Part shown: positions 1 to 64,000 of the stretch, piece by piece
How positions within the stretch are numbered: the stretch's first letter is position 1
How the letters are laid out: each line of letters starts with the position of its first letter
Source of the DNA: Prevotella histicola JCM 15637 = DNF00424
GTDB taxonomy: Bacteria; Bacteroidota; Bacteroidia; Bacteroidales; Bacteroidaceae
Direction of reading: 5' to 3'
Assembly (NCBI RefSeq): GCF_000613925.1
Contig: NZ_BAJX01000005.1
Coordinates: 62,001 to 126,000, forward strand
Length of the DNA stretch: 64,000 nt
Notes under the pieces: generated by a model
Databases searched by the model: none
What the model saw: only the letters and a program-made list of their open reading frames with translations
What the model was told of the DNA's origin: nothing
Program-made: the position numbers and the translations under genes

Positions 1-430
1 GGATAACCTTCAAAACAATCCCTTTGCGCTGTTCTTGCAACTGCCAAGGAACGATATTAGAGTGATGTTCCATCGTAGAGACAATCACCTCATCGCCTGC
101 TTGCATACATCCTTCAGTGAAGCTGGAGGCAACAAGGTTCAGACTCTCCGTTGTTCCACGTGTAAAGACAATCTCCGTAGTGGAGCGAGCATTGATAAAC
201 TTCCGCACTGTTTCGCGTGCCGCCTCGTGTAAGTCGGTTGCCTGTTGCGACATCCAGTGTACTCCACGATGCACATTTGCATTCACATTAAGATACTCTT
301 CACGCATAGCGTCCAGCACACAGAGCGGTTTCTGCGTGGTAGCACCATTGTCAAAGTAAACCAACGGCTTACCATAGACGGTGCGAGAGAGTATCGGGAA
401 GTCTTCTCTAACTTTATTTATATCGTACAT
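1..430 (-). CDS. sufS: Cysteine desulfurase SufS (N-terminal part, cut by window edge)
   Basis: PLP-dependent cysteine desulfurase that supplies sulfur to the SUF iron-sulfur cluster scaffold in the cytoplasm. I translated the minus strand from the ATG at 430-428. The protein starts MYDINKVREDFPIL and continues with VYFDNGATTQKP, the VHRGVHWMSQQAT segment and TMEHHSNIVPWQ, whose second histidine stacks on PLP in this family. About 143 residues are visible. The PLP lysine and the active-site cysteine lie beyond the edge. It starts 12 bp after the end of sufD and is the last visible gene of the suf operon. Family assignment is firm; completeness cannot be judged. Confidence 0.93.
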   Translation of the reverse strand, partial: MYDINKVREDFPILSRTVYGKPLVYFDNGATTQKPLCVLDAMREEYLNVNANVHRGVHWMSQQATDLHEAARETVRKFINARSTTEIVFTRGTTESLNLVASSFTEGCMQAGDEVIVSTMEHHSNIVPWQLQEQRKGIVLKVI

Positions 431-442
431 AAGTACCTGCTT

Positions 443-1785
443 TTACTTACACAAGTTGCAACCTTCGCACTTATCAAGCTCACCACGGAAGCGCTTTTCT
501 ACCAAATGGTGGAGACGGTCACGCAGTGGTTCGAGTTCCATCTTGTCGATGACTTCATTGATAAAGGCAAACTCAAGGAGGAGTTTAGCTTCTTTTCTAT
601 CGATACCACGTTGCTCCATATAGAAGAGAGCGGCATCATTGAGCTGTCCAACCGTTGAACCATGATTACACTGAACATCATCAGCATAGATCTCAAGCAT
701 TGGCTGCGTGAACATTCTGGCAGTCTTGCTGGCACAGAGGTTACGGTTATTCTCTTGTGAGAGTGTCTTCTGTGCGCCCTTACGAACGAGTACACGACCT
801 GCGAAAGCACCCACAGCATTCTCGTCGAGTACGTATTTATAGAGTTCGTTGCTTGTACAATGAGGCACTTGATGGTCGATAAGTGTGTTGTTATCAACAT
901 GCTGATTCTTGTCAGCTATCACACAACCATTGCAGAAACACTCGCTACCCTCACCCTTAAAGACAAGGTCGAGCATGTTTCGGGTTACTCCATTGTGCAA
1001 CGTGATGACGTTATGACTTGCACGTGAATTGCGTTGCTGTTCGATATAAACATTCGAAACACGTACATTCTTAGCATGTGTTTCTTCCATACAGTTCAGT
1101 TCCAGGTTCGCATTATCGCCCACAAAGGCTTCAATCACCTGTGTTGCAAGGAAGTTTCGGTCGTCAGCTGCGTGGTCACAGAAGAGGAATTGCGCCTTAG
1201 CACCTTCTTCGAGCACAATCAGTACACGACGATTGACCATCAAGTCAACATCAGAACGGAGGATATTTATTACCTGCACCGTACGGTCAAGTTGCACATT
1301 CTTAGGCACATAGATAAAGAGCCCGTCTTGTGCTAACATCGTATTCAGTGCCGTAACAGCATCTTTCTCAGTGCCAGCCAGCTTACCATAGTACTTCTTC
1401 ACCAACTCTGGACGCTCTTTAGCCACACGACTCAAGCTATCAATGACTACTCCATCGTTGAGTTTTACGTTTGGAAGTGCCTTCGTATAGACTGATCGTT
1501 GACTATAAAGTAAAGAGATGTACTGAGATTGGGCACATCACATCTGAAAGTCTCGTATGGGTCAACGGGTATTTCAAGTCTGTTGAGGTTCAAACCATAA
1601 TCTGGTTCGAATAGCTTTTGCATGTCCGTGTACTTATAGCGTTCCACCTTCTTTGATGGAAAGCCCAGCCGACGGAAATCGTCAAAAGCCTTATCGCGCA
1701 CCTCATTCATCACAGGAGCAGCGTGATCCTTTATGATTTGCTGCGCATCTGTGTAGAGGTCTATATATTGTTTTTCGCTTTGCAT
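443..1785 (-). CDS. sufD: Fe-S cluster assembly protein SufD (frameshifted)
   Basis: Scaffold partner of SufB in the SufBC2D complex. The reading frame is broken. Residues 1-106, from MQSEKQYIDLYTDAQ, are read in one frame to about 1494; the rest, containing ALPNVKLNDGVVIDSL and the C-terminal NHGSTVGQLNDAALFYMEQR region, is read one frame back. Adding one base at 1491-1494 (for example CAG to CAGG in the coding strand) restores an uninterrupted protein of about 447 aa, the normal SufD length. The sequence on both sides of the break is well conserved, so this is either a sequencing error or a very recent mutation. It is preceded by a 252-bp gap after sufC that carries a 22-bp repeat array, and followed by sufS. 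Confidence 0.9.
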
Positions 1786-1908
1786 GTTTGTTTTAAGAAG
1801 TTTTGGAGCAATGAAAGAGCAGTCTTTGTAATCCTTTTTTACCGTTTATTACAACCTAAAAAGAGGTTTTATAACTCTTTGAGAACCACCATCTTACAGA
1901 CAATTAAA

Positions 1909-1974
1909 AATCTCTTATAAGACAATTTAAATTCTCTTATAGGACAATTTGAATTCTCTTATAAGACAATTTCA
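1909..1974. repeat. 22-bp palindromic repeat array D (three units)
   Basis: Three consecutive 22-bp units start at 1909, 1931 and 1953. Each is built on a near-palindrome, AATTCTCTTATAAGACAATT, with one mismatched pair. A degenerate half unit, AGACAATT, continues in phase to the left (1899-1906). It fills the 252-bp gap between sufC and sufD inside the suf operon. No gene is seen in that gap. The exact 22-bp period is shared with the arrays at 10088, 37191 and 56896, although the sequence differs. Confidence 0.85.
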
Positions 1975-2037
1975 ACTTTCTACTAACTCTTTTTCTACTC
2001 GCTCCATTATGTAAATACTTTTTCTTACACGACGTTA

Positions 2038-2793
2038 TCAGTCGTTATCCACTTCTTCCTTTATCCAATCGTAACCGCGTTGTTCAATCTCCTTTGCCAA
2101 TTCTGGTCCTGCCGTCTTCACGATACGACCTTTATAAAGTACGTGAACAACGTCTGGTTTGATCATATCAAGCAGTCGCTCATAGTGCGTGATGACGATG
2201 TATGAGGTTTTATCAGTATGCATCTTGTTAACGCCATCAGCTACAATGCGCATGGCATCAACGTCAAGACCAGAGTCAGTCTCGTCCAGAATACTAAGCT
2301 TTGGCTCCAACATTGCCATCTGGAAGATCTCATTACGCTTCTTCTCACCACCCGAAAAGCCTTCGTTTACACTGCGACGAGAGAGTGTAGAGTCCATCCC
2401 CACCAACTGACGTTTCTCACGCATGAGTGCCATAAACTCAGCAGCCTTCATTGGTTCTAATCCTTCATAGGCACGCTTTGCATTGATAGCAGCCTTCATG
2501 AAGTTAGTCATACTTACGCCTGGTATCTCAACAGGATACTGGAAAGAGAGGAACAAACCCTCGTGAGAGCGGTCTTCTGGCTTCATCTCCAATAGGTTTT
2601 TGCCATTAAAAATAGCCATACCATCGGTCACCTCATAGAGAGGATTACCCGTCAGTACGGCACTCAGCGTTGATTTACCCGAACCATTAGGTCCCATGAT
2701 AGCATGCACCTCACCATCTTTTATCGTGAGGTTGATACCTTTTAATATTTCTTTTCCTGCGATGGTAGCATGCAGGTTTCTTACTTCTAACAT
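2038..2793 (-). CDS. sufC: Fe-S cluster assembly ATPase SufC
   Basis: ABC-type ATPase that drives the SufB/SufD scaffold; soluble and cytoplasmic. The protein is 251 aa, the usual length. Visible motifs are Walker A GPNGSGKST, the ABC signature FSGGEKKR, Walker B LSILDETDSGLD, and the switch histidine in YIVITHYERLL. It starts 12 bp after the small secreted hypothetical protein and lies two genes after sufB, so it is read as part of one leftward suf transcript. Nothing in it is unusual. Confidence 0.97.
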   Translation of the reverse strand: MLEVRNLHATIAGKEILKGINLTIKDGEVHAIMGPNGSGKSTLSAVLTGNPLYEVTDGMAIFNGKNLLEMKPEDRSHEGLFLSFQYPVEIPGVSMTNFMKAAINAKRAYEGLEPMKAAEFMALMREKRQLVGMDSTLSRRSVNEGFSGGEKKRNEIFQMAMLEPKLSILDETDSGLDVDAMRIVADGVNKMHTDKTSYIVITHYERLLDMIKPDVVHVLYKGRIVKTAGPELAKEIEQRGYDWIKEEVDND

Positions 2794-2805
2794 ATTATTT
2801 ATTCT

Positions 2806-3213
2806 TTACTTTAAGTTTGTGATTATTATATCAGCAACTGTTGACAAAATAGCAGAGAAGATACCGAATCCAGAATCATGTTCTCCCTCTACCATACGAG
2901 CACGCTCGATAGCTGCATCTTGCTCGGCAAATACGGACTGAGAAGGGTCGCTATCACCAAAGATAGACTTCGACTTCTTTTTGTAGTGAGGTAATTCACT
3001 GATAAATCCTGAGCCTGTCACTGTGCGGAAAAGCCTTACATCATAAGGTTTAGGCGTATGAGCGACTCCCATAACAGAATGAGACTCACGAATAGTATCG
3101 CTCTTCACTTTCATACTAACAAGATACTTCTCCCACGTCTTTGGCTCCCATGTCTGTGCTTGAAGTATTGTAGTGAACAATAGAGTGCATACTAAAAGAA
3201 TGACCTTTCGCAT
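2806..3213 (-). CDS. Small secreted hypothetical protein inside the suf operon
   Basis: I do not recognise this 135-aa protein. It begins with a clear signal peptide, MRKVILLVCTLLFTTILQAQ, so it should be exported to the periplasm or beyond, unlike its SUF neighbours. The mature part is short and charged, with a KKKSKS stretch near residue 80 and a C-terminal hydrophobic run, FGIFSAILSTVADIIITNL. No catalytic motif or cysteine pair is visible in the mature part. It lies 14 bp after sufB and 12 bp before sufC, so it is almost certainly co-transcribed with them. Start chosen because it gives the signal peptide directly. Confidence 0.75.
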   Translation of the reverse strand: MRKVILLVCTLLFTTILQAQTWEPKTWEKYLVSMKVKSDTIRESHSVMGVAHTPKPYDVRLFRTVTGSGFISELPHYKKKSKSIFGDSDPSQSVFAEQDAAIERARMVEGEHDSGFGIFSAILSTVADIIITNLK

Positions 3214-3227
3214 ACGTTTTGACGACT

Positions 3228-4673
3228 TTATCCTACCGTTCCTTCCAAAGTTACAGAGAGAAGTTTCTGTGCCTCAACAGCAAACTCCATTGGAAGTTTG
3301 TTGAGAACATCCTTCGCATAACCATTGACAATCAAGCCGACAGCATCCTCGGTAGGAATACCACGCTGATTACAGTAGAAGAGTTGGTCCTCACTAATCT
3401 TCGAAGTAGTTGCTTCGTGTTCAACAATAGCAGTATCATTGTGGATGTCCATATAAGGGAATGTATGTGCACCGCAATCGGAACCTAAGAGAAGAGAGTC
3501 ACAACTTGAGTAGTTACGAGCGTTCTCCGCATTGGCTGTAGCACGAACTAGACCACGATAAGAGTTCTGACTGTGTCCGGCAGAGATACCTTTCGAGATG
3601 ATTGTACTCTTCGTATTCTTACCCATGTGAATCATCTTCGTACCCGTATCAGCCTCTTGGTAGTTGTTTGTCACAGCAACAGAATAGAACTCTGCCTGTG
3701 AGTTATCGCCTTTCAACACACAAGAAGGATACTTCCAAGTAATAGCCGAACCCGTCTCTACCTGTGTCCATGACAGCTTAGAGTTCACTCCACGCAGTTC
3801 GCCACGCTTTGTAACGAGGTTCAAGACACCACCCTTACCATTCTCATCACCTGGATACCAGTTCTGAACAGTAGAGTATTTTACCTCAGCATTGTCTAAC
3901 ACAACGATTTCAACTACTGCAGCATGCAACTGATTCTCATCACGCATAGGAGCAGTACAGCCCTCAAGATAGCTAACATACGAATCATCATCAGCCACAA
4001 TCAATGTACGTTCGAACTGACCAGTGTTGATAGCATTGATGCGGAAGTACGAACTAAGCTCCATCGGACAGCGGACACCTTTAGGAATATATACGAAGGA
4101 ACCATCACTAAAGACCGCAGAGTTGAGTGCTGCAGAGTAGTTGTCACGGTAAGGAACAACACTTCCAAGGTATTTACGTACCAAGTCAGGGTGCTCTTTG
4201 ACAGCTTCACCAATAGAACAGAAGATGATTCCCTTCTCTGCTAACTGCTTCTTAAAGGTTGTCTTCACTGATACGGAGTCCATAATGGCATCAACAGCCG
4301 TCCCACTCAGTGCTAATCGTTCTTCCAGAGGAATACCTAACTTATCAAAAGTCTTCTCTAACTCTGGGTCAATCTCCTTATTCTTAGGCTTCTTCGCCAA
4401 TGGATCAGCATAATAAGAGATATCCTGCAAATGTAGTTCTGGCAAATGCAAGTGTCCCCACGTTGGTATAGGGAGCGTCTGCCAGTAACGGAAAGCCTTC
4501 AAACGAAAATCGAGGAGCCACTCTGGTTCCCCTTTCTTCTGCGAAATAAGTCGAACGACATCCTCGTTCAGACCCTTCGGAATGACCTCCGTATGTACGT
4601 CGGTTGTAAAGCCAAACTCATACTTTTGCTCTGCAACCTTCTTTACGAATTCATTATTTTTGTTCTCTGACAT
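3228..4673 (-). CDS. sufB: Fe-S cluster assembly protein SufB
   Basis: Core scaffold subunit on which new iron-sulfur clusters are built, acting with SufC and SufD. It has 481 aa, the normal length. Typical SufB stretches are visible: [40 protein letters not shown], and the C-terminal [20 protein letters not shown] that forms the SufD interface. It is the first gene of the leftward suf operon. The upstream 375 bp to the infB terminator hold no gene; I could not find a convincing TAnnTTTG box there. Confidence 0.97.
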
Positions 4674-4683
4674 TTGTTTTTGG

Positions 4684-4795
4684 GATTAAAAAGAGAGGGA
4701 GTTTATAGGAGTTAATGAAGTTAGCAGGGATTAAAGGAAACTGGAGAAGTTGTTAAAAGCTAAAGGAGTAATAATAGTTAGAGAAGTTAAAAGCA
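4684..4795. other. Purine-rich degenerate repeat upstream of sufB
   Basis: About 110 bases on the plus strand are dominated by A and G and contain loosely repeated pieces such as GGAGTTAA, GAAGTTA, GGGATTAAA and AGAAGTTAAAAG. On the suf coding strand this is a pyrimidine-rich leader just ahead of the sufB start. The spacing is irregular, unlike the 22-bp arrays. No gene is supported between 4674 and 5048. Confidence 0.4.
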
Positions 4796-5048
4796 ACACT
4801 TCTGTCTGTACTAATACCACATACTCTTTATACTCGTTTCACTTAAACCTTCCTTTTAGCAGCCCTAAACATACCATTCACATTTCTTATACCTATCATT
4901 TAACTCATGTAAATCTATCGTTTAGTACCCTAAGACAACAGATTATGAGCTTCCACCGTCTCTATTCTCAATATTTATAAATACACAATGTGAACACACA
5001 AAGAGTATGCCACACATATCAACGGCAACATTTGTTACCATAAACAAA

Positions 5049-5084
5049 AACCGTCTTTACTCCTTTGCCGGAGAAAAGACGGTT
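5049..5084 (-). terminator. Rho-independent terminator of the rimP-nusA-infB operon
   Basis: A long stem pairs AACCGTCTTT with AAAGACGGTT, with an inner CTCC/GGAG stem and a six-base loop. On the minus strand it is followed by a TTTTTG run. It starts 11 bp past the infB stop. The plus strand is also followed by a T-rich stretch, so it could work both ways. Confidence 0.9.
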
Positions 5085-5094
5085 CTTTTATTTT

Positions 5095-7943
5095 TTATAG
5101 TTTCTGTTCAACCTCAATCTCCGTGAAGGTTTCGATGATATCACCAACTTGTAAATCATTGTAATTGACAAGTGATATACCACATTCAAGTCCCGTTGCG
5201 ACTTCCTTCACATCATCTTTATAACGTTTCAGGGCATCAATAGGAGCTGTATGAATAACAATACCATCACGGACTACGCGACCTTTATCCTTGCTATGAA
5301 CCTTACCTTCAGTAACCATACCACCGGCAACCGTTCCAACCTTGGATATCTTGAAGACTTGTTTCACCTCAAACTGACCAGTGACAATCTCCTTCTTCAC
5401 CTTGTCAAGCATACCCACCATCGTTGACTTCACATCGTCGATAGCATCGTAGATGACAGAGTAAGTATTGATTTCTACACCCTCACGGTCAGCCAAGCGA
5501 CGTGCATCAGCAGAAGGACGAACCTGGAAGCCTACGATGACAGCATCAGAAGCAGATGCTAACATCACATCATTCTCTGAAATCTGACCTACTGCCTTGC
5601 TGATAACATTCACCTTCACCTTCTCTGTTGACAGCTTAATGAATGAGTCAGACAATGCCTCGATAGATCCATCGGTATCACCCTTCACGATGATATTCAT
5701 CTCATGGAACTCACCACGAGCAATTCGGTGAGAGATATCAGACAGAGTAAGACGTGTCTGTGTACGCAAGCCCTGCTCACGTTGCAACTGCTCACGCTTG
5801 TTAGCAATCTCACGTGCCTCCTGTTCAGTCTCCATAACATGGAAGGTATCACCAGCTGTTGGTGCACCATTCAGACCAAGGATAATAGCTGGTTCTGCTG
5901 GTCCAGCACTCTCGATGCGTTGGTTACGCTCATTAAACATAGCCTTAATACGTCCCCATGAAGTACCAGCGATAACGTTATCACCAATCTTCAACGTACC
6001 ATTAGACACAAGAACCGTACTTACATAACCACGACCCTTATCAAGAGAAGACTCAATGATAGTACCTGTAGCCTTACGGTTAGGGTTAGCTTTAAGATCC
6101 ATCATATCGGCTTCAAGAAGGACTTTGTCAAGAAGCTCATTCACTCCCAAACCCTTCTTAGCACTAATCTCTTGACACTGATACTTACCACCCCACTCTT
6201 CAACGAGCAAATTCATCTGTGACAAGTCTTCACGTATCTTATCAGGATTAGCTCCCGGCTTATCAATCTTATTGATAGCGAATACCATTGGTACACCAGC
6301 AGCCTGTGCATGTGCAATAGCCTCCTTAGTAGTAGCATGACTGAGTCGTCCGCCGCAATGATGATAATCACGATATCGGTAACCTGTGCACCACGAGCAC
6401 GCATAGCAGTAAAGGCTTCGTGACCCGGAGTATCAAGGAAGGTAACCTTACGGCCATTCTCCAATGTTACACTATACGCACCAATATGCTGGGTAATACC
6501 ACCAGCCTCACCAGCAATCACATTCGTGTTACGGATATGGTCGAGCAAAGAAGTCTTACCATGGTCAACATGACCCATGACTGTAACGATAGGAGCACGT
6601 GAAACAAGATCGTTCTCATCATCAACCTCCTCGCTAACAGCCTCCTGTACCTCAGCACTGACATACTCTGTCTTGAAGTCGAACTCATCAGCAACGAGAT
6701 TGATAGTCTCTGCATCCAAACGTTGGTTGATAGAAACCATGATACCGACAGACATCAATGTTGAGATGACATTCGTTACAGGAACATTCATCATTGTAGC
6801 CAATTCCGAAACAGTAACAAACTCGGTCAGCTTCAATATCTTACTTTCCTTACGCTCTGCCTTAGCCTCTGCATTCAGACGCTCTTGAACAGCATCACGC
6901 TTCTCCTTACGGTACTTAGCACCCTTCTTATTCTGGCTCTTACTTGTCAGACGAGCAAGTGTCTCCTTTACCTGACGTGCTACTGCCTCATCATCAACCT
7001 CTAATGGTTTCTGATTACGGTTGCGGTTCTTCTTACCACCGTTCTTATTATTGCCGTTATTGCCACCCTTCTTACCATTCTGGTTCTGCTGCTGATTAGC
7101 TGCAGCATTGATGTCAACACGTTCTTTATTAATACGAACACGTTTCTTCTTACCCTGACCATTATTCTGACCAGCCTTCTCTTCACGCTCTTTACGGCGT
7201 TCTTCCTTACTCTTCTTCTTAGGACGAGTACTCTGATTCAGCGAACTAAGGTCAATCTTACCCAATACATTCACCTTCGGAGTATTGAGCATTTTCTTCT
7301 CATTCTTAGTCTGGAACAGACCATCTTCCTGCTTTTTATCTTCCACAACAGGTTCTTCTTTAACAACAGGTTCAGTCTCAGTCTTCACTACAGGAGCCTC
7401 TTTCTTTGGAGCTTCAGCCTTCGGAGCCTCAGATTTCTTCTCCACCGGAGCCTTAACAGGTTCTTCAACCTTATTTTCAACAGGCTTTTTCTCCTCCTTT
7501 GCTATAGGCTTCTCAACTGTAGAAGGCTGTTCTTCCACAACATTCTCCTTCGCTGGGCTGACGGCAGCAGCCGCTTCAGGAGCAGACTTCTCTTCGGTAG
7601 GAGCAACAGATTTCTTAGCTGTCGGCTTATTCAGTTGGTCAAGATCAATCTTTCCAACTGGCTTATACTTTGGACGGCCAGAATCTAATATAGCTTCTGC
7701 CTTATGGTTATTACCAGAAGACTTTTTCTCCTTAGGCTTCTTCTGGAAAAGCTTGGCAGCATCTTTCTTTACCTCTTGATCATTCTTGAAGGCACCAACA
7801 AGAGCCTTATACTGCTCCTCACTGAGTTTAAAGTTAAGATCACTCTTTACCTCACCCAGTTCTGGTTTCTTCTCTAAGAACTCCACTGCCGTTTGAAGTC
7901 CTACGTTTAATTCTCGAATTGCTTTGTTTAATCTGATGCTCAT
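5095..7943 (-). CDS. infB: Translation initiation factor IF-2 (frameshifted)
   Basis: GTPase that places initiator tRNA on the ribosome; essential and normally single-copy. The N-terminus is long, charged and low-complexity (K/E/A-, then N/G/K-rich), as usual in Bacteroidota. The IF2N region follows, then the G domain with G1 GHVDHGKT and G3 DTPGHE. After AADDSVM the frame breaks at about 6335: the coding strand reads ATGCTACTACTAAGG where ATGCCTACTACTAAGG would continue in frame into IAHAQAAG and the G4 motif NKID. Everything from G4 to the C-terminus is intact in the second frame. Repairing one base gives about 949 aa. Loss of G4 would destroy function, so a sequence error is far more likely than a pseudogene. 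It is the last gene of the operon. Confidence 0.95.
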
Positions 7944-8078
7944 TAATTTCTTTTTTCGGTGTTGGGTGCTAGTTGTTGGTTGTAGCCTTTTGGTAGAGAG
8001 GGGTTCCGAACATGGAGTTGCTGAATAGTCACACCCGTTAGCTTCCAGTCAACAGCCATCGCCCACCAACCAATCACC

Positions 8079-9344
8079 TTATTGCTCGAATTCTGCTTTT
8101 AGAATATTCAATACATTATCAACTGTCTCTTCCTCCAAGTCAGCCTTCTCTATCAACATCTCACGTGGAGCGTTCAATACCTGGCGAGCCGTATCAAGCC
8201 CGATACCCTTAATGGCATCGATAACCCACTGATCAATTTCGTCAGAGAATTCATCCAAATAAATATCCTCCTCGGCATTCTGTTCATCAAGCTCACGGAA
8301 GACATCAATGGTATAACCGGTCAACATACTTGCCAGCTTAATGTTCATACCACCACGGCCAATAGCAAGACTAACCTCCTCAGGCTGCAAATAAACTTCA
8401 GCCTTTTTGTTCTCTTCGTCAACCGTCAAGCTGCTGACCTTAGCAGGAGAGAGTGCACGTTGAATAAAGAGTTTTGTATTGGCTGTCCAGTTGATAACGT
8501 CCAAGTTCTCGTTACAAAGCTCACGTACGATACCATGTACACGACTACCACGTACACCAACACAAGCTCCTACTGGGTCAATGCGCTCATCGAAGCTCTC
8601 AACAGCAATCTTTGCACGTTCACCCGGCATGCGAGCAATCTTACGAATTGCTATCAAACCGTCATTGATCTCTGGTACCTCAGCCTCTAACAGACGTTCC
8701 AAGAACTCTGGAGCAGTACGGGAAAGGATAATCTTTGGATTGTTATTCTCATTGTCAACACGAAGGATTACGGCACGTACTGTCTCACCCTTACGATACT
8801 GATCACGAGGAATCTGCTCACCCTTAGGAAGTATCAGCTCATTGTTTTCATCATCAACAAGCAGCACTTCACGCTTCCAAGTCTGATAAACCTCACCAGA
8901 GATAATCTGTCCAACGCGGTCCTTATACTTATTATAAAGTGAGTCATGCTCCAACTCAAGGATCTTTGAAGCAAGCGTCTGACGCAGGTTTAGGATAGCA
9001 CGACGACCGAACTTATTAAAGTCGACCTTCTCACTAACATCCTCACCAACCTCATAATCCTGTTCTATCTTACGAGCCTCTTTCAGGGCAATCTCCTTGT
9101 TTTCATCCTGAACTTCACCATCTGCCACAACCACACGGTTACGATAGATTTCAAAGTCGCCCTTATCTGGGTTCACAATAACGTCGAAGTTTTCATCGCT
9201 ACCGAAGATTTTGGCAAGGACATTGCGGAAACTCTCTTCCAACACGCTTACCAATGTCGTACGATCGATACTCTTGGTGTCTTTAAACTCCTTGAAAGTC
9301 TCGATCATATTCGGACGTTCTTCTTCTACTTTTCTTGCTGCCAT
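8079..9344 (-). CDS. nusA: Transcription termination/antitermination factor NusA
   Basis: RNA-polymerase-binding elongation factor. The 421-aa protein has an N-terminal polymerase-binding domain (from MIETFKEFKDTKSIDRTTL), an S1 domain around residues 145-215, and two KH domains containing VGACVGVRGSRV and SLAIGRGGMNIKLAS. Its length suits Bacteroidota, which lack the acidic repeats of E. coli. An alternative start is the internal Met at residue 13. It begins 4 bp after rimP ends; 135 bp without a gene separate it from infB. Confidence 0.97.
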   Translation of the reverse strand: MAARKVEEERPNMIETFKEFKDTKSIDRTTLVSVLEESFRNVLAKIFGSDENFDVIVNPDKGDFEIYRNRVVVADGEVQDENKEIALKEARKIEQDYEVGEDVSEKVDFNKFGRRAILNLRQTLASKILELEHDSLYNKYKDRVGQIISGEVYQTWKREVLLVDDENNELILPKGEQIPRDQYRKGETVRAVILRVDNENNNPKIILSRTAPEFLERLLEAEVPEINDGLIAIRKIARMPGERAKIAVESFDERIDPVGACVGVRGSRVHGIVRELCNENLDVINWTANTKLFIQRALSPAKVSSLTVDEENKKAEVYLQPEEVSLAIGRGGMNIKLASMLTGYTIDVFRELDEQNAEEDIYLDEFSDEIDQWVIDAIKGIGLDTARQVLNAPREMLIEKADLEEETVDNVLNILKAEFEQ

Positions 9345-9348
9345 AGCT

Positions 9349-9816
9349 TTACTTGAAACTTATTATGTATTTTGTATATTTTACTTTATCCATCTTGTAC
9401 GCATGGTCTACATCCATTTTCACAGGACGTTTCTTACCTTCCACATGTACTTTCTCATTGACAGCCACAACAAAGTCGTTGCCATCAACGCTCTTTAATA
9501 CGCCTTTGACTTTCTTTCCGTCCTTATCCAGCACCTCAACTTCTTTACCAACGAAGATCTTATATTGCTGTGGAACCTTGAAAGGCTGTCCTAATCCAGC
9601 TGAACCAACCTCAAGTTCATAGTCTTCTTCGTCACGTGAGAGTCTATCCTCTATATACTTACTCAACTCCACGCAATCTTCAATCCACACACCATCAGCA
9701 TGGTCAATCTCAACAACGATCTTGTCATCGGAACTGATTTGGATATCAACCAAGAAGTAGTCTTTTCCTTCCAACCACTCCTCTACGAGGCTCTTTACTA
9801 CGTTTTTATCTATCAT
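9349..9816 (-). CDS. rimP: Ribosome maturation factor RimP
   Basis: Small protein needed for maturation of the 30S subunit. It has 155 aa. Typical RimP segments are visible: VEIDHADGVWIEDCVELSKY, the YELEVGSAGLGQPF motif (the family's LEVSSPGLDRP equivalent), and the C-terminal SH3-like VKGVLKSVDGNDFVVAV. It is the first gene of the rimP-nusA-infB operon, with a promoter at 9877-9909 and a leader hairpin close to its start codon. Confidence 0.95.
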   Translation of the reverse strand: MIDKNVVKSLVEEWLEGKDYFLVDIQISSDDKIVVEIDHADGVWIEDCVELSKYIEDRLSRDEEDYELEVGSAGLGQPFKVPQQYKIFVGKEVEVLDKDGKKVKGVLKSVDGNDFVVAVNEKVHVEGKKRPVKMDVDHAYKMDKVKYTKYIISFK

Positions 9817-9834
9817 AAGCGTTTAAATATGAAA

Positions 9835-9862
9835 AATGAGGGACTACCAAAAGTCCCTCATT
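9835..9862 (-). promoter_or_regulatory. Leader hairpin upstream of rimP
   Basis: A perfect 11-bp stem, AATGAGGGACT / AGTCCCTCATT, with a six-base loop, lies between the rimP promoter and the rimP start codon. On the coding strand it is followed by TTTTTC, so it has the form of an intrinsic terminator. It could be an attenuator of this operon. The alternative, a terminator of a gene further upstream, is unlikely because the promoter lies upstream of the hairpin and no gene is seen there. Confidence 0.65.
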
Positions 9863-9876
9863 CCTCTGAACGTGTG

Positions 9877-9909
9877 CAAAGTTACGAATATTTTTCGATA
9901 TACACCAAA
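9877..9909 (-). promoter_or_regulatory. Promoter of rimP-nusA-infB
   Basis: On the minus strand TAACTTTG (9884-9877) matches the Bacteroidota -7 box TAnnTTTG. A TTTG at 9909-9906 sits 21 nt upstream, matching the -33 element. The start of transcription should be near 9870, just ahead of the leader hairpin. Confidence 0.75.
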
Positions 9910-11164
9910 TGTTTTCTGTTTTTTATCACCTACCTATTGTATAACAGAAGCTATCAGAAAGGAGTAATACAGGTGAGTCCCTTACATCAGACCAGAACCC
10001 ATCTGACATAACAACGCCTATGGAAAAGAAGTAGCAACAAAGCCTTTCTTGTAAAATAAAATCAACGACATGCTTTCCATAGGTCCTCTTTTGCAATGTA
10101 AAAGACGCCCTTTTGCATTGTAAAAGATGCCCTTTTGAGGTGTAAAAGACGCCCTTTTGAAGTGTAAAAGGACGTCTTTTAGGACCCTATTCTTAAGTAC
10201 CTGAATATCTTAACGTTACAAATCCGCAGGAAAATGAGTTTTGTTTATTTCCCTCATCATTACGCTCTTCTTTTTGTAAATATATTTTCTCAAACATTAT
10301 TTCCACCTCCTTACAGCTCTTACTTTATCCTTATCGTTCACACATATAACAAACGACCAATACAATTGGCCTACAAAGCGTTTAAGACGAGCTACATATC
10401 CAGTCGAAGAATAGTCCAAAGTTCTTACACAAAATCTGCCAGGCACACAGATAAACCTTGAACTAAAGGAACAATGGGGAAGCACTGTCATACTAAGTCG
10501 TTAATTAATGATATTTTCAATACTGCACGAATCAAGCCACAGCTCTGCTTTATAGGGTACGAGAAGATTATATGAAAAAGCAAATCAACACACACAATAT
10601 AGATAGAATGTAACGTAACTTATAACTTCAAGCAACGGGATCTGAAGATAAAGGAGAGGAGCAAATAGTAAGAGAAAAAGTTCTTCTGAAATATGGACTA
10701 ATAAACTAAAGTTCTTAAATAATAAGGTACACAAAGTTCCTAAGAAGACAGAACTAAATGCAATATCACAGATGTACCAATAGCACAGAAAGCGATAGAG
10801 GCGAAGCGTACAGAGTCATGATAACTTTTGAGATAAATCTTATATGTATAAATTTCTAATAAAATTAGCATACAAACTCCGTTATTTCATGCGCCAACAA
10901 CACCTCCATACCCACCATTGCAATATTCTTAACAATCCCGCTCTCTATGTAACATCTCGTCAAAGTTCTAAACTTAGGAGACACACTTATAATTCCAAAT
11001 TTCAGAAAGCCCCTCTAAACTATCAAGATAGGAATGCAACGTTTAGGGTTAGGCATGTCGCTTTGGGAGTAATACAGATATTCTTGGAGCATATCTTAAT
11101 AAACATCCACGTCACTATAGACAGAAACTAAAGGCAAAGCAAACAAAACTTTTTTAACAGAATA
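9910..11164. other. Gene-free stretch (apart from repeat array A)
   Basis: No open frame here looks like a protein: those present are short, lack recognisable domains and have poor codon patterns. The only structure I can support is the 22-bp repeat array at 10088-10180, flanked by AGGTCCT and AGGACC in inverted orientation. The rest is AT-rich and unassigned. Confidence 0.6.
10088..10180. repeat. 22-bp palindromic repeat array A (four units plus a half)
   Basis: Four units start at 10088, 10110, 10132 and 10154, and a half unit at 10176. Each is a 17-bp imperfect palindrome of the form CTTTTGCAATGTAAAAG followed by a 5-bp linker such as ACGCC or ATGCC. The first three units (10088-10148, 61 bases) are the exact reverse complement of 37213-37273 in array B. 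Inverted AGGTCCT/AGGACC flanks enclose the array. Confidence 0.9.
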
Positions 11165-11196
11165 TTTGGTACTTTTAAACAAAATTAGTAGCTTTG
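11165..11196 (+). promoter_or_regulatory. Promoter of the structured RNA
   Basis: TTTG at 11165-11168, then exactly 20 nt, then TAGCTTTG at 11189-11196: a full match to the Bacteroidota -33/-7 consensus. It is 447 bp upstream of the first protein start, so it defines a long untranslated transcript. Confidence 0.8.
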
Positions 11197-11202
11197 CAAC
11201 GA

Positions 11203-11521
11203 CAAGTTATTATCAACTTGTCCAAACATATTGGAATTGAGCATAAGACTCCATACTATGTATAGTAAATGGTCTACTGCTCAGAAAGGACGTTTACAGA
11301 CGTTATCTTTTGGTCCTCAAACTTCGCAAATTTGACCAAAACCCAAAAGAGATACGGCAACGGAAACGTTCACGTTAGTTGTATTATTTCTATGTTCACT
11401 TATGACATTGATTATAATATAGCATTGACGTGGGCCTCTAGCGTTGCCTATCCTTTGGGTTAGGCAATGCGAAGGCCTGAGGACTGGGATAGGTAAGTGA
11501 AGACTCCCACGTCTTTTTTTT
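11203..11521 (+). ncRNA. Unidentified structured RNA of about 320 nt
   Basis: The stretch has a consensus promoter just upstream and an intrinsic terminator at its end, with no convincing reading frame between. The 5' end forms a perfect hairpin, GACAAGTT (11201-11208) with AACTTGTC (11215-11222). The 3' domain is closed by GACGTGGG (11427-11434) pairing with CCCACGTC (11506-11513). Inside it TTGCCTATCC (11444-11453) can pair either with GGTTAGGCAA (11458-11467, one mismatch) or with GGATAGGTAA (11487-11496, one G-U), but not both. I looked for hallmarks of RNase P RNA, tmRNA and SRP RNA and found none; I cannot exclude a divergent 6S RNA or a leader of the operon at 11643. The start is estimated from the promoter. 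Confidence 0.6.
11427..11521 (+). terminator. Terminator domain of the structured RNA
   Basis: GACGTGGG pairs perfectly with CCCACGTC across a branched loop, followed directly by eight T residues (11514-11521). The long loop is unusual for a plain terminator and fits the end of a structured RNA or a regulated attenuator. Confidence 0.7.
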
Positions 11522-11642
11522 CACCTAAATTTTGGACCTTGCTGCAGGAGAGAGGCATAAGAATATTTCACTTCCGTATTCTCGTGTCCTTTAAACAACC
11601 TGCCTATACTTGGGAGTGGTAAGGCTTATAAAATTAAAATCT

Positions 11643-12227
11643 ATGAAACGAATTCTATTTTTCATTGTGATGACTTTGTGTACTATGACTACATTTGCAC
11701 AAGAAACAAAAGAACAAATCCAGAAAAGCGAAAAACGCGCCAAGAATCTACAGACCTTACTAGACAAGTATTCTGACACAAAATGTGGTGACGAAACCAT
11801 TGACGGCTTCGGTCAGTCCGTTCGCGATGCAGCGGTATTTGCAATTGCAAACAGAGAGAAGCTAGAGGGTCTTTATTATCGCCAGATGGGGCAGACAAAG
11901 GATGGAGTAACAGACGCTACTATCGTAAAACCAAAATTGGAAGATTGGTTAGAGCTACTAGCAACAGTTACAGCTGAAACCAAATCTATTGGAAATGCAG
12001 TAGATAATGCAAAAGCTGCAGGTGAGCAGATGAAACAAATAGCAGAAAATGCGAAAAACAACAAGAATCCAATGAAGATGGCTAAACTTGCGAAGATGGC
12101 TAAGGGAGCTGGTGTCGTTATGGAATTTGGCAATAGTGCGACCCCTATTCTTTTAGAAGAGAGTGCTGGGCAATTAAAGGCTGTTCAGGATATTATCGAA
12201 ACGATAAAATCAGGTAAGAATCTATAA
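11643..12227 (+). CDS. Secreted helical hypothetical protein
   Basis: Unrecognised 194-aa protein. It has a signal peptide, MKRILFFIVMTLCTMTTFAQ; I chose this Met rather than the one 11 codons upstream because it puts the signal sequence at the very start. The mature part is mostly predicted helix, with lysine- and alanine-rich segments (for example AKNNKNPMKMAKLAKMAKGA near residue 145). It is the first gene of a four-gene rightward operon; its stop overlaps the next start by one base, which suggests translational coupling. Function unknown, probably periplasmic and working with the CsgG-type protein. Confidence 0.75.
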   Translation: MKRILFFIVMTLCTMTTFAQETKEQIQKSEKRAKNLQTLLDKYSDTKCGDETIDGFGQSVRDAAVFAIANREKLEGLYYRQMGQTKDGVTDATIVKPKLEDWLELLATVTAETKSIGNAVDNAKAAGEQMKQIAENAKNNKNPMKMAKLAKMAKGAGVVMEFGNSATPILLEESAGQLKAVQDIIETIKSGKNL

Positions 12228-13045
12228 TGAGGTATTATGTCCTCTCCGTTCTGCTTCTGCTTGTACATGGCACAATATGTCATGCACAGGCAGAAAGCAG
12301 ACCTGTCGTAGGTGTCACAGAGTTCACTTGCGACGAAAAAAGTCCTTATACAATGTTAGTAACCGAGAAAGTCGTGGAGATGCTAACCAACACTCATCGA
12401 TTTATTGTTGTTGACAGGACTAGTCGTAATAAAGTAGAAGAAGAACTTGAGCTACAGAAAAGTGAAGCTTTTTTGGATAGCAAGAATCTAGCACAACAAG
12501 ACGCAGCACTTGGTGCTAGTATGCTAGTAACAGGGCATATTATCAAGATACCTGTTTATCGCGTCCACAATGGTGATGGAAGTGTAAGAGGTTACAAAGC
12601 AAGTGTTGCCTTTCAGTTGAAAGTTGTAGACGTCTCTACTGGTATTAGTAATGAGGCACAGAGCTTTCAAGGAAAAACAAGCAAAGAAATGCTTTCTCCA
12701 GAAAGCGCTGTCACTGCTGCAATGCAGTCAATCAAAGATGACATTTATGAGTATTTCCGAATCAACTTCCCTCTCACAGCAAAGATTGTTAAGGTGCTAG
12801 ACAAAAAGACTCTTGTCATTAATGCAGGTATAGATACTGGCGTAAAAGTTGGAGATAAATTTATTGTCCAAACAATAGAACTACTTGACGGCAAACCATA
12901 CCCATCCGATATAGGAACAATAACTGTAAGGAAACAATCAGGTTCCTCTTTCTCTGAATGTGACGCTACATCTAAAATAATATCAGCAATAAACTCTGCG
13001 CAACAAGGTGTGGTTATTCAATGTAGTTTAATCATAAAGAAGTAG
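12227..13045 (+). CDS. CsgG/HfaB-family secreted protein
   Basis: The 272-aa protein has a signal peptide ending HAQA and then an alpha/beta domain with the CsgG pattern: RPVVGVTEFTCDEKSPYT, a long helix with LTNTHRFIVVDRTSRNKVEE, and DAALGASMLVTGHI. From about residue 185 a second domain, with NAGIDTGVKVGDKFIV, resembles the C-terminal domain of flagellar FlgT. CsgG proteins form outer-membrane export channels for curli; relatives such as LpoB act in envelope assembly. No lipobox is seen, so a curli-type lipoprotein pore is doubtful. No curli subunit gene is nearby. It overlaps the upstream gene by one base and is 2 bp from the next. Confidence 0.75.
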   Translation: MRYYVLSVLLLLVHGTICHAQAESRPVVGVTEFTCDEKSPYTMLVTEKVVEMLTNTHRFIVVDRTSRNKVEEELELQKSEAFLDSKNLAQQDAALGASMLVTGHIIKIPVYRVHNGDGSVRGYKASVAFQLKVVDVSTGISNEAQSFQGKTSKEMLSPESAVTAAMQSIKDDIYEYFRINFPLTAKIVKVLDKKTLVINAGIDTGVKVGDKFIVQTIELLDGKPYPSDIGTITVRKQSGSSFSECDATSKIISAINSAQQGVVIQCSLIIKK

Positions 13046-13047
13046 CT

Positions 13048-13940
13048 ATGAAAAAAAAACTTATACTATTATTGACTATCTTGTCTATCTGTCTTTCATA
13101 TACGTATGCGCAAGAATTGACATCAAAAGTAGAGAATATTGCGACGGCGAAGCCCAAAATAATGGTAATTCCCTACACACATCAAGGAGAAGATATACGT
13201 ATGGTGTTGGAAAGTGATGTCAACAAACGTATCGCCTTGACAAAGATAAAAGAGGCATTTGATCAACGAGGATATACAACCGTTGATTTCTTTGGACGGG
13301 TTAAAACTCTGTCTAAAGCCAATGCTTTAGGAAGTAATCAACAACAAGATGCAAAGTCACTTATCATACAACAATCTGGGGCAGATATATACGTTGAAGC
13401 AGAAATCAGTATTCTCGACTCGCCAACGGGCAACTCTGTAAAGATTATCATGTCGGGATATGATGTCTCAACGGGCAATTCACTAGCAAATGCTGTATGC
13501 GAAAGCGGAAGATTCTACACGGAAGATTACGGCAAACTGGCATCAAGGGCAGCCGAGAGTGGTATTAATGGTTTCCTTAACTCTATGCAGAACAAACTCA
13601 TGGACATAACAGAGAACGGACAATCAATCAGTCTAACAATCGGATTTGATCAATCTTCAATGCTATCGATGTCTACAGAAGTAGGGGATGAAGGACTTCC
13701 ATTATCTGATGATATCGAAATGTTCGTTGCAGGGAAAAGTTATAAGGAGAACTATCACATACAGGTACAAGCGACAAACAAATGATTTTTGATGACATAC
13801 GTATTCCACTGACAGATGCCGAAGGCAGAACTTTTAACGCTAATAAGTTCGGATTAAAACTCCTACAATATTTTCGTTCAAGGAATATTAAGGTCGAAAG
13901 AACTATCAGCAACAACATGATTGTAATCACTATAAAGTAA
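13048..13940 (+). CDS. DUF6175-type secreted protein (frameshifted)
   Basis: A signal peptide, LLTILSICLSYTYAQ, is followed by a domain with KPKIMVIPYTHQGEDIRMVL and GADIYVEAEISILDS, resembling the DUF6175 family of Bacteroidota. The frame stops at 13785. In the next frame, however, MIFDDIRIPLTDAEGRTFNA and the ending SNNMIVITIK (stop at 13940) clearly continue the same domain. Restoring one A in the AAA run at 13780-13782 joins them into about 297 aa. This is a homopolymer-type loss like the other breaks in the window. Its role is unknown; it is the third gene of the CsgG-type operon. Confidence 0.7.
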
Positions 13941-13946
13941 AACTTC

Positions 13947-14864
13947 ATGAATATCCGCAAGTTATATATCATCACAGCATTATTTCTTACCGTCATTAGC
14001 TGTATTCATGCACAAGGGATTGAGATTGGTTTTGTTATACCAACAAATCAAGATGAACTAAGTGTAAACACGGCAAGAATGCTTCGCAGCAGGATTCTTC
14101 CTGCATTCACGGCAGAAGGTATCGAAACATCAGAAGTAAGTTCCATCGCTATTAAGCCTGAACTCAGCTTCACAAACTACCAAGAGGCAGAAGGAGGAAT
14201 GAGAAATATTCATACTTCTGAGGTTCAAATAAATCTCATCTGTCAAAATCTTATTACGGGAACGGTATTTGCCAGTCGGACGTTCAGTCTACAAGGGCAA
14301 GGCTATTCTGCTGATGACTTAGTTAAAAATGCGTTTTCTCAAATAAAACCAAATGATGAGAATGTAAGATCATTCATACACGCGGCTAAGAGACAGATAT
14401 TGAGTTACTACTCTAAGAACCTGCGAGCTATACTCAGTAGAGCACAAACTTTTGCCCAGCTCCACCAATACGAAGAAGCATTATCTTTACTCTTTTCATG
14501 CCCATCCACTTTAACCAATTACAATAGTGTAAATGCTGCCATCAACAATATCTACAAACAATACCAAAGAAATGAATGTGGCAACCTTTTACTACAGGCA
14601 CAAACTGAATATTCTAATGGTAATTATGAAGCATGTGCTGAGATTTTAAAACAAATAGACATAACAAGTCCTTGTGCTACAGAGGCAAAGAGTTTATGTC
14701 AGCGCATTAAACAATCGCGAGATACAGAGGCACGACGCATTATTGAATTAATAGAGAATCAGGCAAAAAGAGAAGTTGATTTAGAGAAACAAAGAATAAG
14801 AGCTGCTAGAGATATTGCTGTTGCGTATTACAAACAGCACACTAACCTAATCTTGATATTCTAA
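13947..14864 (+). CDS. Secreted hypothetical protein with helical repeat region
   Basis: The 305-aa protein has a signal peptide ending SCIHAQ. Residues 25-140 contain a mixed domain (EIGFVIPTNQDELSVNTARM), and residues 150-250 look like tetratricopeptide-type helices (AQTFAQLHQYEEALSLLFSC, TEYSNGNYEACAEILKQI). The end is a charged helix, QAKREVDLEKQRIRAAR. It may recruit or scaffold the other operon products in the periplasm. It begins 6 bp after the previous gene. No named family is recognised. I tested for a frame break at the short C-terminus and found no longer continuation in other frames. Confidence 0.7.
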   Translation: MNIRKLYIITALFLTVISCIHAQGIEIGFVIPTNQDELSVNTARMLRSRILPAFTAEGIETSEVSSIAIKPELSFTNYQEAEGGMRNIHTSEVQINLICQNLITGTVFASRTFSLQGQGYSADDLVKNAFSQIKPNDENVRSFIHAAKRQILSYYSKNLRAILSRAQTFAQLHQYEEALSLLFSCPSTLTNYNSVNAAINNIYKQYQRNECGNLLLQAQTEYSNGNYEACAEILKQIDITSPCATEAKSLCQRIKQSRDTEARRIIELIENQAKREVDLEKQRIRAARDIAVAYYKQHTNLILIF

Positions 14865-14993
14865 TCATCATATCTCGTTTTTGCTAGTATATATATTGCA
14901 GGATACGGAAGAACCAGAGAAAAGTCTGATTGTAGTAATAGTCTTACTTATTCCGATGCATATTATCACGACATAAGAAGAAGTAGTTTTCCC

Positions 14994-15082
14994 AAGTTGC
15001 TGTCACTCCTATCACTCTTTACAGTATCATAACAGCATGATAATCAATGAACTTCACCTAAATGTTAAAATGACAGCAACTT
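14994..15082. repeat. 89-bp element with 12-bp terminal inverted repeats (copy 1)
   Basis: It starts AAGTTGCTGTCA and ends TGACAGCAACTT, a perfect 12-bp inverted repeat. In reverse orientation its interior matches the element at 28154-28238 next to both ends (TTTTAACATTT on one side and an AGGAGTGACAGCAAC-type end on the other). It lies between the convergent CsgG-type and lemA units and contains no gene. It looks like a small non-coding repeat family, MITE- or REP-like. Confidence 0.75.
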
Positions 15083-15161
15083 AATTTTAAATTATAATTG
15101 GGTTTTTTATAGAGAGTAAGAACTATTCTCTGACAGCCGAGAGCATAATATATTCGACAAA

Positions 15162-15200
15162 AAAAAGGAACTCAAAACTTATCGAATTGAGTTCCTTTTT
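15162..15200. terminator. Bidirectional terminator between convergent units
   Basis: AAAAAGGAACTCAA pairs with TTGAGTTCCTTTTT around a short loop, giving A-runs and T-runs on both sides. It sits between the rightward CsgG-type operon and the leftward lemA unit and can serve both. Confidence 0.85.
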
Positions 15201-15306
15201 CTATTTTATGTCGGCACTTGAGAAGAACATCTATCCCTACTCTTACCATCAGTTTTCAGTTTAAATTAACTGGAAATAGGGGCAGACGGAGTGTTTTCCC
15301 CAAGCC

Positions 15307-15891
15307 TTAAATATCCAAATCTGGTGCTTTCTCGGCACCTTCTGCAGCTGCAAACTTAGTCATTTTATCGAAACCAAAGATACCCGCTAACAGTGAGTTA
15401 GGGAAGTGACGGACTGTCTGATTATAGTTTTGCACTGCATCATTATACTTTCTGCGTGCTTCACTAATACGGTTTTCAGTACCTTCCTCCTGAACTTGTA
15501 ACGCCTTGAAGTTCTCACTTGCTTTCAGTTCAGGATAAGCTTCGGCAACAGCTATCAAACGTGATAAGGCTTGTGAGACCTGACTTTGTGCTGCTTCAAA
15601 CTGCTTCATCTTCTCAGGCGTCAGGTTATCAGCATCAAGATGTATCTGTGTAGCAGCATTACGAGCCTTTGTCACTGCCTCGAAAGTCTCTTTTTCATGC
15701 TTTGCATAAGCTTTAACAATCTTTGCCAGCTGTGGCATCATGTCTGCTCTGCGCTGATATTGCGTCTCAACATTACTAAGAGCAGTTGTTGCTTCCTCCT
15801 GTTTATCTACCATACCATTATAGCCGGAGAATGCCCATAACCCTACAACAACCACAATTGCTATAACAATTAAAAGTGTCTTATTCTTCAT
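15307..15891 (-). CDS. lemA: LemA family membrane protein
   Basis: The 194-aa protein has one N-terminal membrane segment (LLIVIAIVVVVGLWAFSGYN) and a long helical domain with the family's typical NVETQYQRRADMMPQLAKIV, AYPELKASENFKALQ and TENRISEARRKYNDAVQNYN. LemA proteins are widespread, face the periplasm and have no settled biochemical role. The TPM-domain gene immediately upstream is its usual neighbour, so the two probably work together. Confidence 0.93.
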   Translation of the reverse strand: MKNKTLLIVIAIVVVVGLWAFSGYNGMVDKQEEATTALSNVETQYQRRADMMPQLAKIVKAYAKHEKETFEAVTKARNAATQIHLDADNLTPEKMKQFEAAQSQVSQALSRLIAVAEAYPELKASENFKALQVQEEGTENRISEARRKYNDAVQNYNQTVRHFPNSLLAGIFGFDKMTKFAAAEGAEKAPDLDI

Positions 15892-15934
15892 TTCTTCTTG
15901 TTTTAAAATAATATTTCCTTAATTCAAACTAACT

Positions 15935-16720
15935 TTACCAGCCACCGCCAGAGCCTCCGCCACCAAAGCTGCCACCTCCGAAGCTACCTCCTCCACTGAA
16001 GCCACTACCGCCTGTACTACCAGGGTTGCCCCAAAAGATGAATGGAACACCACCGAATCTGTCTCTACCACGGCCATTATTACCTCCTCGATGGTTATCG
16101 TCATCATGATTGATCTTTGCCCAAACGATCCAGAAGAATACAACAAGGAAGAGTATTACGATGACAACATCATTAGCTCCATCGTCACTTGCTCCTTCAA
16201 TACCGGTTTCCCCTGTTTTAAACTTATTATAAACAGCCTTCGCTGTAGACAGCATAGCCTCATCAACATCACCTGCACGCATATTCCTTACGATGCAAGC
16301 TTGTGCAATATCATCACAATCAACATCGGTCAGATCACCTTCCAACCCATTACCTGGTGCAATAAAATACTTTTTATCATCTACTGCCACCACAACAACC
16401 AGACCTCTTCTGGTCTTTCTATCACCGACACCGTATTTGTTTCCAATATCTTCTGCAACACGAAAAGCATCACCGTTCTTGACATGCGATACTATGACGA
16501 ATACCGTTTGTATACCGGCTTCTTTCTCCAACCGTCTCAAATAAGAGTCGGTAGAGTCGCGCATAGCTGGAGACATGATACCATCTGGGTCACTGACATA
16601 CCGCCTTGCATCTTGCAGATGTACCATTGGGATATTATCTGCATCCCAATCCATTGCTGCAACCTGCAACGTAAATACAGAAAAGAGGAATGTATAAAAT
16701 GCAAATAAGATTTTGTTCAT
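15935..16720 (-). CDS. TPM-domain (YgcG-type) secreted protein
   Basis: A signal peptide (MNKILFAFYTFLFSVFTLQ) precedes a TPM domain with ARRYVSDPDGIMSPAMRD, GIQTVFVIVSHVKNGDAFRV and KYFIAPGNGLEGDLTDVDCD. A membrane segment, DVVIVILFLVVFFWIVW, lies near residue 190, and a Gly/Ser/Phe-rich tail ends the protein. Two further codons upstream (start at 16726) are possible; I prefer the Met with the classical signal peptide. TPM proteins are implicated in membrane-complex repair and phosphatase-like activity, but the role here is not known. It is 43 bp upstream of lemA in the same direction. Confidence 0.88.
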   Translation of the reverse strand: MNKILFAFYTFLFSVFTLQVAAMDWDADNIPMVHLQDARRYVSDPDGIMSPAMRDSTDSYLRRLEKEAGIQTVFVIVSHVKNGDAFRVAEDIGNKYGVGDRKTRRGLVVVVAVDDKKYFIAPGNGLEGDLTDVDCDDIAQACIVRNMRAGDVDEAMLSTAKAVYNKFKTGETGIEGASDDGANDVVIVILFLVVFFWIVWAKINHDDDNHRGGNNGRGRDRFGGVPFIFWGNPGSTGGSGFSGGGSFGGGSFGGGGSGGGW

Positions 16721-16833
16721 GCACACAGAAATAGTAAAAAGTTGAGAAATGACTCACACATAGGACCGAATATATATCCTACCTCAGCGCTATGTGCAAG
16801 CACTATCAACCCACTTTATAGTTATTCTGAATA

Positions 16834-18549
16834 TTAGCGGAGTGTTGTCTTTGATGCCTCCGTACCCTTCTTGGAAGATGATGGCTGAAGAATATTTCTA
16901 TATTCTGTTGGATTCTGCAATACTTCCACAGCCCTTTTCCATTGTTTGTCGAACTGCAGGCTGTTCTGAATAGACCCTCGCTGATAATAATAAGCAGAAA
17001 CAAGGTCGCTCGTCAGCACCTTCTTCAGTGTCTGTTTATTATAATCAAGATCTTTAGCAAGGTTATGGCTCAGCTTTTTCTCCAGTGCTTCAAATTCAGG
17101 TTTGGCATCATCATAATACCCTTCAAACTTTGCCAGCTTCTCAAGACTCTCAAGGAATTTCTTACTTTCACGGTCATATTTGAAGCCACTCTTCAACACT
17201 GCCTGCTTGAAATCTTCATAATCAGCATCCGAAATAACAAAATCCTTAGCTGGAGCAATCGTTGGATGAGTCTTAATATACTTCAGTTCCCAATTCCACA
17301 TAACCTCCGTTGAGTCTCTTCCTGTAGATGCAAGATAGAAAGCAATGTTAGGTAGAGAGTCAGGTTGCACCTCTATATCAGGCTTAATACCACCACCGTC
17401 ACGAACCTCACGTCCATCTGCTGTATGGAACACATGGGTGAGAGAATCAGGAACATGCTCAATATAGCCTCCATTAGAGTGTTTATAATTGATAGCCTGT
17501 ATACATCTGCCACTCGGAATATAATATTTACTTGTGGTCAACTTCAGACTTCCATTATAAGGAAGCTCCATTGAAACCTGTACAAGTCCCTTTCCATATG
17601 TACGAGTACCAAGGATTACGGCACGATCAAGGTCCTGCAGACTACCACTTGTGATTTCACTTGCACTTGCAGTCTCGCCATTGACAAGAACAACAATAGG
17701 TATCACCGTATCAATAGGTTCTACGGTCGTCTTATATTCCTTATTCACACGCTCCAACTTACCTTTGGTCTTCACCAATGTAAGCCCTTTTGGAACAAAC
17801 ATATTCACAATATTGATAGCTTCCTGAAGACTACCTCCACCATTGTTCCTCAAGTCAAAGACTAGAGATTTCATGCCCTGCTTCTTCATATCAAGGAAAG
17901 CACGACGAACATCTTTTGAACAATCTGTAGTGAAAGAGTTAAGATCTATATAACCAACACCATTTTCTTGCACACCATAATAAGGAACAGATGGCAACTG
18001 AATAGCACGACGTGTTATCTTAAACTTCATCTTCTTGTTTGTCGAAGGACGCTGAATGGTCAAAATAAAGGTAGTACCAGCATCACCACGTAAGTGGTTA
18101 CTCACATAAGAGACATCCTTTCCCACCATAGAAGAGTCACCTATGGAAAGTATAACATCACCCTTTTTCAGTCCAACTTCAGCAGCAGGCATATTTTCAT
18201 ATGGCTCGTCTATAACAACATTCTTCAATACTAAGTTATAACGAATCAAAGCTCCTATACCAGCATACTTACCTGAAATCATCATGTCCAAATCCTTCAC
18301 CTTGTCCTCTGGGTAATAAACGGTGTAAGGGTCAAGTGAACGCAACATATAGTTAATACCATTACCAACTACTTCATCGGCATTCAGGGTGTCAACATAC
18401 ATCAAGTCTAAGTATTTGTATATAGCAGAAAAAGTCTCAAGATTCTTTGCTACATCGAAATTATGTTCCTTGTTTACATTATTTTGAGCCGTTACAGTGC
18501 TCCCCAATGTTAGGAGGAAGAGTGTAAATGACAAGAATATTTTCCTCAT
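16834..18549 (-). CDS. C-terminal processing (tail-specific) protease, S41 family
   Basis: The 571-aa exported protease has a signal peptide ending VTAQ, an N-terminal helical region, a PDZ domain at about residues 95-170 (AAEVGLKKGDVILSIGDSSM), and an S41 catalytic domain. The serine lies in NGETASASEITSG (about residue 295-297) and the partner lysine in TRTYGKGLVQ (Lys320). This is a Ser-Lys protease that trims periplasmic proteins. A helical C-terminal extension of about 130 aa follows. It is the first gene of a leftward set with the TPM and lemA genes, 107 bp apart, so it may be separate. Confidence 0.93.
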   Translation of the reverse strand: MRKIFLSFTLFLLTLGSTVTAQNNVNKEHNFDVAKNLETFSAIYKYLDLMYVDTLNADEVVGNGINYMLRSLDPYTVYYPEDKVKDLDMMISGKYAGIGALIRYNLVLKNVVIDEPYENMPAAEVGLKKGDVILSIGDSSMVGKDVSYVSNHLRGDAGTTFILTIQRPSTNKKMKFKITRRAIQLPSVPYYGVQENGVGYIDLNSFTTDCSKDVRRAFLDMKKQGMKSLVFDLRNNGGGSLQEAINIVNMFVPKGLTLVKTKGKLERVNKEYKTTVEPIDTVIPIVVLVNGETASASEITSGSLQDLDRAVILGTRTYGKGLVQVSMELPYNGSLKLTTSKYYIPSGRCIQAINYKHSNGGYIEHVPDSLTHVFHTADGREVRDGGGIKPDIEVQPDSLPNIAFYLASTGRDSTEVMWNWELKYIKTHPTIAPAKDFVISDADYEDFKQAVLKSGFKYDRESKKFLESLEKLAKFEGYYDDAKPEFEALEKKLSHNLAKDLDYNKQTLKKVLTSDLVSAYYYQRGSIQNSLQFDKQWKRAVEVLQNPTEYRNILQPSSSKKGTEASKTTLR

Positions 18550-18589
18550 CGTGTTCCTTTTGTTTATTATTTATGCACTTATAGATTGA

Positions 18590-18597
18590 CAAAAGTA
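18590..18597 (-). promoter_or_regulatory. Probable -7 box of the S41 protease gene
   Basis: On the minus strand this reads TACTTTTG, matching TAnnTTTG, 40 nt upstream of the start codon. No clear TTTG is seen at the -33 position. Confidence 0.5.
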
Positions 18598-18678
18598 CAT
18601 TATTATAATGGAATACCTACTTCTGGAAGGAAAAAATTAGATAAAATTACGTTTTAGATGATTTTTTCTCTCAAAACA

Positions 18679-18710
18679 TTTGGCAGTTTGGAAGAAAGAA
18701 TGTACCTTTG
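18679..18710 (+). promoter_or_regulatory. Promoter of tRNA-Asn
   Basis: TTTG at 18679-18682, 20 nt, then TACCTTTG at 18703-18710: full Bacteroidota consensus, about 32 nt ahead of the mature tRNA. Confidence 0.8.
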
Positions 18711-18742
18711 CAACCGCTTACAAGAAATAAGCACTTAACATT

Positions 18743-18816
18743 GCTTCAGTAGCTCAGTTGGTTAGAGCACCTGACTGTTAATCAGGGGGTCGTTGGTTCA
18801 AGCCCATCCTGGAGCG
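18743..18816 (+). tRNA. tRNA-Asn (anticodon GTT)
   Basis: The 74-nt cloverleaf has acceptor stem GCTTCAG paired with CTGGAGC (one G-U) and discriminator G. The D arm contains AGCTCAGTTGGTTAGAGC, the anticodon loop CTGTTAA carries GTT, and the T arm contains GGTTCAAGCC. CCA is not encoded, as is common in Bacteroidota. It has its own promoter and an immediately adjacent terminator, so it is a single-gene unit. Confidence 0.97.
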
Positions 18817-18820
18817 CAAA

Positions 18821-18849
18821 AAGGAATTACGAAAGTAATTCCTTTTTTT
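18821..18849 (+). terminator. Terminator of tRNA-Asn
   Basis: A perfect 10-bp stem, AAGGAATTAC / GTAATTCCTT, with a GAAA tetraloop is followed by a run of T. It lies 5 nt after the tRNA. Confidence 0.95.
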
Positions 18850-18870
18850 ATATATAAAGATTCCTTGTCC

Positions 18871-18912
18871 TATCAACAGGAAGAGAGGATGATAATTATC
18901 ATCAGGTTGATA
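18871..18912. other. Nested palindrome downstream of tRNA-Asn
   Basis: A perfect 16-bp palindrome, GATGATAATTATCATC (18888-18903), is enclosed by TATCAAC (18871-18877) and GTTGATA (18906-18912) in inverted orientation. It lies between the tRNA terminator and the convergent GH43 gene end. It could be a protein-binding site or an RNA hairpin. The rest of 18913-19019 holds nothing recognisable. Confidence 0.45.
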
Positions 18913-19019
18913 AATACAAGATTTATAAAGGTACATTCATAAAAAGATTGCCTATAAAATAATGATGGTACTATAATTCCGCATCACTTTCCTACAAGAA
19001 AGCATAGATTACTCCCTCT

Positions 19020-20285
19020 TTATCGGTCAACCTTTATTATCTTCTGCTCCAGCTTTCCTGCTACCCCATTTACCTTAACAATATAAATCCCATTAGCTAT
19101 ATCATTAACCCAGAGTTCTTGGACTTCTGTTGAACGCCCAGTTTTTATCCTCTCTCCACAGATATTATACAGACTCCAAATAAAAGAAGAATGGACTGGA
19201 GCATGGATTTCATAATGATTTTCGCCACTGTTCGTTATGGTATAGGTCTTATTAAAAGCTGTAACATCATTGATTGCTGTTGCAGAGAAAGTGGGTTTTA
19301 CTGACTTTTCAGAAGGTTTTCCACCAGTGAAGAATGGCCAACCATCTTTATCCCAGTTTACTTTATCTAGGAACAATAGCCTACCATCACTGGGTTTCAT
19401 AACATCATAGCCATGATAAAGTACCCAATAACTACCCTTATCATCCTTTATCAACTCAGAATGATGTCCTGGGCCTTTCACCTTATCACTACCCTGAAGG
19501 ACTACATCTGAGAAATGGTCCATAATACTTTGCCCTGCTTTATTCAGATATGGCCCTTTAATATTCTTACTACGAGCTACAACGACATGGTAAGTACTAT
19601 TAAGTTCATTACAACAGCTACCTGCTGAAGCAAAGAAATAATAGTAATCACCTCGCCTCATCATCATAGTTCCCTCAACAAGAGTTCTATTCTTACCCTC
19701 AATAGGACTAATTTGGAACTTTGTTTCTTTCTTAAGTCTTAGACCATCTGCAGATAGTTCAGCACCGTATATACCATGAAAGCTGCCCCAAAAAAGATAT
19801 TTTTTACCGTCCTTATCTTGAAAGAAACATGGGTCAATACTGTTTCTTACACCAATCTCAGAGCTAGTAAAAAGTTTACCATGATCCTTAAAAGGACCAG
19901 AAGGAGAAGAAGAAGTTGCAACACCGATCCCACATTCCCATTCTCCACCCCAAACGGACATGGAATAGTAAAGTACATACTTTCCATTGATGTAGTTGAT
20001 ATCAGGTGCCCATAACCACCCATTCTTTACGAAAGTTGGACGCCCCGCTTTAGTGAAGGCACTGCCTACAAATGTCCAATCAACTAAGTTTAGGGACTTA
20101 TAAATAGGAATAGCAAGCCCCGCGCTCTCTGTTGCATAAACATAAAACCATCCGTCATTGGCTTTAATGACGGATGGATCTGCAAGATATTTCCTTATTA
20201 CAGGATTCGTATAAGTATTTTGCGCATAGATGTTCTGCAACCAAAGCAATGCAATCACTGCACATATCAAGACTCGTTTTTTCAT
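19020..20285 (-). CDS. Secreted glycoside hydrolase family 43 protein with type IX sorting tail
   Basis: The 421-aa protein has a signal peptide ending IYAQ and a five-bladed GH43 domain with the expected three acids: Asp36 in LADPSV, Asp151 in NSIDPCFF and Glu204 in LVEGTM. GH43 enzymes cleave arabinans, xylans and related side chains. From about residue 345 a C-terminal domain (SLYNICGERIKTG, then NGIYIVKVNG) resembles a type IX secretion sorting domain, which would carry it to the cell surface. It is the last gene of the leftward SusC/SusD locus. The exact substrate cannot be read from sequence. Confidence 0.88.
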   Translation of the reverse strand: MKKRVLICAVIALLWLQNIYAQNTYTNPVIRKYLADPSVIKANDGWFYVYATESAGLAIPIYKSLNLVDWTFVGSAFTKAGRPTFVKNGWLWAPDINYINGKYVLYYSMSVWGGEWECGIGVATSSSPSGPFKDHGKLFTSSEIGVRNSIDPCFFQDKDGKKYLFWGSFHGIYGAELSADGLRLKKETKFQISPIEGKNRTLVEGTMMMRRGDYYYFFASAGSCCNELNSTYHVVVARSKNIKGPYLNKAGQSIMDHFSDVVLQGSDKVKGPGHHSELIKDDKGSYWVLYHGYDVMKPSDGRLLFLDKVNWDKDGWPFFTGGKPSEKSVKPTFSATAINDVTAFNKTYTITNSGENHYEIHAPVHSSFIWSLYNICGERIKTGRSTEVQELWVNDIANGIYIVKVNGVAGKLEQKIIKVDR

Positions 20286-20317
20286 TACTTTTAATTGATT
20301 CGAGACTAAGAGGATAA

Positions 20318-20788
20318 TTATTTCTTGAAATGTATTGTAGCCTTGATTGTTGAACCAGTAGGGAGCAAAGCAGAAGGCTGACTAGCATCAATTGGAATTC
20401 CTGTCAGATTAATGAAAATATCAATGGCATCAGTAGAACCATAATTGCCAGAAAGCAAATTAGCCTTTTCTACATAATCTTTTAAGAATGCGTATGGCAC
20501 CTTTAAAGATAAAGTGTTCAATTCTCCTACTACTGGTTGTCCACTCACCTCTTCTACATCCGAGGTGTAAGCATTAGAAAGATATACACGGTATTTAGCA
20601 TTCATCACATCAATCCAACGTAAGGTAAGTGCATCTACCGTATCATTCTCTAAGTCCACATTATATTCACTGTGCTCAAGGAATAGACTCTTTGCACGAG
20701 GTACCCCTGCCCCATCCTCCTTAACACATGAGCTAAGGAAGATGCTGGTAAAGATACAAGTTAAAATAACATATACTAGTTTATTCAT
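20318..20788 (-). CDS. Small SusE-type outer-membrane lipoprotein
   Basis: The 156-aa lipoprotein has a signal sequence with the lipobox LSSC at residue 21. The mature part has one Ig-like domain in the style of SusE N-termini (VDALTLRWIDVMNAKYRVYL). It is probably a surface glycan-binding or accessory protein of the locus. It lies 31 bp from the next SusE-type gene and 32 bp from GH43, which fits one operon. No catalytic motif is visible. Confidence 0.7.
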   Translation of the reverse strand: MNKLVYVILTCIFTSIFLSSCVKEDGAGVPRAKSLFLEHSEYNVDLENDTVDALTLRWIDVMNAKYRVYLSNAYTSDVEEVSGQPVVGELNTLSLKVPYAFLKDYVEKANLLSGNYGSTDAIDIFINLTGIPIDASQPSALLPTGSTIKATIHFKK

Positions 20789-20819
20789 CTCTTCAATATT
20801 TAATTAATTCAAGATTCTA

Positions 20820-21953
20820 TTACTGAACAGGTTCGAAGGATGTGTGTAAGTCATCAGCATCTAAATAGAGCGAGAACTTAAATCTACCAGGGGTTGTCAC
20901 TTTCCATTTCACGTCACCACCAGCACTTTCATATCGGAACATGCTCAACTGGTGATTAACAGCTGGATCAGCATTAGGTTCAGGTGCATAAAAGAACTGA
21001 TCGCCCCAGCTTGTACCTGTATTCACTTTAATCTCACCAACCTTAAATTCACCGACCCATGAATAGATGTATGGATAACGTGGGTTTTCTATTGTAAAGA
21101 CACCTTCAGAAGATGCCGGATCCCATCCGATAGAACAGCCATCTCCAACGATACGGATCGTTTCTGGATTTGGTAACTGAACTATATTGAGGACACGACA
21201 GTCCATAAAATCATCATTGGTATCAACAATAATTGTACGCTTACCTGTCACAGTATTTGTAAATGGTTGTACATTTCCATTATCTATAAACTTCACTTTT
21301 CCCCCAGTATCTTGACCATAAGCAGGATAAGCATCAGTTGTCGAAGTAGTAAAGTAATAGGTACATGGTTTCATAGAAAGTGTAGCTTCATAAATACCTG
21401 TACCTAACTGACGTTGAGACATACGTTCAACTCGTTCAGCACCAGTTGCATCATCTTTAATATGAGCATATAGATAAGTAGGATTCTTTTCATAACCCGT
21501 CACACGGAACTCTACTTTTGATACTTCTGGCTTGATATACTTTATTTGATTATTTACCGTACCGACCAATTCTGCTGTTACAGCAATAGAGGTCCCTGCT
21601 GGTACCCAACGAGCAACAATAGCATTCAGATCTTTATGAGTAAAAGAAACTTCATGAGCGCCACCTAAAGAGAAGAAATCACTATGATGCTCATTCTTTG
21701 AATCTGTTGCATAAAAACGCAAGGCATAGGTTATTGAGTCATAATTTTCTATAGGACTTTTTACTGTATTCCATTTGAAAGTGACAGCAGACTCATCCTC
21801 TTGTGCCTTACTAAGTGTCAGTTCTGTTACTGATGCCTGAAGATGCATATCATCAGGCTGATTCTCTAAAGTAAAATAGGTTGGATCCTCATTACATGCT
21901 GTAAAAACCAGTAGGATACACAACAATCCGAAGAATTTATTTATTGTATTCAT
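20820..21953 (-). CDS. SusE/SusF-type surface lipoprotein
   Basis: The 377-aa lipoprotein has a lipobox, VFTAC, near residue 20. It starts with a SusE-like Ig domain (LSKAQEDESAVTFKW). Later domains look like the CBM-type repeats of SusE/SusF, with WDPASSEGVFTIENPRYPYI and a C-terminal WKVTTPGRFKFSLYLDADDL. Such proteins bind the target glycan at the cell surface. It directly follows susD by 39 bp. The glycan is not known; the only enzyme of the locus is GH43. Confidence 0.78.
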   Translation of the reverse strand: MNTINKFFGLLCILLVFTACNEDPTYFTLENQPDDMHLQASVTELTLSKAQEDESAVTFKWNTVKSPIENYDSITYALRFYATDSKNEHHSDFFSLGGAHEVSFTHKDLNAIVARWVPAGTSIAVTAELVGTVNNQIKYIKPEVSKVEFRVTGYEKNPTYLYAHIKDDATGAERVERMSQRQLGTGIYEATLSMKPCTYYFTTSTTDAYPAYGQDTGGKVKFIDNGNVQPFTNTVTGKRTIIVDTNDDFMDCRVLNIVQLPNPETIRIVGDGCSIGWDPASSEGVFTIENPRYPYIYSWVGEFKVGEIKVNTGTSWGDQFFYAPEPNADPAVNHQLSMFRYESAGGDVKWKVTTPGRFKFSLYLDADDLHTSFEPVQ

Positions 21954-21992
21954 TATTATCTAACTTATTTTTAAAGAATAGACTAAGATTAA

Positions 21993-23918
21993 TTAATCGC
22001 CCCAGAATGGTCCTTGAACAAGATTCGGATTCTTCTCATACTCATCAATATATACAGGCATCCAATAGTACTGACGTTTCCAAATACGATGTTGGAAAAC
22101 AGTTCGCTTGTAGAACGTATCCTCGGAATTACCCAATGCATTCATACCATAACCATCACCTGTTATCTCTGGAAGGTTCTCAGCCTCTTTCCAACGGCGT
22201 ATATCATACCAGCGGTTGTCTTCAAAACAAAGTTCAACACGCCTCTCAGCCCGAATAACCTTACGTAAAGCAGCCTGTGTATTGTCAATATGAATAAAGT
22301 TATCATCCTGTATTGGCACATTATCAAAAGTATACTTACGCACTCCTGCACGTTCACGAATGAGATTCAGATACTCCAAGGCAGATGTACGTGCACTGAC
22401 ATCATCGTGAGCTTCATTCTCTGCCTCAGCATAATCAAGATAAGTAAATGCTAAACGGTATATGAAACCTTGGCGATCAGTAATCTTACCGGTTTTTATG
22501 TTATCAGTCATACAGATAGCTTTACGAAGGAGATAACCATTCTGTGGAGCATCATGTGGTGAACTCGACTGAATATTGTCTTTATGATTATAGAACATAT
22601 CGACTTTTCTATTCACATAAGTCAACCACGCCCCATTATAGGTTACAGCATTATAGAAACGTGGTTCACGATTACAATACATATTATATGTATGCTTCGC
22701 TGTAACTTCTCCAGGCTTACCCGTGCCATATTCCCACTTAGTATTACGTGTATCAACAGCATTTGAGAAGCCTTCTTCATTGTAATTAGAATTCACATCT
22801 GAGATGGGCAAGCCATTTTTAGTAAAGAAAGCATCAACTAGTCCTTGATAAACACCAAGTCCATTACCACCACCAACTTCACGTACAGAGCACCAATTAA
22901 GCAAGCCATCAATCTGCTTATAAGCATTTCCCTTCGTTACAGGGAACGTTATTTCACGATTTCCCTCACTCCAACGTTTCAGATGTACATTATAAGTAGA
23001 CATAAATGGGTCAATGGAACCATCATCATTATATTCCTTGTACAGTTTATAACCAGCCTTCTCAGCCTCATCAATACATAATTTACAAGCTTCTGCTGCC
23101 TTCACCCACTTCTGTGGATCATATGTAGGATTGAATATTAATTCTCCGGACTTGTTACGATAATCTTTATACCATGGATTACCATTAACTAACGGGCTAG
23201 CTGCAAAGAGCAACATACGAGCTCGGACTGTCAGGGCCATAATCTTTGTTATACGACCATACTTAGCAGGATCCTCATAAGTAGCAGGCAAAGCATTTGC
23301 AGCCTCCAACATCTCTTTATCACAATAGTTGACAATATCATCAAACTTAGATTGCCCTATCATCAAATCAGATAACGTAAAGTCTGTCGGAGCTATATAA
23401 TCAGGTTTAAAAGGAATACCACCATAAGCTTCAGCCATTTGCCACCAGCCGTAAGCTGTCAAAAACTTTAATTCATTCTTAATGTTATCAACTTCTCTCT
23501 GCGGAAGATCTTGATCTGGCAAAGCCTTTATTCTCTGTTCTATGATATAACCATGACGTATATATTTAGGCATAGCTGCCCAAAGATCTCCATCCCAATC
23601 AGAGTTAATTGTCCATTGTCCAAAGATTCTTGGAATTGTGTGTTTCCATCCCCATTGCTCCCAACGACGTGAAGGAGTCAAATCATCAGCAAATACCTCA
23701 TATCCATCCTTTATCAAAGCAAACTTATCTGGGGTATGGATGACATTATAAACATAAGACAACATTGAGTAGACCTTGTCACGATTCGTAAACACAATAT
23801 CCATATTAAGCTCTGTATCAGGTTCCTTATCAAGATAATCAGAGCAAGATGTTGTCATTGTTACAGCCATCAGGCCAACCATGAAATATTTTGTAATTTT
23901 CAAAGTTCTCATCTTCAA
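21993..23918 (-). CDS. SusD-type nutrient-binding lipoprotein (RagB/SusD)
   Basis: The 641-aa lipoprotein caps the SusC channel and binds glycan. The lipobox MTTSC lies near residue 25, followed by DYLDKEPDTELNMD. The family's C-terminal pattern is visible: FTYLDYAEAENEA, then LEYLNLIRERAG, RAERRVELCFEDNRWYDIRR, and the ending QNPGY-like NPNLVQGPFWGD. It begins 5 bp after the SusC gene, so they are co-transcribed. Longer than the starch-locus SusD at 42488. Confidence 0.93.
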   Translation of the reverse strand: MKMRTLKITKYFMVGLMAVTMTTSCSDYLDKEPDTELNMDIVFTNRDKVYSMLSYVYNVIHTPDKFALIKDGYEVFADDLTPSRRWEQWGWKHTIPRIFGQWTINSDWDGDLWAAMPKYIRHGYIIEQRIKALPDQDLPQREVDNIKNELKFLTAYGWWQMAEAYGGIPFKPDYIAPTDFTLSDLMIGQSKFDDIVNYCDKEMLEAANALPATYEDPAKYGRITKIMALTVRARMLLFAASPLVNGNPWYKDYRNKSGELIFNPTYDPQKWVKAAEACKLCIDEAEKAGYKLYKEYNDDGSIDPFMSTYNVHLKRWSEGNREITFPVTKGNAYKQIDGLLNWCSVREVGGGNGLGVYQGLVDAFFTKNGLPISDVNSNYNEEGFSNAVDTRNTKWEYGTGKPGEVTAKHTYNMYCNREPRFYNAVTYNGAWLTYVNRKVDMFYNHKDNIQSSSPHDAPQNGYLLRKAICMTDNIKTGKITDRQGFIYRLAFTYLDYAEAENEAHDDVSARTSALEYLNLIRERAGVRKYTFDNVPIQDDNFIHIDNTQAALRKVIRAERRVELCFEDNRWYDIRRWKEAENLPEITGDGYGMNALGNSEDTFYKRTVFQHRIWKRQYYWMPVYIDEYEKNPNLVQGPFWGD

Positions 23919-23923
23919 TTTTA

Positions 23924-26900
23924 TTAGAAATTAATATCCAACCCAAATTGTACTGAACGATTCATTGGGTACTTCAAGCCATCACCTGTTCCCAGCTCTG
24001 GATCCCATAATTTAAAGCCAGAGAGGCAGAAGAGATTATTACCACTGACATAAACACGAAGATTCTTTACGTATAAATTCTTTAACCATTGGGCATTAAG
24101 CGTATATCCGACCTCTATCGTCTTACAACGCAAAAAGCTCATATCCTTCTTCCACCATGTCGAAGCACGATAGTTGTTTAGGTCAGGTCCATAGGTAAGC
24201 CTTGGCCAGAATGCATACGGATCTTGATTATCAGCAGTCCAACGATCACTGAGATTCTCACTGTAAGCATTACCTTGTACGGTTGTTCCACTTGCTGGTA
24301 TAAAATATGGTGAACCACCTATAATACGATGGGTATCTCCAACTCCTTGAAAAAAGAAATTCACATCAATATTCTTATAAGCAATAACACCACCAAAGCC
24401 ATACACAATACGTGGGTCAACTGTTCCACCAATAAAGCCAGCATCTTCTTCTGTGATAACACCATCCCCATTCATATCTACATATTTTATATCACCTGGC
24501 TTCAGATCTGTACCTCCCACCCCACTTTGTGACGGAATACCAAATTTCAAAGAACCATCAGCATTGAAATCACTTGGCATAAAAAGACGCTCTGCAGTAA
24601 GACCCTGTAGTTCATTCAGAGAACGACCAGTCTGTGCACGATAAGTCCCTTTCTTTATTTCGGGCTCATCATACTCATCAACACGGTTCTTTGCATAGGT
24701 AAAGTTTACATAAGCAGAAGTGAACCAATCCTTGTTCCACTGCTTATGGAAGTTGAGGCTCATATCAACACCACCATTGGTAACCTTACCAAAGTTAGCC
24801 CATGGTGCATTGATAAACCCACTCTGTGTTGGATGATAGTACGTTTCATGAAGATGTTTGAACGATTCTCACGGAAGATATCTAGATTGAAATCAAGCAT
24901 ATTCCAAAGTCCCAACTCAAAGCCCACATTATATTTCTTCACCGTTTCCCATGTCAAGTTGCTTACACCAATATCACCCTCTGTAATACCCGTATAACTA
25001 CTCTGTCCTGTCGTACCCCATACATAACCTTCTGCATTTGTATTCATAGTAGTCAGGTAAGCAAAGCGGCGTCCACCTATATTATCATCTCCAGCCTTTC
25101 CAACACTGGCACGAAACTTTATCTTATTGAACGTCTTATGATACTTCTGCATCCATGGCTCTTCACTCATCAACCATCCTATAGCAAGTGATGGGAAGAA
25201 GCCAAAGCGCTTTCCTTTGGCAAAATTCTCCGAACCATTATAACCAAAATTGAACTCAGCAACATAACGATTATCATAGGTATAAGATAAACGCCCCGCT
25301 ATACCCTGCTTACGATAGTCTTGAATGTCACCATCATCATAAGCTTGCTGATTATACAGGAAAAGCGCATCAACGTCATGTTTACCGAAACGATGCTTAT
25401 ATAACACATCTGCTTCAAAGTAAACACGGGTATTACCATAATCACTACCTTTATAACTACTCATAGATTCATCACCTACCGTACCTTGGGTGTGAATCAG
25501 ATTACCTTCTACGTCTCTACCTGTAGCAGGGAGGACTGTACCTGGATTAGCCTTACGTCCACGCTGACTCTTATTCCAACGGTCAAAACTAAAGAGCCCC
25601 TTAACTTTTAATCCAGGTGTGATAACTTTCAAGTCTTGTTCTACAGCGAAAAGAGTTTGAATCTTTGAGCTTGTATAGAAGTCATACCCATGCTGTGTAA
25701 CCGTTTCCCATGGGTTAGCACGGTTCGATACTTTTGGAATCGTGCCATCACTATAACGGATTGGATGTACAAACGGTAAGGTCTGGAAAGCTTCTGTAAA
25801 CGCATCATCTGTGTTACAACTCTGCTGCTTAAAACGATTCAGATAACCTCCGATACTTACACTAAGCAGAGTTGTCTTAGTTACATCCATATCAATATTG
25901 GTACGAAGATTAAACTGCTGGTTGTTCGTTGCATTATCAACAATCAGAGATTTATCCTGTGCTAAAATACCCGTCTCACGGAAATAAGAAGCTACTATGG
26001 AATAACGCAAAAAGTCTGATCCACCACTAACCTCAAGGTTCGCACGTGAAGAATAAGCATAATCCTTTGTAATAGCGTCTATCCAATTCACATTCGGATA
26101 GAGGTCTGGATCATACCCGCTACGTGTACGGTCTATCTGCAACTGGGTAAACGGGATGGGAGAACCATCGTGTTGTGCCACATTATTAAGCAGACTCATA
26201 TAGTCTGGTGCATCCAAGAACTTTGGCAGTTTTGTTGGTGAATTGATAGACTGCTCCACATGAAATCTCACTGCAGGTGCACCAATCTTTCCATGTTTTG
26301 TCGTAATGACGATTACACCGTTTGCACCACGAACACCATACATGGCACTTGCTGATGCATCTTTCAATATAGAGAAGGACTCTATCTCTGACACATCAAC
26401 ACTGTTCAGGTCACGTTCTACACCATCAACCAGTACCAACGGTGCACGATTTCCTGAGAAAGTACTGATACCACGAATCCAGAAATTAGAATCGTCATAG
26501 CCAGGTTCACCTGAACGTTGAATGCCAATGACACCCGATAGCTTACCAGCAAGATTATTAGATAAGGTACGCGTATTGCCAAACTTCAGTTCAGTGGGTT
26601 GAATAGTCTGAATAGCACCAACGATAGATGCTTTCTTCTGACTACTGAAACCCGTAACCACAACCTCGTCAATGTCCTTAGTGTCCTCTTCCATAATAAC
26701 ATTCAAGGACTTAGAACCCGTAACGGGGACATTCAGTTTCTTATATCCTACATAAGAAAACTCAAGGGTTTTATTACCTTCGGGTACATCAAGTGAAAAC
26801 ATACCATCAATATCACTGATAGTACGTATTGGACCATTCGAACCAACGACAGTAACTGTCACACCAATCAATGGCTCCTTAGCCTTATCAGTTATCTGTC

Positions 26901-27066
26901 CTGTAACCTTAAAAGTCTTAGACTGCTGGTCTACTGACAAAGCTGATGGTACTGCCATTGCAGGAGTAATAACACCATTGGAAAACAGACATGCCAACAG
27001 ACAAGCAGCACTAAGCGTATGTCGGTTGAACATACTGCGGCAAATGGTAAAGCGTTTATTTCCCAT
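23924..27066 (-). CDS. SusC-type TonB-dependent receptor of the GH43 locus (frameshifted)
   Basis: Outer-membrane channel that imports glycan fragments. An N-terminal signal is followed by a carboxypeptidase-like domain (TFKVTGQITDKAKEPLIGVT), a TonB box region (EDTKDIDEVVVTGF), a plug with RGISTFSGNRAPLVLVDGVE, and a long barrel. The frame breaks at about 24841: the first part ends after NIFMKRT, and the continuation YHPTQSG and MSLNFHKQWNKDW to the C-terminal aromatic LDINF is one frame away. Adding one base joins them into about 1047 aa, the usual length. The barrel sequence around the break is well conserved, so an error is likelier than decay. First gene of the locus; no regulator is adjacent. 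Confidence 0.9.
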
Positions 27067-27145
27067 ATTTTTAAGTTTAAGTTATATTTTATCAAGTCGG
27101 TAAAATCGGGTAAAGATTGCTTAGTACAATTAAAATTAATGGTCG

Positions 27146-27153
27146 CAAAGATA
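27146..27153 (-). promoter_or_regulatory. Probable -7 box of the GH43-locus SusC gene
   Basis: On the minus strand this reads TATCTTTG, a TAnnTTTG match about 80 nt upstream of the start codon. The -33 position has no clear TTTG, which is common for regulated Sus-type promoters. Confidence 0.55.
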
Positions 27154-27414
27154 AACAAAAAGCCTTCTCCCCAACCTATTTATAATGTAATATACAACAA
27201 AATACAGATTTATATTTTTTTATTATCCTAAATATCAACTACTTACAAATGACACTAAAAAGAAAAATATATAATAAATAAAACAATCATTAACAATATA
27301 AAAAGCCCCATTTCATCGTATTCGGTGGTATAGACACAAGTTTAAGGATAACCAAAGTATGATATAAAATAAAATATGGTATAGACTTTTCAACAAGATT
27401 TCTACAAAGAATAA

Positions 27415-27450
27415 GGGTATGCATGTCTCCACTCTGGAGTCTGCATACCC
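27415..27450 (-). terminator. Terminator of the superoxide reductase gene
   Basis: GGGTATGCA pairs with TGCATACCC, with an inner CTCC/GGAG stem. It starts 33 bp past the stop codon of the leftward gene at 27484. Confidence 0.7.
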
Positions 27451-27483
27451 TTCACTATTATATGTCAGTTTGATATCTTTCGC

Positions 27484-27852
27484 TTATTTTGAGCGCCAAA
27501 GACCATGCAAGTTACAATATTCACGTGCATAAACCTCTGTTGCATCTGTCTTAAACTCTGCTACAGGACGGTCAGATGGGTTAAGATATTTACGAAGAAC
27601 CTCATTGTTATTCGTAATCAACTCAATCCACTGAATTGAATGTTCCTCGGTCATTGGGTGCTCTACCTCACCTACTGTTACACGATAACCACCTGCTATC
27701 TTCTCTACAACAGGTACATGTTTCTCTGTAGCAGCATCAGTAGTGTTCTCTTTTAGCAACTGCATGCTACCAACACCACTCTCGCTACCTACTAAAACTT
27801 CTACAATATTACCGCTCTCTGAGCACTTATATAATTCGTTTCTCTTTGCCAT
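27484..27852 (-). CDS. Superoxide reductase (desulfoferrodoxin family), centre I lost
   Basis: The 122-aa cytoplasmic enzyme reduces superoxide to peroxide without making oxygen, which suits an anaerobe. The catalytic iron ligands are all present: His45 in EKHVPVVE, His65 and His71 in [13 protein letters not shown], and Cys113 and His116 in EYCNLHGLW. The N-terminal desulforedoxin-like part keeps only Cys10 (YKCSESG); the second cysteine of the usual CxxC and the later CC pair are missing. The rubredoxin-type centre I therefore cannot form and the protein works as a one-iron enzyme. It is a single-gene unit with its own promoter and terminator. Confidence 0.92.
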
Positions 27853-27880
27853 AATAAATTATTTCTTAATGTTACGTTTG

Positions 27881-27912
27881 CAAATTTAGAAGAAAATTCT
27901 GAAAGAAACAAA
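27881..27912 (-). promoter_or_regulatory. Promoter of the superoxide reductase gene
   Basis: On the minus strand TAAATTTG (27888-27881) is preceded by TTTG (27912-27909) with 20 nt between: full consensus, about 28 nt ahead of the start codon. Confidence 0.8.
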
Positions 27913-28153
27913 ACAATCACTTGTAAACATTACAACTTTTACATTCTTTAAGATTACATCCTACTCGACATTATCATACTTTCTTTCGTATCATACAGTC
28001 TTATAGGTTAACTGCTTGACAGGAATATCAATAAAAAACGCCTCAATTCCTCCCTACACAAATTGCTCATATCCCCACCAACTACATAACAGAGACACGT
28101 GAAGACTTTATCTCTAATCTATCTTTAATTCCCCTATCTTATTTTAAAATTAT

Positions 28154-28238
28154 GTTGCTGTCACTTTTAACATTTTAAATAACATACTAATAATAAGGAG
28201 GTTAAGCAGCAATACGGCATGACAGGAGTGACAGCAAC
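28154..28238. repeat. 85-bp element with 11-bp terminal inverted repeats (copy 2)
   Basis: It starts GTTGCTGTCAC and ends GTGACAGCAAC, a perfect inverted repeat. It is related to the element at 14994-15082, lying in opposite orientation; shared inner pieces are TTTTAACATTT after the left end and TGACAGGAGTGACAGCAAC at the right (TGATAGG... in copy 1). It lies between the superoxide reductase promoter and the end of the toxin-immunity operon and carries no gene. Confidence 0.75.
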
Positions 28239-28423
28239 TAAAAACAAAACTATATTAGGGGTTTAGAGTAACTATAGAACATGTAATACCAAAGACTGTA
28301 TCCATGATAATGTTTATATCTATTTATTGTGATAAGGTTTGCCATATTGTTTTCGTTTTGAATACTTAAAGCATTTAACACCATTTTTGAAGAGATTTTC
28401 CTACTCCACGATGGAAGATTAAC

Positions 28424-28762
28424 TCACTCAAAAGATCTGAATAATCCGTAAGCAATTGCAATAATACCAGCTTCATAGCCACTAAAATGCAATGAATATG
28501 CAGCCGTAAGACCAGGAGAAGGCTTGTTCTTGTCACGATATGTAAAAATGAAGAAAACAATACCTAACAATATTGCACAAATATTATCGTACTTCCCTAC
28601 AATCATAGCTATCACCGCTAAGATCACCATAAAACATCCTACACACAAATAAAAAAGACGTAAAGGGGTTATCGATCGTCTTCCTTTCTTGGCTATACAA
28701 TATACTATTATAGCACCTGCAACAAGGGATAATGAATCCCAAATATAATCACAATACACCAT
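28424..28762 (-). CDS. Four-helix membrane protein, distal tandem copy (putative immunity protein)
   Basis: The 112-aa protein has four hydrophobic segments at about residues 10-25, 33-54, 58-75 and 93-108, separated by the basic loop AKKGRRSITPLR and by YRDKNKPSPGLT. It differs from the gene at 28840-29178 at about 19 positions, clustered at residues 2-7 and in the last 30 residues, while the middle is identical. It is the last gene of the operon that carries the Rhs-core protein. No named family is recognised. By position, size and membrane nature I infer an immunity protein for the Rhs C-terminal toxin, or for a related toxin variant. Confidence 0.7.
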   Translation of the reverse strand: MVYCDYIWDSLSLVAGAIIVYCIAKKGRRSITPLRLFYLCVGCFMVILAVIAMIVGKYDNICAILLGIVFFIFTYRDKNKPSPGLTAAYSLHFSGYEAGIIAIAYGLFRSFE

Positions 28763-28839
28763 ATTGTTTTCGTTTTGAATACTTAAGCATTTAACACCAT
28801 TTTTGAAGAGATTTTCCTACTCCACTATAGAAGATTAAC

Positions 28840-29178
28840 TCACTCAAAGAATCTGACCAATCCGTAAGCAATTGCCATAATACCAGCAAAATAGCCACCA
28901 ATAAGCCATGAATATTCAATCGTAAGACCAGGGGAAGGCTTGTTCTTGTCACGATAAATAAAGATGAGGAAAACAATACCAACCAATATTGCACAAATAT
29001 TATCGTACTTCCCTACAAGCATAGCTATCACTGCTAAGATCACCATAAAACATCCTACACACAAATAAAAAAGACGCAAAGGGGTTATCGATCGTCTTCC
29101 TTTCTTGGCTATACAATATACTATTATAGCACCTGCAACAAGGGATAATGAATCCCAAACATAAATATAGTTTGCCAT
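28840..29178 (-). CDS. Four-helix membrane protein, proximal tandem copy (putative immunity protein)
   Basis: The 112-aa protein has four predicted membrane helices and no signal peptide or catalytic motif. Its start codon lies one base after the stop of the Rhs gene (TGA A ATG), so translation is probably coupled to the toxin. That arrangement, a small gene directly after a polymorphic toxin, is the normal place for its immunity gene. A membrane immunity protein suggests that the toxin attacks the inner membrane or the envelope. A near-duplicate follows at 28424. This is inference; the sequence shows only the location, the hydrophobicity and the duplication. Confidence 0.72.
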   Translation of the reverse strand: MANYIYVWDSLSLVAGAIIVYCIAKKGRRSITPLRLFYLCVGCFMVILAVIAMLVGKYDNICAILVGIVFLIFIYRDKNKPSPGLTIEYSWLIGGYFAGIMAIAYGLVRFFE

Positions 29179-29179
29179 T

Positions 29180-32100
29180 TCAATCTTTGTTTTGATTACT
29201 TATTATATTCTCTTTTTCTTCGATGAGTTTATCTGTTAGCCGTTCTGCACCAGATAGCTTCAGATTTACTCCTTGTCTTATCACTTCAGTCCCTAAGTCA
29301 AATCCCTCTTCACCAATCTTCTTGCCATAACCTGGAAGGACTTTGTTTAACCCCATACTAACTAACTCTTCTCCACCTTTATAGATAAGTCCTTTTATTG
29401 AATTGCCATAATCACCATTTGCAAAATCAAGAAGGATCTCACTTAAACTACCAACTAAAGAAATAGCTTCTCCGAATCCTGCTAATGGCACCCCAATCTC
29501 TGCTCCTACCCCTGTCAGAGTCAGACCATATCCGAATAATGCTGCTCCATCACCTGCATCCTGCATTTTTTGTGTCCATTTAGTATCAAATTTATAATTA
29601 CAAGTAATAACAAACTCTTTCTCATTCAAGGGACTAAATGTATTATAAGTATAGCGATATCTTGAATTCTGTGCTTCTCTATTTTCATATATAGGACTCG
29701 CATTTGTTTTATGAAAGAGATTATAGAACCACCTTGAGACTGCTGCTTGCCATTTATAAGGAAATCTCCCATCAGGATCAATAGCATTAACTGGATTATT
29801 CCCACAATAGCTATACGGAGTAGCATTATAAAACTTCTCTGCCAATGGGTCTACAGCATTCCATCTACAGATGATGGGGTCATACATACGGGCACCATAG
29901 TCGTACCAGTGAAGTCCATGCATCGTCTGAAATTCCTTACCATTGTATTTATAGGGTTGGATATCAGTGCCCTTCATGGAACCAGTATCACTATAAGGCA
30001 GCCCAAAAGGATAATAGTCATTCAATTGAACAACTTTCCCTTCCACGTCAAGCACCTCGCGAATATTACCTAGGTGATCAGCTGTATAGAAATACGGTTT
30101 GAAAGTAGGTCTCAATCGATAATACGGTATATTCTCATGAAATACGATATTGGGGAATCTATTATTCTTTGAGCCAGAATCTAAAGATGGTTTTCCATAA
30201 GGATAGATTGGTTCACCATAAGCTTCCATATCCTTTTGAATATAACCTCCTACAAAAAGATACTTATCTATTTGCCCATTTTTCAAAATAAGGTTACCTC
30301 CACAAAGATAATCTATTGAATCCGACGATAGGATTTCATCTTTTGCTAATTCATGCCTTCCTCCCATCGCAACACTAATATTTGGGACAGCAGTATAATG
30401 AATAGTACGTAATTTCTGCCCCGTAGCAGTAAAGACGTACTTTATGACGTTACCATTTACAAATTGTATACGCTTTAGCATGTTGTTTTCATCATAATCT
30501 ATCATAGCTATACCACACCCATCATCACTATCTAACATTCCGCTATTATTATATGTATAACGGGCATTGGTAGCTTTAAAATCGATAGATCCACGACGTA
30601 GAATAGGTTCTGCATCATCATGGACGTCTACCATAAAATCATTATACGTCATCGTTAAATCGTCTATCAACCCAAAACTCTCATCTTGTTTCTGCCCACA
30701 ACGCTTTAAAGACATAATTTTTCCATTATTATCATAAGTCATCTGTTCACTGAATTTCCCTATATTTTCTGATAATAATGAATTTTCACCATATACTGCA
30801 TTACTCAAACGATTTAGACCGTCATAAGAGAACATATATCCTCTTTTCAGTCCATTCTCTCCACGGCTCCATTGTAGGCTACTAATATTACCATTATAGC
30901 AAGGCTTACCATGTCCCTCTGCATAATATAACTGTTCAACAAAACTGCCAGATGAGATTTCAGTCATCCAGCCATGCAAATCATAATGATAGCTAATATT
31001 CCCATTATTTCCAGAAATAGGCCTAGAGAGCTTCTTTAACTGACCGAGCTTACCATACTCATACTTCACTACAATATTTGGACTTTCTGTTTGTCCCTGC
31101 TTAATAGATATATTACTCGTAGACAGTTTATCATTATACTGATTATAAGTGTTATTTAAAATGGCTTTGAGCTTATCATTGTTCTTCAACTCAACATCTA
31201 TCCGGGAGCAACTTAACTGATTCGTAAACGTATAAGTATTGTAACTCTTTTCGACAAATTGATTTAACCCTTTTGTATATACTTCTATAATGTTCCCTTT
31301 AATATCATACTTCATTGTTTTATATATATACTCACCATTAGAAGCTTTGACTATACAACCCGTCAAGCATCCTTTGGTTTTCATTGAAAAGTCCATTTCT
31401 ATACTTGAGAAGCCAGATTTCCGACTGCCATACTGAAAAGAATAATCATCATAATAATTAACAATCTCTATCTCTGGATTATTCAGCATATCACTGTATT
31501 TACTTTCTAATAGATAATCTGTTGAGGCTAATCCACCTTGTGCCTGATGATAAGTAAGAATAGGATTATCATTTGGATTCAACTTAAAACTTGAACATAA
31601 TCCCTGAATAGCCAAACGACCATACTTATCGTATAGCATAAAACGAATTTTCCTCTTTTCTGCAAGATTATTATCCTGTACAAAAGTAAGATGTTTTTCC
31701 TTATCATACCAATATCTCATTGTAAAGTCATTATACTCCCACGTAGGATATTTTTTCTTTACCAGATTACCTCTATCATCATACTGATACTCATATGCAT
31801 TTTTTACTATATTCCCTTCTTCTTGATATAAGGGAGTGAGAATATAACGCAACTGTCCAACCGAATTATAAACATAATAAGTATCTCCTATATTACGACG
31901 CTCAAGTATAATATTTCCGAATAAATCTTTAAATTGAGTCACATAATGACCATCTGCATCTGTCTGTGTCATTTTCTGAAGACTACCTGCAGGATAATAT
32001 GTATATTCCGTACTACTAGGCTCCTTCAATATTCTCTGCCCCAAAGGAGCTTCATAATGTAGCACTCTATCCGTATCTAGATTACTGCCAAAGTTCTTTG

Positions 32101-32530
32101 AATTCTCTTTACCTCTCTGCCTCCATGCCTGTCCAGGAAGTTCTTCTTTATTCACATTACCAAAAGAGTCGTAATGATATGAAGAAAAAGCTGTGTTATC
32201 ATTATTATAGAATGCTTCAGAAAGTACAGATAAAGCATCAATATCTTCAAATTGGAAAGATCGATCTGCACCAACAGGTAGATAGGATTTCACAACTTTT
32301 CCCCTACCATCATAACACTTAGCTGAATAAACAGATGTACCTGTCCCAGAAGCAGACGTCACTTTCTCTATTTCTCGACCAATACCATCGAAATAGGTAA
32401 CATTAGTAATAAGATTAGTCCCGTCCTCATCCAAAGGTATACTTTCACTAATAAAGTTCTGATTTAGACTCTGGCCCTTTACAAGCAAAGGAAAGAAGCC
32501 AACAATAAAGAATATTATTCTTGTATTCAT
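29180..32530 (-). CDS. Rhs/YD-repeat core protein with variable C-terminal domain (putative polymorphic toxin)
   Basis: The 1116-aa protein has a signal peptide (MNTRIIFFIVGFFPLLVKGQ) and an N-terminal DUF6443-like domain (TNVTYFDGIGREIEKVTSAS). Long YD repeats follow (YDSFGNV, YEYQYDDRGNLVKKKY, YNNSGMLDSDDGCGIAMIDY). The Rhs-associated core contains YYTADHLGNIREVL-type sequence, KYNGKEFQTMHGLHWYDYGA and RMYDP, and ends at NPVNAIDPDG. After that, about 195 residues (nt 29183-29767) share nothing with the core. They contain a hydrophobic glycine-rich stretch, GAALFGYGLTLTGVGAEIGV and onward, then a charged helical end. In Rhs systems the core forms a shell around a cleaved C-terminal toxin. 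No nuclease motif is visible; pore formation is plausible. It is 2 bp from its upstream partner. Confidence 0.85.
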   Translation of the reverse strand: MNTRIIFFIVGFFPLLVKGQSLNQNFISESIPLDEDGTNLITNVTYFDGIGREIEKVTSASGTGTSVYSAKCYDGRGKVVKSYLPVGADRSFQFEDIDALSVLSEAFYNNDNTAFSSYHYDSFGNVNKEELPGQAWRQRGKENSKNFGSNLDTDRVLHYEAPLGQRILKEPSSTEYTYYPAGSLQKMTQTDADGHYVTQFKDLFGNIILERRNIGDTYYVYNSVGQLRYILTPLYQEEGNIVKNAYEYQYDDRGNLVKKKYPTWEYNDFTMRYWYDKEKHLTFVQDNNLAEKRKIRFMLYDKYGRLAIQGLCSSFKLNPNDNPILTYHQAQGGLASTDYLLESKYSDMLNNPEIEIVNYYDDYSFQYGSRKSGFSSIEMDFSMKTKGCLTGCIVKASNGEYIYKTMKYDIKGNIIEVYTKGLNQFVEKSYNTYTFTNQLSCSRIDVELKNNDKLKAILNNTYNQYNDKLSTSNISIKQGQTESPNIVVKYEYGKLGQLKKLSRPISGNNGNISYHYDLHGWMTEISSGSFVEQLYYAEGHGKPCYNGNISSLQWSRGENGLKRGYMFSYDGLNRLSNAVYGENSLLSENIGKFSEQMTYDNNGKIMSLKRCGQKQDESFGLIDDLTMTYNDFMVDVHDDAEPILRRGSIDFKATNARYTYNNSGMLDSDDGCGIAMIDYDENNMLKRIQFVNGNVIKYVFTATGQKLRTIHYTAVPNISVAMGGRHELAKDEILSSDSIDYLCGGNLILKNGQIDKYLFVGGYIQKDMEAYGEPIYPYGKPSLDSGSKNNRFPNIVFHENIPYYRLRPTFKPYFYTADHLGNIREVLDVEGKVVQLNDYYPFGLPYSDTGSMKGTDIQPYKYNGKEFQTMHGLHWYDYGARMYDPIICRWNAVDPLAEKFYNATPYSYCGNNPVNAIDPDGRFPYKWQAAVSRWFYNLFHKTNASPIYENREAQNSRYRYTYNTFSPLNEKEFVITCNYKFDTKWTQKMQDAGDGAALFGYGLTLTGVGAEIGVPLAGFGEAISLVGSLSEILLDFANGDYGNSIKGLIYKGGEELVSMGLNKVLPGYGKKIGEEGFDLGTEVIRQGVNLKLSGAERLTDKLIEEKENIISNQNKD

Positions 32531-32532
32531 AT

Positions 32533-35500
32533 TTATTTGCGATAATGATACTGATATTTCTTTAAAAGTCTCCCACTATAATCAAAGATTCCTTGCAAAT
32601 CTCCAAAACTATTATACTTATATGTTGTTTTATTCCCATTTGCTTGCATGATAGAAGTAATTCCCAAAAGAATATTATATGAATAAGCAACAGTCCCAGG
32701 AGGAGCAGTCGTAATATATTGTTGTAGTTTATTTTGACATTGTTCTGAATCAAGGAACTCTTCATTTGATATACCTATAGGAACATAAGTATCACTCTTC
32801 ACTAATAAGTAGCAATCATTATACCCCCATTTTAGATAAGTAGTCGGTTTCCCAAGCTCTCGAATAAAATAAGGAACTCCAGTATTAGTATAACTGATGC
32901 TACGTACTAATGTATCAATTTTTCCTTCATAATTTGTACGCATAATGCTATAAGGTACAACTATCTCTTTTCCATAAAGTTTTTCATATTTAGTGGCAAG
33001 AAGAGATTCAAGCTTTCCATCTCTATAATGTACGACTTTCAATGGTTTAATATCAAACATTTTCTTATATAATAAAGAATCCTCTTCTTTACAATGCATA
33101 AAATCCCCAAATTGATATAAATACTCTTCTGAAGAATATGCTCTTTTTGTATGTCGCCCAACGGTAAGTCTTATATTCATATCATGCTTGTATGGATACC
33201 ATGTGGTATACACTTTATCAATACGGTTTATTTCATTTACGGTTACAATGGGAGATGACCCATCTTCTGGGAAAATTGTATCCCGTTGTTCCACGACATC
33301 ATACTTTGGATAATAAATTTTATAGACACCACCGAGGTAATGCGCAAACTGCGCCGTGTGAAAGCTTTCCTGTCGGAGATTTGTAGTTAACGAATATTGT
33401 TTAAGGTAATTATCCTCATCTGTTCTATATTTAAATGCAGTAGCTTGCACTTTTCTCCCATCATTATTAATGACTTCTTCTTTTAATAAAAGTCCTCGTT
33501 TAAAACCCATATCCGAGTACTCATCGTTAGGTGTCATTTTGTCTGTATATCCGAAAGTCAACACGAATGGTTGGTCTTTTGCACCTTCCGTAGACAGGTT
33601 TGAGAAATGATAAATATGCTTCTCTGTCTGATTTTCTATATTCCCCAAGACTTTAATAGACTCTGTAACATAGGAATATCCAGTACTCGGGCCACTACTA
33701 TTAGCAAGAGGTACGATAGAAGATGAACGTGAGGTCCCTATACTATAAGTCGTTTTACCATATATACACTTTATATCATAATTCCAACTATAAAATGGTA
33801 AGGCAAACAACTCTCCGCTAGAAACAGATGTTCTTGGTATATTATAAGAATAATCTCTTTCACTCAACAGGCGTCTCATATCCTCCGTCTCATATATTTT
33901 TATAGATTTAATTCTAAGTCCACCTCCTATACCATTACAAAGTTCTAGATCTTGTCGATTATATTTAAGTCTTTTTCCATAAGTATTAGGTTCATAATCC
34001 AAAACAGAGCAACCGCCCGTAGGATAAATAATCTTATTTAATACTCCCAAAGCAGTAAACTTGGAATCTGGGGCTCGTACTGTATTTATGTTACTAAGAT
34101 GCCCTTCATATGGTCTCCCATTATAATACCCCCAGTGATCCACCGCCGTAGTAAGATAGTCTGCCGGCAACCTTTCAAATTCATTATATTTGAATCTATA
34201 CGCATTTTTTACGCCATGCGGCATAATACCTTCATTATCTTGGATTAAGACACTGTCAAGACATAGTCTTTTATTTACTATACTTGTACAGAGCCTAAAA
34301 GCAATTTTACTAATAACCTTCTCTTTAGCTACTGGTTGGATTACAATACTACTAAGCCTTTCTAACCTAGAATAACTAAGCAAATCTTCCCTAATTTCTT
34401 TTTCAATACCAGAAGGGCGATATATACCTTTGTTAAAAAAACTAGGAGGGTTATGACGAAATTTGTAAAGAGAATCATCATCTTCCTGAAGATAATAGAA
34501 CCCTCTTTTTGAAGGGCGATTATCATGAGCTGCACCACCAACTACCCATCCACTAACATTATGGGCTAGCACTTGATAAAGCCCACTTACCCCATTGTAT
34601 CTATCATAGAGTTTCTTATATAGATGTTCTGTCCCCATTTTATCCTCCACACAACAAGAAGATAGATTTATCAACAGTCCATTCAAGGTTTTTATACTCT
34701 GTAAATAGACTGGTGAGTTTATTGAAATACTATAAGGAAAGTCGTTATTATTATATGAATACATAGCTTCTGTTGCTAAGACTCCAGAGTATTTTCCATA
34801 CACACCATTCGAATATGAGCAATTAAATACTTGAATAACGTATGCTCCTCTTTTATATTTTAAGGAGAATAACTCATTCCCATATTTATCAGAGACTTTA
34901 GTTAAATACCAGCTCATAGCATGCCAACATTCAGTGTATTCACTAACACTCATACACCAAAAATTAGTATTATACTCTATGGCATTTTGTACATAACCAA
35001 ACTGATATTCATACCCATTATCATCCCTGAGAATAAAACCTGCAATGCTTCGAGGTTGAAGTTCTCCATTTGGGTATTTCGGATAAAAAGGGGAAGTAAA
35101 ATTCGAAGATTTATTAACATCAAAGATTACTTCTATATTATCTTTACTTTGCACAGACCAATTACCATTTGTATCTAAGAAGAACTTTCCACTTTTCCCC
35201 ATAAAATTAAAGGTAAATTCATCTGGAGACATATCATATTCACCACCATGTGTTATGGCTTCTTTCAAGTCGGAATAATCATTTTCTGGCTTATTCATTA
35301 AAATTGGTAACTTAGAATGAGACTCAAAGTAATTATGTGCTATTCCAAGACATACTCCCTGAGCTTGTGGGGGAGCAATCCACTCATCATAGTTCCCATG
35401 TCTATTACGCGTAATAACCCCGCCAACATTGAGCGTCCAATTCTGACCTACCCATGTTGGAAGGCTATTTGGCATAACTCCACTGGCATCATAATCTAAG

Positions 35501-35756
35501 GTTATTGGCATGGAAATATCCTTGACTTTAATATTATATAATGGAACACTTATATTAGGCCTACCTGTAAAATACGAGATTCCAATGTCGCCATAAGTAC
35601 CAAAGAAGATGCCGTAGGCGTGGGAACATCTACAAAATGATCTAAATTGGTTACCCATTTAGGAGGAGCCTCTCCTGGTAATTTTAATTGTGCTTTAACA
35701 CTATTGGAAATAACAATTAGTAAAATTAAGATTAAACATACATTTCTCCGTTTCAT
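32533..35756 (-). CDS. Secreted YD-repeat partner of the Rhs protein (frameshifted)
   Basis: It begins with a signal peptide (MKRRNVCLILILLIVISNSV) and PGEAPPKWVTNLDHF, then the frame breaks at about 35602-35604. The next frame continues with GTYGDIGISYFTGRPNISVP. One extra T in the coding-strand TTT run joins them into about 1074 aa. The start of the large frame at 35658 is therefore artificial. The first 400 residues hold the ISYFTGRPNISVPLY type of domain found ahead of Bacteroidota Rhs genes; the C-terminus has YD-type repeats (YKYNSFGDLQGIFDYSG). It may form part of the shell for the next protein, much as TcB and TcC do in Tc toxins. That comparison is inference. Confidence 0.75.
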
Positions 35757-35768
35757 GATACCATAATA

Positions 35769-36815
35769 TTAAAATGTTATTGTCTTACTATATATCCTCC
35801 CATTTACATTAATGTACAATATATACTGTCCCCGACGTAGTCCGTTACAGTCTATGCTCTCAGAATACCCTTGTCTTGCTATTTGGCTGCGGTGCAACCT
35901 CCGATATACAATACCCATAGTATTAGAAATGAGCATTGTTATCTCAGCTTTTTCATCTAAATTATAATCAACATGTACCAGCATTCCTTGTACATTGGTT
36001 TGATAATGGAATATATCTTGTTTTTTGATCTGTTCTATAGAATCATTCTTATGAATAGCTTTATTAACAGGATCAAATAACTGATTTTGAAAGTCTGGTA
36101 AACAACAATAAGCCTGTTGCTTAGTTCCAATCATCTTCATACCAGCATAAGTGGTACTCGTAAAAGTTTCAAAGACAGGATATCTATACCCTCGAGCATA
36201 CCATTCATAGTGCTCTTCTATAACTTGGTGAAGTCGTGCCGTATCAAGTGCAATAGAATCAATATCCATACAAATAAAATAGGAACGGAGCGTATAAAGA
36301 CGAATAACATTTTGTAAAGTATCTCTATTAGGCAGTATAATTTTGCCGTAAGCATCTGCCAATAAAGTGGTTTGTCCGCCTTCACGATAAATATGATCAT
36401 TACAATAGATACCTTTTCCATAAAAAGGTATAGTAGCCGAATCGCCATATGCATAGGGATATATCAATCTACAGACAGGAAAGATATAATGAATTATATG
36501 CAGAGGAGACTCTGTCTCTACCTGGTATAGTGTATCCTTTTTCAAAATAAAAGACCGAACATTGACAGTATTTATTATAAATGCACTATCTGATCTCAAT
36601 CTATATGATAACTTTTCAGTAGACCCATCACCGATATTCAATTCAGAGAAATCCCATATTTGATTACCAGAACCTCCTTGCGAGAAATAATCAACATTAA
36701 TTCTTTCCAAATTATTTGTAAGCCATTGATTGGCCTGTTTCTCTACTCTTATTTGTGAATAGCAAGATAAAGAAGACATTAGAAAGAAAGCTATAAAAAG
36801 ACTTTTAACTGTCAT
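35769..36815 (-). CDS. Secreted protein with type IX sorting domain, first gene of the Rhs operon
   Basis: The 348-aa protein has a signal peptide ending CYSQ. The central part is unrecognised (for example NVDYFSQGGSGNQIWDFSEL, and VCRLIYPYAYGDSATIPFYG). The last 70 residues have the type A sorting-domain pattern of type IX secretion: AEITMLISNTMGIVYRR, then NGLRRGQYILYINVNGR and a final KTITF. It should be exported to the cell surface. The gap to the YD-repeat gene is 12 bp and a full promoter lies upstream, so it heads a five-gene operon. A role in delivering or displaying the Rhs proteins is possible but unproven. Confidence 0.78.
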   Translation of the reverse strand: MTVKSLFIAFFLMSSLSCYSQIRVEKQANQWLTNNLERINVDYFSQGGSGNQIWDFSELNIGDGSTEKLSYRLRSDSAFIINTVNVRSFILKKDTLYQVETESPLHIIHYIFPVCRLIYPYAYGDSATIPFYGKGIYCNDHIYREGGQTTLLADAYGKIILPNRDTLQNVIRLYTLRSYFICMDIDSIALDTARLHQVIEEHYEWYARGYRYPVFETFTSTTYAGMKMIGTKQQAYCCLPDFQNQLFDPVNKAIHKNDSIEQIKKQDIFHYQTNVQGMLVHVDYNLDEKAEITMLISNTMGIVYRRLHRSQIARQGYSESIDCNGLRRGQYILYINVNGRIYSKTITF

Positions 36816-36882
36816 TACTAGATTATTAGTTATTAGACCTTGGGTTAAATGCTTCCTATACAGAAAGGCTTAAATTCACTTG

Positions 36883-36914
36883 CAAATGTATGTAAGAATA
36901 GCGTAAACTGCAAA
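36883..36914 (-). promoter_or_regulatory. Promoter of the Rhs operon
   Basis: On the minus strand TACATTTG (36890-36883) follows TTTG-type element TTTG (36914-36911) with exactly 20 nt between them. It lies 68 nt ahead of the first start codon. No second promoter is obvious between the genes of the operon. Confidence 0.75.
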
Positions 36915-37190
36915 TGAATGAAAAAGAAAGTGAATTGCATTAACAATGTTTATGAATTAACACCTATCAGCCTTTCAACTCTTATCTGCCATTCCCACGC
37001 TTGAAATGGCAAGTAGAACAATGAACAGATAACGGACGAACAGAAAGTGAAACATAAGAATATCGCAAGAAGAAAAACATCTTACAATTTCGGACACAAA
37101 AAGACTTGATAATTAAAAGAAAACCTTTCATTTCTGCTTTCATAACTCACGCTGTACCAACGGGTTACAAAACCGAAAACAAAAGGTGCC

Positions 37191-37283
37191 CTTTTGCGTT
37201 CCAAAAGAGCACCTTTTACACCTCAAAAGGGCATCTTTTACAATGCAAAAGGGCGTCTTTTACATTGCAAAAGAGCATCTTTG
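37191..37283. repeat. 22-bp palindromic repeat array B (four units plus a half)
   Basis: Units start at 37191, 37213, 37235 and 37257, with a half unit at 37279 and a preceding half at 37181-37190. Each is 17 bp (for example CTTTTACAATGCAAAAG) plus a 5-bp linker (AGCAC, GGCAT, GGCGT, AGCAT). Bases 37213-37273 are the exact reverse complement of 10088-10148 in array A. It lies between the Rhs promoter and the end of the amylase gene. Apart from this array and the promoter I see no feature in 36816-37373. Confidence 0.9.
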
Positions 37284-37373
37284 AATTGACAGTTATGAAT
37301 CATCTTTACAATAACACCAAATTTATCTCCATCTAAAGGCACATGAAGAAAGATGCTATCCACAACATACTGC

Positions 37374-39800
37374 TTATTTTACCACAATCTTCTTCCCATT
37401 ATGGATATAAACTCCACACTGTGAAGGCTTGCCATTGAGCCGCTGCCCAGAGAGGGTGTAATAAGCGTTATCAGCTGATATCTTCCCAAGGTCCTCATGA
37501 ACCATACTGATTCCCGTAGGTGTTGGTTTTGAAGCAGCCCTTTGTATATTGAATTTGTCTCCTTCCTTTACAGAAGAAATAGTAAAGAATGAAGTTTTGT
37601 TTATATATTCTCTGTCCACAGTTTGGCTCTGATAAGCATCAGCAACTGTTCCTCTACTGAACACAAAATTCACATAATCATCATCATTGTTGAGTGTGTA
37701 ATCCTTATAAAACCATTTCTTCCCATTAATAATTTCCGTATCAGTAACCTTATCCCCAGGCCATTGTGTATCTGCGTGCGAGCCACCCCAAGAGTGAATG
37801 TTCACATAATCATTCCATCCAACCTGCTCCGTATTCACATAAATACGAATGGTCTTTTGCTTATACACTGGTGTAAGGTTATCTATGAAGTAATGTTCTT
37901 CCTTCGGACCTTTATCCTTACCGGAATCAAAGTAAACCCCTACATAATCTTTCTCTGGAGAGACATCAAAGAAAGAAGTCTCCTTCACATTGTTCTTATC
38001 GAATGTCTGATTCTTAGAAGCCGTACCACCATCAGTTCCTGTACTAAAAACAAAGTTCACATAGTCGTCGGCAGTCTTCAGTTCGTAATCCTTATAGAAC
38101 CATTTTTTTCCATTAATAGTCTCTGTTCGGGTTACTTTTTCACCTGGCCACTGCGTCCCTGTCTGTGTTCCACCCCATGAATGGAAGTTCACATAATCGT
38201 TCCATCCCACTCTGTCTGCATTAACATAGACACGAATCGTATGCGGTTTGAAATCCTCTACCTTATAGACACGCGTCACAGATTTCCCCAATTTGCCGTT
38301 TACGACAGGTGTAACACGTAATACTGTTCTGCCTTCGGGCAATGTAACCTCCGTCCCTGGGGCTACTTTCCGACTTGAAAGATCAGGAGTGGTACCATCT
38401 GTTGTATATGCGAGCTGCACATTATTATCAACTGATACAGCATCCAATCTGACCTTCAAGTCCCTTCCCTGATATTTTCCACCAGGTAGAGAAATCCATG
38501 CTTTACTACCAAACGAAGCCACATCAGCATAGTAAACATAGTGATAACCACTGAGAATCTTCTTGTATTTGTGAGTGTCAACAGGTAAACTGTTTGCCTT
38601 TGGACCAACAACTACCAGTATCTCACCGTCGTCACCCTTCGTAGTTATTGCATAATAAGCCTTGTCTTTGGCGTATGTCTCGTAGAAGCTCTCATTATGA
38701 ATACCTGCAAACTTACGAACATCTATCATCTTCTTTATCTCTTGCGGATATCTCAAATAATGAGGAAGGAAGACACATGGTGTACCAGGCATAGCCAACA
38801 TGTAAGCATTAGCAGCCAAAGTATCCTTTTCCATGTACCCATTATTTAGGTTAATATTCTCCCCATGTTCGCCTTTGCGTATCTGCGTGTCATGATTCTC
38901 CACGTAAGTAACAATATAACGGCGATAATGAGTATCAGAAACAACGGTATTTGGTTCTCCGAGCTCCGTCCAATTATTATCATGAATAGCCTTCTCGACA
39001 GTCCTCTTAAATGGAAAATCGAAGACTCCACTGTACCATTCTGTATTTTCAATCCACTTCTTCATCTCAGGGATATCATAAGTCCAGACCTCTCCCACTG
39101 AGTATTTCGCATTTGCAGCAGAGTTATAGTCCTTGAAATGATATCCTGCAAAACCCTTTGCCATATCATAACGGAAGCCGACATACCCAAGATCATCTAT
39201 CAACATCCTCTCATACGCCTTCACAATTTTCTGCACATTCTCACTCTTATGGTCAAGATCGCGCATACCACCCCAGTCATCACCCTCGTCATTGTTTTTA
39301 CTTAGTTGCACATTCTGCTCCCTTGCTGCATCTTCGCAAGAGTTACGATTCTTCACACCATCATCTGCACAGATATCGGTTGACCGGAACTGATAGGTTA
39401 CACCATTATATGTTTCCGGGGGGAAGAGAAACCATCCAACTGTCTCATGATGGTTGATCACAACATCAGCTATCGTCCCGATACCTCTTTGTTTGAAGGT
39501 TTTGATCATGTTTTTCAGTTCATCTCTCGTACCGAAAGACGAATGCTGATTGAAATAATACAGAGGATTGTAACCCATAGACGGGATAGAACCACCCTTA
39601 CCGCTTTGTGGTACCCATACCAGATTGAAGTAATCGGCGAAATCATCCGCCATTTTCTCTAAGTTTGTCCATTGTGTCTCCTGAAAAGAATCCCAATAGA
39701 ACCCTTGCAACATGACACTATGATCATGTCCTGGCCATCCCTGTGCCATAGAACATAAGGATAGCAAAAAAGCAAATGTACTTGCTAAAAATCGTTTCAT
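37374..39800 (-). CDS. Secreted alpha-amylase (GH13) with two starch-binding domains
   Basis: The 808-aa enzyme has signal peptide ending SMAQ and a GH13 barrel. Catalytic residues are Asp212 in GFRYDMAKG (nucleophile), Glu237 in YSVGEVWTY (acid/base) and Asp304 in VENHDTQ. After a C-terminal barrel domain and a linker domain come two closely similar modules at about residues 520-610 and 648-740, each starting TIR[VI]YVN and containing VGWNDYVN, SWGG and KKWFYKDY; they look like CBM26-type starch-binding domains. The end (YYTLSGQRLN, then GVYIHNGKKIVVK) resembles a type IX sorting tail. There is no lipobox, unlike SusG of B. thetaiotaomicron. It lies downstream of susF and probably has its own promoter. 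Confidence 0.92.
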   Translation of the reverse strand: MKRFLASTFAFLLSLCSMAQGWPGHDHSVMLQGFYWDSFQETQWTNLEKMADDFADYFNLVWVPQSGKGGSIPSMGYNPLYYFNQHSSFGTRDELKNMIKTFKQRGIGTIADVVINHHETVGWFLFPPETYNGVTYQFRSTDICADDGVKNRNSCEDAAREQNVQLSKNNDEGDDWGGMRDLDHKSENVQKIVKAYERMLIDDLGYVGFRYDMAKGFAGYHFKDYNSAANAKYSVGEVWTYDIPEMKKWIENTEWYSGVFDFPFKRTVEKAIHDNNWTELGEPNTVVSDTHYRRYIVTYVENHDTQIRKGEHGENINLNNGYMEKDTLAANAYMLAMPGTPCVFLPHYLRYPQEIKKMIDVRKFAGIHNESFYETYAKDKAYYAITTKGDDGEILVVVGPKANSLPVDTHKYKKILSGYHYVYYADVASFGSKAWISLPGGKYQGRDLKVRLDAVSVDNNVQLAYTTDGTTPDLSSRKVAPGTEVTLPEGRTVLRVTPVVNGKLGKSVTRVYKVEDFKPHTIRVYVNADRVGWNDYVNFHSWGGTQTGTQWPGEKVTRTETINGKKWFYKDYELKTADDYVNFVFSTGTDGGTASKNQTFDKNNVKETSFFDVSPEKDYVGVYFDSGKDKGPKEEHYFIDNLTPVYKQKTIRIYVNTEQVGWNDYVNIHSWGGSHADTQWPGDKVTDTEIINGKKWFYKDYTLNNDDDYVNFVFSRGTVADAYQSQTVDREYINKTSFFTISSVKEGDKFNIQRAASKPTPTGISMVHEDLGKISADNAYYTLSGQRLNGKPSQCGVYIHNGKKIVVK

Positions 39801-39941
39801 ATAGATTTAGTTTATTTGTCTCCGTCAACAAATTGACGAGAGAGAAAGTATTTATAAAATGGTGATTAGCGAAGATTGTTGTAGCTATCATAGTGATAGA
39901 TTTTCATCATACACAATCAATAATCGTCATGATTACCCCTG

Positions 39942-39949
39942 CAAAGATA
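39942..39949 (-). promoter_or_regulatory. Possible -7 box of the alpha-amylase gene
   Basis: On the minus strand this reads TATCTTTG, matching TAnnTTTG, about 140 nt before the start codon. A weak hairpin, GGGTGTA / TACACCC (40029-40058), lies between it and the end of susF. Together they suggest a separate amylase transcript. Confidence 0.45.
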
Positions 39950-40086
39950 CTAAATTATTCTATATAAGAAAGCATAACTCACAAACTTTCTATAAAATAC
40001 GCACATTAACTCAGAGCGGAACAAGAAAGGGTGTACTGACAACAATGCCAATACACCCGACGTCATACAATGATCAATTCAGAGTC

Positions 40087-41094
40087 TTATGGAACTATCT
40101 CCATTGTGCAATGCGACTTTGTATCACACAAGAGATAGAGTTTAATGTTATATTTGCCTGCTGTAACATTGATGTTACCACCCTTAAAGGTGATATTATC
40201 CAATGAACCGCCCCAGTCTAACACCCAATCACTGTTAGCACGGAACTTCAATTCGCCTGTCGTCAAGGTGATATTATCTATCTCCCAACACTTTTGAGCA
40301 GCATTATAGGTCATAGCTACGTCAGAGTTCCACCCATTAGGAGAGGCTGAACCGATGACACCCACACTGCTGATGGGTGTGTAAGTAATCGCTTGTGTGG
40401 TAAGATCAAGGTCCACCTTATAGAATCCAGCAGGGTCTGTCAGTACGATATTGGCACCTTTCTCTACCAAGTTCTGTCCATAATCAGTACCATTCCAGTC
40501 CTGCTGGGTCGCGAACTTAAAGCCGTTCTGATTAAGATACATGAATCCAGTATATTTTCCGTCTGCCAATGGGCTATAAAGTGGATTGCTAAATGACCAT
40601 CCATTGGCATCACCTGACATGTAAAGATACTGTGTGAAGGCTGGTGCAACACAGGTAACACTTGCCGTCGTACTCTGTGACAAGCTGAATCCTTCACCAC
40701 GTTGCAGCTTAATTTTGTTCGTAACGGCAACGGCAACCTTATGCAAGTCACCATTCTTACCATAGAGATTCTCCACTGCTGCAACGAGTTCTGTACTCTT
40801 TACCCGTCCTGTCTCACTCGCATTCAGTGATACAGTCTTGTTATTATTAGAAAGGACAGCCGTCAGCGACTGGGTTGAGACAGCGTTATCAGACTCTACC
40901 GTTGGGACAAACAGCTGCACAGAATCAGCCGTTACTGTATTGAAGTCAATGGCGGGGGCTTCTGCAACAGTGAACTTTACTTCCTTCGCCACCTCCTCAC
41001 CATTCGCCTGTGGGCGTGTCCATTCTTGATATTCATCGCTACCGCAAGCAGTGATAAGCAATGCGGTACTTGCCATGATTAGTAACTTCTTCAT
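40087..41094 (-). CDS. susF: SusF/SusE-type starch-binding lipoprotein
   Basis: The 335-aa lipoprotein starts at MKKLLIMAST (start chosen for the signal sequence; a frame opening 12 codons upstream adds an unlikely leader). Lipobox ITAC follows near residue 17. The N-terminal Ig-like domain includes VSLNAS-type strands, and two CBM-like repeats carry LYMSGDANGWSFSNPLYSPL and VGVIGSASPNGWNSDVAMTY, each with a Trp expected to stack on glucose rings. Such proteins sit on the cell surface and hold starch. It follows susE by 85 bp. Whether it is called SusE or SusF rests on gene order. Confidence 0.85.
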   Translation of the reverse strand: MKKLLIMASTALLITACGSDEYQEWTRPQANGEEVAKEVKFTVAEAPAIDFNTVTADSVQLFVPTVESDNAVSTQSLTAVLSNNNKTVSLNASETGRVKSTELVAAVENLYGKNGDLHKVAVAVTNKIKLQRGEGFSLSQSTTASVTCVAPAFTQYLYMSGDANGWSFSNPLYSPLADGKYTGFMYLNQNGFKFATQQDWNGTDYGQNLVEKGANIVLTDPAGFYKVDLDLTTQAITYTPISSVGVIGSASPNGWNSDVAMTYNAAQKCWEIDNITLTTGELKFRANSDWVLDWGGSLDNITFKGGNINVTAGKYNIKLYLLCDTKSHCTMEIVP

Positions 41095-41179
41095 TGTTTT
41101 AGTTCTTATTATGTGATGAGCATGTGCCACAAGGCTTACACTTCACGTGGCACACGCTCTCTAATCATCATTTTCTCTC

Positions 41180-42361
41180 TTATTGTTTTACGAAGGAATA
41201 CTGTCCCGTAATATCATTGAAGTAAACGGTATAAGTCCCTTTCTGGTTATGGATGTTCTGTCCGCCCTTGGTGGCTACACCATATGGGAATGCTTCTGCT
41301 CCCCAGCTGACATCCCATGTACCATTAGCAGCAAACTTACAGCCCTCACCGTCAGCACCAGTTGACTTCTCTGCAAAGGTTACAGTAGCTTTCCAGTCGT
41401 GATTCTCAACAACCGATGTCTCAGCTGTCATTGGTGTTCCACCTGCAACAGTCCAGCCATCATGCTTACCAGGCAATGCCATTGAAGTATAAACAGTAGG
41501 TGCAGTACCCGTGTAAGGAACAATCTTTAGTTTAAGATTCTTTGTATCAAACGTAATGGTATAGTAACCTGCTGTTGGAGCTTTGATATCTGAAGATCCG
41601 CCATCATTATATACGAAGTCACCGAAGCTTGCTCCTTGACCAACCTGACCGTCATCCCAGCTTGCTGGGTTCTTCTTCAACTTAAAGCCTGCTGTTGACA
41701 GGTAACCAGTCCAAGAGATGACACCTTTACCCGTCTTTTTGTCATATTCCTGACCTTCCATTGGCAACAAAGGAACAACCTGAGCATTGCCCCATGAGCC
41801 ATCACCGAAGCTACCTCCAACGAGATACCATGTCTCAACGGGTGCATCAGAAAGCTCAATATAATAAGGAGCCACACTCATCTTCACCGAATTAGAGTAG
41901 ATGGTGTCACCATTCAGCAAAGAATAAGCACGTGCATAGAGTGTCTGTGAAGTAGGGACATGCCCTTCTTCATAACGTTCCATCTTCTGAATTGCCGTAG
42001 CAATGTCAGCTGCATTTACCGATGTACGGCATGTTCCTGTTGGAGTACCAACAGATGCGTAATCACCACGCTCTGTATCCATATCAACAACCTGGTCAAC
42101 TGACTTTGTCCAATGGTCAGTTGTAGAGAACTGCATACCGTATTCTGCAGCTGCAGGGAAGCCGTATTCTGGCTGAGACCACGTGAAATTCAGAGTCCCA
42201 GAGGTCTTCAAATCAACCGTCTGTGCAGCATAAGCAGGTGCATTCAGAACAAAACTCTTTGGTGTCTGAAGCGTAGGGTTATGCTCCAAGTCCTTGTCGC
42301 AGGCAGCGAACAACGCTACACCTGCACACAGAAGCAACGAGGATTTTATTATTGATTTCAT
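41180..42361 (-). CDS. susE: SusE-type starch-binding lipoprotein
   Basis: The 393-aa lipoprotein has lipobox LFAAC and the SusE N-terminal domain (LKTSGTLNFTWSQPEYGFPA). Two CBM-like modules follow: ETWYLVGGSFGDGSWGNAQV with GFKLKKNPASWDDG, and SMALPGKHDGWTVAGGTPMT with CKFAANGTWDVSWG. It is exposed on the surface and binds starch for the SusC/SusD importer. It lies 126 bp after susD and 85 bp before susF, within one probable transcript. Confidence 0.88.
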   Translation of the reverse strand: MKSIIKSSLLLCAGVALFAACDKDLEHNPTLQTPKSFVLNAPAYAAQTVDLKTSGTLNFTWSQPEYGFPAAAEYGMQFSTTDHWTKSVDQVVDMDTERGDYASVGTPTGTCRTSVNAADIATAIQKMERYEEGHVPTSQTLYARAYSLLNGDTIYSNSVKMSVAPYYIELSDAPVETWYLVGGSFGDGSWGNAQVVPLLPMEGQEYDKKTGKGVISWTGYLSTAGFKLKKNPASWDDGQVGQGASFGDFVYNDGGSSDIKAPTAGYYTITFDTKNLKLKIVPYTGTAPTVYTSMALPGKHDGWTVAGGTPMTAETSVVENHDWKATVTFAEKSTGADGEGCKFAANGTWDVSWGAEAFPYGVATKGGQNIHNQKGTYTVYFNDITGQYSFVKQ

Positions 42362-42487
42362 ATTTATTGTTCTTTTATAGTTATATTCTATTGATCTGTC
42401 TTACCTGTTCACAATGGCCAACAGTCCAGATGCTTATTCTAAAAGAATCCGTCATAAGATTCTGATGACCATTGCAAACGATCTCAA

Positions 42488-44119
42488 TTAATAGCCAGGG
42501 TTCTGCTTTAGTTTATCATTAGCTGTCAAATCACTTGCTGGAATAGGGAACAAGTTTAGGTGAGCGTCAACGTTACGCCCTACTTTCACACCGCCTTTCC
42601 AGCTCCAGTTATAATTAACATTCCCACCAAAGTAGCCGAAACGGATAAGGGTTGTACGACGCAAGCCCTCAAAATAGAACTCACGACTCCACTCATCACA
42701 GATCTGAGGAAGAGAGTAAGCACTGCGAGTGGTAGCATGTGCACGCTTACGGAGGTCGTTGATATACTGTGCACCATCAGCAGTTGTCGTCCCGCCGTTC
42801 ATACGTGCATCAGCTTCAGCATACATCAGATAAGCCTCTGCAGCCCGCATAAGGAAGAAATCAGTATCAGGGAACATCGAATCATGTCCTGCTGAGCCAT
42901 CAGTCTTAAAGTTAGTGAACTTACAAACGGCAAAACCATTGGTAAACACCTTCACATCAGCTTCATCATTACCATTATCAACGTTTCTGCCTTCACCATC
43001 AAAGAGTGCACGATCATCATTAGCAGCAGCAGGCATAGCATATGCACCGATGTTTGGAGCATTGTTATTAGGGAAGAACTTCTGTACTAATTCTGGACGC
43101 ATACGGTTACCAGCCCATCCAGCAGTGGTATTGTTACCCTTTGTTGTAGCATCCTTTATGTGCTCACTATTATCATTCGAACCAGCCATAAGGTAAAGTG
43201 TTGAACCATAAGAAGTGGTCATTTTGCCATCTAGGAGGATTGGGAATACAGCCTCAACAGAAGCTCCACTCTCACCATTGTCGCCCATAAAGAGCTGTTG
43301 ATAGGCACTCCACTGTCCTTTCTTGGTTGTGTAAAGCTTGTAAGGAGAGTCAATAACCTTCTTTGCATATACCTTAGCATCAGCCCAATCAGGTGTACCT
43401 GTGTATACCTCAGCGTTCAAATAGAGACGAGCTAAGAGCATCCATGCAGCAGCCTTATCAACACGACCGTATCCAGAAGTAGCTGATGTCTTTGGTTGAG
43501 GATCGCTCAATTTTGGTTCAACATTGGTTTTCAGCTCGTCAACAAGCCACTTATAGAGGTCAGCACGCTTGATACGATCAGCTTTATCAGATGATACTAC
43601 TGTCGTAAATGGCACGTTACCGAACTCATCCAATAGGTAATAATAGTTCAAAGCGCGGAGGAATCGAGCCTCAGCTGACATTGTTTCGTTATAATCGCCG
43701 TAGTCTTTAAGATACTGATTACAGTAAGAAATACCAGCATAAAGACGGTTATAGAAACCCTTCAACATAGGGTGTGAAGCATCGTAAGTAATGAAATTGA
43801 AATTGAGGATTCCCTCATCACCTCCCCAAGCACAGATGGCTTCATCGGTTGGAAGCTCCTGTGTATTGAACAACTGGCGAATATAACCACTCGTACCACC
43901 ATCAATACCGTCGACATCACTATCTCCATTGGCTCCTCCATTACCAGCCATTGCTATGATAGCATAACACTTATTCAAAACACTTTCTGCCTTTGTGTTT
44001 ACCTTTGTCTTAAGGTTTGGATCAATTGGATTAACATCCAAATCGGCAGTACAAGAGGTTAGTCCTACAGACAGCATAAAGGCTGCAGCAGAGAATATAT
44101 ATTTTATGTTAGAATTCAT
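42488..44119 (-). CDS. susD: SusD-type starch-binding lipoprotein
   Basis: The 543-aa lipoprotein caps the starch importer SusC. Lipobox GLTSC is followed by TADLDVNPIDPNL. The family pattern is present: FLRALNYYYLLDEFGNVPFT, AAAWMLLARLYLNAEVYTG, FFLMRAAEAYLMYAEADAR, and YINDLRKRAHATT, ending at KLKQNPGY. It begins 21 bp after susC ends. The starch assignment comes from the neighbouring amylase, pullulanase and glucanotransferase. Confidence 0.94.
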   Translation of the reverse strand: MNSNIKYIFSAAAFMLSVGLTSCTADLDVNPIDPNLKTKVNTKAESVLNKCYAIIAMAGNGGANGDSDVDGIDGGTSGYIRQLFNTQELPTDEAICAWGGDEGILNFNFITYDASHPMLKGFYNRLYAGISYCNQYLKDYGDYNETMSAEARFLRALNYYYLLDEFGNVPFTTVVSSDKADRIKRADLYKWLVDELKTNVEPKLSDPQPKTSATSGYGRVDKAAAWMLLARLYLNAEVYTGTPDWADAKVYAKKVIDSPYKLYTTKKGQWSAYQQLFMGDNGESGASVEAVFPILLDGKMTTSYGSTLYLMAGSNDNSEHIKDATTKGNNTTAGWAGNRMRPELVQKFFPNNNAPNIGAYAMPAAANDDRALFDGEGRNVDNGNDEADVKVFTNGFAVCKFTNFKTDGSAGHDSMFPDTDFFLMRAAEAYLMYAEADARMNGGTTTADGAQYINDLRKRAHATTRSAYSLPQICDEWSREFYFEGLRRTTLIRFGYFGGNVNYNWSWKGGVKVGRNVDAHLNLFPIPASDLTANDKLKQNPGY

Positions 44120-44140
44120 TGTCTTTATCCTTTTAAAAAA

Positions 44141-47100
44141 TTAGAAGTTTAAGTTCAAACCCAGAATAAAGGAGATTGGACGTGGATAGAGATTATTGTC
44201 AATACCATTGAACACCTCTGGGTCAAGTCCCTTATACTTAGTAATACAGAACACATTATTTACCGTTCCATAAACGCGACCAGAGATTCCATTCCATGTC
44301 CCCTGCTTGAGGAGGTTAGCGAAGCTGTAACCAAGAGTGATATTATCCAGCTTTAAGAATGACGCATTCTGTACCCAATAGTCAGTCTGTATTGACTTTG
44401 TTTCTGTTGAAAGCCAGTTGTCTGCTAAGACTTCTGTTGGACGGTTTACAAGATACTTGCTCTTAGAGAATAATTCAGAATTTGACATATTTGCAGTACT
44501 TGCGAAAGCATCATTGTAAACATAGTTACCAATACTTGCACGGAGAGCAAAGCCTAAATCCCAACTGTGATATTCAAAACGAGAAGCAAATCCCATGGTA
44601 ACAGGGGCAGCTGGTGCCTTATAATAGTACTTGTCAGCATCTGTAATCTTACCATCACCATTGCGATCTACAACGACTCCCTCAATAGGTTTACCATTTT
44701 TATCATATACCTGTTGGAAAACATGGAAAGAGTTGACGGTATTACCTACATGCTGTGCCTGAATGTTACCACCGGTTCCAGCTGAGATACCACCAGTTGG
44801 AACGAAGTAGTCTGCATCATTGCCACCATTGAGGTTGGTAATCTTATTATAATTATAGGTGAAATTGTAATCCATTGTCCAGTTGAAGTCCTTTGTATTT
44901 ATCGCTAACCAATGGATACTTGCCTCTACACCAGTGTTATACATAGAACCAATGTTACTCATCACCTGGTTACGGAAGTTAGACCCAGCTGATACAGTAG
45001 CACTGTTCAACAGATCATTCGTCTTACGATAATACCAATCAATTGTACCACTAAGACGTTGTTTGAGGATTCCCCAATCAAGTCCAACGTTATATGAAGT
45101 TGTAGTTTCCCACTTCAGACTTGGATCGTACGCCTTTGGTCGGGCTAAAGTACCATCACCATATACAGGATAATAAGAGTCGACACCCGTATTCATCTCA
45201 TATACAGCAAAGTAATTGTAGTCACCGATACCTTCTTGTTGTCCTGTCATACCCCAGCTAAGACGAAGTTTCAAGTCAGACAACCAATTTATTTTCTTAA
45301 ACATGTTCTCTTCATTCATACGCCATGCAAAAGCAAATGAAGGGAACACAGCCCAATGATCTCTGAAACGAGAAGAACCATCATCACGTACAGTGGCTGT
45401 TACCATGTAACGACCATCCATTAATGACCAGTTAGCACGACCAAAGAATGATACAAGATAGTTCTCTGTTGCGAAATCATACTTTGTACGATTACGCTCT
45501 TTACCAGCAATTGAAGCATCCGCATTCGTCTTAGGGAAGTAGCTCCAATAAGAGTTATGTGTGTTATGCCAGAAGTGTGCCCACTCATAACCAGCCATTA
45601 TGTCAAAGTGATTCTTTGCTTTATCATTAAAGTCATGGTAGTATTGTGCATAAGCCGAGAGTTGCATATTACGTTTCAATTGTGATTCCCATCCATATGA
45701 ACCGTAATAAATAGCTTGTGGAGAAGCTGGGTCAACGTCAGTGAGCTGGCGTCCTTTGGCAATATCAATACCAGCAGTAACATGCAAACGCAGGTCTTCA
45801 AAACCATGAACCTTATAGTCTATATCAGCACTACCAAGGAAATCACGGCTGATAGCACGGTCGTTTTTCAAATTAAGAATGGATACAGGATTCTTGGTAG
45901 CCAAGGAATAATAGGTTGTAGGCCATGTTGGGTCATTGAGAGCAGTTCCACCATCCAACCATTGATAGTATCCTGCGAAGTTATCAAAGCCTGAAGCATA
46001 TACCGGTTGGGTTGGATCGAACTGACGAGCAGCCTTGATAGCTTCACCATCAGCATAACGGTTCTTTGTCCACATGCCCTTACCATTCAAAGTAATGTTC
46101 AAATGATTATTCAAGAGAGAAGGGCTTAAGGTGACTGCACCAGTGAAACGTTCGAAGTTAGAAGTCTTGATTATACCCTGCTGATTCGTATAACCAGCAC
46201 TTACACGATAAGGTAACCAATTGGCTGCTTGACCTGATACAGAAACATTATGATCATGACTGAAAGCCGTACGGAAGATCTCATTCTGCCAATTAGTATT
46301 TGCTTTACCCAAACGTGCATAAGCTGTTGGAACTTGATTGCCATTAGAATCAATAGTGAACATAGCTGTTCCAAACTTATCTGTTATCAATTTACGATAC
46401 TCATCAGCTGACAGTACGTCGAGATTCTTTGACTTTGTACTAACGGTAAAGCTACCATTATAAGATATTTGTGTCCCACGGCGTCCCTTCTTTGTCGTAA
46501 TAATGATAACACCATTTGAACCACGAGAACCGTAGATGGCTGTTGCCGAAGCATCTTTCAGTACGTTAAAAGACTCAATATCCTGTGGATTAACAAGAGA
46601 CAGAGGGTTGGTTACACCCTTAATACCCGTCTGATCCATTGCCACACCATCAATAACAATCAATGGATTATTAGAAGCATTCAAAGAAGAGCCACCACGA
46701 ATACGGATTGTGGAGCCAGCGCCTGGAGTACCACCATCGCTTGTGACGCTCACACCAGCAACTTTACCAGAAAGCATATCTTGCGCATTAACAACGAGGC
46801 CTTTGTTCTTACTATCAGGCTTCAGAGCTGTTACAGATCCTGTAAGGTCACTTTTCTTCACAGCTCCATAACCAATAACAACCACCTCATTCATCTGTTG
46901 TGCTTGGTCATCTTTAAGTATAACAACCATACCATTAGCTGCTGCCACTTGTTGTTTTTGATAACCAATGTAAGAAATCGTCAAAGGTGCACCTGGCTGT
47001 ACATTGACAGTAAAGTTACCATCAAGGTCAGTTACAGTGCCATTGGATGTTCCGTTGATAAGAACCGAAGCACCAATGACTGGTTCACCGGCTGCATCCT

Positions 47101-47209
47101 TCACGTGTCCAGTAATAGTAGACTGTGCAAAGGAATAGACTGAAAGGAATAGACTAATGAATAAAGTCAGCATCCTAACAGGAAATTTACATTTAACCTG
47201 CTTCATCAC
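44141..47209 (-). CDS. susC: SusC-type TonB-dependent starch oligosaccharide importer
   Basis: The 1022-aa outer-membrane receptor has a signal peptide (LFISLFLSVYSFAQ), a carboxypeptidase-like domain (STITGHVKDAAGEPVIGASV), a TonB box region (QQMNEVVVIGYG), and a plug with IRIRGGSSLNASNNPLIVID and the KDASATAIYGSRGSNGVIII motif. A 22-strand-type barrel ends in the aromatic LGLNLNF required for barrel assembly. It is intact, unlike the GH43-locus SusC. It heads the leftward starch operon, transcribed away from the LacI-type regulator. Confidence 0.95.
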   Translation of the reverse strand: MMKQVKCKFPVRMLTLFISLFLSVYSFAQSTITGHVKDAAGEPVIGASVLINGTSNGTVTDLDGNFTVNVQPGAPLTISYIGYQKQQVAAANGMVVILKDDQAQQMNEVVVIGYGAVKKSDLTGSVTALKPDSKNKGLVVNAQDMLSGKVAGVSVTSDGGTPGAGSTIRIRGGSSLNASNNPLIVIDGVAMDQTGIKGVTNPLSLVNPQDIESFNVLKDASATAIYGSRGSNGVIIITTKKGRRGTQISYNGSFTVSTKSKNLDVLSADEYRKLITDKFGTAMFTIDSNGNQVPTAYARLGKANTNWQNEIFRTAFSHDHNVSVSGQAANWLPYRVSAGYTNQQGIIKTSNFERFTGAVTLSPSLLNNHLNITLNGKGMWTKNRYADGEAIKAARQFDPTQPVYASGFDNFAGYYQWLDGGTALNDPTWPTTYYSLATKNPVSILNLKNDRAISRDFLGSADIDYKVHGFEDLRLHVTAGIDIAKGRQLTDVDPASPQAIYYGSYGWESQLKRNMQLSAYAQYYHDFNDKAKNHFDIMAGYEWAHFWHNTHNSYWSYFPKTNADASIAGKERNRTKYDFATENYLVSFFGRANWSLMDGRYMVTATVRDDGSSRFRDHWAVFPSFAFAWRMNEENMFKKINWLSDLKLRLSWGMTGQQEGIGDYNYFAVYEMNTGVDSYYPVYGDGTLARPKAYDPSLKWETTTSYNVGLDWGILKQRLSGTIDWYYRKTNDLLNSATVSAGSNFRNQVMSNIGSMYNTGVEASIHWLAINTKDFNWTMDYNFTYNYNKITNLNGGNDADYFVPTGGISAGTGGNIQAQHVGNTVNSFHVFQQVYDKNGKPIEGVVVDRNGDGKITDADKYYYKAPAAPVTMGFASRFEYHSWDLGFALRASIGNYVYNDAFASTANMSNSELFSKSKYLVNRPTEVLADNWLSTETKSIQTDYWVQNASFLKLDNITLGYSFANLLKQGTWNGISGRVYGTVNNVFCITKYKGLDPEVFNGIDNNLYPRPISFILGLNLNF

Positions 47210-47303
47210 TGTTTAATTAAAGTTATTTATAAAATAATAAAATTGTTGTCGTTTAGTTACATTACAGACTGACTTACAGTCACATTATAGGTTTTGTCGG
47301 ATG

Positions 47304-47311
47304 CAAAGATA
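47304..47311 (-). promoter_or_regulatory. Probable -7 box of the starch sus operon
   Basis: On the minus strand this reads TATCTTTG (TAnnTTTG), about 95 nt upstream of the susC start. No TTTG is seen at -33; the LacI-type operator lies about 57 bp upstream. Confidence 0.55.
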
Positions 47312-47367
47312 ATTGAGGGCAAAGTGATTTCACACTTTTTTCTCTTTGAAAGTATAATTTAGCAAGC

Positions 47368-47379
47368 GCAAACGTTTGC
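47368..47379. promoter_or_regulatory. LacI-family operator between the divergent starch operons
   Basis: GCAAACGTTTGC is a perfect 12-bp palindrome with the central CG typical of LacI-family operators. It lies between the susC promoter (47304) and the regulator promoter (47437), so one site could control both directions. I saw no second perfect copy in the other intergenic regions of the locus. Confidence 0.7.
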
Positions 47380-47436
47380 ACAGATTGTTGCGTAACAAAT
47401 AAATTGATATAAGTCAAATATTTCATAGAAAATGTG

Positions 47437-47444
47437 TATATTTG
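47437..47444 (+). promoter_or_regulatory. Probable -7 box of the LacI-type regulator gene
   Basis: TATATTTG matches TAnnTTTG, 43 nt upstream of the chosen ATG at 47488. The longer reading frame that opens at 47434 would overlap this box, which supports the later start. Confidence 0.6.
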
Positions 47445-47487
47445 CGTAACGAAATCACGAGACTGCATTAAGATAAAAAACAAATTA

Positions 47488-48513
47488 ATGGGTGGTACCA
47501 CAAACATAACAATGAAAGATATAGCACAGAACCTTGGAGTATCTGTTGCTACGGTCTCTCGAGCACTCAAAGACAGCCCTCGCATCTCTGTCGAAAAGCG
47601 TGAGGAAATAAAGAAATATGCGCGTGAACATAACTTCTTTCCAAATATGATAGCCGAGAGTTTACGCAAAAGTAAGGTACAACCTATCAAGATCATTGGC
47701 GTCATTATCCCACAACTCACTCACTTTTATTTCTCATCTATCTTATCAGGCATTGAAGAAGAAGCCACAGCAAGAGGCTATAAACTGATGGTTGCACAAA
47801 GTAGAGAGATGTATGAGAATGAAGTGAAGATCTGTCGAGCTTTCTCTGAGAGTAAAGTATGTGGTATAATCGTATCACAAGCAAAGAATACGGCGAAGTA
47901 TAATCATTTCCAAAAGCTTATTGAACAAGGTGTTCCGCTAGTGTTTTACGACCGTATCTGTACTGGAGTAGATGCCAGTCGCGTGGTAGTAGATGATTAT
48001 ATGGGGGCATATTCGGCTGTAACGCACCTCATAGACACGGGTTGTAGGCGTATTGCTTACTATGGGACATCACTTACAATGGAGATTGGAAAGAACAGAT
48101 ACAATGGTTATCGTGATGCATTATTAAAGCATGGCTTACTTCCAGACGAGCGTTTGATAAGGACATGTGATAATAGGGCCGATGCCGAAGCCATCACACC
48201 AGATGTAATGAGCCTTCCAGAACCACCTGATGCTTTCTTTGCAGTAAATGATGACACGGCAATTGGCATTCTATATTCTTGCAAACGAATGGGGTATGCA
48301 GTCCCTGAAGAAGTTTCCATCTGCGGATTTACAAATGGCGAACGGGCTATTGCATGTGACCCGATGCTAACAACTGTTGAGCAACGTGGCAATCAAGTTG
48401 GCGAAGAAGCTGCAAATATTTTGATTGACAAGGTTGAAGGAGTCATACCAAGAAGCAGCATTGAGAAACGAGTTGTAAGAACAAGACTGATCATTAGAGG
48501 GACAACACGATAA
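47488..48513 (+). CDS. LacI-family transcriptional regulator of the starch locus
   Basis: The 341-aa regulator has an N-terminal helix-turn-helix (TMKDIAQNLGVSVATVSRAL) with hinge region SLRKSKVQ, then a periplasmic-binding-protein-like sugar domain (IIGVIIPQLTHFYFSSILSG, DAFFAVNDDTAIGILYSCKR, ISICGFTNGERAIACDPMLT-type ending). It probably senses a maltooligosaccharide or derivative and controls both arms of the locus through the palindrome at 47368. In B. thetaiotaomicron this job is done by the membrane regulator SusR, of which there is no sign here. Start chosen at MGGTTNIT because the upstream codons overlap the promoter. Confidence 0.92.
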   Translation: MGGTTNITMKDIAQNLGVSVATVSRALKDSPRISVEKREEIKKYAREHNFFPNMIAESLRKSKVQPIKIIGVIIPQLTHFYFSSILSGIEEEATARGYKLMVAQSREMYENEVKICRAFSESKVCGIIVSQAKNTAKYNHFQKLIEQGVPLVFYDRICTGVDASRVVVDDYMGAYSAVTHLIDTGCRRIAYYGTSLTMEIGKNRYNGYRDALLKHGLLPDERLIRTCDNRADAEAITPDVMSLPEPPDAFFAVNDDTAIGILYSCKRMGYAVPEEVSICGFTNGERAIACDPMLTTVEQRGNQVGEEAANILIDKVEGVIPRSSIEKRVVRTRLIIRGTTR

Positions 48514-48693
48514 GAGAAAAGGAGAACCTCTAACCTGCTTGAAAGGAAGTTAGATTCAAATAGTACAAGACATAAACAAAAATATATCGATAATATAACA
48601 CCTACCTGTCACATATTTAAGAATACAATCTTTCCCAATTCCATCTTATTACAAGGATAGCAAGAGGGATAAAACTAATAACAACGCATAACA

Positions 48694-50022
48694 ATGAAAC
48701 AAAAACCTAACTTAACTTTCTGGCAACTGTGGAATCTAAGCTTCGGTTTCTTCGGAGTTCAGATAGCCTATGCACTGCAGAGTGCTAACATTTCTCGCAT
48801 TTTTGCCACACTTGGAGCCGACCCACATAAGCTCAGCTACTTCTGGATACTTCCTCCTCTGATGGGAATCATCGTACAGCCCATCGTTGGAGCCTTATCC
48901 GACAAGACTTGGACGCGCTTCGGACGACGCATTCCTTATCTCTTCGTGGGTGCAGCGGTGGCCGTGTTAGTAATGTGTCTATTGCCTAATGCAGGCTCAT
49001 TCGGCATGGCGGTATCCACGGCAATGGTATTTGGTTTACTTTCATTGATGTTCCTTGATACAAGTATCAACATGGCGATGCAACCGTTCAAGATGCTCGT
49101 TGGAGACATGGTAAATGAAAAACAAAAGACACTTGCCTACTCTATCCAATCTTTCCTGTGCAACGCTGGCTCCATAGCTGGTTATATTTTCCCCTTCTTA
49201 TTCACTTTCCTTGGTATCTCAAACCAAGCTCCTTTAGGTGTAATCCCCGACTCCGTTGTTTATTCTTTCTATATTGGTGCTGCCATTCTCATCCTTTGTG
49301 TCATCTATACTACAGCCAAAGTAAAAGAGATGCCACCAAAGGTGTATGCAGAATACCATAGTTTAAAGACCCCAGAGAACGCACAGAAAACGGGTTGGAT
49401 AACCTTATTAAAGAATGCTCCAGCTACCTTTTGGAAGGTTGGATTGGTTCAATTCTTCTGTTGGTTTGCCTTTATGTATATGTGGACATACACTAACGGA
49501 ACCGTAGCTGCCAACTGTTGGAATGTTGATATGTTCGCAAAAGATGCCACAGCCACGGTCGGTTATCAAGAAGCAGGCAACTGGGTAGGTATGCTTTTCG
49601 CTGTTCAAGCTATTGGATCTGTACTATGGGCTATCATTCTTCCACAGTTCAAGAACAGGAAATTAGGTTATGCTCTGTCCCTCATTTTAGGTGGTATAGG
49701 CTTTGCAATGACAGCTTTTGTACATGACCAGTACGTAATGTTCATTCCTTTCATCCTCATCGGGTGTGCATGGGCAGCAATGCTTGCCATGCCATTTACG
49801 TTTGTTACCAATGCTTTGGAGGGTTACGGACACATGGGAGCATATCTTGGACTTTTCAATGGAACCATATGTATCCCACAGATTATCGCAGCTTTAGTAG
49901 GAGGAACTCTCCTTAGTATGGTTGGTTCTGTACAGAGTAACATGATGATTATAGCAGGTGTAGCCCTCGTACTAGGAGCACTATCCGTCACTATCATCAA
50001 CGATCAACACACAACAGAATAG
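48694..50022 (+). CDS. MFS sugar transporter (maltose/maltooligosaccharide type)
   Basis: The 442-aa inner-membrane protein has about 12 hydrophobic segments. It starts NLTFWQLWNLSFGFFGVQIA and carries IVQPIVGALSDKTWTRFGRR between helices 2 and 3, the loop pattern of the GPH/SLC45-like sugar transporters. Bacteroidota homologues next to malQ are usually maltose transporters. It would move starch fragments from periplasm to cytoplasm. The gene follows lacI in the same direction after 180 bp without a recognised feature, and precedes malQ by 57 bp. Confidence 0.9.
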   Translation: MKQKPNLTFWQLWNLSFGFFGVQIAYALQSANISRIFATLGADPHKLSYFWILPPLMGIIVQPIVGALSDKTWTRFGRRIPYLFVGAAVAVLVMCLLPNAGSFGMAVSTAMVFGLLSLMFLDTSINMAMQPFKMLVGDMVNEKQKTLAYSIQSFLCNAGSIAGYIFPFLFTFLGISNQAPLGVIPDSVVYSFYIGAAILILCVIYTTAKVKEMPPKVYAEYHSLKTPENAQKTGWITLLKNAPATFWKVGLVQFFCWFAFMYMWTYTNGTVAANCWNVDMFAKDATATVGYQEAGNWVGMLFAVQAIGSVLWAIILPQFKNRKLGYALSLILGGIGFAMTAFVHDQYVMFIPFILIGCAWAAMLAMPFTFVTNALEGYGHMGAYLGLFNGTICIPQIIAALVGGTLLSMVGSVQSNMMIIAGVALVLGALSVTIINDQHTTE

Positions 50023-50079
50023 CATTTCCATTTATCTAATAGTATTATCAATTTTGAAGAATATAAATATTCCAGCCCT

Positions 50080-52766
50080 ATGAATATACATTTTCATTTA
50101 GATTACAACACTTATTACGGTCAGGATCTTATCCTTAACGTCATCAAAGGCTACCATAATGGGGAGAAAGAGACTACAGAATATAGAATGCATACTACTG
50201 ATGGATACCATTGGGAAGTAAACATGCAGAAAGATGTGAGACCAGGGACTCACATGGATTACTTTTATACCGTACAATGCGGTGATAATACCGAACGCAA
50301 AGAGTGGAGTGTGGTAACACATCGATTGGAATTTGATGCAGAACATGCACACAACTATTCTGTTTATGATCACTGGCATGACATTCCTGAAGACTCATTC
50401 CTCTATAGCTCAGCAATTACAGACAGCGTAATGGGTAAGAAACTCGGGAAATGCAAAACTAATATATATAATAAAGCTATCACTTTAAAGGTACGAGCAC
50501 CACAATTAAATGCAGAGGATAAGCTCTATGTTGCAGGAGCTGAACTGGCTTTAGGTGCATGGAATGTTACGAAAGCCCTACCAATGACACAGCACAACAT
50601 CAATGAATGGAGTGTAGCACTTGATGTCACAAAGCTAACTGGTAACACACTTGAAGTGAAGTTCTTCATGAAAGGGAACAGCGATATACCCGTGTGGGAA
50701 AGTGGCAATAACCGCATCATCACCTTACCACTTATGGAAGAAGGAGATGTCACTGTCTATGAGCTTGACGAAGCTTTCTTCCCTCTTCCACCTGTACGCA
50801 TAGCAGGAACATTAGTCCCTCTTTTTTCTCTACGCTCTGAAACGAGTTTCGGCATTGGAGACTTTGGAGATCTGAAGAAAATGATTGACTGGGTAAGTCT
50901 GACGAAACAACGTGCCTTACAGATATTACCTATCAACGATACAACGATTACGCACACTTGGACAGACTCTTATCCATATAGCTGTATATCTATCTTTGCC
51001 TTGCATCCTCAGTATGTGGACTTAACAGCTTTACCAACATTGAAAGATGCGAAGGCAAGAGAAAGATTTGAAAAAATTCGCAAGGAACTCAATGCTCTAC
51101 CACAGATTGACTACGAGCGAGTTAACTTTTCAAAGATAGAATATCTGCATTTGCTTTTCGAACAAGAAGGAGAAAAGGTTCTCAAGAGCAATGCCTTTAA
51201 GACATTCTTCAAAGAAACAGAACACTGGTTAGTCCCTTATGCACAATACAGCTACCTGCGGGACAAGTACGGCACAGCCGATTTCTCTCTCTGGCCAGAC
51301 CATCACCAATGGGATGAAACTACTCGTAAGGCTCTATCTGACCCAAAGAACAAAGCATACAAGGACGTTGCATTCTTCTATTATGTACAATTTATTTTGA
51401 GTAGTCAGCTCAAAGCTGTACATGAATATGCTCAGGCTCATAACGTAATACTCAAAGGTGACATCCCTATTGGTGTTAATCGATATGGTTGTGATGTATG
51501 GACTGAACCACGTTACTTCAATCTTAACGGACAAGCAGGTGCTCCTCCTGATGACTTTTCAGTAAATGGACAGAACTGGGGATTCCCGACTTACAACTGG
51601 GAAGAGATGCTGAAGGATGGTTGTCAATGGTGGATAAAACGATTCCAGAACATGGCTCAATACTTTGATGCTTATCGAATCGATCATGTCTTAGGCTTCT
51701 TCCGTATATGGGAGATTCCAATCAACTCTGTCCACGGACTTCTCGGACAATTCTCTCCATCACTGGGTATGAGCCGAGAAGAGATAGAAGGCTATGGATT
51801 ACAGTGGCAAGAAGCATTGTTTACTGAACCTTTTATCACAGATTGGGTACTCGACCGTGTCTTCAAGGAGCATGCCAACGAAGTACGTGAGAACTATATA
51901 GAGCACACTTGGGCGATCATTATAAGATGCGGCCAGCCTATGACACCCAACGCAAGGTGGAAAAGGCTTTTGAGGATAAGACTTCTGAGAAAGATATTTG
52001 GATACGTGATGGACTATATGCCCTTATCAGCGACGTTCTCTTCGTACGTGACCGTAAAAATCCAAATCTCTTCCACCCACGTATAAGCGTACAGCATGAC
52101 TTCATATACGAGAGTCTCTATGACAGTGACAAAGCTATCTTCAATAGGTTGTACAACGATTACTATTACAGACGTAACAATCAGTTCTGGTATCAGGAAG
52201 CAATGAAGAAACTTCCGAAGCTGGTTGACGCCACACGTATGCTTGTCTGTGCAGAGGACCTTGGTATGGTACCGAGCTGTGTTGCATGGGTCATGAACGA
52301 ACTGCGCATCCTTAGTCTTGAAATACAAAGTATGCCTAAGGACCCACACGTACGCTTTGGACATCTGGGAGCTAACCCTTACCGAAGTGTCAGCACCATT
52401 TCAACACACGACATGGCAACACTTCGCCAATGGTGGGATGAAGATTGGCCACGTACACAGGACTACTTCAACACGATGCTGCATCGTGAAGGTCCTGCAC
52501 CACACCCACTGCCAGGCTGGTTGGCACGTGACATCGTTAGCCGACACCTCACCTCACCAAGTATGCTTTGTATCCTTGGCATACAGGACTGGATGAGTAT
52601 TGATGAAGATCTACGTCTTCCTGACCCCAATGCAGAACGAATCAATATCCCTGCAAATCCTAAGCACTACTGGCGCTACCGTATGCATGTTAGTATTGAA
52701 GCACTTATGAAGAATGATGCTTTCAACAGCCAAATAACTGATTTGGTTCATCTGTCAGGTAGATAA
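50080..52766 (+). CDS. malQ: 4-alpha-glucanotransferase with N-terminal CBM20-type domains (frameshifted)
   Basis: Amylomaltase that disproportionates maltooligosaccharides in the cytoplasm; no signal peptide. Residues 1-115 and about 130-235 look like two CBM20-type starch-binding domains (VRAPQLNAEDKLYVAGAELA, LGAWNVTKALPM). The GH77 domain then has the nucleophile Asp in AYRIDHVLGFFRIW, the acid/base Glu in VCAEDLGMVPS, and the third acid in STHDMATLRQWW. The frame breaks at 51907-51911: NYIEHT is followed one frame away by GDHYKMRPAYDTQRKVEKAF. Adding one base gives about 895 aa, the usual length for this architecture in Bacteroidota. All catalytic residues are intact across both frames. 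Confidence 0.93.
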
Positions 52767-52789
52767 CAGTATTCTAAAGAATAAAAACA

Positions 52790-54702
52790 ATGAAGATAAA
52801 ACATTATATCATAGCGTTCTTCACCGCACTTCTATGCTCTCAGAATGCCTCAGCACAACAGAAGTTTAACGAGGTGTCCTACTCTCCGAGTGAAACGACC
52901 TTTCGTCTCATAGCACCTAGCAAGCCAACACTTCGCCTTTATGATGCTGGTACAGGAGGAAAAGCATACAAGAAGATAAAGATGGAACAAAGTGGAGAGA
53001 ACACTTGGACTACAACTGTCAAAGGGAACCTCAAAGGTAAGTTCTATACTTTCGATATAGGACATGGCGAAACACCAGGTGTCTTTGCAAAGGCTGTAGG
53101 CTGTAACGGCATACGAGGTGCTGTTATTGATATGAAGGAGACCGATCCTACAGGATGGAATACCGACCACCGAGTACCAACTAAAAGTCCATCCGACCTT
53201 ATTATATATGAGTTACATCATCGCGACTTCTCCATTGACCCTTCTTCTGGGTTGGTTCATAAAGGCAAATTCCTAGCTTTGACTGAGCAAAAGGCCATTG
53301 ATTATCTAAAGAAATTAGGAGTTAACACCGTTCATATACTCCCTTCTTTCGATTTTGCATCAGTAGATGAGTCAAAACCAAACACACCTCAGTACAATTG
53401 GGGATATGATCCACTGAACTATAATGTGCCAGAAGGAAGTTACTCCTACGATGCTAACCTTCCAACACGCCGTATCAAAGAATTCAAACAGATGGTACAG
53501 GCATTACATAAGGCTGGCATCAGAGTGATACTTGACGTTGTTTACAATCACACTTTCGACCTGAAGAATAGTAATTTTGAGCGTACCTTCCCTAAGGCTT
53601 ATTACCGTTATAAAGCTGATGGTACACCTTCTGACGGTTCTGGGTGCGGCAACGAAACAGCAAGTGAGAAGACTTTGATGCACGACTTCATGTTAGAGTC
53701 AATGAAGTATTGGGTGAAAGAATATCATATTGATGGCTTCCGAGTCGACCTTATGGGTGTCCATGACATCCAAACGATGAACGACATACGCCGTGAGCTC
53801 AATGCTATTGACCCTGGAATATTCATTTATGGAGAAGGATGGAGTGCTGGCACTTGCGCTTATCCACATGATAAACTGGCTATGAAAGCTGCTATTTCGC
53901 AGATGCCGGGCATAGCTGCCTTCTCAGATGATATCCGTGATGCCTTGCGTGGTCCGTTCTCTGATGATAAGAAAACTGGCTTTGTAGGTGGCATCGAAGG
54001 TCTGGAAGAGAGTTTAAAAGCAGGTATTGCGGGGATGATTGCCCATCCACAAGTAGATTACTCAAAGGTAAACTACTCTAAAAACCGTATGCTACAGAGC
54101 CAACACAGATGATTGCTTACGTCAGTTGTCATGATGACCTGTGCCTTGTGGACCGTTTAAAAGCGTCAATACCCGAAGCTGAATATGATGAGAACGAACT
54201 GATACGCCTTGATGAACTTGCTCAAACAGCTGTATTGACATCACAAGGCGTACCATTCATACTTTCTGGTGAAGAGATGCTGCGTGATAAGAAGGGTGTC
54301 CACAACTCATTTAATTCACCTGATAGCATCAATCACCTTGACTGGAACAATCTCAAAGCATACCCTCAAGTATTCAATTACTATAGTGGATTAATCAATC
54401 TGCGTAAAAATCATCCTGCTTTCCGCCTTGGAAGTGCCGATCTTGTACGCAAACATTTGGAGTTCTTGCCTGTTCAGAAGTGCCTTGTAGCCTTCCATCT
54501 CAAAGGACATGCAGGTGGAGATAAGTGGAATAACATCTATGTTATCCTCAATGCCAACCCTGAATTGCGCACAGTAAATATCCCGAAGGGTAAATATACG
54601 ATTGTATGCGCTAACGGTGAAGTCAAAGAATCAGGCCTTGGTGAAATGGAAGGAGGCGAAGTTACAGTAGATGGACAAAGTGCTTTGATTCTTCATGATT
54701 GA
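52790..54702 (+). CDS. pulA: Type I pullulanase, secreted (frameshifted)
   Basis: Debranching enzyme that cuts alpha-1,6 links in starch or glycogen fragments. Signal peptide ends NASAQQ. The type I pullulanase hallmark YNWGYDP is present, along with catalytic Asp in GFRVDLMGVH, Glu in FIYGEGWSAG and the third Asp in VSCHDDLCL. The frame breaks at about 54079-54084: after KVNYSK one extra A in the A-run restores KPYATEPTQMIAYVSC. The joined protein has about 637 aa. Periplasmic or surface debranching would feed linear chains to the transporter. It starts 23 bp after malQ. Confidence 0.93.
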
Positions 54703-54751
54703 TTATTAAAGGAGAAAAAAATAAGATAACAGATATTGTTATCAATCATAA

Positions 54752-54786
54752 AAGAGGGTTCATGCCTAACAAGCATGAACCCTCTT
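54752..54786. terminator. Bidirectional terminator between pulA and the outer-membrane protein gene
   Basis: A perfect 14-bp stem, AAGAGGGTTCATGC / GCATGAACCCTCTT, with a seven-base loop lies between convergent genes. A-rich and T-containing flanks fit termination in both directions. Confidence 0.88.
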
Positions 54787-54792
54787 ATCGTA

Positions 54793-55326
54793 TTAGAACG
54801 TAATTGTCATACCCAATGACAAGGCTGTCTTACCTTTATAGACAGCTGGATGATCACTATCTTCACCAAAAGTCTTGAAGATATTCTGCTTCACCTGAGC
54901 ATAAAGTCCGAAAGTCTCGCTAAAGTTATAACGAAGACCCACCTGCAGAGCACCAGTGCGAAGACCAATAGAAGCACCTGAATAAACATCCAATACCGAA
55001 GGCAACTTCATGAGTTCAGCCCAGTGATAATCACAATGAAAACTGAGATCATAGCCTGACAAAAAGCCATAGTCTTCTCCTTCACGGTCCTTAACATGCA
55101 CATAAGTGACTTGTCCACCTAAGGATATATAGTCAGTAACGGCATAATCAGTACCAATTTCTACACCCGACTTGCCACCAACGTTAGCATATCCACCATA
55201 AACCTTCACATCACCTTCTCCATCCCAGGCTTGTGCATGAGAAGTTTGTGATACACAAAGGAAACAAGCCATCATGAACAGACTCGCAAGGAGATTACGT
55301 TTGCCAAATAAACACTTTACTTTCAT
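54793..55326 (-). CDS. Small outer-membrane beta-barrel protein
   Basis: The 177-aa protein has a signal peptide ending TSHAQ. The mature part alternates hydrophobic and polar residues as in an eight-stranded barrel: DVKVYGGYANVGGKSGVEIG, YISLGGQVTYVHV, LQVGLRYNFSETFGLYAQV, and a last strand ending SLGMTITF with the C-terminal Phe needed for insertion. Function unknown. It lies 8 bp downstream of the secreted protein at 55335, so the two are one operon. Confidence 0.8.
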   Translation of the reverse strand: MKVKCLFGKRNLLASLFMMACFLCVSQTSHAQAWDGEGDVKVYGGYANVGGKSGVEIGTDYAVTDYISLGGQVTYVHVKDREGEDYGFLSGYDLSFHCDYHWAELMKLPSVLDVYSGASIGLRTGALQVGLRYNFSETFGLYAQVKQNIFKTFGEDSDHPAVYKGKTALSLGMTITF

Positions 55327-55334
55327 AATCTTAT

Positions 55335-56783
55335 TTATTTAATAGTATACTTCGTTACAGCAAATACCTTACGGCGTTCACCCGTCTTTGAGTTCTTCAC
55401 AACTTGCTTTCCATAAACCAAGAAGTTGTCACCATACCAATGTTGTGAGTCAGAATAACGCATCTTTTTCACATCTTCGTCATCATTATCTGTCTCAATA
55501 AATTCAGAGGTACGGTCCTGAATCACCTTTCCATCAGCATTGTTAAAGAGCTTGGAAACCATCTTATTCCTATCTGTAAAGAGAAGATTGACATTCTTTC
55601 CCTTTAAACTTGCAGATACAAATCGCTTCACATAAAGAGGCATTGTACGTGGTTCCATCGGGAAACATTCGTCCCATAACAGATTACCTGACGCATCAAA
55701 CTTTGCCAATACGGCATGGGTATAGTTATAACCAACAAATGTTGTCATAACCATATTACCCATTCTTGTTGTTGAATATACAGGGAAGTATGCCTCACCA
55801 AGATAGAAATAATCTTTTCCATCTGTCATAATTCGGTGTGAAGCCATCAGATATTTCAATGCATATTCCTTACCGGCTTTCTTTGCTTTTTCCTTCCTCC
55901 GCTCAATCTTAGCCTGCTTACGGTCACTCATATAGTCGGTAAAGTTCTTCAAATCAAGGAAGTTGTAGAACTTAATGTTATTAAACTTATTATCTTTCAA
56001 CTCAGAGAAGAAGATACCTTCAGCGCCACCTTTCTTCGAACGAGAGTAGGTTCCCGTAACAAAATACTTGTCCCCAGCCTTTGAAGCAGAAGCTGAAATG
56101 ATGCGTTCTGGCATGTCTGCCGTAAGATTGGTCGTACCTAACTCTTTTCCTTGCATATCAAGTCGTACCAACTGAATATCATTATCAGCGCTTACTAACG
56201 CATAGATGGTATTGTCTATCACGGTGTTCTCTAGAATAAAGATATTCTTATCCTTTACTTTAGGGAAATGAATATCTGCAAAATGGCTCTCACCTGTCTT
56301 CAGATTGATAATACCAATACGGTCTATCTTCTTCTGTGTTGAACTGAATACCACATTATCATTTGAAATGATCAGGTTGCGCATTGTTCCTTTTCGGGTA
56401 TACTCACCATCTGTAACAGTAATCTTATGCGTCGTAGCATTAAAGGCAACAATCATAAACGTACCATCACTCTCACGCAATACGGTGTAGAGTACTCCGT
56501 TGTCAACGATGTTGGAATAGTAATACATCCCCTTGTCTATCAACATGGAGTCTGTGCTCACGGGGGTCATCATCGTTGAATAGAACTCGGTCTTAAAATA
56601 ACGTTTGCCAGCTTTGGAATCTTTTGCAAACGACTGAATAACCAATCCTTTATCACCAATTGGCAGAACCAACTGATCTTCATAGTCAGCACGGTAGGGA
56701 TATTCAATTCTTCCCGTCACCTGAGCAGTCATACTCATAACATGAGAGCATAACGCAAGTACACATAATAAAAGAGTTCTCAT
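55335..56783 (-). CDS. Secreted hypothetical protein, probable beta-propeller
   Basis: The 482-aa protein has a signal peptide ending SMTAQ. The mature protein is made of repeated strand-turn units such as DNGVLYTVLRESDGTFMIVA, DNDIQLVRLDMQGKELGTTN and AVLAKFDASGNLLWDECFPM, which resemble propeller blades. A lysine-rich stretch lies near residue 290 (KQAKIERRKEKAKKAGKEYA). No enzyme motif is seen. It pairs with the small barrel protein 8 bp downstream. The 360 bp upstream hold repeat array C and the tlpA terminator, and no clear promoter. Confidence 0.65.
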   Translation of the reverse strand: MRTLLLCVLALCSHVMSMTAQVTGRIEYPYRADYEDQLVLPIGDKGLVIQSFAKDSKAGKRYFKTEFYSTMMTPVSTDSMLIDKGMYYYSNIVDNGVLYTVLRESDGTFMIVAFNATTHKITVTDGEYTRKGTMRNLIISNDNVVFSSTQKKIDRIGIINLKTGESHFADIHFPKVKDKNIFILENTVIDNTIYALVSADNDIQLVRLDMQGKELGTTNLTADMPERIISASASKAGDKYFVTGTYSRSKKGGAEGIFFSELKDNKFNNIKFYNFLDLKNFTDYMSDRKQAKIERRKEKAKKAGKEYALKYLMASHRIMTDGKDYFYLGEAYFPVYSTTRMGNMVMTTFVGYNYTHAVLAKFDASGNLLWDECFPMEPRTMPLYVKRFVSASLKGKNVNLLFTDRNKMVSKLFNNADGKVIQDRTSEFIETDNDDEDVKKMRYSDSQHWYGDNFLVYGKQVVKNSKTGERRKVFAVTKYTIK

Positions 56784-56895
56784 ACTTTTTTGTAATAAGT
56801 TAATTAGTTATATATCTTCTTTTGAAACACTGTCAATACACCTTTTACATCTTAAACAATCGTCATTGTGGCTATGATAAAGCATCCTACAGAAA

Positions 56896-56980
56896 ATTAC
56901 AAAGGCTTTGTAATCTTATTACAAGCGCCTTGTAATACTATTACAGACGCCTTGTAATACTTCTACAAAGGGCTTGTAAT
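56896..56980. repeat. 22-bp palindromic repeat array C (four units)
   Basis: Units start at 56896, 56918, 56940 and 56962, exactly 22 bp apart. Each is a 19-bp near-palindrome such as ATTACAAGCGCCTTGTAAT plus a 3-bp linker (CTT, ACT, ACT). The cores AAGGCTT, AGCGCCT, GACGCCT and AAGGGCT vary while the ATTACA/TTGTAAT arms are kept. It lies upstream of the operon at 55335-56783. Confidence 0.85.
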
Positions 56981-57052
56981 TTCTTGTAAAGTGGCAAAGT
57001 GTCAACCATAAGCTTGTTTTGTTATTAGTAAATCAGCGTGAATCTATAAAAA

Positions 57053-57116
57053 AAGAGAGCCTATCATAGAAGACATCAATAGCCTATAGCTTGTCTTCTT
57101 ATCGATATGCTCTCTT
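57053..57116 (-). terminator. Terminator of the thioredoxin-TonB fusion gene
   Basis: AAGAGAGC pairs with GCTCTCTT, and an inner GAAGACA pairs with TGTCTTC, with an A-run on the plus side that reads as T-run on the minus strand. It starts 31 bp past the stop codon. Confidence 0.75.
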
Positions 57117-57146
57117 CGTATTATCATGAGTTAGTTTCTTTAATGG

Positions 57147-58079
57147 TCAGGCCCGAAAGGCAATTGTCAGAGAAGTCCTGCTCTGAACGGGGCGTCCGTT
57201 CTCCTGAGCTGGTGTCCATTTCGGCATGTTATTCGTCAAACGAACAGCCTGTTCCTTGTAGTAATCAACGCATTCTTTAAGAATCCGTTGTTGTTTTGCT
57301 GGTTCCATCTTCATAAAACGCTTGCTGGTTCCACGGGCATTCTTCACATCTGCAACACGAGCTCCCGTCACTGTTCCATCCATTTCAACATTGAAGACAA
57401 CCGTAATGTCCATCTCTGCCTTTGCACGGAATGATGTTATGCTTGGACGTTGTGCCTTTGTAAAATACAGGTCAATGGCATCTTGACCTCCTTCGAAGGT
57501 TGGTAAAACATCCGTCTTACTTATTTTTGGTGCAGAAGCAACCTCCTCCAACTTTGCTTTCAGCTTGTCAATCTCTACTGTTCCAAGGACAATCTTACCA
57601 TAAGGGTCGACAAGATACATGGAAGGAATCCAATCAATCCTGTATAACTTATCAATGTTTGTTTCCTTTCTGAACTTCTTAAGTTCACTGACCTGTGTCC
57701 AATTCATCTGATAACGGTTCCAATAAGTCTTTGCCCAAGCCTCCCTGTCTGTATCAAAAGAAATACCAATAAACTGCACACCGTGGTCACGGAACTGCTC
57801 ATAGAGAGCTTTCATAGCAGGAATATCACGCCGACAGTCAGGGCACCAGCTTGCCCAGAAGTCCAATACTACGTAACTTCCACGATATTGACTTAGGCTT
57901 ATCAACTTACCATCGTATGTTTTCAACTTGAAATCGGGTGCCTTTGCTCCTGATTTAAGCATATTAACAGCATACTTTGCATCCAGATCTTTCTTTTGAT
58001 TAGAGTCTGCTGACTGTGCATGAACACCTGTTACTGACACGAACAGTGCGCAAAGGGCTGTGAAAAGAATCTTTCTCAT
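57147..58079 (-). CDS. TlpA-type thioredoxin with C-terminal TonB-like domain
   Basis: The 310-aa periplasmic protein has a signal peptide (MRKILFTALCALFVSVTGVH) and a thioredoxin fold with the redox pair Cys79/Cys82 in WASWCPDCRRD and the cis-Pro loop WIPSMYLVDPYG. From about residue 195 a second domain, IDLYFTKAQRPSITSFRAKA, VVFNVEMDGTVTGARV and NMPKWTPAQENGRPV, matches the TonB C-terminal fold. I place the start at 58079: the longer frame from 58118 would overlap the promoter. It may pass reducing power to envelope proteins. It is followed by a terminator. Confidence 0.88.
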   Translation of the reverse strand: MRKILFTALCALFVSVTGVHAQSADSNQKKDLDAKYAVNMLKSGAKAPDFKLKTYDGKLISLSQYRGSYVVLDFWASWCPDCRRDIPAMKALYEQFRDHGVQFIGISFDTDREAWAKTYWNRYQMNWTQVSELKKFRKETNIDKLYRIDWIPSMYLVDPYGKIVLGTVEIDKLKAKLEEVASAPKISKTDVLPTFEGGQDAIDLYFTKAQRPSITSFRAKAEMDITVVFNVEMDGTVTGARVADVKNARGTSKRFMKMEPAKQQRILKECVDYYKEQAVRLTNNMPKWTPAQENGRPVQSRTSLTIAFRA

Positions 58080-58115
58080 ATTTATTATTCCTTTGTTTTT
58101 ATATTTCATACCATG

Positions 58116-58123
58116 CAAATTTA
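58116..58123 (-). promoter_or_regulatory. -7 box of the thioredoxin-TonB fusion gene
   Basis: On the minus strand this reads TAAATTTG (TAnnTTTG), 36 nt before the start codon. The -33 position (near 58144) has only the near-match CTTG. It decides the start choice for this gene. Confidence 0.6.
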
Positions 58124-58154
58124 GGTTTTTATATCCAATAAAACAAGTTCATTA

Positions 58155-59831
58155 TTAGTTTTTTTCTATCGTCAAAGTCTGGTCACAATAATCTACAACA
58201 GCTGGTCGGTGTGTGATGAATATAACAGTCTTGTCATGCTTAGAGAGAATATTCTTCAGCAACTGCCGTTCCGTCTCTGGGTCAAGGGCTGAGGTAGCCT
58301 CATCAAATATCATGATACTACGGTCACGAAGCAATGAACGTGCTATTGCAATACGCTGTGCCTGTCCTTCACTGAGGCCTCCTCCCTGTTCAGCACAAGG
58401 TGTTTCGAGTCCTAAAGGCAAATCAAAGACAAAGTCAGCACAGCTCTTTAACAGTACAGTCTTCATCTCTTCCTCCGTGGCATCAACCTTTCCAAGTAGT
58501 AAGTTCTCACGTATTGTCCCGCTAAGAAGCGTGTTCCCCTGTGGGACATACACGAAATTGGCACGGAGAAGAGGGCTTAACTCCGCATGTTTCTTGTTAT
58601 TATAGATCTCGACTTTCCCACTCTGTGGCTTCACAAGTGCCAAAAGCATACGAACCAAAGTGGTTTTTCCTGCTCCGGTCTCACCGAGAATAGCCGTACA
58701 AGAACCGGGATAGAAATCGAACGAGAGGTCATTTAGGATATCACGTTCCCCGTCTTCATAGCGATAATGAACATGTGTGAGTCTGATTCCGCAAGGAGAT
58801 TTAAGCTCAATGGGCTCACCTTGCTCCTCCAAAGGGTCTTCTTCTAATTCCATCAAACGCTCTGCTGCAGTAAATACAGAGACAAAAGCTGGTACAAGCT
58901 TCGTTAACTGACGTGCAGGGTTCTGTATTTTGTTCACCAATTGTAGGAAAGCTGTCATGCCACCGAAGGTCAATGAGCCCAGAGACATACGAAAAGCCGC
59001 CCATGTAAAAGCTACAAGATAACCAAAAGCAAAGCCAAAATTCAACACAAGATTAGAGAAAACAGAGAATTTCGTACGACGAACAACCTTACGACGCAGC
59101 TCACTTTGTGTGTCTTCCAGCTTATCAACAATCACTTCATCACTCTCTAACGTCTTAATAAGCATGCGGTGTTGAATCGTCTCTTGCAACACACTCTGTA
59201 CTTTAGAGTCGGAGTTACGAACCTCACGAGTCAGTCTTCGCATCTGGCGAACATATATTTTACTCACCAAAACGAATATTGGAATCATCGCAACAATGAG
59301 AATTGCAAGCCTCCAGTCCATTGACATGAGGTAGAAAAAGGCTCCAAGGAACATTGCAAGCGTGGAAATAGAACTCGGAATGGTCTCTGTAAGGAAGCTG
59401 ACAACATTGGATACGTCAAATTCCAAGCGGTTCAAGACGTCTCCACTGTGGTGTTTCTCTCTTCCATGCCACTCCGAACGCAGGATTCTATCAAGCATTT
59501 GCTGTTGCATTCGGTTCTGTGCTTTCACTCCAAGGAGGTTACGAACCCACACAGATGCCACACTTAGAGCAAAGTCACACAGTATCAAAACACCCATAAT
59601 GCCCACTGCAGTATAGATACTACCCTCTATTACATGCGAAGCAACGTCTATAGCATGCTGAACAGCCCACACTGTAGCCAAAGAAACACCCACACTAAGA
59701 ATACCAATAACGGCATTCAACACTGCCTGTGTACGGTTTCCACGCCACGCAAGCCACAACCAACGGAAGATTTCCTTTGTAGTATAACGCGTCTCAGGAA
59801 TCTGAAAAAGTCTTTTTATCTTACTTATCAT
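58155..59831 (-). CDS. ABC exporter half-transporter (membrane plus ATPase domains)
   Basis: The 558-aa protein has a six-helix membrane domain over residues 30-310 and an ATPase domain with Walker A GETGAGKTT, Q-loop VPQGNTLLSG, signature GLSEGQAQR, Walker B IMIFDEATSALD and the H-loop ITHRPAV. It works as a dimer and exports an unknown substrate (lipid, peptide or drug). It begins 16 bp after nadK ends, so they share a transcript. The signature LSEGQ in place of LSGGQ is a normal variant. Confidence 0.92.
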   Translation of the reverse strand: MISKIKRLFQIPETRYTTKEIFRWLWLAWRGNRTQAVLNAVIGILSVGVSLATVWAVQHAIDVASHVIEGSIYTAVGIMGVLILCDFALSVASVWVRNLLGVKAQNRMQQQMLDRILRSEWHGREKHHSGDVLNRLEFDVSNVVSFLTETIPSSISTLAMFLGAFFYLMSMDWRLAILIVAMIPIFVLVSKIYVRQMRRLTREVRNSDSKVQSVLQETIQHRMLIKTLESDEVIVDKLEDTQSELRRKVVRRTKFSVFSNLVLNFGFAFGYLVAFTWAAFRMSLGSLTFGGMTAFLQLVNKIQNPARQLTKLVPAFVSVFTAAERLMELEEDPLEEQGEPIELKSPCGIRLTHVHYRYEDGERDILNDLSFDFYPGSCTAILGETGAGKTTLVRMLLALVKPQSGKVEIYNNKKHAELSPLLRANFVYVPQGNTLLSGTIRENLLLGKVDATEEEMKTVLLKSCADFVFDLPLGLETPCAEQGGGLSEGQAQRIAIARSLLRDRSIMIFDEATSALDPETERQLLKNILSKHDKTVIFITHRPAVVDYCDQTLTIEKN

Positions 59832-59847
59832 TCGCCTTTTTTCTAAC

Positions 59848-60738
59848 TTAGAACTTTCTCATATCGGCTCCCCACATCAGTTTTTCACGTAATGTAGAGA
59901 AAAAACGCTGTCCATGAAGTTTCACAATATGAACTTTATAAGGAGCTTTTTTAATGGTTAAGACTACTCCTTCACTAATCTTTTCTGATCTACCATCAAT
60001 GGCTGCAAGGATATTATGGCTACGACTTTCTACTTCAAGCTTTATTTCCACATCATCACTGATGACTATTGGACGAATATTTAACGTGTGTGGAGCCACG
60101 GGAGTCAGACTTAATATACCCGCTTGAGGCATGATGATAGGTCCACCAACTGATAAAGAATATGCAGTTGAACCCGTTGGGGTACTGATAACAAGCCCAT
60201 CTGCGAGGTAAGTAACCAGATATTCTCCATTAACACTTGCCCTGATAGAGATCATTGAAGCTGTATCACGCTTCAGAATTGCAATATCATTTAATGCACA
60301 GGGACAACCTTCTAAAGACTCAGCACCAGCATCAAGCTGAATAACAACACGCTCTTCTATGTCATATTGCCCTGCAAAGATATTGTCCAGCATGGATATG
60401 ACGTCGGCAGGAGCAACGTTTGCAAGGAATCCCAATCGCCCCATATTCACACCAATGATGGGTATTTGCTTAGCACCAACACTACTTGCAGCTTTCAGAA
60501 AAGTACCATCACCACCAAGGGAGATAACATAATCAGCATTAAAGTCAGAGCCCTTGAACAGGCCATCTACCTCTAAATCATCCTTCAGTTGGTGCTGTAA
60601 GGCATAGTAAAAGAACTGTTCCACATAGACTTCAGCACTGTGCTTGATCAGATAGTCAAGCATCTCCCATATCTGAATGGACTCTAAAGCCTTGGAACCA
60701 TTCCCAAAAATGGCAAACCGCAGTTTCTTTTCAGCCAT
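59848..60738 (-). CDS. nadK: NAD kinase
   Basis: Phosphorylates NAD to NADP in the cytoplasm. The 296-aa protein has the NAD-kinase hallmarks: LGGDGTFLKAA (catalytic Asp77), NMGRLGFLANV, ALNDIAILKRD and STPTGSTAYSLSVGGPI. The length is normal. It is transcribed divergently from the DJ-1-type gene, with 135 bp between the start codons, and is followed 16 bp later by the ABC exporter. Confidence 0.97.
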   Translation of the reverse strand: MAEKKLRFAIFGNGSKALESIQIWEMLDYLIKHSAEVYVEQFFYYALQHQLKDDLEVDGLFKGSDFNADYVISLGGDGTFLKAASSVGAKQIPIIGVNMGRLGFLANVAPADVISMLDNIFAGQYDIEERVVIQLDAGAESLEGCPCALNDIAILKRDTASMISIRASVNGEYLVTYLADGLVISTPTGSTAYSLSVGGPIIMPQAGILSLTPVAPHTLNIRPIVISDDVEIKLEVESRSHNILAAIDGRSEKISEGVVLTIKKAPYKVHIVKLHGQRFFSTLREKLMWGADMRKF

Positions 60739-60799
60739 AAAAACGTACCTTTTAAATTTCTTTTAGCCTTACAAGACACACTAAACCATTAATATTTAG

Positions 60800-60833
60800 T
60801 ATATTTGCAAATACATTAACATGTGCAAAATTA
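60800..60833. promoter_or_regulatory. Divergent -7 boxes for nadK and the DJ-1-type gene
   Basis: On the plus strand TATATTTG (60800-60807) serves the rightward gene. On the minus strand TAATTTTG (60833-60826) serves nadK. The two overlap in spacing, so the transcripts would start from the same short region. Neither has a clear TTTG at -33. Confidence 0.5.
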
Positions 60834-60873
60834 AAGATTTTAATTGAATCTATAGACTTAAAAGCGAAATATT

Positions 60874-61446
60874 ATGGCAAAAGTGTATGAGTTTCTTGCG
60901 AACGGCTTCGAAGAAGTTGAGGCTTTAGCACCTGTAGATATCCTACGTCGGGGTGGTGTAGAAGTAAAGACTATTAGTGTAACTGGTAACCATTTGGTTG
61001 AATCATCACATGGAGTTACAATCAAAGCTGACCTTCTTTTTGAAGAAATTAGCAACTTCTCGGATGTAGACTTACTGATGTTGCCCGGCGGAATGCCTGG
61101 TTCCAAGAACCTAAATGAGCATGATGGGGTGCGAAAAGCTCTCAAAGAACAGTTCGAAAGTGGCAAAAGAGTAGCTGCGATATGTGCAGCACCATTGGTT
61201 TTAGCATCTGTTGGCTTGCTGAAAGGTAAGAAAGCAACAATCTATCCAGGTATGGAAAGCTATTTAGGAGACGACGCTGAATACACAGGAGCACTCGTAC
61301 AGGAAGACGGAAACGTAACTACAGGTGGCGGTCCGGCTGCTTCTTTCCCCTATGCTTATAAGCTTTTAAGCTACTTCATACCACAGGAGAAGGTTGAAGA
61401 AATAAAGAAAGGAATGATTTACGACCGATTAATAAGCAGCAAATAA
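60874..61446 (+). CDS. DJ-1/PfpI family protein (YajL/ThiJ type)
   Basis: The 190-aa cytoplasmic protein belongs to the DJ-1 superfamily. The reactive Cys104 lies in the nucleophile elbow AAICAAPLVLA, the conserved glutamate in NGFEEVEALAP, and the downstream VTTGGGPAASFPYAYKL is typical of the YajL/DJ-1 branch. Members are linked to oxidative stress, chaperone or glyoxalase-type activity; which applies here cannot be told. It is 9 bp from ispD and likely co-transcribed with ispD and recG. Confidence 0.92.
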   Translation: MAKVYEFLANGFEEVEALAPVDILRRGGVEVKTISVTGNHLVESSHGVTIKADLLFEEISNFSDVDLLMLPGGMPGSKNLNEHDGVRKALKEQFESGKRVAAICAAPLVLASVGLLKGKKATIYPGMESYLGDDAEYTGALVQEDGNVTTGGGPAASFPYAYKLLSYFIPQEKVEEIKKGMIYDRLISSK

Positions 61447-61455
61447 GTCGTAAGG

Positions 61456-62130
61456 ATGAGCAATTATGTTATCATTGTAGCAGGCGGAAAGGGATTGCGT
61501 ATGGGGTCAGACATACCCAAACAGTTCCTTCCCGTAGGCAATAAGCCCGTCCTGATGCGCACAATAAGTCGCTTTCATGAGTATGACAAGTCGATAAACA
61601 TTATCCTTGTTTTGCCAAAAGAGCAACAAGCGTATTGGAAAGAGTTATGTGACAAATATCATTTCGACGAAGAATACACACTGACAGATGGAGGGGACAC
61701 ACGTTTCCAATCATCGAAGAATGGCTTAATGATGATACCTGATGGCGAAGAGGGACTCGTAGGTATTCATGATGGAGTACGTCCGTTTGTCTCTATAAGC
61801 ACCATTGCACGCTGTTATGATACTGCTGAAGACACCTATGCAGCAATACCAGTCATGCCAGTAACCGACACTTTACGTTATATAGATAAGCAAGGAGGAG
61901 GGAAAAACGTACTGCGAAGCGACTATCGAGTGGTACAAACGCCACAGGTTTTCGACATTGCGCTGGCACGTCAGGCTTTCCAGGTAGAGTATCAGCCATG
62001 TTTTACGGATGATGCAAGTGTTGTTGAAAGCCTTGGATGCCAAGTTGCAATGGTTGAAGGGAATCGGGAAAACATCAAGATTACCACTCCTTTCGACCTT
62101 AAAATAGCTGAAGTATTAATTAAAGAATAG
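61456..62130 (+). CDS. ispD: 2-C-methyl-D-erythritol 4-phosphate cytidylyltransferase
   Basis: Third step of the non-mevalonate isoprenoid pathway: joins CMP to methylerythritol phosphate. The 224-aa protein has the nucleotide-binding start IIVAGGKGLRMGSDIPKQFL, the IHDGVRPFVS motif, AAIPVMPVTDTLR, RVVQTPQVFD and the ending FTDDASVVESLG with NIKITTPFDLKIAE. All signature motifs are in place and the length is normal. It is 47 bp before recG. Confidence 0.96.
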   Translation: MSNYVIIVAGGKGLRMGSDIPKQFLPVGNKPVLMRTISRFHEYDKSINIILVLPKEQQAYWKELCDKYHFDEEYTLTDGGDTRFQSSKNGLMMIPDGEEGLVGIHDGVRPFVSISTIARCYDTAEDTYAAIPVMPVTDTLRYIDKQGGGKNVLRSDYRVVQTPQVFDIALARQAFQVEYQPCFTDDASVVESLGCQVAMVEGNRENIKITTPFDLKIAEVLIKE

Positions 62131-62177
62131 GTTCAAGAGGGGGAAAGAAGAGTATATTCTCGCAAGAAAAAGACCTT

Positions 62178-64000
62178 ATGGACATACTATCACAGGACAT
62201 CATGTATCTACCGGGGGTAGGTCCGAAACGAAAAGAGATTCTAAGCAAGGAGCTTGGAATCACTACTTATCGTGATCTTTTGGAATATTTCCCCTATAAA
62301 TACGTAGATCGTACAAAGGTTTATCTTATCTCTGAGCTTTCACAAGACATGCCTTTCGTCCAAATTAAAGGGCAAATCCTCAGCTTTGAGGAGGCTGATA
62401 TGGGCAGAAGGAAGAAGAGAATCATCGCACACTTTAGTGATGGACATGGCATTTGTGACCTTGTTTGGTTCAACGGAACAAAGTATATCTATCAAAACTA
62501 CCAAATAGGGAAAGACTATATCGTCTTTGGTAAGCCTACTTTCTTCAATGGTAGGTTCCAATTCACGCACCCTGACATTGACGATGCAAGTCAGTTGCAA
62601 CTCAATGACATGGGGATGCAACCTTTTTATATCACCACAGAGAAGATGAAAAAGGCTGGCATCAACTCGCGTGCCATGGAGAAACTGACGAAAATGCTCA
62701 TCAGTAAGCTCACAACACCTCTCGAAGAGACGCTCCCACCATTCATAACAACACATCTTCACCTTATCTCTCGTGATGATGCCATGCGGAAAATACATTA
62801 TCCTAAGTCGGTCGATGATACACAAAGAGCACGTGTTCGATTGAAATTTGAGGAACTGTTCTATGTCCAACTTAACATTCTTCGATACGCAAGTGACCAC
62901 CGCCGTAAGTACAGAGGGTATATTTTCAACCATATAGGAGCACAATTCAACTGGTTTTATACAAAGAATCTTCCTTTTGAACTTACTGGTGCACAGAAAA
63001 GAGTGATGCATGAGATAAGGGCAGACATGGCAAGTGGAAGACAGATGAACCGTCTTCTGCAAGGTGATGTAGGCTCTGGGAAAACACTTGTTGCACTGAT
63101 GTCTATGCTAATAGCCATTGACAACGGCTATCAAGCTTGCATGATGGCACCAACAGAGATACTTGCAGAACAGCACTTACAGACGATCAAGGAGTTTCTG
63201 AAGGGTATGAACCTTCGCGTGGAACTACTGACGGGGATCATAAAGGGCAAAAAACGCAAGGAAGTTTTGGACGGATTGCTGGATGGTTCAGTAAATATTG
63301 TTGTAGGAACGCATGCTATCATAGAGGACAAGGTACAATTCCACAGTCTCGGAATGGCTGTTATTGATGAGCAACATCGCTTCGGTGTGGCTCAAAGGGC
63401 TAAGCTATGGAGCAAGAGTGAGAACCCTCCACACGTCCTTGTAATGACAGCTACGCCCATCCCGCGTACCCTTGCAATGACCATTTATGGTGATTTGGAT
63501 GTCAGCGTAATCGACGAATTACCCCCAGGACGCAAACCTATACAGACGATTCACAAGTATGATGACCAGATGGTAAGCCTTTATCAAGGTATACGCCAGC
63601 AGATAAACCTCGGCAGACAAGTATATATCGTGTTCCCACTCATCAAAGAAAGTGAGAAAATGGACCTCAAGAACCTTGAAGACGGATATCATGCAATGTG
63701 TGAAGTCTTCCCGGAATTCAAGTTAAGTAAGATACATGGGAAGATGAAAGATAAGGAGAAGGAGGAGGAGATGCAGAAGTTCGTAAACGGGACTACTCAG
63801 ATTCTCGTCGCTACAACAGTAATAGAGGTGGGAGTCAACGTACCCAATGCAAGCGTAATGATCATACTTGATGCACAGCGTTTCGGACTATCACAGCTTC
63901 ATCAGCTCCGTGGACGAGTAGGACGTGGCGCTGAACAAAGCTATTGCATACTCGTTACCAATCACAAACTGACGAAAGAAACCAGCAAACGCATAGATAT
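62178..64000 (+). CDS. recG: ATP-dependent DNA helicase RecG (cut by window end)
   Basis: Remodels stalled replication forks and branched DNA. From the ATG at 62178 the frame is open to the window end, about 607 codons. It starts MDILSQDIMYLPGVGPKRKE (helix-hairpin type wedge region) with an OB-fold after it. Helicase motifs follow: I QGDVGSGKTLVALM, Ia MAPTEILAEQH, II DEQHRFGVAQR, III MTATPIPRTLAM, V VATTVIEVGVNVPNA and VI QLRGRVGRGAEQSYC. The C-terminal part is missing. I checked the phase at several points and found no frameshift. Confidence 0.96.
   Translation, partial: MDILSQDIMYLPGVGPKRKEILSKELGITTYRDLLEYFPYKYVDRTKVYLISELSQDMPFVQIKGQILSFEEADMGRRKKRIIAHFSDGHGICDLVWFNGTKYIYQNYQIGKDYIVFGKPTFFNGRFQFTHPDIDDASQLQLNDMGMQPFYITTEKMKKAGINSRAMEKLTKMLISKLTTPLEETLPPFITTHLHLISRDDAMRKIHYPKSVDDTQRARVRLKFEELFYVQLNILRYASDHRRKYRGYIFNHIGAQFNWFYTKNLPFELTGAQKRVMHEIRADMASGRQMNRLLQGDVGSGKTLVALMSMLIAIDNGYQACMMAPTEILAEQHLQTIKEFLKGMNLRVELLTGIIKGKKRKEVLDGLLDGSVNIVVGTHAIIEDKVQFHSLGMAVIDEQHRFGVAQRAKLWSKSENPPHVLVMTATPIPRTLAMTIYGDLDVSVIDELPPGRKPIQTIHKYDDQMVSLYQGIRQQINLGRQVYIVFPLIKESEKMDLKNLEDGYHAMCEVFPEFKLSKIHGKMKDKEKEEEMQKFVNGTTQILVATTVIEVGVNVPNASVMIILDAQRFGLSQLHQLRGRVGRGAEQSYCILVTNHKLTKETSKRID

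Follow-up and report, generated by a model that had tools for sequence, protein, structure and literature searches.

The element at positions 11165-11521 of the window, by which we mean the whole 64,000-nucleotide stretch of Prevotella histicola DNA that was analysed, is a real structured RNA, larger than first noted, and is one member of a multi-copy Bacteroidales family. Its 5' half is joined to its 3' half by three long-range helices (X, K and Y) and, judged from its sequence and that of its relatives, it is very probably a cis-acting 5' leader. Our main reading is that its output is transcription attenuation, to which we give a probability of about one half. The leader may turn the genes downstream of it on and off. 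An earlier note on this DNA had described a free-standing structured RNA of about 320 nt. The structured RNA stood up to analysis; its free-standing nature and that extent did not.

The full promoter, the hairpin at the 5' end and the closing stem followed by eight T that had been claimed for the locus are all present (Table 1), and the sequence bears out the claim that the region encloses no credible protein. The promoter motif is one that we take to be of the Bacteroidetes type, the closing stem is strong, and the 5' region of the RNA varies between subtypes. The MFE of 11200-11521 was −118.9 kcal/mol, against −71.7 (sd 5.2) in 100 shuffles, giving a z of −9.1. Compared in 50-nt bins, the nearest orthologue found (L173) had 78-100% identity throughout 11151-11750 and 34-38% across 10901-11150, upstream of the promoter. 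Conservation with this orthologue spans the promoter, the U-run and the gap behind it, and continues into the ORF. A consensus promoter/terminator scan reported neither the promoter nor the terminator of the leader, which we attribute to a promoter type outside the scan's coverage and to a closing stem that spans ~80 nt. The divergently oriented rimP-nusA genes (window 8079-9816, − strand) lie ~1.4 kb from the leader.

Table 1. Positions in the window of the leader elements and of the operon behind them; pairing p-values are uncorrected and come from related copies.
Feature	Position	Strand	Basis or remark
Presumed Bacteroidetes-type promoter	11165..11196	+	TTTG 11165-11168, then TAGCTTTG 11189-11196
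5' hairpin	11201..11222	+	Sequence and fold
Second 5' hairpin	11238..11283	+	MFE fold
Strand a (GGACGTTT)	11288..11295	+	Conserved
X1	11312..11319	+	Pairs with X2
Hairpin H (TCAAA/TTTGA), loop K1	11317..11335	+	Stem covaries
K1	11322-11328	+	Loop of hairpin H, complementary to K2
Y1	11340..11347	+	Pairs with Y2
J (GCAACG)	11357..11362	+	Pairs with A1, p 5e-3 against nearest relatives
Strand b	11366..11374	+	Proposed antiterminator partner of c; b:c p 7e-4
Strand c (GACGTGGG)	11427..11434	+	Partner b or d
A1 (CGTTGC)	11442..11447	+	Pairs with J, not A2
B1 (CCTATCC)	11447..11453	+	Partner B2 (p 4e-4) or 3' side of the 5' domain (p 4e-3)
Y2	11454..11461	+	Pairs with Y1, covariation
A2 hairpin (GGC/GCC), loop K2	11463..11477	+	Covariation
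K2	11468-11474	+	Loop of A2 hairpin
X2	11478..11485	+	Pairs with X1, covariation
B2 (GGGATAGG)	11486..11493	+	Pairs with B1
Strand d (CCCACGTC) and U-run 11514-11521	11506..11521	+	Terminator-like 3' arm
Z, segment past U-run	11540..11557	+	Can pair with 3' arm; ~4 pairs in window copy
Operon behind leader	11643..14864	+	Family searches

By blastn, similar DNA was found in 16 of 60 genomes including the own genome; the matches in two of these (G003 and G012) were to the promoter stretch only, and several other genomes held more than one copy. A covariance model of the 3' domain (R1), built from 24 aligned sequences that include the window's and come partly from the same genus and order genomes counted here, had matches in 112 of the 150 genus genomes, at most 13 in any one, and in 30 of the 198 order genomes (24 of 151 genera). 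With a stricter cut-off in a phylum sample, R1 matched the own genome alone (1/296). The own genome has two copies, a third R1 match being the opposite strand of the first copy. Its second copy (L055:1501-1592, + strand, which is G000:C37:48621-48712) is strongly diverged, forming the same rod from other sequences (K is TCTGGAC/GTCCAGA), and lies ahead of an 82-codon ORF. Weak R1 matches (~90 nt, 30-41 bits), several of them near contig ends, are divergent copies by folding, which ruled out chance matches; the second own-genome copy belongs to this set. The named carriers among the matches listed from a pattern scan are Prevotella, Xylanibacter rarus, Phocaeicola massiliensis and Bacteroides bouchesdurhonensis, and Muribaculaceae and Parabacteroides records are also among those listed; many records are metagenome-assembled. 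Exact pattern matches in MAG records labelled Clostridia and Lachnospiraceae (L216, L219) may be binning errors or transfer. Copies were also seen near one another, as a divergent pair in L182 (6503-6609, −, and 11910-12016, +, 5.3 kb apart), a convergent pair in L188 (4075-4182, +, and 9384-9492, −, 5.2 kb apart) and two near-identical tandem copies in L109 (1331-1419 and 2456-2544, +, 1.1 kb apart).

For the comparisons below, 141 elements were reduced to 134 by removal of 7 without the anchor motif, and to 124 by a k-mer redundancy filter. Repetition, an inverted-repeat character and the weak matching of the model to the opposite strand of some copies are also what a DNA-level repeat would display, acting as a cruciform or as a site of recombination or transposition. 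We hold this to be extremely unlikely, as the sense strand is better folded than the antisense strand in 123 of 124 copies, helix X contains 29 G.U against 17 A.C, and the orientation is fixed relative to promoter and gene. Nor did viral contigs yield an exact pattern match, or phage and plasmid collections a blastn match, at the sensitivities used; an origin of the RNA from phage or plasmid was rejected on the same searches.

The position of the copies relative to genes was examined by looking for a downstream ORF with an ATG start no more than 700 nt away and a length of at least 60 codons. Such an ORF, co-oriented with the element, was present in 138 of the 141 distinct copies, at a median of 70 nt from the model end or U-run and with its start at 24-110 nt in 110 of the 138; an antisense ORF was longer than the chosen one in 6 of the 138. 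The promoter motif TAnnTTTG occurred in the 330 nt upstream of 115 of the 124 non-redundant copies, compared with 35 for the reverse complement and 25 for shuffles. The placement ahead of co-oriented but very diverse genes indicates a cis leader and not a free-standing RNA, and of the two alternatives left by the earlier note, a leader or an independent RNA, the leader is the better one; with conservation running to the start codon at 11643, independence finds no support. As far as sequence can tell, a leader position ahead of an operon and behind a promoter of its own is that of an attenuator. A small RNA with its 3' end at the U-run and a role in trans would likewise have its own promoter and a terminator-like end, similar short transcripts being also expected from attenuated leaders. 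Against such an RNA, which we consider very unlikely, stand the fixed place ahead of co-oriented ORFs, the conservation that continues across the gap and into the ORF, and the presence of up to 13 copies per genome whose X and Y sequences differ.

The operon in the window encodes, in order, an ORF without a family over the cut-off, a CsgG/LpoB-type protein, a DUF6175 protein and a TPR-like protein, and also holds a small ORF at 13782-13940. Pfam was applied to 132 first ORFs in sets of 54 and 78, with the first 25 families listed per set; 3 of the 138 first ORFs, whose starts lie beyond 400 nt, were left off the ORF list, and of the 135 on it, L048, L099 and L167 fell outside the Pfam run. The BspA-type LRR_5 repeat was found in 15 (6/54 and 9/78) and the type I dockerin in 6 (2 and 4). 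The remaining families listed had one or two members each, further leucine-rich repeats excepted, and no metabolic theme was seen among the Pfam families listed. Kinase or FHA-like operons were recognised by eye in the ORF lists, and in P. massiliensis and B. bouchesdurhonensis the element stands ahead of closely similar lipoprotein operons. Association with defence genes was rejected, as PADLOC, run on 78 of the 132 first-ORF proteins, gave matches (HerA, helicase/DrmD, AbiGi-like) of one to three members each, with no common theme. Small ORFs with a SRREFFKKAAKG-type start (Tat-like, by eye) and a Cys-rich body were seen at L035, L036, L058, L070 and L082, and are followed by radical-SAM-like proteins at L035 and L036. 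This set may be a peptide-maturation operon and possibly a main member of the regulon.

The earlier note had named Rfam and covariance analysis as checks, and the latter, besides finding conservation in relatives, revealed that the strongest pairing partners of the 3' half lie in the 5' half, where that note had seen none. Candidate pairings between the halves were proposed by reading the alignment, and were tested by comparing the duplex energy of a copy's own two strands with that obtained using the strands of other copies, or of the 15 most similar copies (nearest relatives). For X1:X2 the energies were −12.05 (own) and −3.21 (other) kcal/mol, and for Y1:Y2 −12.69 and −5.12 kcal/mol, in 124 copies. 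The p-values for X and Y, which like all those given here are uncorrected and derive from related copies, were ~2e-22, and ~3e-22 against nearest relatives, while the crossed controls X1:Y2 and Y1:X2 were null in the same 124 copies. Of 112 copies (12 of the 124, in another register, were omitted), all seven positions of K are paired in 110 and all eight positions of X in 78, X having 103 distinct strand pairs. Beyond its two common forms, the K loops have changed on both sides in 7 of 134 copies, the double changes including CTTAGCA/TGCTAAG, TCTAGCA/TGCTAGA and TCTCACA/TGTGAGA. Covariation is thus overwhelming for X, K and Y, and since their strands follow one another in the order X1, K1, Y1 ... 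Y2, K2, X2, the helices nest as one long rod.

The rod was also sought in a held-out set of 14 low-scoring copies, of which one is an anchorless member of the 141 and thirteen lie outside it; the set includes the second own-genome copy, which had been inspected ahead of the formal test. Inspection of the unconstrained MFE folds showed the same type of rod, made of largely different sequences, in these 14 copies. In the duplex test, from which one near-duplicate was removed, the energies were −38.7 kcal/mol with own strands and −18.8 kcal/mol with those of other copies, and the own strand was the best partner in 13 of 13 copies.

Such a rod could instead be a constitutive element of mRNA processing or stability, cut by RNase III or protecting the mRNA, with no regulated choice of folds. 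This would agree with an unconstrained MFE in which K, and hence the rod, is present in 129 of the 134 copies and missing from 5, with a mean advantage of 16.4 kcal/mol for the rod over two separate domains, and with the rod helices being by far the best supported. We nevertheless regard it as unlikely, because support also exists for c:d with its U-run, for B1:B2, and for the stems of H and A2, none of which a continuous rod needs. The outer three pairs of the H stem covary with p 1.5e-11 in fixed register, a test separate from one H-stem count that took the best of four shifts and so favours pairing. The A2 stem is often GGT/ACC in divergent copies. Given these stems, K may be a loop-loop contact within a four-helix core, or else part of a continuous helix.

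Next to these helices, strand c has two competing partners. The c:d pairing covaries against nearest relatives (p 7e-6), a signal that is possibly part indirect because b and d are both complementary to c. A complete c:d stem was counted in 103 of the 128 copies left after 6 of the 134 had been dropped for want of an extractable c or d strand; the count is biased towards pairing, since the best of four shifts was taken. The mean energies of the two pairings are near equal (b:c −15.8, c:d −15.6). When 35 nt were left off the transcript, c was paired upstream in 123 of 124 copies. In the full MFE, c was paired with the upstream side in 121 of the 124 and with d in a single copy; the isolated 3' domain folds with c:d in 97 of 124 copies. 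In sequence terms, an antiterminator-like b:c and a terminator-like c:d that exclude each other are both conserved, which is the arrangement of an attenuator, and two alternative global folds probably exist. The pairings a:b (p 0.92) and a:d (p 0.23) were not significant against nearest relatives, so that local folding within the 5' half rests on P1b (p 3e-3) and H.

The description of the RNA as switch-like, with competing helices, is supported by these results, even if the helices originally proposed were half right. There, TTGCCTATCC was to pair with either GGTTAGGCAA or GGGATAGG. Both are within reach; pairing with the former (A1:A2) had p 0.56 against nearest relatives and was rejected, while pairing with the latter had some support. 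Stated as exclusive helices, TATCC/GGATA has some covariation and TTGCC/GGCAA has none.

Conservation beyond the U-run bears on a further reading, in which RNA polymerase would read through constantly and the state of the rod would open or close the 3' hairpin or Z near the start codon, thereby controlling translation. Z covaries in the main set (p 2e-7), and the longest T run is 2-4 in 29 of 124 copies, as in weak terminators. In the held-out set, however, Z was not significant (p 0.29), the window copy retains few Z pairs, and a T run of at least 5 is kept in 95 of 124 copies; we consider translation control quite unlikely.

Under transcription attenuation, the reading that we prefer, the 5' half would pair with the 3' half during transcription through b:c, J:A1, Y, K and X, giving the long rod. 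As the 3' half emerges, the rod would be the first fold to assemble, and it would represent the read-through state: with c held by b, the terminator hairpin c:d would be blocked and RNA polymerase would enter the operon. A signal that makes local folding within the 5' half more stable, or separates the halves in some other way, would allow c:d and B1:B2 to form, placing a terminator before the U-run and keeping the operon off. Given its greater stability than separate domains, the rod would have to be overcome with help for the off state to arise. The short T runs (2-4) of 29 of the 124 copies and the lack of a metabolic theme among the downstream genes also weigh against this reading. Comparison of the copies backs X, K, Y, H and c:d, and less strongly b:c, J:A1 and B1:B2; the order of folding, termination by c:d and a regulated choice of folds are what we infer from them.

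Rfam 15 gave no family at the gathering threshold at the locus, and at E values up to 10 the region 10900-11700 had five chance-level matches only, none of them to the 6S families (RF00013, RF01685, RF01693). A 6S-type identity was dropped. RF01693, described in Rfam as a suggested Bacteroidales 6S, has its own-genome match on C55, a different contig from that of the leader. RF00013 matched nothing in the own genome, and neither did RF01685, a weak negative because its cut-off was passed in 0 of 14 control genomes too. Across 12 other loci there was one unrelated match, to RF01693 in L266. This P. massiliensis RF01693 gene (L266:1052-1228) lies ~2.5 kb upstream of a leader copy (around L266:3744-3778). 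SRP RNA was likewise rejected: the own-genome match of RF00169 is on contig C35 and not at the locus, where the earlier note had found no SRP RNA motif. Two candidate factors fared no better. Cyclic di-GMP is an unlikely ligand, as GGDEF was found in 3 of 150 genus genomes, one of which lacks an RNA match, and is absent from the own genome. A NusG paralogue as a required factor was tentatively rejected since counts judged by eye were unrelated to RNA copy number, with one NusG match each in the own genome, G069 (7 RNA matches) and G096 (12 RNA matches), in an incomplete search that misses some, having come back empty in 37 of 150 genomes.

How Prevotella and related bacteria control their genes is poorly understood. 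A common leader ahead of BspA-type, CsgG-type and accessory operons would suggest that these belong to one regulon and perhaps respond to a new signal, and a very long covarying rod that may serve gene control is a clean testable case, present in named isolates of Phocaeicola massiliensis, Xylanibacter rarus and Bacteroides bouchesdurhonensis.

In the accessible parts of the literature searched (including PMC8040213, PMC7160235, PMC2864571 and PMC7366714), the leader RNA was not recognised. One of these reports describes HMP2_1881, a predicted Bacteroidetes motif of 108 bp that is often near radical-SAM genes and of which 13 of 13 instances were reported expressed (PMC8040213). Compared by that description only, HMP2_1881 would fit domain 2 of the leader RNA and could be a fragment of it, hence a prior partial prediction. 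We claim novelty only with respect to Rfam 15 and the literature searched.

With a riboswitch in mind, we observed a conserved multi-helix core and a terminator-like platform, the role of the core as a sensor being putative. We tentatively entertain, as a possibility on the unlikely side, that the family is an orphan class of riboswitch-like RNAs through which gut and rumen Bacteroidales would respond to some global signal, either an envelope-state metabolite or a second messenger. X, H, Y and A2 would form the four-helix sensor core, with a loop-loop contact of 7 bp closing it, and the choice between rod and terminator would control many surface and accessory operons.

Attenuators are built from strands 1-2-3-4 and riboswitches carry expression platforms. 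The leader resembles both in its promoter, structured leader, exclusive b:c and c:d stems, U-run and operon. It differs from attenuators in that no leader peptide or known aptamer was identified, in that termination is predicted, and in having as its antiterminator side a rod of more than 200 nt with long-range helices. Second-messenger riboswitches such as the c-di-GMP classes occur in many copies per genome ahead of diverse, often surface-related genes, and so does this RNA; unlike them, it lacks an Rfam match and belongs to a genus in which GGDEF is rare. With RF01693 (Bacteroidales-1) it shares a rod-like form, a similar size and the same order, yet it is a different family, multi-copy and placed as a leader.
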